Virus record (IMG/VR): IMGVR_UViG_3300013132_004522
Span: 1-39,518 of that record
From: a virus
Reading direction: 5' to 3' (one strand)
DNA length: 39,518 nucleotides
Below, piece by piece: positions 1 to 39,518 of the stretch. Position numbers and translations under genes: made by a program. Below the pieces are notes generated by a model. That model worked only from the letters and a program-made list of their open reading frames with translations. It had not been told where the DNA came from and made no database searches. The first letter of the stretch is position 1, and the number at the start of each line of letters is the position of its first letter.

Positions 1-3000
1 CTATAAAAGCTGGTAATGCTTTTAAGAGTTCGTCTAGTATAATGCGTAATACCGGCAAGATTTTTGGTAGTTTAGATATATCTTATTCGTCTTTAGCAAG
101 AGCGCTTGATGAATATAGTAGTATTCTTATCAATACTGGTCAACTAACAGTAGATCAAGAAAATTTGATGTATAGAGCATATGAAAAAGCTGCTAGAACA
201 GTAACCTCTACCGGCGATGTTAAGGCTATGATAGAGGCAGAAAAACAATGGGTAGCTGCTTTAAATAATGCAAAAAATAATATTGCTTCGTTAGGTACAG
301 GATCACCCTCGTCGCCACCATCATCTACATCACCTCCGTCACCACCATCACCACCATCACCTCCGTCACCACCATCATCTCCTTCACCATCATCACCTTC
401 TAGCAAGTCCGCACAAGGTGGTAATTTTGCTGATCAAATGCTTTATCTTGATAAAATAGCCTCCAAATTAGGAATAACTGTACAACAATACGAAAGAGCA
501 ATTAGACAACAAATCTTTAAGAAAGCGGAGAGTAATGTTACAGAAAAGAAGGGCGCACTAACTGATATTGAAGGATTATTAGTAAAAAATTTACAAAATA
601 TAGGCGATACCGAGGTAGAGACCGCAACCAGACAAGGATTAGCTGAACTATTTAGAAAGATTGATCCTAAAATAGATGATAAAAAATTAGGTAAAACTAT
701 AAACGAAATAATTTCTGGTATGCAAAAGGGCTTGTCTATTAGTGATTTAAGAAAAAGCTCTCAAGGATTAGATAAGATATTAAATGAAAATATAAATATT
801 TTATCTGAATTACCTGGTGCTCATGCTGAATTTGAAAAACAACTAGGTTTCTTAACGGGTAAAATGAAAGTAAGAGGAATAGACGTTAAGGCTCAAGAAT
901 CATTAAAGCAAGGTAAATTCGGAGCTTTAGAAAAGACTAATCTAAGACAAGCTCAAAGAAACTTAGAGTCTCCAACCGGACAAGTTTTAGACAGAATTGG
1001 AACAGCTAACAGTGCAGCAAATATTCCTGGAATGAAACTATTAGAAAAATCTTTTCCAAATGTTGCTGATAAAGTAACAAAGATGGGCGATAAGATTGGT
1101 GGTATCACTGGGATTATCGGAACAGGAGCCACGCTGCTTAGTTCGCAAATGCCAACTATTTTACAAACATTAGATAGATTTGCCGGAACAGTATCAGAGA
1201 CTAGTCCCGCATTATCTGGTCTTCAAGCAGCATTACAACAAGCCGGATCTTTTGGTTTAAGCGGATCAATTGCTGGTAAAGCTGCGTTCGGTAAAAAGGG
1301 TGCCGCTGTTGGAGGAGCAATAGGTCTAGTTGGTGGTGCGGTATCTGGTTTTATTCAAGAGTCTACAGCTAAAGAAGTTGAATTAGCAATGAAAGGAGTT
1401 AGTGGGGCATCCAATAATCTTAGTAAAACCTTAGATGATCTTGCTAATGCTAGAACATTAGGAGAAAGAGCAGAATTACAAGAAAGAGCAGCTAAAAATT
1501 ACCAAGCACTAAACGTAGCACTCGAACAATCTGCTAAAACTATTAAAGATAATAGGATATGGGATGGATTATCTAGTGGTCTTCAAGGATTTATGACAGC
1601 GCTTACATCATTAATAGGTATGATGGCAGCAGCTAATTTGGCTGGAGGAGCAGGAAGTATTAATTTTGGAGGAGGGGGTGGTGGCAAGCGTGGTGGTAGA
1701 GGACCAAGAAAAGCTTATGGTGGTAGAGTTGGGCTCGCTAGCGGAGGAATGGTTCCTGTTAAATTAGCAAGTGGAGAAGGAGTTTTTACTCCTCCATTAC
1801 CAGCTAGTATGGGGGAAATGAAAAAACTTAATAATGCTGATAGATCACCATTATCTAGTATGAACGGTCGAATAGGTATTGTTCCGGGATCTACTAATGG
1901 TAAGATAGATAACTTTGAAACTATGTTACCAGAAAATAGTTATGTTATTCGCGCTAGCTCTATGGAGGCTTTAGGCGAACAGCAAGTGCTTGCCTCTAGA
2001 GGAGGATCCATAGGAGTATCAAGATTATTTAATGGTGGACAACCCAAAAAATTGGCTAGAGGAGGTGGTGCAGGAGGAGGTAGAGCTGGTCAGATAATAT
2101 TCTTATTAAGTAGTTTAGTTAGTTTATACCAAGGAATATCTGGATTTTTTAACCCGTCTAATCAAGAGGCGCAATTACAGGCTGAATTAGCATCATTAGA
2201 ACAATTACGCAAAATAGCAGATAATAGTACAGCATTTGCTGTTGGTAATAAAGCATATTCTGAAAGACTTATGAAATTAAGTGATCCAATAGAATCATCA
2301 AATATGACCAATGAGGAAAAAAGAGCAGCTTATGGAAGATCTAGAAATAGGGATAATAGACTAAATGAACTAAATGTTTTACAAGAACAAGAAATGAGAA
2401 GCTCTCTGGGCGCAAGCGGAATGATTGTGAATGATCAACAAAGCGTACAAGACTATTTGGATACATTACAGGTTGGTTCGGATAAACGTAAAAAAGCAGA
2501 TGAAGCTATTGCAAAAGCGCAAAATAGATTAAGACAAAGAATTTATTTAGAAACTAGAATAAGAGAAGGTGCTGATATTACCACAGCACAAAAAGAATAT
2601 AGCGCAGCTTTCGACGAACAAGGTAATGTAAAAAATACAACCTATGCTAATAGAGTAACTGCTAGAACCGAAGATGTTATGGGTGGCGAAAATCGTAGTA
2701 GAGCTCTAGCAGACAGGCTCGAGTTTATCAATAGAAGTGTGAGAAAATTTACTCTTAATCTCACAGACGTAATGAATAGATTTTCTGCTAATATGTCTCG
2801 TATAGTTAGCGAAATAGATAATAATTTAACTATAGCAGATAATATCTCTGGAGAATTCTTTGGTTCTGGAGCTAGAGCTAACGAATCAGATAATAAGAAC
2901 GTGAGAGTTTTAGAAAATATTACAGCATATAGTCGTGAAGAATTAGGCTCTGTTGTAGATAGTATTAGTCAGAGCTTAGGTGGTGGCAAAGAAGCTCAAC

Positions 3001-6000
3001 AAATGGGTTCCTTTATTAAAGGATTACAGATTATACAACAAGAACTACCGCTTATTCTTAGAGATACGACAGGAGAAAATCTAGAAGCTGGAGAAGAAAC
3101 AGCGATAAGAGATAGATTAAAAAATATGTTTGAGGGTCTAGGTGATGTAGATATTGAGGGAAAACTTTCAGAAAGTATAATTGAATGGATAAAGGGAAGA
3201 ACAAATCTAAATGTACAGGGTGTGAGTAATGAAGAACTAGCAAGTCATATAGCTGGTTTTAAGGAAATCAGCGAAGCTGCAGAACAGGCTAGAGCAAAGT
3301 TTGAAGAGTATGCTAAAGCACAAGTAGAAATGAATCGTAAGTTAGGGGGCATATCCGATAAGTTAGCCGGCGCTTTTGATAAATTAGCAGACAACGCAAT
3401 CAAAGTATCAGATATAAACCTCCAATCCGCATTACAGCTTAAAGAAAAATTTAGTCAAACTATTTCTTTAAGAGAAATGAATGCTCCATTTGAAATTAGC
3501 ATTCGTGGTTTAACTGGAGGATTATCGGATCCTAATCTAATTGGTCAAGAAATAGCAAATGCTATCGCGCAAAAAAGAAAATTAGAGACTGATCCATCAA
3601 CATCAACAACCGCTTTAGGATCAGGGGAGATTGCTAAGTTAACATCTAAGATAAATAAATATCAAAGAGCACTAGATTCTTTAGCTAGTAATACCGATAA
3701 AGCATCTAATGCTATGAAAAAAATAGATGAACAATCTCAAATTAGTGCTGGTCGTCGTCGTAGTGTTATGGACTTTTTTGATATGATTGATGATCCAGAA
3801 GCTTTACTTAATTTTGCTAAAGAAACACAATCATACAATAGAGTTATGAGTGGGGCCGGTTCTTTATCTGATGTAAAAGGAGCAAAAGCTACACTACAAA
3901 GTTTGGAAGCTACTAGGTCTCCGGAAGAATTTGCTAAATTACAAGAAACATTTTTCAATAATGTTACTAATATGCTCGGTAATATGCCAGGAGCTGATCC
4001 CGCAGTATTTGATAAATTTAAACAAATGTTTGGACCAGATTTTGGTAAGCCGCAAGATAATCCTCAAATTAAACCTTTTATTGACGCTTTTAATCGAGCT
4101 GCTCAAATTCAATCTCGAGCTGTACAAGAACAATCAAGACTAATTACTGATGGTGCAACTGTATTGAAAAATACTTTATCAGCTAGTGCTAATGATTTTA
4201 CTAGTAAAATGAAAGTTGCTATAGATCAAATTGTTGCAAATTTGAATGGTGTTGCAAATAGACTAGGACTTGGCGGAGCGCCAGCGCCTGCTAGAGGCAG
4301 AGCGCCAGCGGCTGGCGGCGCTCCAGCGGCTGGCGGCGCTCCAGCGGCTGGCGGCGCTCCAGCGGCTGGCGGCGCTCCAGCGGCTGCTGGAGGCAGAGCT
4401 AAGGGTGGAATAGTTTATGCTAGTACTGGCACATTAGTAAACTTTGAGCCTAAAGGCACAGATACTGTACCAGCTATGTTAACTCGTGGTGAGTTTGTGG
4501 TTAATAGAGCAGCAACTTCTCGACATTTGCCATTATTACAAAGTATCAATAGTGGAACATATAGTAAAGGTGGGGCCGTCAAATATTTACAAACTGGTGG
4601 ACTTGTTGATGTATCTGGCATAAAACAGGATTATAGTACCGCATCAGAAAATCCAAAAACAATGATCGAACAAGATTTTAACAACATAATAGAAGGAGCT
4701 AAAAACGCATATAAAACTATAGAATTTGATGTAGATACTAATGGCTATAGAATACAAAAAGATTTAATGACACCCCCCGCAGGAGAATCCATAAACCATA
4801 CTTCTGCACCAGACTTTTTTAATGCATTAAAAACTTCTATAGGATCTAAAGATAGACTAAATAAACTTAATGTATATAAAGGAACTGATAAGCCAGCACC
4901 AACGATAGATTTTTTTGATTTAACACATTCTTTATCCAAAGATAAAAAAATGATTGGTGCTATTAATCCTTATTTAAATGATGATAGCTTATTAATTTGG
5001 AGGAGATGGCTTGGAACAAGATTTGATAAAACAAAATACGCTGGTCAGTTATTAGATGCTGAAGAAAGTATTCAAGGACTAACTCCAAAACTTGATTTTT
5101 ATCAAGATATTATGGATAAAAAACTAGAGGCCGAGAGTGGACTAAGAAAAGCTATGAGTACGGCTCCGGAGTTTGCTACACCTTCTGTGGATATTGATCC
5201 ATCTGGTATGGGCGCTGGATCAAATATGTCAGATACTACTATGACAAAAGCTAATTATCGTTATGAATTAGATAAATTAAATATTATTAAACAAAGAAAA
5301 AGAATAATAGATGGCTTGATAGAGCTAAGACCTTTACAACATGGATATATAGATTTGACCACAGAGGGCGAATTGCTTAAGATTTATACTGGTCAAGACC
5401 CTAATATTTTAATGACTCCCCGAGAGTCTAACATACGAGAGTATGGTAATAATATACAAAATTTGATAGATTTAGGTATATTACCAGAAGAAATTCTAGA
5501 TAAGGGTTGGGAAGATGGAATGAAACTAGGAGCTAAAAGAGCCTTAGTAGGATTAGCTACTTCGGTAGCTGTAGGTTTGGCTATACCAACAGGAGGAAGC
5601 TCATTAGCTCTATTAGCCGCAGGCTTGGGTGGTGGTGTTGTTGGTAGTATAGCTTTCGAAGCGGCTAATAATTATATGGAAGAAAAAAAATTACAAGAAT
5701 TATTAAATAGTAATGATCCTGAGAATTTTAAAAAGGGCAAGATACTGGAAGCATTATCAAAAAATCAAGCTTATGCTAGAACCAAAGAAACTGTTGCTAA
5801 TATGACAGAAAGTGTGGGTGTTGTGGCAGAAGCTGCTCCTGGTATTGCTAGTTTTTTAGCTCGCAAAGGATCAAAGTTATTTAGTAAAGTTGGTCTAAGA
5901 GGAAGAGTTGGAGCAGCTATGCCGAATAAGTTAAATACAAATATTCTTGATGATATTGATAATATTAGTATGGGTGATGCTGCAACTTCAGCCAAAGGAG

Positions 6001-9000
6001 AGACAGAGAGCATACTTGACACTGTGGCCGGTGGAGGGAGCCCGTCTCAGGCTCTTAGAGCAAAAGGGGGTACACCAATTGTAGCTACCGCTGAGAATAT
6101 TATGGATCTAAAACCACGACTTGGAGATGAGCTGTCACAAGCTTTTTCCGAGAAAGTAACAAAAGATAGCATATTCCAACAAATAAGAGATATAATGCAT
6201 ATGGTCGGCATAGATCCATCACAAGTGGATCGAGCTTTTGGGGCAAACTTTATGATAGAGATTCCAAAAGTCAGAGGTGGTTTAGCAAAACGCCTCAAAA
6301 ATAATGGTACAGAAATTTTCTTAGGAGAAGATAGTACGATGGGTCTGCTATTTCATGAAATGATACATGGAATGATGAATCAATTGAGAAATACGGATGC
6401 TGGAAAAGAAGCTCTTGGAAGATATTATCGTAATGTGACGACCATGTTTAGCAAGAATGACCACGTTGATCTTAATCTTCTTTTTGATGCTTGGAGTAAG
6501 ATTAAGAGAAAAACCTATGATTATGAAGATATCCTTTATGGAAAAGTATATAAAAACGCCATGATTCAGCGACTTATCAAAGATCCAAAAAAACTAAAAG
6601 CATTAGAAGACAGTGTTAATGGAGGTTATTTTGCACATCTCGATCCTGGTATTTCTACTATGGACGATTTATACAAATTTATTAGGAGACCAAAGAAATC
6701 AAATTCAATAGATACCAGATTAGACAACTATGCGTATACGCGAGATAGCATATTAGAGTTTTTGGGTGGAAGCTCCGATGATATAAATGCTTTAACACTA
6801 CAGGGTCAAGATGAGTTTTTGACAGAAATGATGCAAAGAGCACATATGCTTGATATAAATCAAAGAACAGTTCTTGACCTAATAGCACAAGATCTATTTA
6901 AGCCACTTGGTAGAAGTGCTCCGGACTCTCTAACACAAAGTTTAAAAACAGATCCTTTACAAACTTACCCTAACCCGCAAACACGATCCACGAGAAGAGG
7001 GAAAAAAGCACCAAAAAGACCTAATAAGGCAGACGAGACCGTTAAACCATCGGATAACGAAGGCACATTTGTGCCAGACGAAATATTGGACGATGCCCCA
7101 AGTACTCCCGCACCAAGATTACCCCGAGACAGTTCAGGTTCGGATCCATTTAGTGCGCCGGGACCATATCGAAGATCAATTCGGGATCTCATACCTTCAT
7201 ACGACACATTACTTGGTACAGGACAAGGATGGCCAGCGTTTCGTGAAACATGGCGAGACCGACTCGTGGGAGCTGGGGCTTTGACGAGTCTTGGCGGTTC
7301 CACGTTCGCTGGGATCGGCTACTTGTCATCGAGATTATTTGGTACTGAAGCTGTACCTCCAGAAATGTCGCCACCAGATCCAGGTACTGTACCATCAAGC
7401 GTTCCTATGCCTGGTTCTACACCTCCTGTTACGTCACCACCGGTTCCGGCGATACCAGTAGAGCCGGAAATGGCAGTAGCAGATCTAGCTAGGAGAATGT
7501 TTGAAACTACCGATGTTGCGTCTACAGGAGCTTTTGAAAGTAGAGATAAAAAGTATAATTTTGGACAAGTAAAAAATGCTACATCTTTAGGGCTTAAAGA
7601 TCCTCTTAATGTTACTAATTTTAGAGTACGTAAAGCTAAAATACCCACTAATGAAATTGGAATGAACGACGGAACTATAGATGACGAATTTCAAGAGCTT
7701 TTCCTATATAATCATCCTTTAGATACTTCTAAATTAAATCCTTTAAAAACATTTACAGATAAGAGCTTTGTTTATGGTAGTGAACAGGACTATACATCAA
7801 AAATAATTGGAGATACAAATAACGATATACAAGATTATTTAAAGAGATTTTTTCCAGGTGCAGGGAACATTGATGGTACTAATATAGATAATTTGATTAA
7901 AGATTTTGATCCAAATAAATTGAGCTTGAAATTTTTCTTCGACCGGGCTTTTATGGCGCAGGCTGGGAGTACTGTTTATGATTTATTAAAAATACCGAAT
8001 GCATATGTTAATCCTGATCTTATGAGTGATACTGATTGGGCAGCAAAGTTTGGTTTATGGGATATTAGCAAAGCAACAAAAGAGGATGGTGCCAATGATA
8101 AGTTTGGAAATACATATAAAAAATTCTTATTACAAAGAATTAACAAAGCATTATCATCACAAGCTAGTCAGGTTGCTCAGGAGCAGTATGAGTCTCCTAA
8201 AACAGAAGATAATTATAAACAGGCTATAAAATTTATTAGTGATTATACTGGACAGATGGATAGAAATATATATGGTAAAATTAATCCAGGATTTGGCGCA
8301 TTAAATATTGCTGAGCCCAATTCGCAGAAACCAGAAGACTATGCAAAAACTATTAATCAGCAAGTTAATAAATGGCGTCAAGATAATATAGATAAAGCTT
8401 TTGGAGGCATACCAAATACTGATCTAGATGGATGGACACGAGCTAAAAATAAGTATAATATTGATGGAGCTCCAGAAAAAGTAAGAGCTACTGTGCTAAG
8501 TGATGTTAATACTCTTCATAGAGCAAAAGCTTTAGATACTTTTATTATTAATAGTAATTTAGATCCCAGCAAAATTTTAGATTTAACTAGTGCTGCTAAT
8601 GTTATAGCAGGATCTAATACTGCTATGGGACCTTCTATTACTGGATTTATGGATAGTGAAGGAACCCCTCTTTCTGAAGATATGACCTTAGTAGATTTTA
8701 TTAAAGATAGTTTGAGTTTTACTAAAAACTTGAACTTTACTGATAGACAATCTAGACTAGACATGATTAGTAGCAAAGTACCTGAGCTGCAAAAAAGTTT
8801 TGATTTTGATAAGTTAAAAACACCATATGCACTATGGGATAGTTTAAATAGTTATATGGCTACGTTCTGGCCCGCCGCCGTCCCCAGCAACATCACCGGT
8901 GACCTATATACATCTCTAATCAATAGTAGCGGTGAACTAGAGTCAAAAGAGTATCAGTTTACTAATGAACCTGTAAATACTATATTAGGCTATGGTGTTA

Positions 9001-9869
9001 ATAGTACACCATATACAGCATCTATAACTAGCCCACTAGATTTTGTAAAAGAGTATACAAATTCTTTAAGTCGTTTGGGTGGTAGTGAGGCATATAATAA
9101 AATTCGTACAGTATTAGGATATCTAAAACAAACAGATATTCAAACAGCAGAAACTCCATTTAATAATCCTGCTTTTGTTGCTTCAAAGAAAGAAAAACAA
9201 ATGCAGGAAACTTCAACAGATCCGATTGAACCAATAACTAGAGCTAGAGGAGGTATGGTTTATGCTAGTAATGGAATGCTAGTTAATTATCAACCTCGTG
9301 GAACAGATACTATTCCGGCTATGTTAACTCGGGGCGAATTTGTTGTTAATAGAGCTGCTACTCAAAAGAATTTACCATTATTACAAAGTATTAATAGCGG
9401 AGTATCTTATGCTAGTTCTGGAGGAATAATTAATCCTATATATAGAGATAATGGCGGTAGTGGTATTATGGGATCGATACAATCAATGGCTAAATCTGTT
9501 GGTTTAGATATGAGTAGTGCTAGTTTGGTATTTGATACTTTTATTAAGTCATTTAATACTGAAACTAGTAATTTAGGATCATTAATTAATAATCTTGCTA
9601 AAGTATTTCCGGCTCTTGGTGGTCCTGTTAGTGCTTTTGGCGGTCATGTGGATAGACTTATCAAAGCATTAAATGATATTAAAACTATTGAAATCAAAGG
9701 TCCTAATATTCCAGATACTATTAGAATTAATAGTGATACTATAAGAGTTGAATTAATAGCGCCAGAAAATACAAATTATAAATTAAGTGATGAAGATAAA
9801 AAGGCTATTACTAATTCATTAACTACTTCATTAAGAGGATTGACTACTATGGGTAGAATAGTATCATAA
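1..9869 (+). CDS. Tail tape measure protein, 5'-partial, with embedded metallopeptidase-like domain
   Basis: This is a giant tail protein that probably sets tail length and leaves the tail with the DNA. The frame is open to the left edge: 13 codons precede the first visible ATG at 42 with no stop, so the true start lies outside the window and at least 3288 residues are encoded. Counting from the ATG at 42, there is a Pro-Ser tract (87-121), Gly/Ala-rich hydrophobic segments (about 348-370, 404-444, 513-560, 683-706), long helical stretches, and a Pro-Ala-Gly tandem tract (about 1412-1452). Two copies of a 51-residue motif containing GTDT(V/I)PAMLTRGEFVV lie at 1455-1505 and 3070-3120; this motif is common in tape measure proteins. 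A hydrophobic Gly-rich segment (1834-1875) precedes a region with HEMIH (2105-2109) and DEFLTE (2257-2261), resembling a zinc metallopeptidase. A second hydrophobic segment (about 2407-2435) and a Pro-rich linker follow. The tape measure call is firm; the peptidase function is inferred. Confidence 0.88.
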   Translation, partial: IKAGNAFKSSSSIMRNTGKIFGSLDISYSSLARALDEYSSILINTGQLTVDQENLMYRAYEKAARTVTSTGDVKAMIEAEKQWVAALNNAKNNIASLGTGSPSSPPSSTSPPSPPSPPSPPSPPSSPSPSSPSSKSAQGGNFADQMLYLDKIASKLGITVQQYERAIRQQIFKKAESNVTEKKGALTDIEGLLVKNLQNIGDTEVETATRQGLAELFRKIDPKIDDKKLGKTINEIISGMQKGLSISDLRKSSQGLDKILNENINILSELPGAHAEFEKQLGFLTGKMKVRGIDVKAQESLKQGKFGALEKTNLRQAQRNLESPTGQVLDRIGTANSAANIPGMKLLEKSFPNVADKVTKMGDKIGGITGIIGTGATLLSSQMPTILQTLDRFAGTVSETSPALSGLQAALQQAGSFGLSGSIAGKAAFGKKGAAVGGAIGLVGGAVSGFIQESTAKEVELAMKGVSGASNNLSKTLDDLANARTLGERAELQERAAKNYQALNVALEQSAKTIKDNRIWDGLSSGLQGFMTALTSLIGMMAAANLAGGAGSINFGGGGGGKRGGRGPRKAYGGRVGLASGGMVPVKLASGEGVFTPPLPASMGEMKKLNNADRSPLSSMNGRIGIVPGSTNGKIDNFETMLPENSYVIRASSMEALGEQQVLASRGGSIGVSRLFNGGQPKKLARGGGAGGGRAGQIIFLLSSLVSLYQGISGFFNPSNQEAQLQAELASLEQLRKIADNSTAFAVGNKAYSERLMKLSDPIESSNMTNEEKRAAYGRSRNRDNRLNELNVLQEQEMRSSLGASGMIVNDQQSVQDYLDTLQVGSDKRKKADEAIAKAQNRLRQRIYLETRIREGADITTAQKEYSAAFDEQGNVKNTTYANRVTARTEDVMGGENRSRALADRLEFINRSVRKFTLNLTDVMNRFSANMSRIVSEIDNNLTIADNISGEFFGSGARANESDNKNVRVLENITAYSREELGSVVDSISQSLGGGKEAQQMGSFIKGLQIIQQELPLILRDTTGENLEAGEETAIRDRLKNMFEGLGDVDIEGKLSESIIEWIKGRTNLNVQGVSNEELASHIAGFKEISEAAEQARAKFEEYAKAQVEMNRKLGGISDKLAGAFDKLADNAIKVSDINLQSALQLKEKFSQTISLREMNAPFEISIRGLTGGLSDPNLIGQEIANAIAQKRKLETDPSTSTTALGSGEIAKLTSKINKYQRALDSLASNTDKASNAMKKIDEQSQISAGRRRSVMDFFDMIDDPEALLNFAKETQSYNRVMSGAGSLSDVKGAKATLQSLEATRSPEEFAKLQETFFNNVTNMLGNMPGADPAVFDKFKQMFGPDFGKPQDNPQIKPFIDAFNRAAQIQSRAVQEQSRLITDGATVLKNTLSASANDFTSKMKVAIDQIVANLNGVANRLGLGGAPAPARGRAPAAGGAPAAGGAPAAGGAPAAGGAPAAAGGRAKGGIVYASTGTLVNFEPKGTDTVPAMLTRGEFVVNRAATSRHLPLLQSINSGTYSKGGAVKYLQTGGLVDVSGIKQDYSTASENPKTMIEQDFNNIIEGAKNAYKTIEFDVDTNGYRIQKDLMTPPAGESINHTSAPDFFNALKTSIGSKDRLNKLNVYKGTDKPAPTIDFFDLTHSLSKDKKMIGAINPYLNDDSLLIWRRWLGTRFDKTKYAGQLLDAEESIQGLTPKLDFYQDIMDKKLEAESGLRKAMSTAPEFATPSVDIDPSGMGAGSNMSDTTMTKANYRYELDKLNIIKQRKRIIDGLIELRPLQHGYIDLTTEGELLKIYTGQDPNILMTPRESNIREYGNNIQNLIDLGILPEEILDKGWEDGMKLGAKRALVGLATSVAVGLAIPTGGSSLALLAAGLGGGVVGSIAFEAANNYMEEKKLQELLNSNDPENFKKGKILEALSKNQAYARTKETVANMTESVGVVAEAAPGIASFLARKGSKLFSKVGLRGRVGAAMPNKLNTNILDDIDNISMGDAATSAKGETESILDTVAGGGSPSQALRAKGGTPIVATAENIMDLKPRLGDELSQAFSEKVTKDSIFQQIRDIMHMVGIDPSQVDRAFGANFMIEIPKVRGGLAKRLKNNGTEIFLGEDSTMGLLFHEMIHGMMNQLRNTDAGKEALGRYYRNVTTMFSKNDHVDLNLLFDAWSKIKRKTYDYEDILYGKVYKNAMIQRLIKDPKKLKALEDSVNGGYFAHLDPGISTMDDLYKFIRRPKKSNSIDTRLDNYAYTRDSILEFLGGSSDDINALTLQGQDEFLTEMMQRAHMLDINQRTVLDLIAQDLFKPLGRSAPDSLTQSLKTDPLQTYPNPQTRSTRRGKKAPKRPNKADETVKPSDNEGTFVPDEILDDAPSTPAPRLPRDSSGSDPFSAPGPYRRSIRDLIPSYDTLLGTGQGWPAFRETWRDRLVGAGALTSLGGSTFAGIGYLSSRLFGTEAVPPEMSPPDPGTVPSSVPMPGSTPPVTSPPVPAIPVEPEMAVADLARRMFETTDVASTGAFESRDKKYNFGQVKNATSLGLKDPLNVTNFRVRKAKIPTNEIGMNDGTIDDEFQELFLYNHPLDTSKLNPLKTFTDKSFVYGSEQDYTSKIIGDTNNDIQDYLKRFFPGAGNIDGTNIDNLIKDFDPNKLSLKFFFDRAFMAQAGSTVYDLLKIPNAYVNPDLMSDTDWAAKFGLWDISKATKEDGANDKFGNTYKKFLLQRINKALSSQASQVAQEQYESPKTEDNYKQAIKFISDYTGQMDRNIYGKINPGFGALNIAEPNSQKPEDYAKTINQQVNKWRQDNIDKAFGGIPNTDLDGWTRAKNKYNIDGAPEKVRATVLSDVNTLHRAKALDTFIINSNLDPSKILDLTSAANVIAGSNTAMGPSITGFMDSEGTPLSEDMTLVDFIKDSLSFTKNLNFTDRQSRLDMISSKVPELQKSFDFDKLKTPYALWDSLNSYMATFWPAAVPSNITGDLYTSLINSSGELESKEYQFTNEPVNTILGYGVNSTPYTASITSPLDFVKEYTNSLSRLGGSEAYNKIRTVLGYLKQTDIQTAETPFNNPAFVASKKEKQMQETSTDPIEPITRARGGMVYASNGMLVNYQPRGTDTIPAMLTRGEFVVNRAATQKNLPLLQSINSGVSYASSGGIINPIYRDNGGSGIMGSIQSMAKSVGLDMSSASLVFDTFIKSFNTETSNLGSLINNLAKVFPALGGPVSAFGGHVDRLIKALNDIKTIEIKGPNIPDTIRINSDTIRVELIAPENTNYKLSDEDKKAITNSLTTSLRGLTTMGRIVS
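4305..4386 (+). repeat. 18-bp tandem repeat inside the tape measure gene
   Basis: Four perfect copies of ccagcggctggcggcgct lie at 4305-4322, 4323-4340, 4341-4358 and 4359-4376, followed by a partial fifth copy to 4386. Each unit encodes Pro-Ala-Ala-Gly-Gly-Ala, giving a flexible linker just before the first 51-residue repeat of the tape measure. The unit is strongly GC-rich, unlike the surrounding AT-rich gene. Perfect identity at the DNA level suggests recent slippage-type expansion. Confidence 0.93.
4404..4556 (+). repeat. 51-residue repeat, copy 1 (tape measure)
   Basis: This in-frame 153-bp segment is repeated at 9249-9401. The two 51-residue copies match at 41 positions without gaps. 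The core is GTDTVPAMLTRGEFVVNRAA, preceded by GGIVYAS. Motifs of this kind recur in tape measure proteins of many tailed phages, often downstream of Gly-rich linkers. Their role is unknown. Confidence 0.9.
6030..6900 (+). other. Metallopeptidase-like region within the tape measure
   Basis: The segment is in frame inside the tape measure gene, and its limits are approximate. It encodes LLFHEMIHGM, an HExxH zinc-binding motif at residues 2105-2109 counted from the ATG at 42 (His codon at 6354). About 150 residues later, DEFLTEM (residues 2257-2262) could supply the third, glutamate ligand as in gluzincin-type peptidases. A Gly-rich hydrophobic segment lies upstream, and a hydrophobic segment plus Pro-rich linker lie downstream, which sets the region off from the coiled-coil parts. 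Tape measure proteins of some phages carry lysozyme or peptidase domains that act on the cell wall during DNA entry; that this is such a domain is inference. Confidence 0.55.
9249..9401 (+). repeat. 51-residue repeat, copy 2 (tape measure)
   Basis: This is the second copy of the segment at 4404-4556, with the same length and reading frame. The ten replacements are mostly conservative, such as Val/Ile, Lys/Arg and Phe/Tyr. It sits near the C-terminus of the tape measure, about 150 residues from the end. Confidence 0.9.
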
Positions 9870-9885
9870 ACTAGGATAAAATTTT

Positions 9886-11487
9886 ATGTTTAAAATACAA
9901 AATGAAACAACTGTTGAAAATATTAGCATACAAAATGTACCATCAGGAGGAGCTGTTGTTAGTCTGGACGGATCCTCATTAGATCCAGCTCCTTTTGTAA
10001 CACTATCTGTTGAACAATATAGGGTTGGTGATTTAATTATTGGTGGAGCATTAATAGTATCACTTAATGGTACAGTTTATACTACTGCCGGAGGATTTAG
10101 TGATATTGCTAGTCAATTAAAAGATAAATTTCAAACTATAGGACAAAAAGGAGATTGTGTTAATGTTAATGTTAATTGTAATGGAACAATTCTTGTTAAT
10201 GGTTATGGAACAATTAGATCGGTAAGTATTGATGAAGGACCAGAACCTAGTTGGACACAAGTGGCCGCATACTCTATGGAAGTAGAGTTATATGAAAATG
10301 AAGGTTCTTTAGTAGTTAATCCTAATACTTTAGCCAGTAGTTACGTTACCACAGGAGAAATTATTAAAGATTTATCTGAGTCTGTAACTCTTAATGTAGA
10401 TAGCGAAGCTTTTAGTTCGGATACTTTATCTGGTCAAAATATTGGTAAAGCTCACGTTAAATATAGTTTTAATATTAGTGCTACTGGTGGAGGAGTAGGA
10501 TGCTCATCATCAGTTAGTAAAAAAACAGGACTAGAAGCAGCAGAAGAGGTTGTTAAACGCAGACTATCCGCTTTGGAAAATGGTAATCTGATAACATCTC
10601 TAACTTCTCCAACTTCTATAAATAATGCATTATCGATCTATCATAATGGTCCTAAGTATATGCAAATTCGTAGTATGGATGCTGATCCAATTAGTGGAAC
10701 ATTAAGCGTATCTGGTGATTTAATACTAAGACCATCATCTTCTCCTTATCCTCAAGCTTTTATAGATGTTAGTATAGACTCTAGAGCAGAAACGACTCAG
10801 GTCGGTAGAACAGTAGTTATATCCGGAACCGTGGAAGGATTACATAATACATCTTTTAGTGATATTATTAGTAGTTCTAACTTTCATTCATCTGCAAATA
10901 AAATTGGTAATGCAGAAAGTGCGTACTCTGCATTAAGGGGTAATTTTTCCGCATTTGCTTCGGCATATGCAGCTAATACTATTTCGGACTCATCAGACTG
11001 TACTAGTGGAGGTCTTTTAGCTATATGTTCCAATTATATTGCTCCAACAGAATGCGGCATAAGACTCGTAAATAGAAGTGTAACCAGAAATTTTGGTTCT
11101 GGAACCATATCTTTTAATGAAGAGTATTCTACTGCTAGAAATTGTAGTATTCCCGGTGCGGCTAAAGTGGATACGGAAGTAACTCATACTTATCCTACCG
11201 ATGTTATAGCTGAATTTACTATACCTTTTAGAGGAGAACCATTAATACAAAATCTTGGCACAACCACTAAAGAAACTATTTCTGTTAATGTTAATGTTAC
11301 TGTAGAAAACCCAGGGTGTGATGTTAGAGATTTGAGTGGCGTTATAGGATGCGCTTTGGACGAAGCTGATGCTTTGGGTGCTAGCGAAGGAGCAGCAGGA
11401 TGGTATTTGACACAGCATAATGTTTCCAAAACTAATACTGGCACTCTTAGAGTAACTAAGGAATGGACCAAACCTTACTATTGTTAG
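9886..11487 (+). CDS. Virion structural protein, probable tail/baseplate component
   Basis: I do not recognise a named family. The 533-residue product is rich in beta-forming residues (Val, Ser, Thr, Gly) and has no charged coiled coils, signal peptide or membrane segment. It reads like an all-beta virion protein. Near residues 95-130 is a stretch of alternating Val/Asn with paired Cys, then a segment ending in PSWTQVAAYSMEVELYE that resembles beta-sandwich modules of tail proteins. Cysteines are frequent, including one as the last residue. The gene starts 16 bases after the tape measure stop, with AGGA about 10 bases upstream of the ATG, and it precedes three more structural genes, so a distal tail or baseplate role is likely from position. 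Confidence 0.6.
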   Translation: MFKIQNETTVENISIQNVPSGGAVVSLDGSSLDPAPFVTLSVEQYRVGDLIIGGALIVSLNGTVYTTAGGFSDIASQLKDKFQTIGQKGDCVNVNVNCNGTILVNGYGTIRSVSIDEGPEPSWTQVAAYSMEVELYENEGSLVVNPNTLASSYVTTGEIIKDLSESVTLNVDSEAFSSDTLSGQNIGKAHVKYSFNISATGGGVGCSSSVSKKTGLEAAEEVVKRRLSALENGNLITSLTSPTSINNALSIYHNGPKYMQIRSMDADPISGTLSVSGDLILRPSSSPYPQAFIDVSIDSRAETTQVGRTVVISGTVEGLHNTSFSDIISSSNFHSSANKIGNAESAYSALRGNFSAFASAYAANTISDSSDCTSGGLLAICSNYIAPTECGIRLVNRSVTRNFGSGTISFNEEYSTARNCSIPGAAKVDTEVTHTYPTDVIAEFTIPFRGEPLIQNLGTTTKETISVNVNVTVENPGCDVRDLSGVIGCALDEADALGASEGAAGWYLTQHNVSKTNTGTLRVTKEWTKPYYC

Positions 11488-11494
11488 TGGACAA

Positions 11495-13426
11495 ATGACT
11501 AAATCTTTATATACTATTACAGCTACTAATCCTAAGTGTATAGACCATAACAATGGAAGTATTCTGATCAACGACCTATCTTCTGGCCTACTATCTTTTG
11601 GTTGGCCTAATATATCATCTAATGCTAATATTTTAGATAATGGTAAATATATATCCAATCTTAGTTGTGGAACATATAACTTAAATATATATAATATATC
11701 TACTAAACAAAAAAGCACAGTGCCTATAGAATTAATCTGTGCTGAATTATTAAAAATGGATCTAGTAGCTGTAGAAGGTGATGTTTGTAGTAATGCGGTA
11801 AACCCAATGATTATTGAGTGGTCGGGAGGTATGCCACCATATTCTTTAGTAATTAATAATCATAAAATTAATAATATTCAAGATAATAACTATGTATATA
11901 ACATACATTCTAATTTAGAATACAATGTTTGTGTTTATGATAAAAATAAATGTTCAGTTTGTAGAAGCGACATCAAACATATTTCTAATCCTTTAAATAT
12001 ATCTGTACATTGGGACCCTATTCTTAATTACGGAGCCGAATCTTCTTTGGTAGAATGTAAGATTCATGGCGGATCAGAACCCTATAAAATAGCATGGTTT
12101 ATTAAAAATGACGATAAGCCTATTATTACAAATCATTTTAAACTGCATAATAAATTACAAGCTAATACATATAAAGTTATAGTTACAGATAATAATAATT
12201 GTGAAATAAGCAAAACTTTTACTATTAATAATCCTCAGCCCCTTAGTGTTACTACAAGAATTTTAAACGATTATAGTTCAATGGCTCTATATGATCCTGT
12301 TGAAGTAACTAGAATTCATAATCTATTACTTATTCCTAAAATTAAAACTAATCTAATATCTATTAATGAAACACAATCCATTACTATAAAACAAGGCGGT
12401 TCGGAGTATACTCAAAAAGTATGTATGGATTATGGAGAAACTATTATTGATGGTATTAGTTATTATTATTACTATATAACCCCAGGATTAAATATTAATA
12501 AATTATCAAAATTAAAGCTCATAATTAACGATATATCATATGATATTGATAATTTTTATAGCAAAAATAAAAATATCAAACTACTAATAGGATCATTAAT
12601 TTTACAAAATGATTATAGTTTTAATTTTAAAAATCAAGATCTAGTTGAAATCACCTGTGCCGAAGATCAAGTTATGACGCAGTTGTCTAGTGTGTATGTT
12701 AGAAGTGGTATGTATATTTCTAATAATTTATATACTATACTCAATCTTATTCATCCTGGAACAACTGACGCAAGCCCTATTAGCATAATCAATCATGATC
12801 AACAAGATAAAATATATATACAATCTTTAACTACTAAAAAAAATAAAAGACTGGGCTCAATAACATGTTATGTTTCCAACGGAGATCAAGCCTCACTAAA
12901 AGCTATTCTTAGTAATCAAAATAATGATATACTAGAAATACCCTTTAATAATAAGAATTATATTAATATAGAAAATTTAACATATGGAAACTATAGTTTA
13001 GTTATTAAAGACAAATTTAATACTGCCTCAATCTATAATAATAAACATATTGAAAATACAAAATTTATTTTTGAAATACTAAGCTCATTTGAAAACGAAA
13101 GAGAGATTTCAGCCCTTCATTCTGCGCAAATTTTTGGTATAAATTCTAGTTATTTAAATAGATATGATAATTCACCAAATAAACTATTGTTTACCAGTAC
13201 AGATTTTAAAAATGGGGTATTAATTAATATTAGTCCCATGGATGCTTGTTATAATATAATTGGCGATAATGTAGACATACAGGATTGTGGAGTAAAGGTT
13301 TTGGATCTTCCATACGGCAAGTACTCAATTACTCTATTCAAAATAGGATATAAAACTACTAAAATAGATTTTTTATACAATTCTCCGAAGGATTTAGTAA
13401 CAACAATCTTAGAAAAGGATATGTAA
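11495..13426 (+). CDS. Tail-associated protein with SprB-like/Ig-like repeats
   Basis: This 643-residue protein has at least three tandem modules resembling SprB repeats of Bacteroidota cell-surface adhesins: residues about 5-85 (Cys, then NGSI, ending in SCGTYNLNIYN), about 90-170 (WSGGMPPYSL) and about 169-252 (HGGSEPYKIAWF, then ANTYKVIVTDNNNCEI). Later segments such as YGNYSLVIKD (about 495) and YGKYSITLFK (about 625) repeat the closing strand. The middle is Asn/Ile/Tyr-rich. No enzyme motif is visible. The gene begins 7 bases after the preceding stop and 3 bases separate it from the next gene, so it belongs to the tail operon. A host-contact or fibre-like role is inferred from the adhesin-type modules. 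Confidence 0.55.
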   Translation: MTKSLYTITATNPKCIDHNNGSILINDLSSGLLSFGWPNISSNANILDNGKYISNLSCGTYNLNIYNISTKQKSTVPIELICAELLKMDLVAVEGDVCSNAVNPMIIEWSGGMPPYSLVINNHKINNIQDNNYVYNIHSNLEYNVCVYDKNKCSVCRSDIKHISNPLNISVHWDPILNYGAESSLVECKIHGGSEPYKIAWFIKNDDKPIITNHFKLHNKLQANTYKVIVTDNNNCEISKTFTINNPQPLSVTTRILNDYSSMALYDPVEVTRIHNLLLIPKIKTNLISINETQSITIKQGGSEYTQKVCMDYGETIIDGISYYYYYITPGLNINKLSKLKLIINDISYDIDNFYSKNKNIKLLIGSLILQNDYSFNFKNQDLVEITCAEDQVMTQLSSVYVRSGMYISNNLYTILNLIHPGTTDASPISIINHDQQDKIYIQSLTTKKNKRLGSITCYVSNGDQASLKAILSNQNNDILEIPFNNKNYINIENLTYGNYSLVIKDKFNTASIYNNKHIENTKFIFEILSSFENEREISALHSAQIFGINSSYLNRYDNSPNKLLFTSTDFKNGVLINISPMDACYNIIGDNVDIQDCGVKVLDLPYGKYSITLFKIGYKTTKIDFLYNSPKDLVTTILEKDM

Positions 13427-13429
13427 ATA

Positions 13430-14338
13430 ATGGCTAGTGTTAAGGTTTTTAATTGTGAAATTATTAGCGTTAGTTGTAATCTAGGTTTTGGAGGACAAGA
13501 ATCATCCCTTAGACTTCAATTAGTAGAGTCTTGTGGATTAGCTTATAATGGAGCATTAGGATGTGTTTATACAATAGTTATAGGTGGATTTTCTTTTACT
13601 GGAGTTTTAGCTGATCATACATATAATCAATCTTCCTCTGGTTTAGTTTGGGATGTGAGATTAACGGATGGAAGACAAAGTTTAAGTAACGTTGCGGTAA
13701 TTTTAAATGATTATTATTGTAATATCAATACTCCTAATTTAATTAATGTATTAGCTATACTAGAACCATCCGTTTGTAATCTTGGTTGTTCAGACTTTAT
13801 GTCATCTTTTAAGGATGATTTAGGTATTCCTATGCTATATATATTACAGGCTATTCAGGGTAAAACTTGTATTTTGCCAGTATGCGGAGTTACAATGTAT
13901 ATAGATGTTTCATCAGTAATAGCTATCTGTCCAGCTTATTTAAAAATTACTGATACTAGTAGTAATGTATTAAATATTATAGACCAAGCATGTAGTGAGG
14001 CCGGTTATGATTTTATGATAAATATTGTTGGTAATACTTTTACAGTAGTACCAATAGACAAAAAGAATAGTCCTCCTAGCGGAGCATTAGCTGCTTTTTT
14101 AAATGCTATAGCTGCTAGTTCGTGCGGGGGTCAAGGAACTATAGATTATAGATATGGTGAAGAAACAACATATGAGCCGAGTAAAAAATTAGTCATTGGT
14201 GATAATGTGCACTATTTAATGGTTGTTAATAAAAACGGAGATTGTACGGGTGCTCCCGGTACAGAGAGTGGAGGTAAGGGTAGCACATCGGATGATCCTT
14301 TAATGAATCCATCGGGCTCTCCACCTCCTTCTGCTTAA
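13430..14338 (+). CDS. Probable baseplate hub/tail-associated protein
   Basis: The 302-residue product opens with a beta-rich domain in which a conserved-looking block (YTIVIGGFSFTGVLADHTYN, then SGLVWDVRLTDGRQSLSNV) suggests a tail hub-like fold. This layout, a short N-terminal module that shapes a peptide or glycan-facing surface, occurs in phage tail hub proteins, but I cannot name the family. About 14 cysteines are spread through the chain, unusual for a cytoplasmic protein of this size. The C-terminal 30 residues are Gly/Ser/Pro-rich and look flexible. AAGGA lies about 10 bases before the ATG, and the gene starts 3 bases after the upstream stop. Function is inferred from position and pattern only. 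Confidence 0.5.
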   Translation: MASVKVFNCEIISVSCNLGFGGQESSLRLQLVESCGLAYNGALGCVYTIVIGGFSFTGVLADHTYNQSSSGLVWDVRLTDGRQSLSNVAVILNDYYCNINTPNLINVLAILEPSVCNLGCSDFMSSFKDDLGIPMLYILQAIQGKTCILPVCGVTMYIDVSSVIAICPAYLKITDTSSNVLNIIDQACSEAGYDFMINIVGNTFTVVPIDKKNSPPSGALAAFLNAIAASSCGGQGTIDYRYGEETTYEPSKKLVIGDNVHYLMVVNKNGDCTGAPGTESGGKGSTSDDPLMNPSGSPPPSA

Positions 14339-14356
14339 GAAATTAAGGATTTTTAT

Positions 14357-17300
14357 ATGTCATGTACAGTATATCAATATCTCGGAGAAAGACTTTCTTA
14401 TACAGGATTAGAGGTATATTATACTGAGCCGGATAATATTTTAAAAGAAGATTTTGATTGTTCACTACTTAGTCAAAGTTTAGAATTAGATTTTACAACA
14501 TTTAAGTTAACAGAATTAGAATTGCTTTCTAGTTCTAATCTTACAACATGGCTTCAATATTGTGCCAGACATTCTGAAGACGAACCAGATATTCTGGGAG
14601 TTAAAGTTTTTAGATTCTTAACAGGCGACGGATTCGGAGAATTTATTAGTAGTGTTACACAAATATTTGATAATCTACTAAACCGCTCTGATGTTACTGG
14701 ATCTCTTGAGTCTTTTATAAAGCAGAAAGAGCCTGATATAAGGGCGAAATTAGAAATTGCCAGGAGTTGGTTAAATAATATATATGAAGAGTATTATGGT
14801 CAAAAATATCTAATACAGGTAGGCAATTCTAGCGTCGGTGTTTGTATTAAAGATCGGTATGGTAATCAACCATCTGGTAATGTTAAAGTTGAATCAGACG
14901 GTGGTATTTTTTACTCTTCTGACTCCCCCTCAACTGCTGGAGGATGGTTACCTAAAAATCAAAGTCAGATTATGGGACTAGGTGTTGGAACAGAACTGAA
15001 TTCTTTTACAGAAACTGATGGTAGAATAGGATGTTTCGTAAAATTTAACCAGGCTAATCAGCTATCCAAATATGGATTAACTTGGGACATAGACTTGAGT
15101 AAACTAGGAGATGATAATTTTTTTAAAAGATCTGCTGACAGTGATATATATCTTAAAGCAAGTGTAGATCCAGCGTTGTATCAAATAGATGGTAATCAAT
15201 ACGTATTAATTACTTTGAGTAGTAGGGCAGAGTTAAAAATAGCTCCTGGTGAAGAAGATTGTCCTGGTCTTTTGGAGAGTGTTGGAGCTGTAGCGATAAT
15301 GGTGTTACATGGTGCAGATGCTTATAGGGAATCATTATCGAATATGATATGTGGTGATGGAGACGGTACAGTAAGTGGCACTAGTTTACTTCATAGTAAT
15401 TTAAATCATAACAATATGAATCCTATCGCTATAAGTCCAGATAGTTTTTGTATTCCATTTAAAAGTAATTTATTTACTTATGGGCCATGGTTTTATCAAT
15501 CCAATCCAGTTGGACTTACTCAAGTTGAGACAAATAAAGAATTAGCTCCATGGAATTTTGCTAATTTACAAAATACTGGATACGATATTATGAATTACTA
15601 TGGTAACTTAATAGCACAAGATGGACCAAAAGCACTACAGAAACAAGAGAGTGGATCTATTACTGTGGCTTCTTTACCATCTTATAGCATAGGCTATATT
15701 GTTGGATCGAATGCGGCAACACTCACAGATCTTCAAATAAATATAGGAGAAAGTGGATATACAACAGCATATAATTTTCAAACTTATGCTCCCAAATTTG
15801 GTCAACCTGGTAGATATTTAAGTGATTTGTGGAGTAGAAACTATAAATCTATGTCTTATTTACATAAGTTTATGAAGGAGCAGAATCTTGAGCTTAAAAA
15901 TTTATTAAATAGAACATCCTCCGAACTACAAAAACAAAGGGCTATCAGAAAATTAATACCAGGAACTAGTACAGATGTTATAACGGTAGGTGTTCCTGGT
16001 GGTACTCCTGGAACAACTGCCAGTAAAACTCCTCATATGATGTTGTTCGGTGGATATAAAATGGAGAAAAATAAAGCACAGATTCTTGGTGGAGGTGAAG
16101 AATGTGTTTCTGTTGATCTATCAAACATATCCGAGTGTAATTGTCTTTCCAATCCCCAGCTCGGCTCAGCCCCTCCGGGTTCTGTACAATCTTTAGGTAA
16201 TAATCTAATTAATATACCTCAAACTGTAACAGAAAGTGATATGAGTAATGTATGGTATAAACAAAGAGCAAATAATTTTCAAAGAATATCAATTACCACA
16301 TTAGATCTTTTATTTGGTTCCATTAGTACTAATCAACAACATGATGATAATGCTGAATTACCAAGATTAGCTTTATACCAAAATTATGATTGCGGTTATT
16401 CTGAATTTTCTAATAAAAACACAACATTTTTAGGTGATGGTAAAACTCCCAATTCTAGAACAAGATCAGAAATACCTCCATTTCATTTTGATGATATTTT
16501 ACAATATGATTTACCTATTCATCAAATGTATTTAAATAGCGTAACATCTAGTGCTATGCTAGGTAATTGGGACGGTAGAAAAAATGCTAGTACGCAAGGA
16601 TTTGTTACTAATATTATAGCATATGGACCATCGTCAGAAAATTTTGATATAAATAATAGCGAAGAGAGTAGAGATAAACAACAGAGAGAAACTAATTTTA
16701 GATATAGTGTATTAAGGGGTCCTCTAAGTTTACAAGCTTGGGGATATGATACTTCTGGTAAGCCTATTCCAAATGCTATCGATGCTGCTGATCAAGCAGA
16801 AAAGGGTAGATTTAGAAGACGCGGTCTCCAGGATAAGTTTTTAAAAGACTGGCTCTCCAACCCAAAAACGTGGCCTGCTGGACCAATAGATCTAAGGTGG
16901 GACAGAGAAAGGGGGGTTTGGGTATCTCCGCCATCCAACAAAATTGTTGTTGCTAGGCTATTAACCGATTTACAAAAGTTTGGTGTTGCGGAGGCCGAAT
17001 TAATAGATCCAGAGGCTGGAGGAATAAGATTTTATGAAGAGTATGATATTTGGTCACAACAAGGAGCTAATATTAAAGGGTCCATACACAAAGCTAAAAT
17101 TAAAGTTTATGACTTTTTAGGGGTTAAATTATGTAAATGTGATTATATATATGCTTATTATGATGATAACAGATATATTGTATTAGAAAGTAATAGAGCC
17201 TATAAAGATCCAAATGAGTCTTGCTGTGCAACAACTACTGTTACCCAACCAACTCCGACAAAAGTTACTCAACCAACTCAGCCAACAAAACCACCAACAC

Positions 17301-17470
17301 CAACATCTTGTTGGTGCAATTTAGAATGTCTTAAAACCTTATCTAATTTTAAGGAAGGAAAACATCAGGCCCTTGTACACAAACAAGAAAACAATGGGCC
17401 TGATTGTTTGGTTTGGGAGGATATAGTTGAGTGCTATACCCCGCCACCAAACTTCTATCAAAACCCATAA
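14357..17470 (+). CDS. Large virion structural protein, probable baseplate/tail protein
   Basis: This 1037-residue protein has no recognised catalytic motif. The N-terminal 170 residues are mixed helical; the middle has beta-rich blocks, including one around residue 465 with LTDLQINIGESGYTTAYNFQ followed by a helical stretch of about 70 residues. Similar blocks occur in large tail proteins of other phages. Near residue 845 is IDLRWDRERGVW, followed by beta strands. The last 90 residues hold a Thr/Pro-rich linker (about 960-985) leading to a Cys-containing tail with CWCNLEC. It is the last gene of the + block, with AAGGA 7 bases before its ATG, and its TAA abuts the stop of the opposing gene. 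Baseplate or adhesin roles are both possible. Confidence 0.55.
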   Translation: MSCTVYQYLGERLSYTGLEVYYTEPDNILKEDFDCSLLSQSLELDFTTFKLTELELLSSSNLTTWLQYCARHSEDEPDILGVKVFRFLTGDGFGEFISSVTQIFDNLLNRSDVTGSLESFIKQKEPDIRAKLEIARSWLNNIYEEYYGQKYLIQVGNSSVGVCIKDRYGNQPSGNVKVESDGGIFYSSDSPSTAGGWLPKNQSQIMGLGVGTELNSFTETDGRIGCFVKFNQANQLSKYGLTWDIDLSKLGDDNFFKRSADSDIYLKASVDPALYQIDGNQYVLITLSSRAELKIAPGEEDCPGLLESVGAVAIMVLHGADAYRESLSNMICGDGDGTVSGTSLLHSNLNHNNMNPIAISPDSFCIPFKSNLFTYGPWFYQSNPVGLTQVETNKELAPWNFANLQNTGYDIMNYYGNLIAQDGPKALQKQESGSITVASLPSYSIGYIVGSNAATLTDLQINIGESGYTTAYNFQTYAPKFGQPGRYLSDLWSRNYKSMSYLHKFMKEQNLELKNLLNRTSSELQKQRAIRKLIPGTSTDVITVGVPGGTPGTTASKTPHMMLFGGYKMEKNKAQILGGGEECVSVDLSNISECNCLSNPQLGSAPPGSVQSLGNNLINIPQTVTESDMSNVWYKQRANNFQRISITTLDLLFGSISTNQQHDDNAELPRLALYQNYDCGYSEFSNKNTTFLGDGKTPNSRTRSEIPPFHFDDILQYDLPIHQMYLNSVTSSAMLGNWDGRKNASTQGFVTNIIAYGPSSENFDINNSEESRDKQQRETNFRYSVLRGPLSLQAWGYDTSGKPIPNAIDAADQAEKGRFRRRGLQDKFLKDWLSNPKTWPAGPIDLRWDRERGVWVSPPSNKIVVARLLTDLQKFGVAEAELIDPEAGGIRFYEEYDIWSQQGANIKGSIHKAKIKVYDFLGVKLCKCDYIYAYYDDNRYIVLESNRAYKDPNESCCATTTVTQPTPTKVTQPTQPTKPPTPTSCWCNLECLKTLSNFKEGKHQALVHKQENNGPDCLVWEDIVECYTPPPNFYQNP

Positions 17471-17800
17471 TTATTCTTTATCTTTAGTTGGTTGCCACTT
17501 ATGCCATCCTTTATTTGGTAACCAATTATTATCATCGTCTTTTCTTTTGGGAAATAGTGTTCCACCTTTTTTATGTTGACCAAACGCTAAAACAGCTCCG
17601 CAATCATTACATCTTAGCTCATAATAATCATTACCATCTACATTTCTAACCACAAATCGTAGATTAACACTACCACACAATCCACATTTCTCTTCGGCAA
17701 ATATTTCTTGAATAGTAGCTAATTCCTTAAAAATTTCTTTCTGTCCAGCTCCTTCTAATTCGAATTCTAATTTATCTCCAACTTTATATTTTACTTTCAT
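17471..17800 (-). CDS. Small zinc-ribbon protein, function unknown
   Basis: The 109-residue protein has two CxxC pairs (Cys39/Cys42 and Cys64/Cys67) about 22 residues apart, the usual layout of a zinc ribbon. The N-terminus (KVGDKLEFELEG) looks like a small beta domain, and the C-terminus is Lys/Trp-rich and polar. The ATG overlaps the stop of the upstream gene as ATGA, and TGGAG lies 6 bases upstream, so the two genes are probably translationally coupled. It is the last gene of the - block. A nucleic-acid-binding role is possible but not shown. Confidence 0.65.
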   Translation of the reverse strand: MKVKYKVGDKLEFELEGAGQKEIFKELATIQEIFAEEKCGLCGSVNLRFVVRNVDGNDYYELRCNDCGAVLAFGQHKKGGTLFPKRKDDDNNWLPNKGWHKWQPTKDKE

Positions 17801-18534
17801 GTTATGCTCCAGTTTGTACTATATCCTTTGATATTGTCAGGAATGTCATCAACCTTTTGTTGGTAAGATGATAATTCTCTTATAATAGATAGAGCATCCT
17901 GATGCAAGACATCTCTTACATTACCCTTTATTCCTAATTTATCGCATAAAGATATAACATTTATATCTAATCTTTTAGCTATAACATCTATAAAATTAAT
18001 TTGATTATTAGTAATTTTAGTAACATTATCTGAATGAATATCATCCTCTATATTTTCGGAAATTTCTTCAGCAGCAACAACCTTCCTCAATCTCATCGCC
18101 CTGCGTAAAGCCCTGCCCTCTGCCCTGGTTTCTGCAACGGCGACGGGGTGATTTCTATATACCTTATCACAGTTACCCCAATATACATCTGCTGATCCAT
18201 TTACTGTTTTTATCTTACATGATTCTGGAAGATCAGGATTATTGTCGTACCATGTCAAAGAATATACTACTGTTGCTCTTTTTTCATTAGATGGCTCAGG
18301 CGATTGCACAACGGTGCTATCATTTTGAATTACTATACCATTCATAACTTTTTCAAATACTCTTCTTAAACCATCGGTAGTTGGATTGCCTTTGATTTTT
18401 TCATCTTCGGATAATTCTGATAATACATAATCAGTCCATTCAATATCACTAATGTTCACTTTAGTTTTTGTTTGTGTATTTTCAACAATATCCGATTCTT
18501 CTGTAGTAGGTTCCATATTTTTAACCTTGGGCAT
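17797..18534 (-). CDS. Candidate single-strand annealing (Rad52/ERF-like) recombination protein
   Basis: The 245-residue protein has a disordered acidic/Thr N-terminus (1-30), a central domain (about 30-150) with beta strands around TVVYSLTWYD and VNGSADVYWG followed by a helix with AVAETRAEGRALRRAMRL (about 130-147), and a C-terminal helical module (about 168-230) beginning ITNNQINFIDVIAKRL. The Ala-Glu-x-Arg-Ala-x-Gly-Arg-Ala helix plus a C-terminal Thr/Gln helical module is the pattern of phage annealing proteins of the Rad52/ERF type; the match is by pattern only. AGGAG lies 6 bases before the ATG. The start overlaps the upstream nuclease gene by 14 bases. The phage also encodes a RecA-type recombinase, so an annealing protein would supplement it. 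Confidence 0.4.
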   Translation of the reverse strand: MPKVKNMEPTTEESDIVENTQTKTKVNISDIEWTDYVLSELSEDEKIKGNPTTDGLRRVFEKVMNGIVIQNDSTVVQSPEPSNEKRATVVYSLTWYDNNPDLPESCKIKTVNGSADVYWGNCDKVYRNHPVAVAETRAEGRALRRAMRLRKVVAAEEISENIEDDIHSDNVTKITNNQINFIDVIAKRLDINVISLCDKLGIKGNVRDVLHQDALSIIRELSSYQQKVDDIPDNIKGYSTNWSIT

Positions 18535-19321
18535 CTGAGTCTCCTATTTCTATAGTATTAGTTGTTTTGTCTTTTGTTAGTAATTGTATAGCATCTTTTA
18601 GATTATCACAGATTAATAATGCTCTTGCTTTTGAAAAGTCTTTGGTTTGTCTGATCCTAATAAGCTTATATCCCTTTCCGAGAATGAGTCCAGTTTTCTT
18701 TTTGTCATACGAGATGTTTTTGGCTAAAGCATCCTCTCCCCACACTGGGGCAAAATGGGATGGCCCATCTATTTCGATTGCTATATTTAGTGTTGGTAAA
18801 AATATATCTATTTGTAGTTTGGTATTAGCTAATATTTGTTCTTTATGAAATTCAGTTTTGAAACCATTATCTATTAGATAATTAAGTACAAAATGCTCTA
18901 ATTTGGAGCCAACTTTACTGGTTTTTCTAACCGCTAGATTAGCTTTTTGTAACATATTCATCTTTTCATCATCACTTTTTTGATCCCAAAGTTTTTGAGC
19001 GACTATTCTTTTTTGTTTGATTTGACTCTCATCCATACCCTCCCAACTCTTCATTACTCCTAGTCCTATATTTTGTTTTTCTTCTTCGGTTCTTATTTTA
19101 CCCTTTGTTGGGTGTTGTATTCTACCTGTTTGTAAAGCATTTTTTTGAGCCTCAGATTTATTCTTTCTTTTTATACCAAGTTTTTTAGCGTCTCTTAGTA
19201 TTTTGTTAGCATATGTATTATATTTGCTAGCAATATCCTTAAAACTTAAATTTTCTTCCCAATATAGTTTATTGATAAGATTTGCTTTGGCTTCATCGGA
19301 AAGATCATCATAGTTCTTCAT
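18521..19321 (-). CDS. Vsr/DUF559-like nuclease with HTH and NUMOD-like region, probable homing endonuclease
   Basis: The 266-residue protein has an N-terminal helix-turn-helix-like region (about 14-50), a helical linker (about 70-130) with GKIRTEEEKQNIGLGV that resembles the NUMOD3 DNA-binding motifs of phage homing endonucleases, and a C-terminal nuclease domain (about 138-235). That domain has Glu142, Asp172 in LQIDIFLP, and EIDGPSH (Glu183, Asp185, His189), followed by Lys207-209 and KLIRIRQ, the arrangement of Vsr-like/DUF559 PD-(D/E)XK enzymes. I infer a free-standing homing endonuclease. AGGG lies about 9 bases before the ATG. It overlaps the downstream gene by 14 bases, showing that it is embedded in the operon rather than loosely inserted. 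Confidence 0.65.
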   Translation of the reverse strand: MKNYDDLSDEAKANLINKLYWEENLSFKDIASKYNTYANKILRDAKKLGIKRKNKSEAQKNALQTGRIQHPTKGKIRTEEEKQNIGLGVMKSWEGMDESQIKQKRIVAQKLWDQKSDDEKMNMLQKANLAVRKTSKVGSKLEHFVLNYLIDNGFKTEFHKEQILANTKLQIDIFLPTLNIAIEIDGPSHFAPVWGEDALAKNISYDKKKTGLILGKGYKLIRIRQTKDFSKARALLICDNLKDAIQLLTKDKTTNTIEIGDSDAQG

Positions 19322-19682
19322 ATAAGATACCCTTTATTTGTGATACTAAATCTAAAAAAGGTTGCTGCGTACTAACTAGTCTGTATTTTTGATTATCTAT
19401 AGTTGAATTAGCTAATAGTAGTATATTATCTCTATTTAAGCCTAAAGATAAAACTATATCATAATCTTTTTCTGTAAAAGTAATAATTTTATGGTGTTCG
19501 TAATAAATTTTACTCAAATATAAAGTATGAAATACAGAAATATACTTTATATCTTCTATATAATCTATTAGATGATCGCAAAAAATAATAGGATTAGTAT
19601 TAAGATTATGACTAATATTAATATATGCTTCTATAATTTTTTTATCAGCTTTAGATATGTATTGTTTATATAGTGGTATCAT
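19308..19682 (-). CDS. Unknown protein in the glycosyltransferase cassette
   Basis: I do not recognise this 124-residue protein (from the ATG at 19682). It is Ile/Tyr/Asn-rich with alternating strands and helices and no catalytic motif. An in-frame ATG exists at 19733, but it would overlap the upstream gene by 68 bases; the one at 19682 (MIPLYKQY) overlaps by only 17 and is preferred. Neither has a good Shine-Dalgarno site. It overlaps the downstream nuclease by 14 bases. Position suggests a part in the sugar-modification cassette. Confidence 0.5.
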   Translation of the reverse strand: MIPLYKQYISKADKKIIEAYINISHNLNTNPIIFCDHLIDYIEDIKYISVFHTLYLSKIYYEHHKIITFTEKDYDIVLSLGLNRDNILLLANSTIDNQKYRLVSTQQPFLDLVSQIKGILYEEL

Positions 19683-20361
19683 TGTATATTTTTCTAATCG
19701 TATTACTGAGTTTTTTAAATTGATTAGGATCATTGAACTGAAGAATATAATTCTTAGTGAACTCTGCTTTTATAGAAATATTACTCGATATCATTTGATT
19801 GATTACTTCGAATAAACACATATGCGGCTTTGTGTGAGTCTCTACTATTTTTTTAAATTTTAGATTATCTTTTCTATCTATATATAAATAGTCATATGTT
19901 ATATTATGTAAATCATAGAATACGAATTCTATCATGCCATCAGTATTAATTGTACATCCTATATTTGATTCTGACTTATTAGACTGACTCACCAGCATAT
20001 AAGAGGTTTTAGGCTTAATTTTTTTGATAATATATGGATCAATAATTGATGACAAGCTGATAATACAGAAAGACTCATTATTTGGTACGTACTTAATGGC
20101 TTGTATAATACACTCCCCAAAGTTAGAATACTCGTTATAGTCATAAGGTAATAAATTAATTTTTTTAGTTTTAATAACTCTACTAAATATTAGTTCGTGC
20201 TCTTTTTTACAACAAAGTAGAATTTTAGCATTCTGAGTAATTGTTAGTAAACTGTGTATCTGATGATATAGAAGAGTTTTTTGATCTATAAGTAGTAGTG
20301 CTTTGTCTCCGATATCTTTATAAAGCTTATCAGGTATTGATGCAACTACTATATAATACAT
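19666..20361 (-). CDS. Nucleotidyltransferase-like (GT-A fold) protein
   Basis: The first 60 of 231 residues run beta-strand, short loop, then ALLLIDQKTLLYHQIHSL and a second strand AKILLCCKKEHE. This matches the order of N-terminal elements in sugar nucleotidyltransferases (strand, Lys-Pro-type loop, helix, strand), but the usual Gly-rich GxGTR loop is replaced by ASIPDKLYKD, so activity is uncertain. The rest has strands and helices with no clear metal-binding Asp pair, although SLSSIIDP near residue 105 sits where one is expected. The stop of the upstream gene and the ATG of this one overlap as TAATG. It lies in a cassette with two glycosyltransferases, consistent with activated-sugar supply. 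A broken or binding-only relative is possible. Confidence 0.4.
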   Translation of the reverse strand: MYYIVVASIPDKLYKDIGDKALLLIDQKTLLYHQIHSLLTITQNAKILLCCKKEHELIFSRVIKTKKINLLPYDYNEYSNFGECIIQAIKYVPNNESFCIISLSSIIDPYIIKKIKPKTSYMLVSQSNKSESNIGCTINTDGMIEFVFYDLHNITYDYLYIDRKDNLKFKKIVETHTKPHMCLFEVINQMISSNISIKAEFTKNYILQFNDPNQFKKLSNTIRKIYNDTTI

Positions 20362-20777
20362 TATTTAGATGCCTTTATATAATATTCGAATACATTAACA
20401 TATCTTTTGTTTTCTATTTTGAATCCAATTTTTTTTAGCAGATCTAAAATTTCGGATATTGTATGAATAGATTTTTTATATGGGTATAGAATTTTTTTAG
20501 CAAGTTCATCGGTTATAGAATTGAATGTTAATGCTATACTGAGCTGTCTAATATCAGAACCTTGTATATGCAATATACCATCATTCTGTAATTTATTATG
20601 TGCTATTTTTAGTATACTTTCTATATTATCATCGACAAAATAATCCAATAAATCTTGAAATATAATTTCTTCTAGAGTGCCATCTTTATAGTTATCTGCT
20701 TGTGATATATGACAATATGTGCTTTGTGTAGGAATTAAGTCTTGATCCGAAGTATGAAAAAAAATAGAGTTATGCAT
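20361..20777 (-). CDS. Divergent methyltransferase-like protein, short
   Basis: From the ATG at 20777 the product is 138 residues. The order EEIIFQDLLDYFVD, then helix, then LQNDGILHIQG, helices, and a closing LLKKIGFKIENKRYVNVFEYYI resembles the second half of class I SAM-dependent methyltransferases (motif IV, the helix with the leaderless loop, and the last strands). The Gly-rich SAM-binding motif I that would lie before it is absent, so this is either a truncated enzyme or a non-catalytic partner. A longer ORF starts at 20834 but would overlap the upstream gene by 65 bases instead of 8. It neighbours sugar-modifying genes. Confidence 0.4.
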   Translation of the reverse strand: MHNSIFFHTSDQDLIPTQSTYCHISQADNYKDGTLEEIIFQDLLDYFVDDNIESILKIAHNKLQNDGILHIQGSDIRQLSIALTFNSITDELAKKILYPYKKSIHTISEILDLLKKIGFKIENKRYVNVFEYYIKASK

Positions 20778-21240
20778 AATATTTGAATACCATTTTAGTA
20801 GTACGGAATATAATAGATTTCCAAAAATCAACATCTGTGGCTGTTTTATTATCTAGTACTTTATTATATGAACCTCCCCAAGATTTAGCAATATTTTCAT
20901 TCATTGCTATTTTATATACTGTTGGTAGTTCATACTTGTTATCTACATCGCCCTCATCGAGTAAGTCCCTCGGTTTTTCTGCATGGTCTATTATTAGAAC
21001 GGGGATATGAAATTGAATAGAAATATTTTTACATTTTTCATGATATAATATTTTATTATTGCAAATAATAATATTTGGTATATCTTTACCAAAATACAAA
21101 TGATCAAATCCTAGTAAATTATGTTCTAGTTTTTTAAACATTTGATCAAAAATAATACTATCACACGATGTCCATAGTATATTAATCTTATCTGTTTTTT
21201 GTATATATTCCCTAGCTAAAATACCAGATATAGAGTTCAT
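20770..21240 (-). CDS. Unknown protein in the glycosyltransferase cassette
   Basis: This 156-residue protein is not recognised. Alternating strands and helices, for example KINILWTSCD (18-27), IPNIIICNNK and FHIPVLIIDHAEKP, suggest a Rossmann-like N-terminal half such as the first lobe of a GT-B glycosyltransferase, but no donor-binding lobe follows. Its ATG overlaps the stop of the upstream glycosyltransferase as ATGA, and it overlaps the next gene by 8 bases, so the three are probably co-translated. It might pair with a neighbour as a split enzyme; this is inference. Confidence 0.45.
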   Translation of the reverse strand: MNSISGILAREYIQKTDKINILWTSCDSIIFDQMFKKLEHNLLGFDHLYFGKDIPNIIICNNKILYHEKCKNISIQFHIPVLIIDHAEKPRDLLDEGDVDNKYELPTVYKIAMNENIAKSWGGSYNKVLDNKTATDVDFWKSIIFRTTKMVFKYYA

Positions 21241-22346
21241 AAATTAATAATATTGTTTACAAAAGAGGTTTCAGAAAATTTATCTTTATCAAAATTTTTA
21301 AGCTTTTGCTGCTTTTCTATTTTTGTGGTTTCGTATGCTTTTCTCATTTGTTCCCTTATAGAATCTATGAATGGTTCTTTCCATTGTTCGTAGACAGTAA
21401 ACGTATTTTCCATATAAAAATCTTTACTAGTTACATTGGTTAGCATACTTTCTATTTCAAAACCATTATAACTATTAATATAAGAATTAGATCCTATTTC
21501 CCTATTGGTAATAACCAATTTATCGAATAACGCAGCTTCTATTGCGCTAGCACCAAAAGACTCTGCTTTGCAAACATTTACATAACAATCGCACTGATTA
21601 TGCAGTCTCATTATGTATTCTTGTTCGTAGTATCCGATAATCACATGCGGAGCCTGAACATGATTACCATTAACTCTAAGTACTTTTTCTACATGCTGTA
21701 TGTCGTATGTGATAATTTTCTCGGCCTCTTGATGATCAAACCCCGACATATCTGTTTTTATAATCAGCTTAGCATCATCATGTTTTCTAAATTCTAGAAA
21801 AAAAGCTGACAGTAATCCTTTAATATTATTTTTATCTTGGTGTTTACCTATATAGTAGAACACAAAGTCATTATTAGTATTTTTAAATAGTGTATCGTAA
21901 TTACTATGAAATTGTGTTAAATTAAATGGTTCAGGTATAATACTTACTTTAGTCTTTAGTCCAGCATGTTCTAAAGATTTTTTGGACCATTCTGATTGAA
22001 CTACAACATGATCCATTAAGTTTATTCTATCCACCCAACCCGTATGCTTAATATTAAATGTATCAATATCTGTTATGCAAATATTTTTACCAAAATTCTT
22101 TTTATATTCGAAGCAATTAGGTATACCGTATTGAATAACAATATCATAATATGAACTACTATTATCCTCAAATTCCGAATAGTCTTTCCCTGACTCATTA
22201 GCAGTATCAAGATATGGAGTAAAATATATTGGTCTAATACTTAGATTAATATCAAAATTATAGCCTAGTGCATCAATATGCCTTCTGGCCGATCTTCCCA
22301 TACCAGTATTTTCTTTGTATGGTCCTATATAAAGAATATTATTCAT
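21237..22346 (-). CDS. GT4-type (GT-B fold) glycosyltransferase
   Basis: The 369-residue protein opens with NILYIGPYKENTGMGRSARR, a Gly-rich first loop typical of GT-B retaining glycosyltransferases. The second lobe (about 170-290) has DFVFYYIGKHQDKNNIKGLL and then ESFGASAIE, the EX7E donor-binding motif (Glu262 and Glu270). Length and domain order fit a complete GT4-like enzyme that moves a sugar from a nucleotide donor. No signal peptide or membrane segment is seen, so it is cytoplasmic. It overlaps the upstream glycosyltransferase by 8 bases. The acceptor could be phage DNA, virion protein or host glycan; the sequence does not say. Confidence 0.8.
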   Translation of the reverse strand: MNNILYIGPYKENTGMGRSARRHIDALGYNFDINLSIRPIYFTPYLDTANESGKDYSEFEDNSSSYYDIVIQYGIPNCFEYKKNFGKNICITDIDTFNIKHTGWVDRINLMDHVVVQSEWSKKSLEHAGLKTKVSIIPEPFNLTQFHSNYDTLFKNTNNDFVFYYIGKHQDKNNIKGLLSAFFLEFRKHDDAKLIIKTDMSGFDHQEAEKIITYDIQHVEKVLRVNGNHVQAPHVIIGYYEQEYIMRLHNQCDCYVNVCKAESFGASAIEAALFDKLVITNREIGSNSYINSYNGFEIESMLTNVTSKDFYMENTFTVYEQWKEPFIDSIREQMRKAYETTKIEKQQKLKNFDKDKFSETSFVNNIINL

Positions 22347-23943
22347 ATACTAGAAAGTCGTTCTGTTTAATAATAGTAGAATCTTCTAAAAATTTATTTA
22401 GCGTAGTTTTATTGTTAAATATAGTTTCTAAAACCTTTAGAGCATCAGACTGAGAGTACGGAACCGCCCCTTTTGAAGTAGAAGAGTAACCATTATCCAA
22501 GGTCATAATCAACTGTTGTATAAAAAATGTATTCTTTAACTGAGGTGCCTGCAAAACATTATCTATAACATAGTAGACGAAATCTCTATTATTTTCATTT
22601 TTTGGAATAGCTTTTTCTATTTTCTCAATTTCTGTATCAGGTATAGGTGTCCATCTATTAATATCCTTTGTAGGTATATTATCCAGGATTCTTTCAAATT
22701 CACTACTAGTATAATCCCAGGAATATTTATCTTTTAATTTACTTTTTTGTAGATCAATAATTTTTAGTTTATCTGTGTAGGATAAGCTTCTATATTTTTC
22801 TATTAAGTTAGCACATATATTATTATTTGGATATACCCTATCCGATTGATTATCCACATCTCTAAAAATACAAGATATAGGTACTTTCCATCCATTTAAG
22901 TCATCAGCTAATTCGGCCATAGCCCCATGATCCGTACATACAAATGGAATACCGCATGATGCGGCTTCTAGTGGCGGTATACCGAATCCTTCACATATAG
23001 AATATTGTATATAAATGTCAAATATATTATATATTTTACACAGTTCATTTTCTGATATACCATTAGATACACTAGATAAAGTCATTTGTTTTTTGGAACA
23101 TTTGGGACAGATTGCTTGGGCGCCCTTCCACTTCATAGGCATCCAATATTTACAGTTTTTGCAAACGTAGGTGAATAGTACTGAATTGTATATGTCGTAT
23201 TCTATAAGAAGGTCCGGTATGTCCCAGCCGGTAGTTTCGGGATAACTTGTATGTAGATATAAGTAGGTGTTTTTATTATTATCTACCAATGCTTTAGTAA
23301 TTTTAAGTAAATCTGGAATCAGTTTTCTTTTTTGATTTCTCATTACTGATCCGACAATAAATGAGTCCAGTGGAATATCAACAGAATTTCTAATAGATAC
23401 TTTATTTAGTGGACGAAAATTGGCCGTATCAATAGAATCCATAACTATTCCGTCAACGGGTATTTTGTAAAACTTTTCTATATTTTGTTTTGCCCATTTG
23501 GTGTGAGTTAGTAATGTATCGCAATTTTTCATTAGGTCTAGCCACTCTAGTCTAATTGGAAAAGAATCTATAGTTGGAGCCAAAACAAGATGAAATTTTT
23601 CTCTAAATACTGATGTACTCTCAAAGTTAGTCATAAATATGTCTCTAAAATCAACAACAATATCTGGTTTAAAGTCAGCTACTACCAAGTCAAATCTCCA
23701 TTGACCAAAACCATTATTAGGACTAGAGCTATACTGCGTAAATCTTGGATCCGTTTGGTCCACAGCATTAGGATATATTTTCCACGGATAGTCCTTAGAC
23801 ATTCCTACTGTTCTATAGCAAGAAAGCTCTGCTATTTCATACTTATTGGTATTATATAATCTTGTTAGAATAGATCTTGTATAATTACCATACCCAGATT
23901 TTATATGTCCGGATTCTGTACAGAAAAGTATACGTTTTTTCAT
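22339..23943 (-). CDS. GT4-type glycosyltransferase with inserted zinc ribbon
   Basis: The 534-residue protein begins KKRILFCTESGHIKSGYGNY, a GT-B first loop. Its donor lobe carries CEGFGIPPLE with the EX7E pair at Glu318 and Glu326, followed by AASCGIPFVCTDHG. Between the lobes, residues 261-282 contain two CxxC pairs (Cys261/Cys264 and Cys279/Cys282), a zinc ribbon not found in ordinary GT4 enzymes. The C-terminal 130 residues are mostly helical and of unknown role. It is the first gene after the terminator at 23979-24000 and begins the glycan-type cassette. No clear Shine-Dalgarno site precedes the ATG at 23943. The enzyme class is clear; the acceptor is not. Confidence 0.8.
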   Translation of the reverse strand: MKKRILFCTESGHIKSGYGNYTRSILTRLYNTNKYEIAELSCYRTVGMSKDYPWKIYPNAVDQTDPRFTQYSSSPNNGFGQWRFDLVVADFKPDIVVDFRDIFMTNFESTSVFREKFHLVLAPTIDSFPIRLEWLDLMKNCDTLLTHTKWAKQNIEKFYKIPVDGIVMDSIDTANFRPLNKVSIRNSVDIPLDSFIVGSVMRNQKRKLIPDLLKITKALVDNNKNTYLYLHTSYPETTGWDIPDLLIEYDIYNSVLFTYVCKNCKYWMPMKWKGAQAICPKCSKKQMTLSSVSNGISENELCKIYNIFDIYIQYSICEGFGIPPLEAASCGIPFVCTDHGAMAELADDLNGWKVPISCIFRDVDNQSDRVYPNNNICANLIEKYRSLSYTDKLKIIDLQKSKLKDKYSWDYTSSEFERILDNIPTKDINRWTPIPDTEIEKIEKAIPKNENNRDFVYYVIDNVLQAPQLKNTFFIQQLIMTLDNGYSSTSKGAVPYSQSDALKVLETIFNNKTTLNKFLEDSTIIKQNDFLVYE

Positions 23944-23978
23944 ATCTATACAATTTAGGTATAATTAAAACAATAGAA

Positions 23979-24000
23979 CCCCTCCTATTGCTAGGAGGGG
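23979..24000 (-). terminator. Intrinsic terminator downstream of ssb
   Basis: A perfect 9-bp inverted repeat, CCCCTCCTA (23979-23987) and TAGGAGGGG (23992-24000), is separated by a 4-base loop. On the - strand the hairpin is followed by a T-rich run (TTCTATTGTTTTAATT). It lies 27 bases past the ssb stop and 35 bases before the next ATG, so it likely ends ssb transcripts. Confidence 0.8.
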
Positions 24001-24027
24001 CCTATTGCTTAACACCATCCTCAAACT

Positions 24028-24429
24028 TCAAAAAGCTACAACTTCCTCTGTTTCCTTATCCTCTGAGGTAGCAGCACTTGCTGTTTTTGACTGATTCTTA
24101 ACTACCTTTTGTATACGAGCAAAATTATTTACTCTGACCTTCATTGAAGATCTTTTAACTCCATCCTTTTCCCATGTGTCGTTCCTGAGAGATCCTTCGA
24201 TCATTACCAAATCACCTTTTCTGAAAGAAGAGGAAATGGCTTCTGCTCCGGTGTCCCATGCTTCGCAGTTTACAAAGGTTGTAACCTTATCGGTTTCTCC
24301 ATTATTTTTGGTAAATTCTCTAGATACTGCTATTGTAAAATTAACAACAGCCGTTTCTTTTCCAGAAGGATTAACGTGCCTTAGTTCTGGATCTCTAGCC
24401 AAATTACCTCTCAAAATTACTAAATTCAT
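24028..24429 (-). CDS. ssb: Single-stranded DNA-binding protein (SSB)
   Basis: The product of 133 residues has the OB-fold sequence of bacterial SSB: MNLVILRGNLARDPELRHV at the start, VNFTIAVSREF, FVNCEAWDTGAEAI and GDLVMIEGSL, then a short Ser/Thr/Glu tail. It coats single-stranded DNA during replication. The tail ends in Glu-rich residues and Phe, without the DDDIPF tip of bacterial SSB. I chose the ATG at 24429 because AGGAG lies 5 bases upstream and the promoter at 24478-24505 would start transcription near 24471, where the longer GTG-initiated frame begins. The gene has its own promoter and terminator. Confidence 0.93.
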   Translation of the reverse strand: MNLVILRGNLARDPELRHVNPSGKETAVVNFTIAVSREFTKNNGETDKVTTFVNCEAWDTGAEAISSSFRKGDLVMIEGSLRNDTWEKDGVKRSSMKVRVNNFARIQKVVKNQSKTASAATSEDKETEEVVAF

Positions 24430-24434
24430 AAGAT

Positions 24435-24439
24435 CTCCT
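24435..24439 (-). promoter_or_regulatory. Ribosome binding site of ssb
   Basis: AGGAG on the - strand, within GAGGAGATCTT, lies 5 bases before the ATG at 24429. It decides for this start over the upstream GTG at 24471, which lacks a leader. Confidence 0.85.
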
Positions 24440-24477
24440 CTAATTTCAAAAAAGTTAAGTTTTCGAACCACGCCTTT

Positions 24478-24505
24478 ATGATACAGTATCCGTTGGTTGT
24501 GTCAA
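24478..24505 (-). promoter_or_regulatory. Sigma70-type promoter for ssb
   Basis: On the - strand TTGACA (24505-24500) is followed after 16 bases by TATCAT (24483-24478), giving a perfect -35 box and a 5-of-6 -10 box. The expected start of transcription is near 24471, leaving a leader of about 42 bases with the ssb ribosome binding site. The promoter sits right after the stop of the upstream polymerase gene (24507). Confidence 0.75.
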
Positions 24506-24506
24506 G

Positions 24507-26111
24507 TTAAACTTGCCAACACTGCTTAATAATGAAAGTTTCTTTATCTTTAGATTTATCTAGTTTAATTAATAATGTGTTACCATCTATTAATAATTCT
24601 TTATATTTTAGGTATTCCTCTGGAAATATAACCAAATCGGCCGAACCTGTGGAATCCGTAACCTTAATAAACGCCATTTCTTGACCAGGATTAACTCCTC
24701 TTTTAGTCCTTATAACATTAATATCAGAAATCTCTGCGCCAAGAATTGGAATTTTCGTTTTAGTTCCGTGAGCTAAGTCTTTACACTCAACATTGGCCGA
24801 ATAAATATCACATCCGTCTATTTTATGGCAAGTGATAGAAGCTCCTAAATAGAATTTCTCATTATTAGACAGCCATTCGGGACTATCTTCCAAACTATAT
24901 GGTGGCTTTTTGATAGTATTAATTAATGATAGAATTGTTTGTTTTCTTTTTGCTGTTAATTTAATGTTAGTAGATTCCAATAATATGTGCAATATTTTTT
25001 CTAATTCTGTATTCTCAGAAATTTTCGATATAAATTCACATTCTCTATCAGTTAAATTATTTAGTATCTCATAATAGAATAGCATTCTAGTTCTGGATAC
25101 ATTCCCATTAGGTATCGCTCCGGAACATATTAATCCTTTACATGCTGTAGAATTAATATTTCTTAGAATATTACAATATACATATAGAAAAGTTTTATCT
25201 TTAATATCATAATTAGACAATATTTCATTTAACTTTTCATAAACAGAATCTCCTAATCCTTTGATATTAGTTAAGCCAAACCATATACTATTATCATGAT
25301 CAATAAAAAATTCTTTTTTAGGCTTTAATATCGATGGTAAATGTATACTAATATTCATTTCATTAGCATTACTAATAAGCTCTTGTATTTCTTTTAATGG
25401 ATCTATTTTATCCTTCGCAAATTTAAGATAAGAAGCAAAAAATTCAATAGGAAAATGAGCTTTAGTATATGCAGATAGATAGGCGTTGTATGCGTAACTT
25501 ACAGCATGACTCTTATTAAAAGAATATCTTTGGCTTTTCTCTATCCATCCAAACAACTCTTCGGATTCTGTTTTTGATAATATATTTGCTGCCTCTGATT
25601 TATGTAAAAATAACTTTTTAATTTTAACCATTTCTTCTGGTTTTTTCTTACCAATAGCTTTTCTTAACTGATCAGCTTCGGTCAAATCAAAGTTTGCTAT
25701 TTTTTGACAAATTTGCATAGCCTGTTCTTGATAGACCATTTCTCCATAAGTGGTACTCAAAATACTTTCTAGAGCAGGATGAAAGAAGTCGATTTCTTCA
25801 TTCTTATTTTTTTTGTCTATATAGTGATTACTAACAGACTTACCATCTCTATAGGCTTCCAGACATCCTGGTCTCATAATACTAATCAATGCGGACAGTT
25901 GTTCTATATTATCCGGCTTTAATTTTTTAGACATACTTTGACCAAGTCTAGACTCCAACTGAAAACATCCTTTTGTATTTCCTTCCGAAATCAGATTCCA
26001 TGTTCTGCGACAATTAAGATCTATATTTTCTATATCAATATCCAAATCAATTGTGGCTTCGTCGTTAAGACAAAACTTACAATTGCAGTCTTCAAATGTT
26101 ATCATTTTCAT
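24507..26111 (-). CDS. dnaE: DNA polymerase III alpha, C-terminal half (fingers, OB fold)
   Basis: The 534 residues match the second half of DnaE. After a Cys-containing N-terminus (CNCKFC, 9-14) come TKGCFQLESRLG, SALISIMRPG, GEMVYQEQAMQICQ, ADQLRKAIGKKKPEEM and YSFNKSHAVSYAYNAYLSAY, the finger-domain signatures that bind incoming dNTP and template. A helix-hairpin-helix-like stretch (FGLTNIKGLGDSVYEKL) and a C-terminal OB-like domain with GVNPGQEMAFIKVTDSTGSA follow. The catalytic Asp residues are in the other half at 26968-28863. Together the halves have 1165 residues, about the length of a whole DnaE. The ATG overlaps the upstream exonuclease stop as ATGA, so both are co-translated. It must pair with the N-terminal half; no intein motifs are seen. 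Confidence 0.88.
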   Translation of the reverse strand: MKMITFEDCNCKFCLNDEATIDLDIDIENIDLNCRRTWNLISEGNTKGCFQLESRLGQSMSKKLKPDNIEQLSALISIMRPGCLEAYRDGKSVSNHYIDKKNKNEEIDFFHPALESILSTTYGEMVYQEQAMQICQKIANFDLTEADQLRKAIGKKKPEEMVKIKKLFLHKSEAANILSKTESEELFGWIEKSQRYSFNKSHAVSYAYNAYLSAYTKAHFPIEFFASYLKFAKDKIDPLKEIQELISNANEMNISIHLPSILKPKKEFFIDHDNSIWFGLTNIKGLGDSVYEKLNEILSNYDIKDKTFLYVYCNILRNINSTACKGLICSGAIPNGNVSRTRMLFYYEILNNLTDRECEFISKISENTELEKILHILLESTNIKLTAKRKQTILSLINTIKKPPYSLEDSPEWLSNNEKFYLGASITCHKIDGCDIYSANVECKDLAHGTKTKIPILGAEISDINVIRTKRGVNPGQEMAFIKVTDSTGSADLVIFPEEYLKYKELLIDGNTLLIKLDKSKDKETFIIKQCWQV

Positions 26112-26806
26112 ACTTTAAAAGCATCCTTAAATTTTATTTTTTGACTTAATTTTTTATGTAGTCTTAGAAATCTGATAAGAATATTGGCACAATCTTCCAC
26201 ATCCTTAGATGCATTATGGGCATTTGTTTTATCTATACCAAGATAGTCTCTCATACTATCTAATGATAATCCCTTAACATCGGATATATAGCTCATCCAT
26301 ATGCCAAAAAGATGCATAATATCTATTTTGTCTCTTGGATGAAATAAACAGGTTTCTTTCTCTTTATTAGTATTATTATACTTATTACTGAGTCTATTAA
26401 CAATAGACATATCAAAACGCAATATGTTATATCCTGCCGCAATTGGGGCTGTAAACTGAGATTTTTTTCCGCCATTAGACTTTAGGTGATATTTATCTAA
26501 ATAACTAACAAACTGAGCCCATGCATATTTTTGTTCCGGATATGTTTTCCACTCAGATAAAATCTGATCAGACGACAAATTACGAATTTTTCCATGCCAT
26601 TCCAAAATATCCGAATCAGTGTATGGATTCTCTACTGTAGCATCCATTAATTTTTCAGGCTTCAAAAAAGTATTGAATTCTGATTTGGGAATAATTTCTA
26701 GTCTGATTGGGTCTATAATCACAGCAGATAATTGCACAGGACTACATTCTTCCGGATTTTTTCCATCAGTCTCAAAATCGAAAACGCAAATTTTGTTATT
26801 AATCAT
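26108..26806 (-). CDS. DnaQ-like DEDDh 3'-5' exonuclease (proofreading)
   Basis: The 232-residue protein has the DEDDh exonuclease motifs: FDFETDG with Asp10 and Glu12, a middle motif in GYNILRFDMS (about 115-125), and AHNASKDVED with His197 and Asp202. It removes mispaired 3' nucleotides and, placed between the two halves of polymerase III alpha, most likely serves as the phage epsilon-like proofreader. GGAGGT lies 8 bases before the ATG. It overlaps the preceding small gene by 8 bases and the following polymerase gene as ATGA. An RNase T or other DnaQ relative is possible from sequence alone, but context favours proofreading. Confidence 0.88.
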   Translation of the reverse strand: MINNKICVFDFETDGKNPEECSPVQLSAVIIDPIRLEIIPKSEFNTFLKPEKLMDATVENPYTDSDILEWHGKIRNLSSDQILSEWKTYPEQKYAWAQFVSYLDKYHLKSNGGKKSQFTAPIAAGYNILRFDMSIVNRLSNKYNNTNKEKETCLFHPRDKIDIMHLFGIWMSYISDVKGLSLDSMRDYLGIDKTNAHNASKDVEDCANILIRFLRLHKKLSQKIKFKDAFKV

Positions 26807-26978
26807 TCGTTACTACCTCCACTTGGGATTTGTATTCGAAAAGTATTTCTTTATTATCTCTTAATCTTATAGCATTAGCTTCTATTTTACAGCATGATTT
26901 TTTAATCTCTGGTATTTTTAAGTATTCTTCTTGGTTATATACGAATCTCTGTCCAGCAATAATTTTTTCAAACAGCAT
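26799..26978 (-). CDS. Small 59-residue protein between the polymerase halves
   Basis: This short frame encodes MLFEKIIAGQRFVYNQEEYL at its start, then KIPEIKKSCCKIEANAIRL and a polar end. The order (FEKI..G..F.Y....Y.KI) looks like a small SH3-like or beta-barrel protein seen as short genes near phage replication genes; no function is known to me. AAGGAT lies 6 bases before the ATG. It overlaps the polymerase N-terminal half by 11 bases and the exonuclease by 8, so it fills the space exactly, which supports a real gene. Confidence 0.75.
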   Translation of the reverse strand: MLFEKIIAGQRFVYNQEEYLKIPEIKKSCCKIEANAIRLRDNKEILFEYKSQVEVVTND

Positions 26979-28863
26979 CTTTTATCCTTTTGTTTTTAAG
27001 AATATCTCTCACACACATAATTTTATCTAATAGTGCTATTCCTAGAATATCAAATTTAATTACTCCTATAGATTCTAAATCCGACATTTCAAAGCCAGCA
27101 ATACTTTGTTCTGTTTTGGCGTCCCAAATCATAGGACAAATAGTATTTAAGGATTGGTTTGAGATCGCTATGCCAGCAGCGTGTTTAGATTGATTGTACT
27201 TCGAGCCCTCGAGTCTAATAGCCTGCTCAAAACGCTTCGCCAGCGGCCCGTATAACTCATTGTCCTCTCCCACATAGCACCATTCTTTGAGTTTTGCTCC
27301 ATTGTTTTCTAGAGCCCACCTAATAATAGACGCTTCTCCATCTTCATCTTTCATTTCTTGTAACTCATCCGCTATTTTAGCTTCGTCCGGAATATGTTTT
27401 GTAATACGATTCATTTCTTCGAATGATATATTTCCATATATTCTTAATACTTCTTTTAGAGCACCACGACCCTTTAAAGTATTGAATGTAATCATTTGAG
27501 AAACTTTATCAAAACCATACTTATTTTTTATGTAGTTTATAATATCTTCTCTATGTTCTATTGGTACGTCTACATCTATATCAGGCATAGATATATGAGT
27601 TTCGGTATTACGACCAGTATTATAGAATCTTTCGAAGATCAAATCATATTTAATAGGATCTATACCGGTTATACCTATTAGGTAAGAAACTAAACATCCG
27701 GCAGCAGAGCCTCGTCCCGGTCCAGGTAAACATCCCTTACTTCTTACATAGGATACTATATCTCTAATTATAAGAAAGTAACTAGCTAAATTTGTTGATT
27801 CAAGAATATCTAATTCTTTTTTTACTCTATCTACATATATGTTCTGTTTTTCTTTTGGAATCTTATTTTGTATTTTATCTAACCAACCTTTTCTACAAAG
27901 ATTTCTAAGGTATTCGATTGGTTTTTGTGAATCAGGACAATCAAATGTTGGTAATTGAGGTCCAGATAGTACATCATACTCTTCACATAAACTATCTATA
28001 TATAGAGTATTTTCTAATTCAACGCTATCGTGTATGACTTGCATTTCTTCATCAGATAGTATATAGTATTTATCTGATGTAAAAAAACTAGATAATGGAA
28101 TCTTTTCATTATTAATGATCTTATTCGATATATCTGGTAAAGTTAATTTCAAAGAACTACACAAAAGTACTCTTTGATCAACAGCGTCGGAGGCTTCGCA
28201 ATAATGCGCATCAATAGTAGCAACTCTTGGTAGATTATAATCTTTGGATAATTGTCTAAGACTGTTTCCTATTAATTGTTGTTGCTGATTGTTAGTATCC
28301 ATAAGTTGGATTTCAACAAAAACATTGTTTTGACCAAAGATATCATACAATTTATTTATATGCTCTAGACTTTTAGTTTCCCAATTTTCGTTTACTTTTC
28401 CTAGATCAAAATTATAGACTATGTCTCCTAATGTTGAACCCGGATGTCCAGTGATACATATCAAATCATTTTTTTCTGATCCTAGAATATTATTTATCAA
28501 TTCCAGATCAAGTCTTGGCTTATAATAAAAATAATCAGAACTATTTGATACGGATACTAGTTTGATAAGCTTTTGCCAACCGCTAAAATTTTTAGCTAAA
28601 ACTACCATATGAGATAATTCACTATTTGATTTATCTTTGATCTTGGCATCACTATTACTAATATATAATTCACATCCCATAATTGGCTTAATATTATTCT
28701 TTTTCATTGTTTTGTAAAAACTAATATTGCCAGAGATTGTGCCGTGATCGGTTATAGCACAACTTGTAATACCTAATCTTTTACATCTCCTTGCCACCTG
28801 TTCTGGTTTTGATAAGCCATCAAGTAAACTATAATGAGTGTGTAAATGTAGGGGAACGTACAT
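26968..28863 (-). CDS. dnaE: DNA polymerase III alpha, N-terminal half (PHP and palm)
   Basis: The 631 residues cover the first half of DnaE. The PHP domain (1-270) has HLHTHYSLLDG (His6, His8, His10), TDHG (Asp39, His40), GCE (Glu65), GHPGS and DAHYC, so the metal-binding residues look intact, unlike in E. coli. The palm has GPGRGSAAG, MPDIDVD with catalytic Asp428 and Asp430, and IKFDILG with Asp605. The chain stops about 25 residues after that third Asp, exactly where the finger domain should begin; that part is encoded at 24507-26111. The ATG overlaps the upstream nuclease stop as ATGA. It would synthesise phage DNA when joined with the other half. Confidence 0.9.
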   Translation of the reverse strand: MYVPLHLHTHYSLLDGLSKPEQVARRCKRLGITSCAITDHGTISGNISFYKTMKKNNIKPIMGCELYISNSDAKIKDKSNSELSHMVVLAKNFSGWQKLIKLVSVSNSSDYFYYKPRLDLELINNILGSEKNDLICITGHPGSTLGDIVYNFDLGKVNENWETKSLEHINKLYDIFGQNNVFVEIQLMDTNNQQQQLIGNSLRQLSKDYNLPRVATIDAHYCEASDAVDQRVLLCSSLKLTLPDISNKIINNEKIPLSSFFTSDKYYILSDEEMQVIHDSVELENTLYIDSLCEEYDVLSGPQLPTFDCPDSQKPIEYLRNLCRKGWLDKIQNKIPKEKQNIYVDRVKKELDILESTNLASYFLIIRDIVSYVRSKGCLPGPGRGSAAGCLVSYLIGITGIDPIKYDLIFERFYNTGRNTETHISMPDIDVDVPIEHREDIINYIKNKYGFDKVSQMITFNTLKGRGALKEVLRIYGNISFEEMNRITKHIPDEAKIADELQEMKDEDGEASIIRWALENNGAKLKEWCYVGEDNELYGPLAKRFEQAIRLEGSKYNQSKHAAGIAISNQSLNTICPMIWDAKTEQSIAGFEMSDLESIGVIKFDILGIALLDKIMCVRDILKNKRIKDAV

Positions 28864-29927
28864 CAGACTTCTCCCGGGGCTTTGTATGTACCAATACTAT
28901 ACCCAGGTATTTGGTACTTGTCAACAACTTCTTTCATTCCGTGCAAATCTATATCGTGCTTTATTTGTTCGCACTGTGTCATAAACTTATCTTTCGGAGT
29001 TACTTGGTGGTCTCTGTATTCTATAATGGGTAAAACATTTTTATCATTTTCGAAAGTATTTTTACCAAAATGACACAGTTTGCTACACATCCAAGATTTT
29101 TTTAGCTTAGGTTTTTGTGTTTTCTGTATGTGTATAAATTTTTCTTTTAACATAAACTCTGTTTTAGCTATATTGTCATTATTGTCAAAACATATAGAAA
29201 ATGGTCCTCCATCATTGATAAAATTAATCGTTACAATAATATGCTTGAATTGTGGGAAAAGTCTATGGGCAGCATAATGATATAGTTTCAATTGTGGATC
29301 TTCTTCTAGTTTTGCTTGGGTTTTCTCTTCTCCTGTTGCCCAATTAAGTCTTTTGCCTGTTTTCCAGTCTATAATTTCTAAAGTCTCATTATCTATTTGT
29401 GTTATAAGATCTATCGTTCCTTTGATAGCTAAATTGCCGGTTATCTTTTTATTATTGATATCATAAATATACTTCGCCCATTCTTTATCTATCATAAGAT
29501 CAAAATGCTGTTCGGATCTGAAAATATTACGTTTTCTAGGATCGAACATTCGATTGTTCGACCTAAGAGTTTTACTAACCCATTCTATACAGTCTTTTCT
29601 ATCTTTTTCAAGCCATGTATGATGAGAAAATTGATAAGTATAATAGTCATATACATTGTTTACAATAGATAAAACAAATTTATCATCATTCATGTCGCTA
29701 GATGTTAAATCGATTACTCCTAAGATATCATCATTTATTTGATTTAGTTCATCTTGGTGAGCTTTTTTCATAATGGCCAAAATTTCTAATACTTTATGTA
29801 CTATTGTACCCTTATCTGCTTTTTTATTGGATAGTCCTCTTCTGCCTAGAACATATTCAATAAAATACTGTTGCTCACACATAGAATGCGTATTATAAGA
29901 TGAGCTTCTAAAGTATGTTATTATAAT
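28863..29927 (-). CDS. RecB/Cas4-type PD-(D/E)XK nuclease, probable non-AUG start
   Basis: The nuclease motifs are GTIVHKVLE, KGTIDL (Asp158 counted from the ATG at 29882) and EIIDWKTG (Asp172, Lys174). Cysteines at the start (MCEQQ) and near the end (SWMCSKLCHFG, TQCEQ) could bind an iron-sulfur cluster as in AddB/Cas4; this is inference. The first ATG is at 29882, but the frame continues upstream with TYFRSSSYNTHSMCEQQYFI, which completes the usual N-terminal motif of this family (Arg-x-Ser, then Cys-x-x-x-Tyr). The only nearby Shine-Dalgarno, AAGGA at 29936-29940, is 8 bases before an ATT at 29927, which I take as the likely start; an ATA at 29924 is an alternative. It probably processes DNA ends in replication or recombination. 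Confidence 0.78.
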   Translation of the reverse strand: MIITYFRSSSYNTHSMCEQQYFIEYVLGRRGLSNKKADKGTIVHKVLEILAIMKKAHQDELNQINDDILGVIDLTSSDMNDDKFVLSIVNNVYDYYTYQFSHHTWLEKDRKDCIEWVSKTLRSNNRMFDPRKRNIFRSEQHFDLMIDKEWAKYIYDINNKKITGNLAIKGTIDLITQIDNETLEIIDWKTGKRLNWATGEEKTQAKLEEDPQLKLYHYAAHRLFPQFKHIIVTINFINDGGPFSICFDNNDNIAKTEFMLKEKFIHIQKTQKPKLKKSWMCSKLCHFGKNTFENDKNVLPIIEYRDHQVTPKDKFMTQCEQIKHDIDLHGMKEVVDKYQIPGYSIGTYKAPGEV

Positions 29928-30520
29928 GGTAGTATTCCTTTGTGTTTTAGAAATTGCAATAAAATCATATTTTGTTTTTCTATAGTAATTGAGCTATTAT
30001 CTAGAATCATATCAAATAATTTATGATCAAAATTATTTTCATCAAGCGCTGTTTCACTTTCATGATCCGAGTTATGAGGATTTCTGGTTAGTTTAATCAC
30101 AAAACCACCAGCGTTTTTTATTGCTTCTACTTCGTTAGGAAATCTACAGTCAGCAATAATAGCTAGAGAACACTTGTCTTTCTGGATTTTTCTTATAGTA
30201 GCATCTGACCAAACATTTTGTTGCATAGATCTGAACATATTCGTGCCAACCAACTGCATAACTTCTCTAGCGGAAAGTTGTTTATTATTCCAATAACAAT
30301 CAACTAATTCATTTTTTTGATCGTCTGTACCATAACATTGGTCTTGAGTTAAGCCTAAAATATTAATACATATATCTTGTTTTAGTGGGTCAGCAAAGTT
30401 ATAGATTTTAGTAGTATTGAATGGTTTTAATATTGCATTACCAAGCCTTTGAACAAATTCTGAACACGTTGTTTTACCCGACTGTTTTCTTCCGGCTAGT
30501 GCAATTATAGGATTAGGCAT
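29921..30520 (-). CDS. Deoxynucleoside monophosphate kinase (T4 gp1-like)
   Basis: The 199-residue protein has a Walker A loop GRKQSGKTT (10-18) and the family signature IADCRFPNEVEAIKNAGG (about 138-155), followed by FVIKLTRNP. These belong to phage dNMP kinases, which phosphorylate dNMPs to dNDPs for phage DNA synthesis. NFADPLKQDI and REVMQLVGTNMFR are further conserved elements. Length fits the family. It overlaps the primase gene by 8 bases. With ribonucleotide reductase and MazG-like protein it forms the dNTP supply set. Confidence 0.9.
   Translation of the reverse strand: MPNPIIALAGRKQSGKTTCSEFVQRLGNAILKPFNTTKIYNFADPLKQDICINILGLTQDQCYGTDDQKNELVDCYWNNKQLSAREVMQLVGTNMFRSMQQNVWSDATIRKIQKDKCSLAIIADCRFPNEVEAIKNAGGFVIKLTRNPHNSDHESETALDENNFDHKLFDMILDNSSITIEKQNMILLQFLKHKGILPL
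29936..29940 (-). promoter_or_regulatory. Ribosome binding site implying a non-AUG start
   Basis: AAGGA on the - strand lies inside the end of the dNMP kinase gene, 8 bases before ATT (29927-29925). No such site lies before the ATG at 29882. It supports translation of the nuclease from ATT or a neighbouring ATA. Confidence 0.5.
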
Positions 30521-31673
30521 ATATTTTATCCATTTCTGGTAGAATAATATTCTGTATCTGCTCTACGCTCATTTCTGCTACATCATTAGTAGGTATATTT
30601 ATAGATTTTATATTATATGTACGACAACATTTATCATATATTTGTTGAGTACCCAATCTTCCAGCATCATCGTTATCTAATAAAACTAAAAGAGACATTG
30701 CTCCAGAACAATCCAATAGCATTTTTTGTCTATCGCTTAAAGATGTTCCAAAAATAGCTATAGAATTTTTAATACCAGCCTCTTCTAATCTCCAAACATT
30801 TCCCGGACTTTCTACCATAATAGCGATACCGGTCTTTAGTATATAGTCCTTGGCAAACCATAGGTTGTAAAGGTGATCTTTGGCTTTGAAGTCCTTGTTA
30901 TGTTTCCATTTTGAGTATTTCCATGAGTATTGTTCTGATATACATCCTAAATTAGAATCATGATAGTAAGAGCATTTATGACATTTATCATAGATACTTC
31001 TGCCACTACATCCTACCATATATGTGTAGTCTTTATCATAAATTGGTACGACTACCCTATTAAACATTTCTTTATTACTATTACTACAAAGTCCAATATC
31101 ATATTTATCTAGTATATTTTTGGAGAATCCCCTATCTATATAATATTTTGCTGGTATCTCAAGAGATTTTCTTACCGTCGATCTTGATGGAGATTGAGTA
31201 TTTTGATTAGGAGACTGTACTATCGTTTGTATATTTTTAACAAAAGATCTCTTTTCTGTATTACTATGATTAATCTTTATATCTTTAATATCTTTTTTAA
31301 GTATTTGTAAAGCCATATCTATTGTTGAATCAAAGCTATAAATTTGATCTCCATTTTTTGTCCAGTTATTATATTTTACAGATAAAATGCCTCTTAAAAA
31401 GCCTAAAATAGAAGGCTGGAAGATTTTTTCGCAATGATGTGTTCTGCAAACCCAGTTGCCACGATAAGAATCTCCCACATGGTATAAGTTTAATGCTGAT
31501 TCATTATCTCCACCATGAATAGGACATGCCATGGTGAGCATTTTATTAGTATATTTGCAGTTCAAATCAAATGTTTCGCAAAGTAGGTCTATGTTGTCGC
31601 AAAGTTCGTCGCACATAGCCTTCATTTGTGATTGACTATATGAACGGGATGTCTTCGTTTTGTTCATCTTCAT
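30513..31673 (-). CDS. dnaG: DNA primase (DnaG-type) with zinc finger and Toprim domain
   Basis: The 386-residue protein has an N-terminal zinc-binding set (Cys50, His53, Cys76, Cys81; CPIHGG and NWVCRTHHC) and a Toprim domain with MVESPGN and LLDNDDAG (Asp333, Asp335, Asp336) that should hold the catalytic metals. A second Cys/His cluster (DKCHKCSYYHDSNLGC) lies between the two. It makes RNA primers and is smaller than bacterial DnaG, lacking a clear helicase-binding C-terminal domain. It lies right after the helicase gene; the ATG at 31673 overlaps it by 38 bases, and ATGs at 31667 or 31625 are alternatives. The last would give a 370-residue protein without overlap but no Shine-Dalgarno site. 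Confidence 0.88.
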   Translation of the reverse strand: MKMNKTKTSRSYSQSQMKAMCDELCDNIDLLCETFDLNCKYTNKMLTMACPIHGGDNESALNLYHVGDSYRGNWVCRTHHCEKIFQPSILGFLRGILSVKYNNWTKNGDQIYSFDSTIDMALQILKKDIKDIKINHSNTEKRSFVKNIQTIVQSPNQNTQSPSRSTVRKSLEIPAKYYIDRGFSKNILDKYDIGLCSNSNKEMFNRVVVPIYDKDYTYMVGCSGRSIYDKCHKCSYYHDSNLGCISEQYSWKYSKWKHNKDFKAKDHLYNLWFAKDYILKTGIAIMVESPGNVWRLEEAGIKNSIAIFGTSLSDRQKMLLDCSGAMSLLVLLDNDDAGRLGTQQIYDKCCRTYNIKSINIPTNDVAEMSVEQIQNIILPEMDKIYA

Positions 31674-33120
31674 CTTCTGTATTTGTTATAACCTGAAATG
31701 TATTGCGATTCTTTGCGCTATTATTAGATAATTCTAACTTAGTTTGTCCTTCCATAATTTTAGCACACCAGCCTTTCATATGGCAATTTATATAATCGTT
31801 ATCGTCTAATCCTCCACCATGCCTACTAACCAATGGTACTAGTTTCCTATTGCCTGCTGATGGTCCATCTTCTGCAATTTCCTCATCTGATTTTCTCTTA
31901 AAGATAGAAAAATTACTACAAAGCCATATTATTCTGTCAGACCCTGATGCTGTATCTGTACTTTCTTTGGTTATGCCGTCACGATTAAGCTGTACGAATG
32001 CTACTACAGGTAGTTTATATTTTGTAGCAAAATTATGTAAACTAGTCATCATAAAACCAAGGACTTGATATTCTTTCATATCCTGAGATATACCAACGCT
32101 ATCCATTAATTTTAGATAATCGTAAAATATAACACAGTCTTTGGCTGTGCCGTCATCATTAAGTCCTACTTCTTTTATTATCCATCTACGCATAATAGCT
32201 AATTGTTCATCAAATGGTTTACCAGCTATTGACTTGTAGTATAGTTTCATGGATTTTAGTTTAGCTTTTGCCTCATAAATTTTGGTTTTTAAATCTGATG
32301 AATCTCTGAACTTACCTGTTTCGATAGTATTGAGATCCACCTCTGTCATCATACCAATAATGCGATTAATGTGATCTTCTGTGGTCATTTCGGTATCCAT
32401 ATTTAAAACAGGTATACCGTGACTAGCAAGATAATAACCCATATTGTCTGCTAACAGGGTTTTTCCTGTTTTGGGTCTGGCTGCTATTACATTAACTGTA
32501 CTTTTGCGTAAACCGCCCCCTATTGCTTTGTCATAAATCGGAAATCCAGTTGATAATCCAACTTGATCTACCGGATTATCTTCTAAGTTTTGAATATATT
32601 CATCTATATTTTTTCCTATAGCTTCTGGTTCAGACTTATTATCTCCTATTAATAATCCAAGATCAAAAACTTTACCTTCGGCTATATTTAGAATTTCTGC
32701 AATAGATTCTGAGCCAGTAACTTCGTGTAGCTCTGTTTGAGCTATTTCTAATTGGTCACTAATGTTTCTAGCTATTTCTAGCTTTTTAATTTTGGTAGCA
32801 AATTTTCTAATATTACTTTGATCAACAGGAAAATCTAAAATAGCCTTGATATGCATAGCTTCGTCTTTTGACGATAAAGCCTCTTTGCATCCAAGTTCTT
32901 GTGCGGCCGAGTATATGTATGCTAAGTCTATTACTGCATTACTATCATTCGAATATATATGATGAATACAGTTATATAACAATGTATTGGTGTCGATAGT
33001 AAACGAAGCATTAGATATTATATCATTAATGTCTAGATAAGCATTCTCTCCGTATTTACATAAACCAGAAAGAACTGCTCTCTCGGCAGAAGGATCAGCT
33101 AATTTATATTTGGATGTCAT
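31636..33120 (-). CDS. dnaB: Replicative DnaB-type helicase
   Basis: From the ATG at 33120 the product is 494 residues. The N-terminal helical domain (SAERAVLSGL onward) resembles DnaB-N, and the RecA-like C-terminal domain has Walker A ARPKTGKT (214-221), Walker B CVIFYDYLKLM and a late conserved element ASGSDRIIWLC. It unwinds DNA ahead of the polymerase. A GTG frame beginning at 33150 would overlap the upstream gene; the ATG at 33120 lies 8 bases past its stop and begins at the conserved domain, so I prefer it. The C-terminus ends EDEDEQNEDIPFI, close to the acidic DDDIPF tip of bacterial SSB. Primase follows directly. Confidence 0.92.
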   Translation of the reverse strand: MTSKYKLADPSAERAVLSGLCKYGENAYLDINDIISNASFTIDTNTLLYNCIHHIYSNDSNAVIDLAYIYSAAQELGCKEALSSKDEAMHIKAILDFPVDQSNIRKFATKIKKLEIARNISDQLEIAQTELHEVTGSESIAEILNIAEGKVFDLGLLIGDNKSEPEAIGKNIDEYIQNLEDNPVDQVGLSTGFPIYDKAIGGGLRKSTVNVIAARPKTGKTLLADNMGYYLASHGIPVLNMDTEMTTEDHINRIIGMMTEVDLNTIETGKFRDSSDLKTKIYEAKAKLKSMKLYYKSIAGKPFDEQLAIMRRWIIKEVGLNDDGTAKDCVIFYDYLKLMDSVGISQDMKEYQVLGFMMTSLHNFATKYKLPVVAFVQLNRDGITKESTDTASGSDRIIWLCSNFSIFKRKSDEEIAEDGPSAGNRKLVPLVSRHGGGLDDNDYINCHMKGWCAKIMEGQTKLELSNNSAKNRNTFQVITNTEDEDEQNEDIPFI

Positions 33121-33128
33121 ATTTATGA

Positions 33129-33548
33129 TTAACCTGGAGTCGTTGAGCACTTATTGCATTTAAATCTTTCTAGGCCACCATAAAGCAACGATGCTCTGAC
33201 CTCCTCTTCCTTACCACAAATTCTACATTTGGCTTTTATAGTTTGGTTTTTACGAGTTCTTGCTATAGGAGATTGCCTGTATAACTTTTCTGCTACATTC
33301 GGATCTTCCTTAAACATATTAGCTTCTGGCATAGATAAAAACTTATTATCTTCAGGTGCTTTTTTGTTTTTACGCACTTTAGTTTGTTTTTTACTATTTT
33401 TGATAGCGTTAGTACTGACCACTTTCTCTGTGGTATTCTCTACTGTTGTATTTTGATTTATAGTTTCTAGCAAACTTGATAATAGGGTAATCATTTGTTT
33501 AATTTGTTCAGGATTTTGTAGTATATTCTCTATATTATTGGTTGACAT
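33129..33548 (-). CDS. Small protein with C-terminal zinc ribbon
   Basis: The 139-residue protein has a helical N-terminus (1-35), a Lys-rich, probably disordered middle (45-70), and a zinc ribbon with Cys108, Cys111, Cys131 and Cys134 (AKCRICGKEEEV, KCNKC). AAGGTG lies 5 bases before the ATG. It overlaps the upstream gene by 14 bases and sits directly ahead of the helicase gene. A role at the replication fork is possible from position; no known family is recognised. Confidence 0.65.
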   Translation of the reverse strand: MSTNNIENILQNPEQIKQMITLLSSLLETINQNTTVENTTEKVVSTNAIKNSKKQTKVRKNKKAPEDNKFLSMPEANMFKEDPNVAEKLYRQSPIARTRKNQTIKAKCRICGKEEEVRASLLYGGLERFKCNKCSTTPG

Positions 33549-34026
33549 TTCTCACCTTATTTTTTTGAATAGAAAGCAATATATCTGATAGATTTTTTAG
33601 ACTATTGGATAAATAAGAAAGTCTATCGATTCGTTGTTTAGCATATTTTTGTATCTTATGAAGACTATTAGCTTTATCGTTATTCTTAATAGCCTGGTAT
33701 AGTTTTTCCATATAACCATATCCTTTATAGTTATTTATATCATCCGCAATTACTAGCTTTAAACTATCTTCTGCCCAATTATGGCGAGCTATTTCTCGAT
33801 TAAGATTTCTTTGTATATGAAAAGCCATCTGACCAAGTCTATAGGCTATCTGAAAACAATCTTCCGGAGTTAATTTTTCTATAGCATCTCTATTCATTGA
33901 AAGATACGAATTAAGCTCTTCTGATGAGTCTGTGCTAGCAAGAGACGGTGGAATACCAAGAGAAGATTCGTATTCATCTAAAATCTTATCCCAATACTCT
34001 AGTTCTTCTTTACTTGTTTTATGCAT
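33535..34026 (-). CDS. Unknown helical protein in the replication block
   Basis: The 163-residue protein is predicted to be almost wholly helical from its residue pattern, including FQIAYRLGQMAFHIQRNLNR and a Leu-rich C-terminal helix. It has no catalytic motif, membrane segment or zinc site. It overlaps the upstream Vsr-like nuclease by 8 bases and the downstream zinc-ribbon gene by 14. It may be a replisome accessory; that is only positional inference. Confidence 0.55.
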   Translation of the reverse strand: MHKTSKEELEYWDKILDEYESSLGIPPSLASTDSSEELNSYLSMNRDAIEKLTPEDCFQIAYRLGQMAFHIQRNLNREIARHNWAEDSLKLVIADDINNYKGYGYMEKLYQAIKNNDKANSLHKIQKYAKQRIDRLSYLSNSLKNLSDILLSIQKNKVRNVNQ

Positions 34027-34423
34027 GATTAATAATTTCTATCCATTCTGGTTCTTTGTTATATGGTAATTCAATGTAGCTAATATTATTGATATGACAC
34101 CACTCTTGCTTGTCTCTATCTCTTTTCTTTTGTTTTAAAAAATCTATCTGAGATCTATGATAGAAAGGAATAAACTGATAATGTTGTTCACCATGTACCT
34201 CTATACATTTTCTAATTAATGGTATGAAAAAATCGATATACAGAATTTCTGATTTGCGAATATAGATAGGTACTTCTTCTATGATTTGTAAAGTAGGGTA
34301 AATATTTTTTAAGAGATTTCTTGCGTTTAAATGACAACTTGATTTATTATTTAAACTACTTTTGGATGTTAAACCGATAAAACTTAATTTATGTTCTGAT
34401 CCATCTAGTCCAACGGTATTCAT
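34019..34423 (-). CDS. Vsr/DUF559-like PD-(D/E)XK nuclease
   Basis: The 134-residue protein has a core of Glu49/Glu50, LYIDFFIP with Asp64, CIEVHGEQH (Glu75, His77, His81) and a later RDRDKQEWCHINNISYIEL. This is the layout of the small Vsr-like/DUF559 nucleases. Its place right after the RecA-like gene, with the ATG overlapping the recombinase stop as ATGA, points to a recombination or repair nuclease. It lacks the HTH and NUMOD-like regions of the relative at 18521-19321, so it is less likely to be a homing endonuclease. Confidence 0.6.
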   Translation of the reverse strand: MNTVGLDGSEHKLSFIGLTSKSSLNNKSSCHLNARNLLKNIYPTLQIIEEVPIYIRKSEILYIDFFIPLIRKCIEVHGEQHYQFIPFYHRSQIDFLKQKKRDRDKQEWCHINNISYIELPYNKEPEWIEIINHA

Positions 34424-35430
34424 TTAATACCCATGGTGGTCTTGGTCTCTTCGAGAATCTTATCATAAATTTCGCTGTTGTCAACAAGAAACTGTCTCAG
34501 TTTTTCTGTGCCTTGGAACTTTTGTGTTTCTCCATCAATATTAAAGCTATACCATGCTCCACCCTTATTAATAATACCAATATCTATAGCTAACATCATT
34601 ATTTCTGTCACTTTATCTATACCAGATCCGTATCTGATATACGATGTAGTAACTCCACCGGGAGGACCAAGAGCAGAGCAAATTACTTGCCATTCCACCT
34701 CTTGTCCTATTTGAGTATTATCGGCACCAAGTGTCCATGGCTTGAAACTTTTTGCTCTAAGTTTTATATCTGTCTGATAAGCTATGGCTTGACCACTCTT
34801 TTCCTTAAATTCCGCCCCATATCCTGTTGGATTACCCATTAAATGAGTGATTCCGATAACAATATTTTTATTTACTGGAATAACATTAGCAACTTTACGA
34901 CAAAACTTAGCTAATAGCTTTGCTCCATCTGCTCGTTGCATTTTATTCATTTCGGATGTAATCTCAGCTTCTGTACATAGGGCAGAATATGAGTCTATGA
35001 TTAGAATGCATCCCGGTTCTTCGTTAATAATTCTTTCTCCGATTTGCAGATATTCTTCAGCATTTAATATTTTACCTTCTTGAGACCCTATTATATCAAA
35101 ACGATCAAGATCTAAACCATTAATGCCCTCTAGGTCTCTCTTTTTTAATCTACCTTCTATGTTTAGATAGTACACATGTCTAGGTTTTTTTAGATTCCCT
35201 TGATATATTTCCTTTTGGGCTGTGGCAGCAAAATCTAGTGATGTGGTGGTTTTGCCGCACTTGGGCTGACCAGTTAGTACTACAAAGCTACCTTCCGGCA
35301 CACCACCAGATAAAATCATATCTAATGAGGGACTTAATGGTATAACTATCGATTCTCTATCTATGAGCGCAGCAGCGCTTTGTATAACTTCTGAACCAAA
35401 ATTCTTCTTAACATCTTCTTTAAGTGCCAT
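34420..35430 (-). CDS. RecA/UvsX-type recombinase
   Basis: The 336-residue protein has Walker A GQPKCGKT (54-61), Walker B CILIIDSYSALC (about 137-148) and VIGITHLMGNPTG, then GQAIAYQTDIKLRAKSF, the sequence order of RecA-family recombinases. It forms filaments on single-stranded DNA for strand exchange. It is shorter than E. coli RecA (353) and lacks its acidic tail. Phage genomes with this type of RecA often carry a downstream nuclease, as here. It overlaps the upstream gene by 11 bases and the next as ATGA. Confidence 0.88.
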   Translation of the reverse strand: MALKEDVKKNFGSEVIQSAAALIDRESIVIPLSPSLDMILSGGVPEGSFVVLTGQPKCGKTTTSLDFAATAQKEIYQGNLKKPRHVYYLNIEGRLKKRDLEGINGLDLDRFDIIGSQEGKILNAEEYLQIGERIINEEPGCILIIDSYSALCTEAEITSEMNKMQRADGAKLLAKFCRKVANVIPVNKNIVIGITHLMGNPTGYGAEFKEKSGQAIAYQTDIKLRAKSFKPWTLGADNTQIGQEVEWQVICSALGPPGGVTTSYIRYGSGIDKVTEIMMLAIDIGIINKGGAWYSFNIDGETQKFQGTEKLRQFLVDNSEIYDKILEETKTTMGIK

Positions 35431-35854
35431 TATCTATCTCTCTTAATTTTGAAATAATGTTTTTAGACTGAGTATTTTGACGAAATTTGATATTTTGAAC
35501 CTGTCTACTATCACTATAATCCTTTTGTGTAGCATCTTTGGAGTCCAACAGACTCTGTTCCTGTTCTATGATAGGTATAAGATGAGGCGCTCGCAAAGAA
35601 TAAATATTACGAGCTTTAGTATTTTTCAATGCTTTTATTATAGCGCTTGGGCTATATTTTTTAAGCAATTTGTGTGCTGTACCTATTTGGTTTCTATAAA
35701 ATTTAGACCATTCTTTATTGGTCCAAAACTTATAATGCAAATCCTTTCTTTCTGTAATAGCCTTATTTTCACAAATAATCTCTGTTATAAACTGTGCTGC
35801 TGAAACATTTTTTCCGTTTGAATATTTAGACGGATACGAATTTTCATTGGTCAT
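35420..35854 (-). CDS. Unknown protein upstream of the RecA-like gene
   Basis: I do not recognise this 144-residue protein. It is basic and polar, with DLHYKFWTNKEWSKFYRNQ near residue 38 and SAIIKALKNTKARNIYSLRA near 70; aromatic and basic residues in helices suggest nucleic-acid or protein binding. It overlaps the upstream HTH-like gene and the recombinase gene by 11 bases each, so it is part of the same operon. It could be a recombination mediator by position; nothing in the sequence proves it. Confidence 0.55.
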   Translation of the reverse strand: MTNENSYPSKYSNGKNVSAAQFITEIICENKAITERKDLHYKFWTNKEWSKFYRNQIGTAHKLLKKYSPSAIIKALKNTKARNIYSLRAPHLIPIIEQEQSLLDSKDATQKDYSDSRQVQNIKFRQNTQSKNIISKLREIDNGT

Positions 35855-36161
35855 TTGGTTTAAAAATAAATGTTTGTGTATTCTTATTACGACCTAAAAA
35901 CTTCTTTTTAAGCTCATCATTTAGTGCGGATGCTTCTGGAGTCATTATCGCTACGCTCTTATTTTTCTTTGCTGATGTTTGTGATATCATTAAAGATTTT
36001 GATTTACTAATTTTTTTAGCCTGCTGAGGCTCCGAATTAACTCTAATGATAGACTCTACCTTATCTAGGGTTATTGCTAATTCTTCGGCAATATCTGGAG
36101 CTTTTTTATTTTGAGAATACAACCATAAAACAGCATACTCTTGAGCAAGATTTTTTCTCAT
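35844..36161 (-). CDS. Small HTH-like protein
   Basis: The 105-residue protein starts with a probable helix-turn-helix (about 7-40: QEYAVLWLYSQNKKAPDIAE, then LDKVESII), like the region-4 type HTH of small DNA-binding proteins. The rest is Lys/Ser-rich and looks disordered. Its start overlaps the upstream gene as ATGA. It could be a regulator or part of the replication complex. Confidence 0.5.
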   Translation of the reverse strand: MRKNLAQEYAVLWLYSQNKKAPDIAEELAITLDKVESIIRVNSEPQQAKKISKSKSLMISQTSAKKNKSVAIMTPEASALNDELKKKFLGRNKNTQTFIFKPNDQ

Positions 36162-36502
36162 ATAAGAACCTTTCTTTGTACATTATATAATAATGCTAGA
36201 TTTTGTGAATTTAAAAATTTGACATACATATCAAATATTGACTTAGATACTTTCTTAAAACAGCGATCTTGTATGCTAAAAAGAAATTTATTGGTACTAT
36301 TGTTAGTATATATGCTATAAGGATTATATACATTATTTTTGTCTGCTAGTAGTATGTAATACGATACAAGTCCATTCGAATCAACTGTTTTTGCATAGGT
36401 GTTCTTGGTATTTTCTTTTGTTAACGCATACCCATTGTCATCAAAGTATTCACCATAAGATGGTGTCGTATATAGTGTTTCTTTTTTTACTATTTGGGCC
36501 AT
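36158..36502 (-). CDS. Unknown protein, paralog of the gene at 36839-37252
   Basis: This 114-residue protein matches the C-terminal part of the product at 36839-37252: YAKTV, SYYILLADKNNVYNP and FKKVSKSIFDMYVKFLNSQN in this one line up with YAKAI, SYYILVNSKNEIYNP and FKEVDKSIFDMYISFLRTKN. The function is unknown. It overlaps the zinc-ribbon gene by 13 bases and the next gene as ATGA. The pair probably arose by duplication around the zinc-ribbon gene. Confidence 0.6.
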   Translation of the reverse strand: MAQIVKKETLYTTPSYGEYFDDNGYALTKENTKNTYAKTVDSNGLVSYYILLADKNNVYNPYSIYTNNSTNKFLFSIQDRCFKKVSKSIFDMYVKFLNSQNLALLYNVQRKVLI

Positions 36503-36837
36503 AATGGTTTATTTGGTTTCTTGATCCTACTCATGCCTTTTGGTAATTCTTTATTACTAGGAGATTCTTTATATGAATTGTGTTTAGTTTGTAGTTCTTG
36601 TTTATGATCATTGCTCATTTTGTCTCTGTTTCTATTAGCTAGATCTCCTATAGTTCTTAGTTCAGAATCACCTTTCCTAATAGAAGAAGTTAATGAAGAA
36701 ATATCATTCAAATAATTTCTATCACATAAAGAATTGCATACAGAACACTTTTGTGGTTTACCATTGTAGGAGTTAATAGTAAAAAATAATTCAAATGTAT
36801 GGTTACATTTAGAACAGTAATAAGAGTACGTTGGCAA
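36490..36837 (-). CDS. FmdB-type zinc-ribbon protein, TTG start
   Basis: The 115-residue protein begins PTYSYYCSKCNHTFELF, the N-terminus of FmdB-family zinc ribbons, with Cys8, Cys11, Cys31 and Cys34. The rest is polar and disordered with a Lys/Pro-rich end. No ATG is available: two codons upstream of the TTG (36837-36835) is an Asn codon and then an in-frame TAG, so TTG must be the start. AGGAG lies 11 bases upstream. The gene sits between the two paralogs. Role unknown; such ribbons are often regulatory or nucleic-acid-binding. Confidence 0.75.
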   Translation of the reverse strand: MPTYSYYCSKCNHTFELFFTINSYNGKPQKCSVCNSLCDRNYLNDISSLTSSIRKGDSELRTIGDLANRNRDKMSNDHKQELQTKHNSYKESPSNKELPKGMSRIKKPNKPLWPK

Positions 36838-36838
36838 A

Positions 36839-37252
36839 TTATTCTAAGCTCCTGTTAATATTTTTTAGTAATCTTAGATTCTTAGTTCTAAGAAAACTAA
36901 TATACATATCAAAAATAGATTTATCTACCTCCTTAAAAAATACTTCTGTTTTACAAACTTTATCTATAAAGTCTGACTTGGATTTGATAGATGAATGTAA
37001 TTGGATAGGATTATATATTTCATTTTTACTGTTAACTAATATATAGTAACTATAATACAGTTTACTATCTACTATATGTTTAGATTTTTTATTTACTATA
37101 GCTTTTGCATATACCGCATCTGATAATTCTGTTTTTCTCGGATTATCTTTTTCATCTAAAAAGTCTTTATTATCTATTAGAGTATAGTATTGATCTTCAC
37201 GAATATCTTTTTTAATAGTTTCATTATGAAAATCTTCTATATTAAATTTCAT
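36839..37252 (-). CDS. Unknown protein, paralog of the gene at 36158-36502
   Basis: The product of 137 residues begins MKFNIEDFHNE. I chose the ATG at 37252 because AAGGA lies 8 bases upstream; an ATG at 37273 would overlap the HNH gene by 32 bases. The second half (about residue 60 on) matches the protein at 36158-36502 in the SYYIL, NP and KSIFDMY blocks. No catalytic motif is seen. It ends 1 base before the TTG of the zinc-ribbon gene. Confidence 0.6.
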   Translation of the reverse strand: MKFNIEDFHNETIKKDIREDQYYTLIDNKDFLDEKDNPRKTELSDAVYAKAIVNKKSKHIVDSKLYYSYYILVNSKNEIYNPIQLHSSIKSKSDFIDKVCKTEVFFKEVDKSIFDMYISFLRTKNLRLLKNINRSLE

Positions 37253-37826
37253 TAAAATATTCCTTGGATACATATTCTTGCCAATCTGGAACGTATTCTA
37301 TAATAGCTAGTTTCGAGTAGAGTGGCAAGTATTTTGGATGATATGGTGGTATTTTGGGCTCTTTTAATAGAAACATATTTGCTTCTTCTGGCGTTCTATC
37401 TCTTTTTTTCTTATTGCAACTATAGCATGATGCTACAACATTATTCCAATTTGTTGACAATAATCTATTAGTACATCTAGATTTTGGTATGATATGATCA
37501 TATGTTAAGTTTTGCTCTGATAATTTATTACCGCAATATTGACAAGTATAATTATCTCTCAAAAATAAATTTTTTCTAGAGAATTTTAAGGTACGATTAT
37601 ATACATTAAAATATCTTACTGTTTTGGCAACAGAAGGTACTGGATATTTTTTATCATTAGCTCCTTGTATATACTTATCTGTATAATATTTAATTATTTC
37701 TATCGCATACGAATGGTCTGCATTAAATTTGAATGACCATGTTATAGCCTTTTGCCAGCTAATAATTTTTAATGGTGTAAAATCAGCATTTAGTAGTAGA
37801 CAAGTACTATTTTTTACCTTGTTCAT
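37242..37826 (-). CDS. HNH endonuclease
   Basis: The 194-residue protein has the HNH fold: CQYC (Cys95, Cys98), DHIIP with Asp110-His111, WNNVV (about 127-131) and CYSCNKKK (Cys134, Cys137), where the four cysteines hold zinc and the DH pair acts in catalysis. The N-terminal LLNADFTPLKIISWQKAITW is usual for a group of phage and bacterial HNH proteins. It overlaps PhoH-like gene by 20 bases. It could be a homing, packaging or DNA-processing nuclease; nothing in the context decides which. Confidence 0.88.
   Translation of the reverse strand: MNKVKNSTCLLLNADFTPLKIISWQKAITWSFKFNADHSYAIEIIKYYTDKYIQGANDKKYPVPSVAKTVRYFNVYNRTLKFSRKNLFLRDNYTCQYCGNKLSEQNLTYDHIIPKSRCTNRLLSTNWNNVVASCYSCNKKKRDRTPEEANMFLLKEPKIPPYHPKYLPLYSKLAIIEYVPDWQEYVSKEYFNEI
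37261..37265 (-). promoter_or_regulatory. Ribosome binding site of the paralog gene at 36839-37252
   Basis: AAGGA on the - strand lies 8 bases before the ATG at 37252 and inside the end of the HNH gene. It selects this ATG over the one at 37273. Confidence 0.65.
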
Positions 37827-38544
37827 AATTATCTAATTTAGCTAGAATTTTTGCTATAATAGGATTTCTTACTATATCAGTTTCTGTTAATGTTGATATG
37901 CCTATACCTTCTACATCCAATAAATTTTTGATCATTTCATGAAACCCACCCTGTAAATGTTTTGCTAAATCTGATTGAGAAACATCTCCAGTTAATACCA
38001 TCTTACTATTTTGTCCTATTCTGGTAAGCAACATTTTAAGTTGTTCATATGAAGAATTTTGGCACTCATCAGCTACAATAAAACAATCATGAAAATTACG
38101 ACCTCTCATTAATCCAAGTGGTACAACTTCGATTTTATTATTATTTTTTAATGCTGTATATTCTGCTATCGATATAAAATGATTAATCTCATCTAATAAA
38201 GGTAGTAAGTAAGGATGTAATTTTTCTTCAGCTGATCCCGGTAAATATCCTATTTTTTCTCCCGATTCTACTACTGGTCTTGTTATTACAATTTTTTTAA
38301 CTTTGCCTTCTAATAGATACTCTAACGCCATTCCTATAGCGATATGACTTTTACCACTACCCGCCACACCATGACAAAAAGTAATAGTATTTTCAGCTAT
38401 AGTTCTAATATATTCCTTTTGGTTTTCGCTTCTAGGCTTTAATCTATTTTTATAGGAGGGTTTTAAGTTATCATTATTAATGGGCATATTAACCAGATCA
38501 ATAATTTTTTCTTTTCTAGTATTAACATTTTTTTTCTTTCTCAA
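37807..38544 (-). CDS. phoH: PhoH-like ATPase, TTG start
   Basis: The 245-residue protein has Walker A GVAGSGKS (59-66), the PhoH element KIVITRPVVESGEKIGYLPG, Walker B DCFIVADECQN and a later MVLTGDVSQSDL. PhoH-like ATPases are frequent in large phages; their role there is unclear. The start at 38544 is TTG, preceded by AAGGG 6 bases upstream. An ATG at 38487 would remove only 19 polar residues, so both give the complete ATPase domain. The 60 bases upstream hold no clear promoter. Confidence 0.9.
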   Translation of the reverse strand: MRKKKNVNTRKEKIIDLVNMPINNDNLKPSYKNRLKPRSENQKEYIRTIAENTITFCHGVAGSGKSHIAIGMALEYLLEGKVKKIVITRPVVESGEKIGYLPGSAEEKLHPYLLPLLDEINHFISIAEYTALKNNNKIEVVPLGLMRGRNFHDCFIVADECQNSSYEQLKMLLTRIGQNSKMVLTGDVSQSDLAKHLQGGFHEMIKNLLDVEGIGISTLTETDIVRNPIIAKILAKLDNYEQGKK

Positions 38545-38604
38545 GGTATGCCCTTTATAATAAGGTAAATATTTTTATCAATGTATTAATATACACCATA
38601 ATAC

Positions 38605-38970
38605 CTATATTACAAACTGCTTTAGATCCGGAGATTGCCATCCTTCTGGTTTAAGAACTTTACCATCATCCCTTTTCTTGACTTTGCCTGTTAATGAATC
38701 TATCTTAGCAAAGTTTGTTTTCATAACTTCATCCCATGCTCCTTGACCATTACTTCCCGTACTATTAACAGCCCCAGCCGCAACAACAATTATATCTATC
38801 AAAGCGTCTAGTATTTCTACCCTATCGTTATTATCCAGAGCTTCTTGTAATTCTTGAACTTCTTCTTTAATAAGAGTACAATACATGTTTAGTTGACTAG
38901 GATTCCACTCACAAACAGTTTGATCACAAGCAACCATAAATTTTATTTGATCGTCAAATACATTTCCCAT
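38605..38970 (-). CDS. MazG-like nucleotide pyrophosphohydrolase
   Basis: The 121-residue protein has the EExxE...ExxD motif of all-alpha NTP pyrophosphohydrolases (Glu36, Glu37, Glu40, Glu52, Asp55; IKEEVQEL and EILDALIDI). GAWDEVMKTNFAKID and the GKVKKRDDGKVLKPEGW loop are typical of small phage members. It probably hydrolyses a nucleoside triphosphate or related nucleotide, cleaning the pool or lowering alarmone; the substrate is not fixed. AAGGAT lies 8 bases before the ATG. It follows the ribonucleotide reductase gene. Confidence 0.87.
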   Translation of the reverse strand: MGNVFDDQIKFMVACDQTVCEWNPSQLNMYCTLIKEEVQELQEALDNNDRVEILDALIDIIVVAAGAVNSTGSNGQGAWDEVMKTNFAKIDSLTGKVKKRDDGKVLKPEGWQSPDLKQFVI

Positions 38971-38994
38971 AAATGATTATCCTTTATATTAAAA

Positions 38995-39518
38995 TTAAGA
39001 TTCACAATTTGTACAAGCTAGAATATTGCGAGCAAGTTCTTGTGCGGGATTAGCGCTACGCTGATAATAAAAGGTTTTAATTCCTAGTCTCCATCCTTCT
39101 ATAAGAAGGTCACTAACCTGTTTCGGTGGTATGTCTGGTCCAATCATGAGGTTTAAAGACTGAGATTGATCTATATATTTTTGTCTTTGAGAGGCTTGAA
39201 TAATAATTTCTTTCTGACTAATTTCCCCAAATGTTTTAAATACTTCTTTTTCATTATCTGATAAGAATTTTAGATGCTGAACAGATCCGCCCTTAACTAA
39301 AATACTTTTCCAGATTGTTTCATCATTTTTATTATACTTTTTAAGTGTTTCTTTTAAGTAAGGATTCTTATATGTAAACTTACCTTTTGCTAAATTCTTA
39401 ACAAAGTAGTTACTATTTAATGGCTCTATACTTGGACTAACTTGTCCCAATATAAAACTACTACTAGTTGTAGGAGCAATTGCTAATGTTGTTACATTTC
39501 TACGACCATACCCTTCAA
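38995..39518 (-). CDS. nrdA: Class I ribonucleotide reductase large subunit, 5'-partial
   Basis: Only the last 173 residues or so are in the window; the frame continues off the right edge. The visible part begins EGYGRRNVTTLAIAPTTSSS and continues FILGQVSPSIEP, the active-site loop region of class I alpha subunits. The later GIKTFYYQRSANP has the Tyr-Tyr pair of the radical transfer path, and the chain ends LACTNCES with the C-terminal Cys pair that passes electrons from thioredoxin-like proteins. The enzyme makes deoxynucleotides from ribonucleotides. A TTG at 39450 is an internal codon, not the start. The small subunit is not in the window. Confidence 0.9.
   Translation of the reverse strand, partial: EGYGRRNVTTLAIAPTTSSSFILGQVSPSIEPLNSNYFVKNLAKGKFTYKNPYLKETLKKYNKNDETIWKSILVKGGSVQHLKFLSDNEKEVFKTFGEISQKEIIIQASQRQKYIDQSQSLNLMIGPDIPPKQVSDLLIEGWRLGIKTFYYQRSANPAQELARNILACTNCES

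Follow-up and report, generated by a model that had tools for sequence, protein, structure and literature searches.

A zincin-like domain as candidate exchangeable cargo in the giant tape measure protein of an uncultured phage

The window considered here (the whole stretch of 39,518 nucleotides that was analysed, a 39.5 kb record of virus DNA with a GC content of 33%) encodes a giant tape measure protein containing a domain that looks like a zincin metallopeptidase, with an HExxH motif in one helix and a conserved Glu in a later helix, and that is best read, by comparison with related sequences, as exchangeable cargo. The best explanation for the region, which in our judgement stands about an even chance of being correct, is that it encodes an injected effector protease. 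On this account, the giant tape measure has a slot for exchangeable cargo, which would here be occupied by a zincin-type zinc metallopeptidase; the tape measure runs along the tail interior; on its exit from the tail at infection, a hydrophobic segment located before the slot would insert into the host envelope and display the protease to the host; and the protease would then cleave a host protein, e.g. one involved in defence or regulation, at the very onset of infection. Zinc binding and catalysis, as well as delivery, membrane side and target, are what we infer in this scheme.

The open reading frame concerned runs from 3 to 9869 on the forward strand (as do all features given below unless stated otherwise), open from base 3 and with its 5' end cut off by the start of the contig; counted from the ATG at 42, which is the numbering used here, ORF 42-9869 comprises 3275 residues. 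It is identified as a phage tape measure protein by matches of two PHROG tape-measure families to its C-terminal part (aa 3086-3128; E 1.3e-7 and 5.9e-6), by matches to phage proteins annotated as tape measure, and by the long orthologue L083, which has 4,293 residues and which, from its own residue 942 onward, aligns with window residues 123-2286 at 41% identity. Since the frame shows no stop before base 3, and since 941 additional residues of L083 precede the point where the alignment begins, the contig begins inside the gene; the ATG at 42, which an earlier, sequence-only reading had taken as the start codon, is probably internal rather than the true start, and the residue numbers are therefore arbitrary. 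The N-terminal domain PhageMin_Tail (PF10145) is absent from the window, whose contig begins inside the gene, and is present in 8 of 18 related tape-measure pieces. Two further landmarks are a first GTDTVPAMLTRGEFVVNR motif (4455-4508; aa 1472-1489), of a kind common to giant tape measures, and a second GTDTIPAMLTRGEFVVNR motif (9300-9353; aa 3087-3104). Ser-Pro-rich and Gly-Ala-Pro repeats within the tape measure (303-404 and 4281-4394) may be variable linkers.

Elsewhere in the window, a DNA polymerase III alpha subunit (24507-28863, reverse strand) looks, when read by eye, to be split into two ORFs, 26968-28863, which has the PHP start, and 24507-26111; a DnaQ-like exonuclease ORF (26108-26806), also read by eye, lies between the two alpha subunit ORFs. 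There is in addition an HNH/homing endonuclease-like ORF at 18521-19321 on the reverse strand (phrog_559, E 4e-16).

The sequence-only reading had noticed HEMIH within the tape measure and DEFLTEM downstream, and both are located as it said. HEMIH, an HExxH motif of which H, E and H are invariant, lies at 6354-6368 (aa 2105-2109), and is the only HExxH in ORF 42-9869; DEFLTEM begins at nt 6810 (aa 2257-2263), and the EFLT within it (6813-6824; aa 2258-2261) contains the invariant E2258. From the pattern of conservation we infer a metal site consisting of H2105, H2109 and E2258, with E2258 as the candidate third metal ligand. The zincin-like domain as a whole (about 6105-6923; about aa 2022-2294) is defined by homology to 17 non-redundant tape-measure domains and by purifying selection. 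The family was built from a first alignment with other tape-measure domains, followed by a scan that returned 18 loci; with a frame-shifted copy (L036) excluded, it comprises 17 non-redundant relatives plus the window, i.e. 18 aligned members. Invariant across all of these are the L, H, E and H of LxHExxH, a second conserved motif Y-x3-D-x2-YG-x2-YK (invariant columns at 6516-6554; aa 2159-2171), and EFLT with E2258, H2105, E2106, H2109 and E2258 each being kept in 18/18. A homologue of the domain lacking the motif, which the sequence-only reading had named among the things that would tell against it, was thus not found among the members, yet there are orthologous tape measures from which the domain is missing altogether. 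Low dN/dS values in close homologue pairs (0.07-0.17, as compared to 0.26-0.37 for pairs with L094) indicate that the domain is maintained by purifying selection.

All 17 relatives come from uncultured phages, where they lie inside giant tape-measure ORFs of 3,038-6,171 aa, and a GEFV-type tape-measure motif is present in the covered stretch of the ORF in 15 of the 17. No relatives were found in phage records when the L007 member was used as query, nor in bacterial genome contigs by scan, nor were close relatives found by a single-sequence pattern scan. The position of the family within the tape measure varies: the domain lies at residue 886 of 4,525 in L085 and at residue 2,022 of 5,669 in L091, such positions being affected by the fact that some of the relatives' ORFs are cut by locus ends. 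In the excluded copy (L036, on a contig shared with L087 and L104) a frameshift near 7010-7020 breaks the zincin frame, while the near-identical copy in L083 is intact, so that this may be either a sequencing error or decay.

As regards the fold, AlphaFold models of the full and of a trimmed domain gave mean pLDDT values of 65 and 73 and pTM values of 0.59 and 0.70 respectively. In the second model HEMIH falls in a predicted helix (57-73; pLDDT about 81-85), and E2258 falls in a separate predicted helix (203-223; pLDDT about 92); the N-terminal beta-lobe, where a zincin would have a three-stranded sheet ahead of the active-site helix, is of low confidence, appearing as one hairpin in the first model and not at all in the second. 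As to the structure check that had been proposed, the models place HEMIH on a helix within a compact, helical domain, but no zincin was matched in the fold searches. Foldseek (against PDB and BFVD) and VIA-align, run on these partly confident models, listed only helical look-alikes and no zincin, the best fold match (Z 4.2) being to an unrelated protein. This lack of a fold match is no evidence for a new fold.

Family searches gave a similar picture. Pfam, NCBIfam and PHROGs, searched with the whole protein, yielded no zincin family, no curated family matched the domain above its cut-off, and sequence searches of the PDB gave chance matches only; a weak match to DUF4362 (E about 0.04) was rejected, being below cut-off and within a less conserved stretch. 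Among the 18 members, the sub-threshold Pfam matches include four zincin families (M91, M57, SprT and M78), which may reflect only the motif itself. The likeness to Peptidase_M91 (PF14891) consists of weak matches in two homologues over the HExxH part (E 0.012 and 0.13), but these score 16.4 and 13.0 against a curated cut-off of 25 bits, and the window itself has no match. MPTase-PolyVal (PF18818) does not appear when the matches of the 18 members are taken down to E<=1, and 12 related records likewise gave no match to it; the eCIS core domain DUF4157 (PF13699) matched neither the window nor its homologues.

The sequence-only reading had taken the region to be an inserted domain bounded by hydrophobic segments and a Pro-rich linker. 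Upstream there is indeed a clear hydrophobic segment (5541-5666; aa 1834-1875; Kyte-Doolittle up to 1.82), at the position of which the orthologues are likewise hydrophobic, and beyond the domain come Pro-rich linkers (aa 2309-2375 and 2439-2475, within 6966-7466), but the downstream hydrophobic segment, which lies between the two linkers (aa 2408-2433), is weak (1.2). The insertion itself is borne out both by the homologues, which keep the three motif residues and the downstream Glu, and by the orthologues, whose slot holds something else. Five orthologous tape measures (those of the window, L083, L005, L103 and L106) share the flanks of the slot and the C-terminal region, the last 200 window residues being 67% identical in L005 and 65% in L083. 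The slot contains the zincin in the window and L083, an HPD-bearing J-like module in L005 and in L106/L107, and only a low-complexity linker in L103. Because orthologues keep the flanks without the domain, the zincin is dispensable for the tape measure, for tail length and for assembly. The name J-like rests on the HPD motif, the match to Pfam DnaJ being weak in L106 (E 0.086) and absent in L005; in both, the final two GEFV motifs enclose the slot, and in L005 the module is at residue 4251.

Other modules occur in related tape measures. A separate HExxH group, with an invariant H-E-H-Y-E, is found in L013, L021, L031, L042 and L060; profile-profile comparison of this group with the window zincin gave a match (probability 42%) that is short and confined to the surroundings of HExxH, so that it does not establish the two as a single family. 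Further HExxH domain groups occur in L017, L024, L029, L032 and L040, some tape measures having two per protein, and two members of another tape-measure zincin group have a weak DUF4157 match (E 0.12). The L005 tape measure (L005:2864-20428) contains an ADP-ribosyltransferase exoenzyme domain at residues 720-812 (PF03496, E 2e-7). It also has a HAD phosphatase-like stretch (DFDETL, TARPQ, LIDDN; residues 1265-1387) that recurs in many related tape measures and has no Pfam match. EF-hand Pfam matches were seen in 3 of 17 related tape-measure pieces (alignment A9; best E 2.6e-6), and EF-hand-like paired DxNxDG loops were recognised by pattern in L003, L004, L030, L043 and L088.

The main rival, conceivable though rather unlikely, is that the zincin cuts its own tape measure, either at assembly or after entry, and so releases adjacent cargo or the part that sets tail length. 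For polyvalent proteins, a role of zincins in separating the constituent parts has been proposed by Iyer et al. (2017; PMC5512222); in the present case the adjoining flexible Pro-rich linkers would make plausible cleavage sites, several possible cargo modules are present in some tape measures, and orthologues without the domain would also fit a protease needed by some phages only. However, one would expect conservation if the role in processing were a general one, and such a role is disfavoured because the L005 tape measure, which is longer and bears the ADP-ribosyltransferase, has zero HExxH; L103 and L106 are also without HExxH in the stretch read.

An enzyme that acts on the cell envelope, cleaving an envelope protein or peptidoglycan cross-bridges to open a path for the DNA, seems improbable, given that those tape-measure metallopeptidases that cut peptidoglycan are mostly of the M23 type, without HExxH, that no peptidoglycan family was matched, and that orthologues manage without the domain. 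What would favour such an enzyme is that metallopeptidase domains are reported to be characteristic of many tape measures, for example that of phage P23-45 (PMC10770324).

Slightly less probable again is a zincin fold without catalytic function, for instance a packing or chaperone module comparable to the HExxH-bearing DUF4157 of eCIS cargo. DUF4157 does provide a precedent from tail-like injection machines (PMC11297309), where in one effector the metalloprotease motif of this domain was found to be dispensable, and the other module seen in the slot resembles a J-domain and is in that sense related to chaperones; however, the catalytic Glu is invariant here, and a role in binding only would not require it. 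The reading of HExxH as a chance motif within a structural, helical portion of the tape measure, which the mostly helical models with no zincin match might favour, is very improbable and is strongly disfavoured, since the motif is invariant across members only about 20-28% identical to the window, shuffled copies of the window protein (composition kept) contain any HExxH in just 0.3% of trials, and 77 related tape-measure ORFs (250,520 residues) contain 17 HExxH, where shuffling gives 0.23 on average and 3 at most, an excess that stays large even though overlap and near-identity among some of the ORFs lower the effective number.

Returning to the injected effector protease, several of its elements are already known separately: polyvalent zincins (PMC5512222), enzyme-fused tape measures (PMC10770324), and, in bacterial injection systems, tape-measure-derived effectors with variable domains (PMC13277306). 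In the polyvalent proteins of phages and plasmids, which are thought to be injected, zincins are the commonest domain; the zincin HExxH lies in one helix, and a Glu follows in another helix further on (PMC5512222). The polyvalent MPTase (PF18818) thus resembles the present domain in both helices and in being part of phage proteins of very large size and many domains, ART domains among them; it differs in that the carrier here is a tape measure, a term absent from the main text of PMC5512222, and in that PF18818 gave no match. The gp96 protein of phage P23-45 is likewise a giant tape measure, 5,002 aa long, to which an enzyme is fused and which has a metallopeptidase domain, but the fused enzyme is an RNA polymerase, and the passages of PMC10770324 considered mention no exchangeable slot. 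Sle1-type effectors of actinobacterial contractile injection systems are related to tape measures and have a functional domain that varies among relatives and can be swapped, but they belong to a bacterial injection particle rather than a phage, and the abstract of PMC13277306 names no zincin. Finally, DUF4157 is an HExxH domain of proteins loaded into phage-tail-like machines (PMC11297309), unlike the window domain in that the latter does not match it. In the open-licence literature no description was found of HExxH zincins as exchangeable cargo of phage tape measures.

Because exchangeable, conserved, enzyme-like modules sit in a protein that exits the tail during infection, the cargo would be delivered with the DNA, and the sequences suggest swappable enzymes that are loaded into tails and delivered together with phage DNA. 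More broadly, it seems to us an evenly poised proposition that this uncultured large-phage lineage uses its tape measure as a modular effector carrier, in which a defined slot (hydrophobic segment plus Pro-rich linkers) may hold a zincin, a J-like module or only a linker, while an ADP-ribosyltransferase and further zincins are carried elsewhere, making it a phage counterpart of the polymorphic-toxin architecture that delivers enzymes with DNA. The finding of a zincin, a J-like module or nothing in the slot of orthologues makes the cargo idea testable among close relatives. If it is true, the tape measure would, besides acting as a ruler and as a conduit for DNA, serve as a delivery vehicle, with a payload exchanged between related phages; each tail would bring a few enzyme copies to the site of entry before any phage gene is read, and giant tape measures could be searched for new enzymes that act early against the host or its defences.
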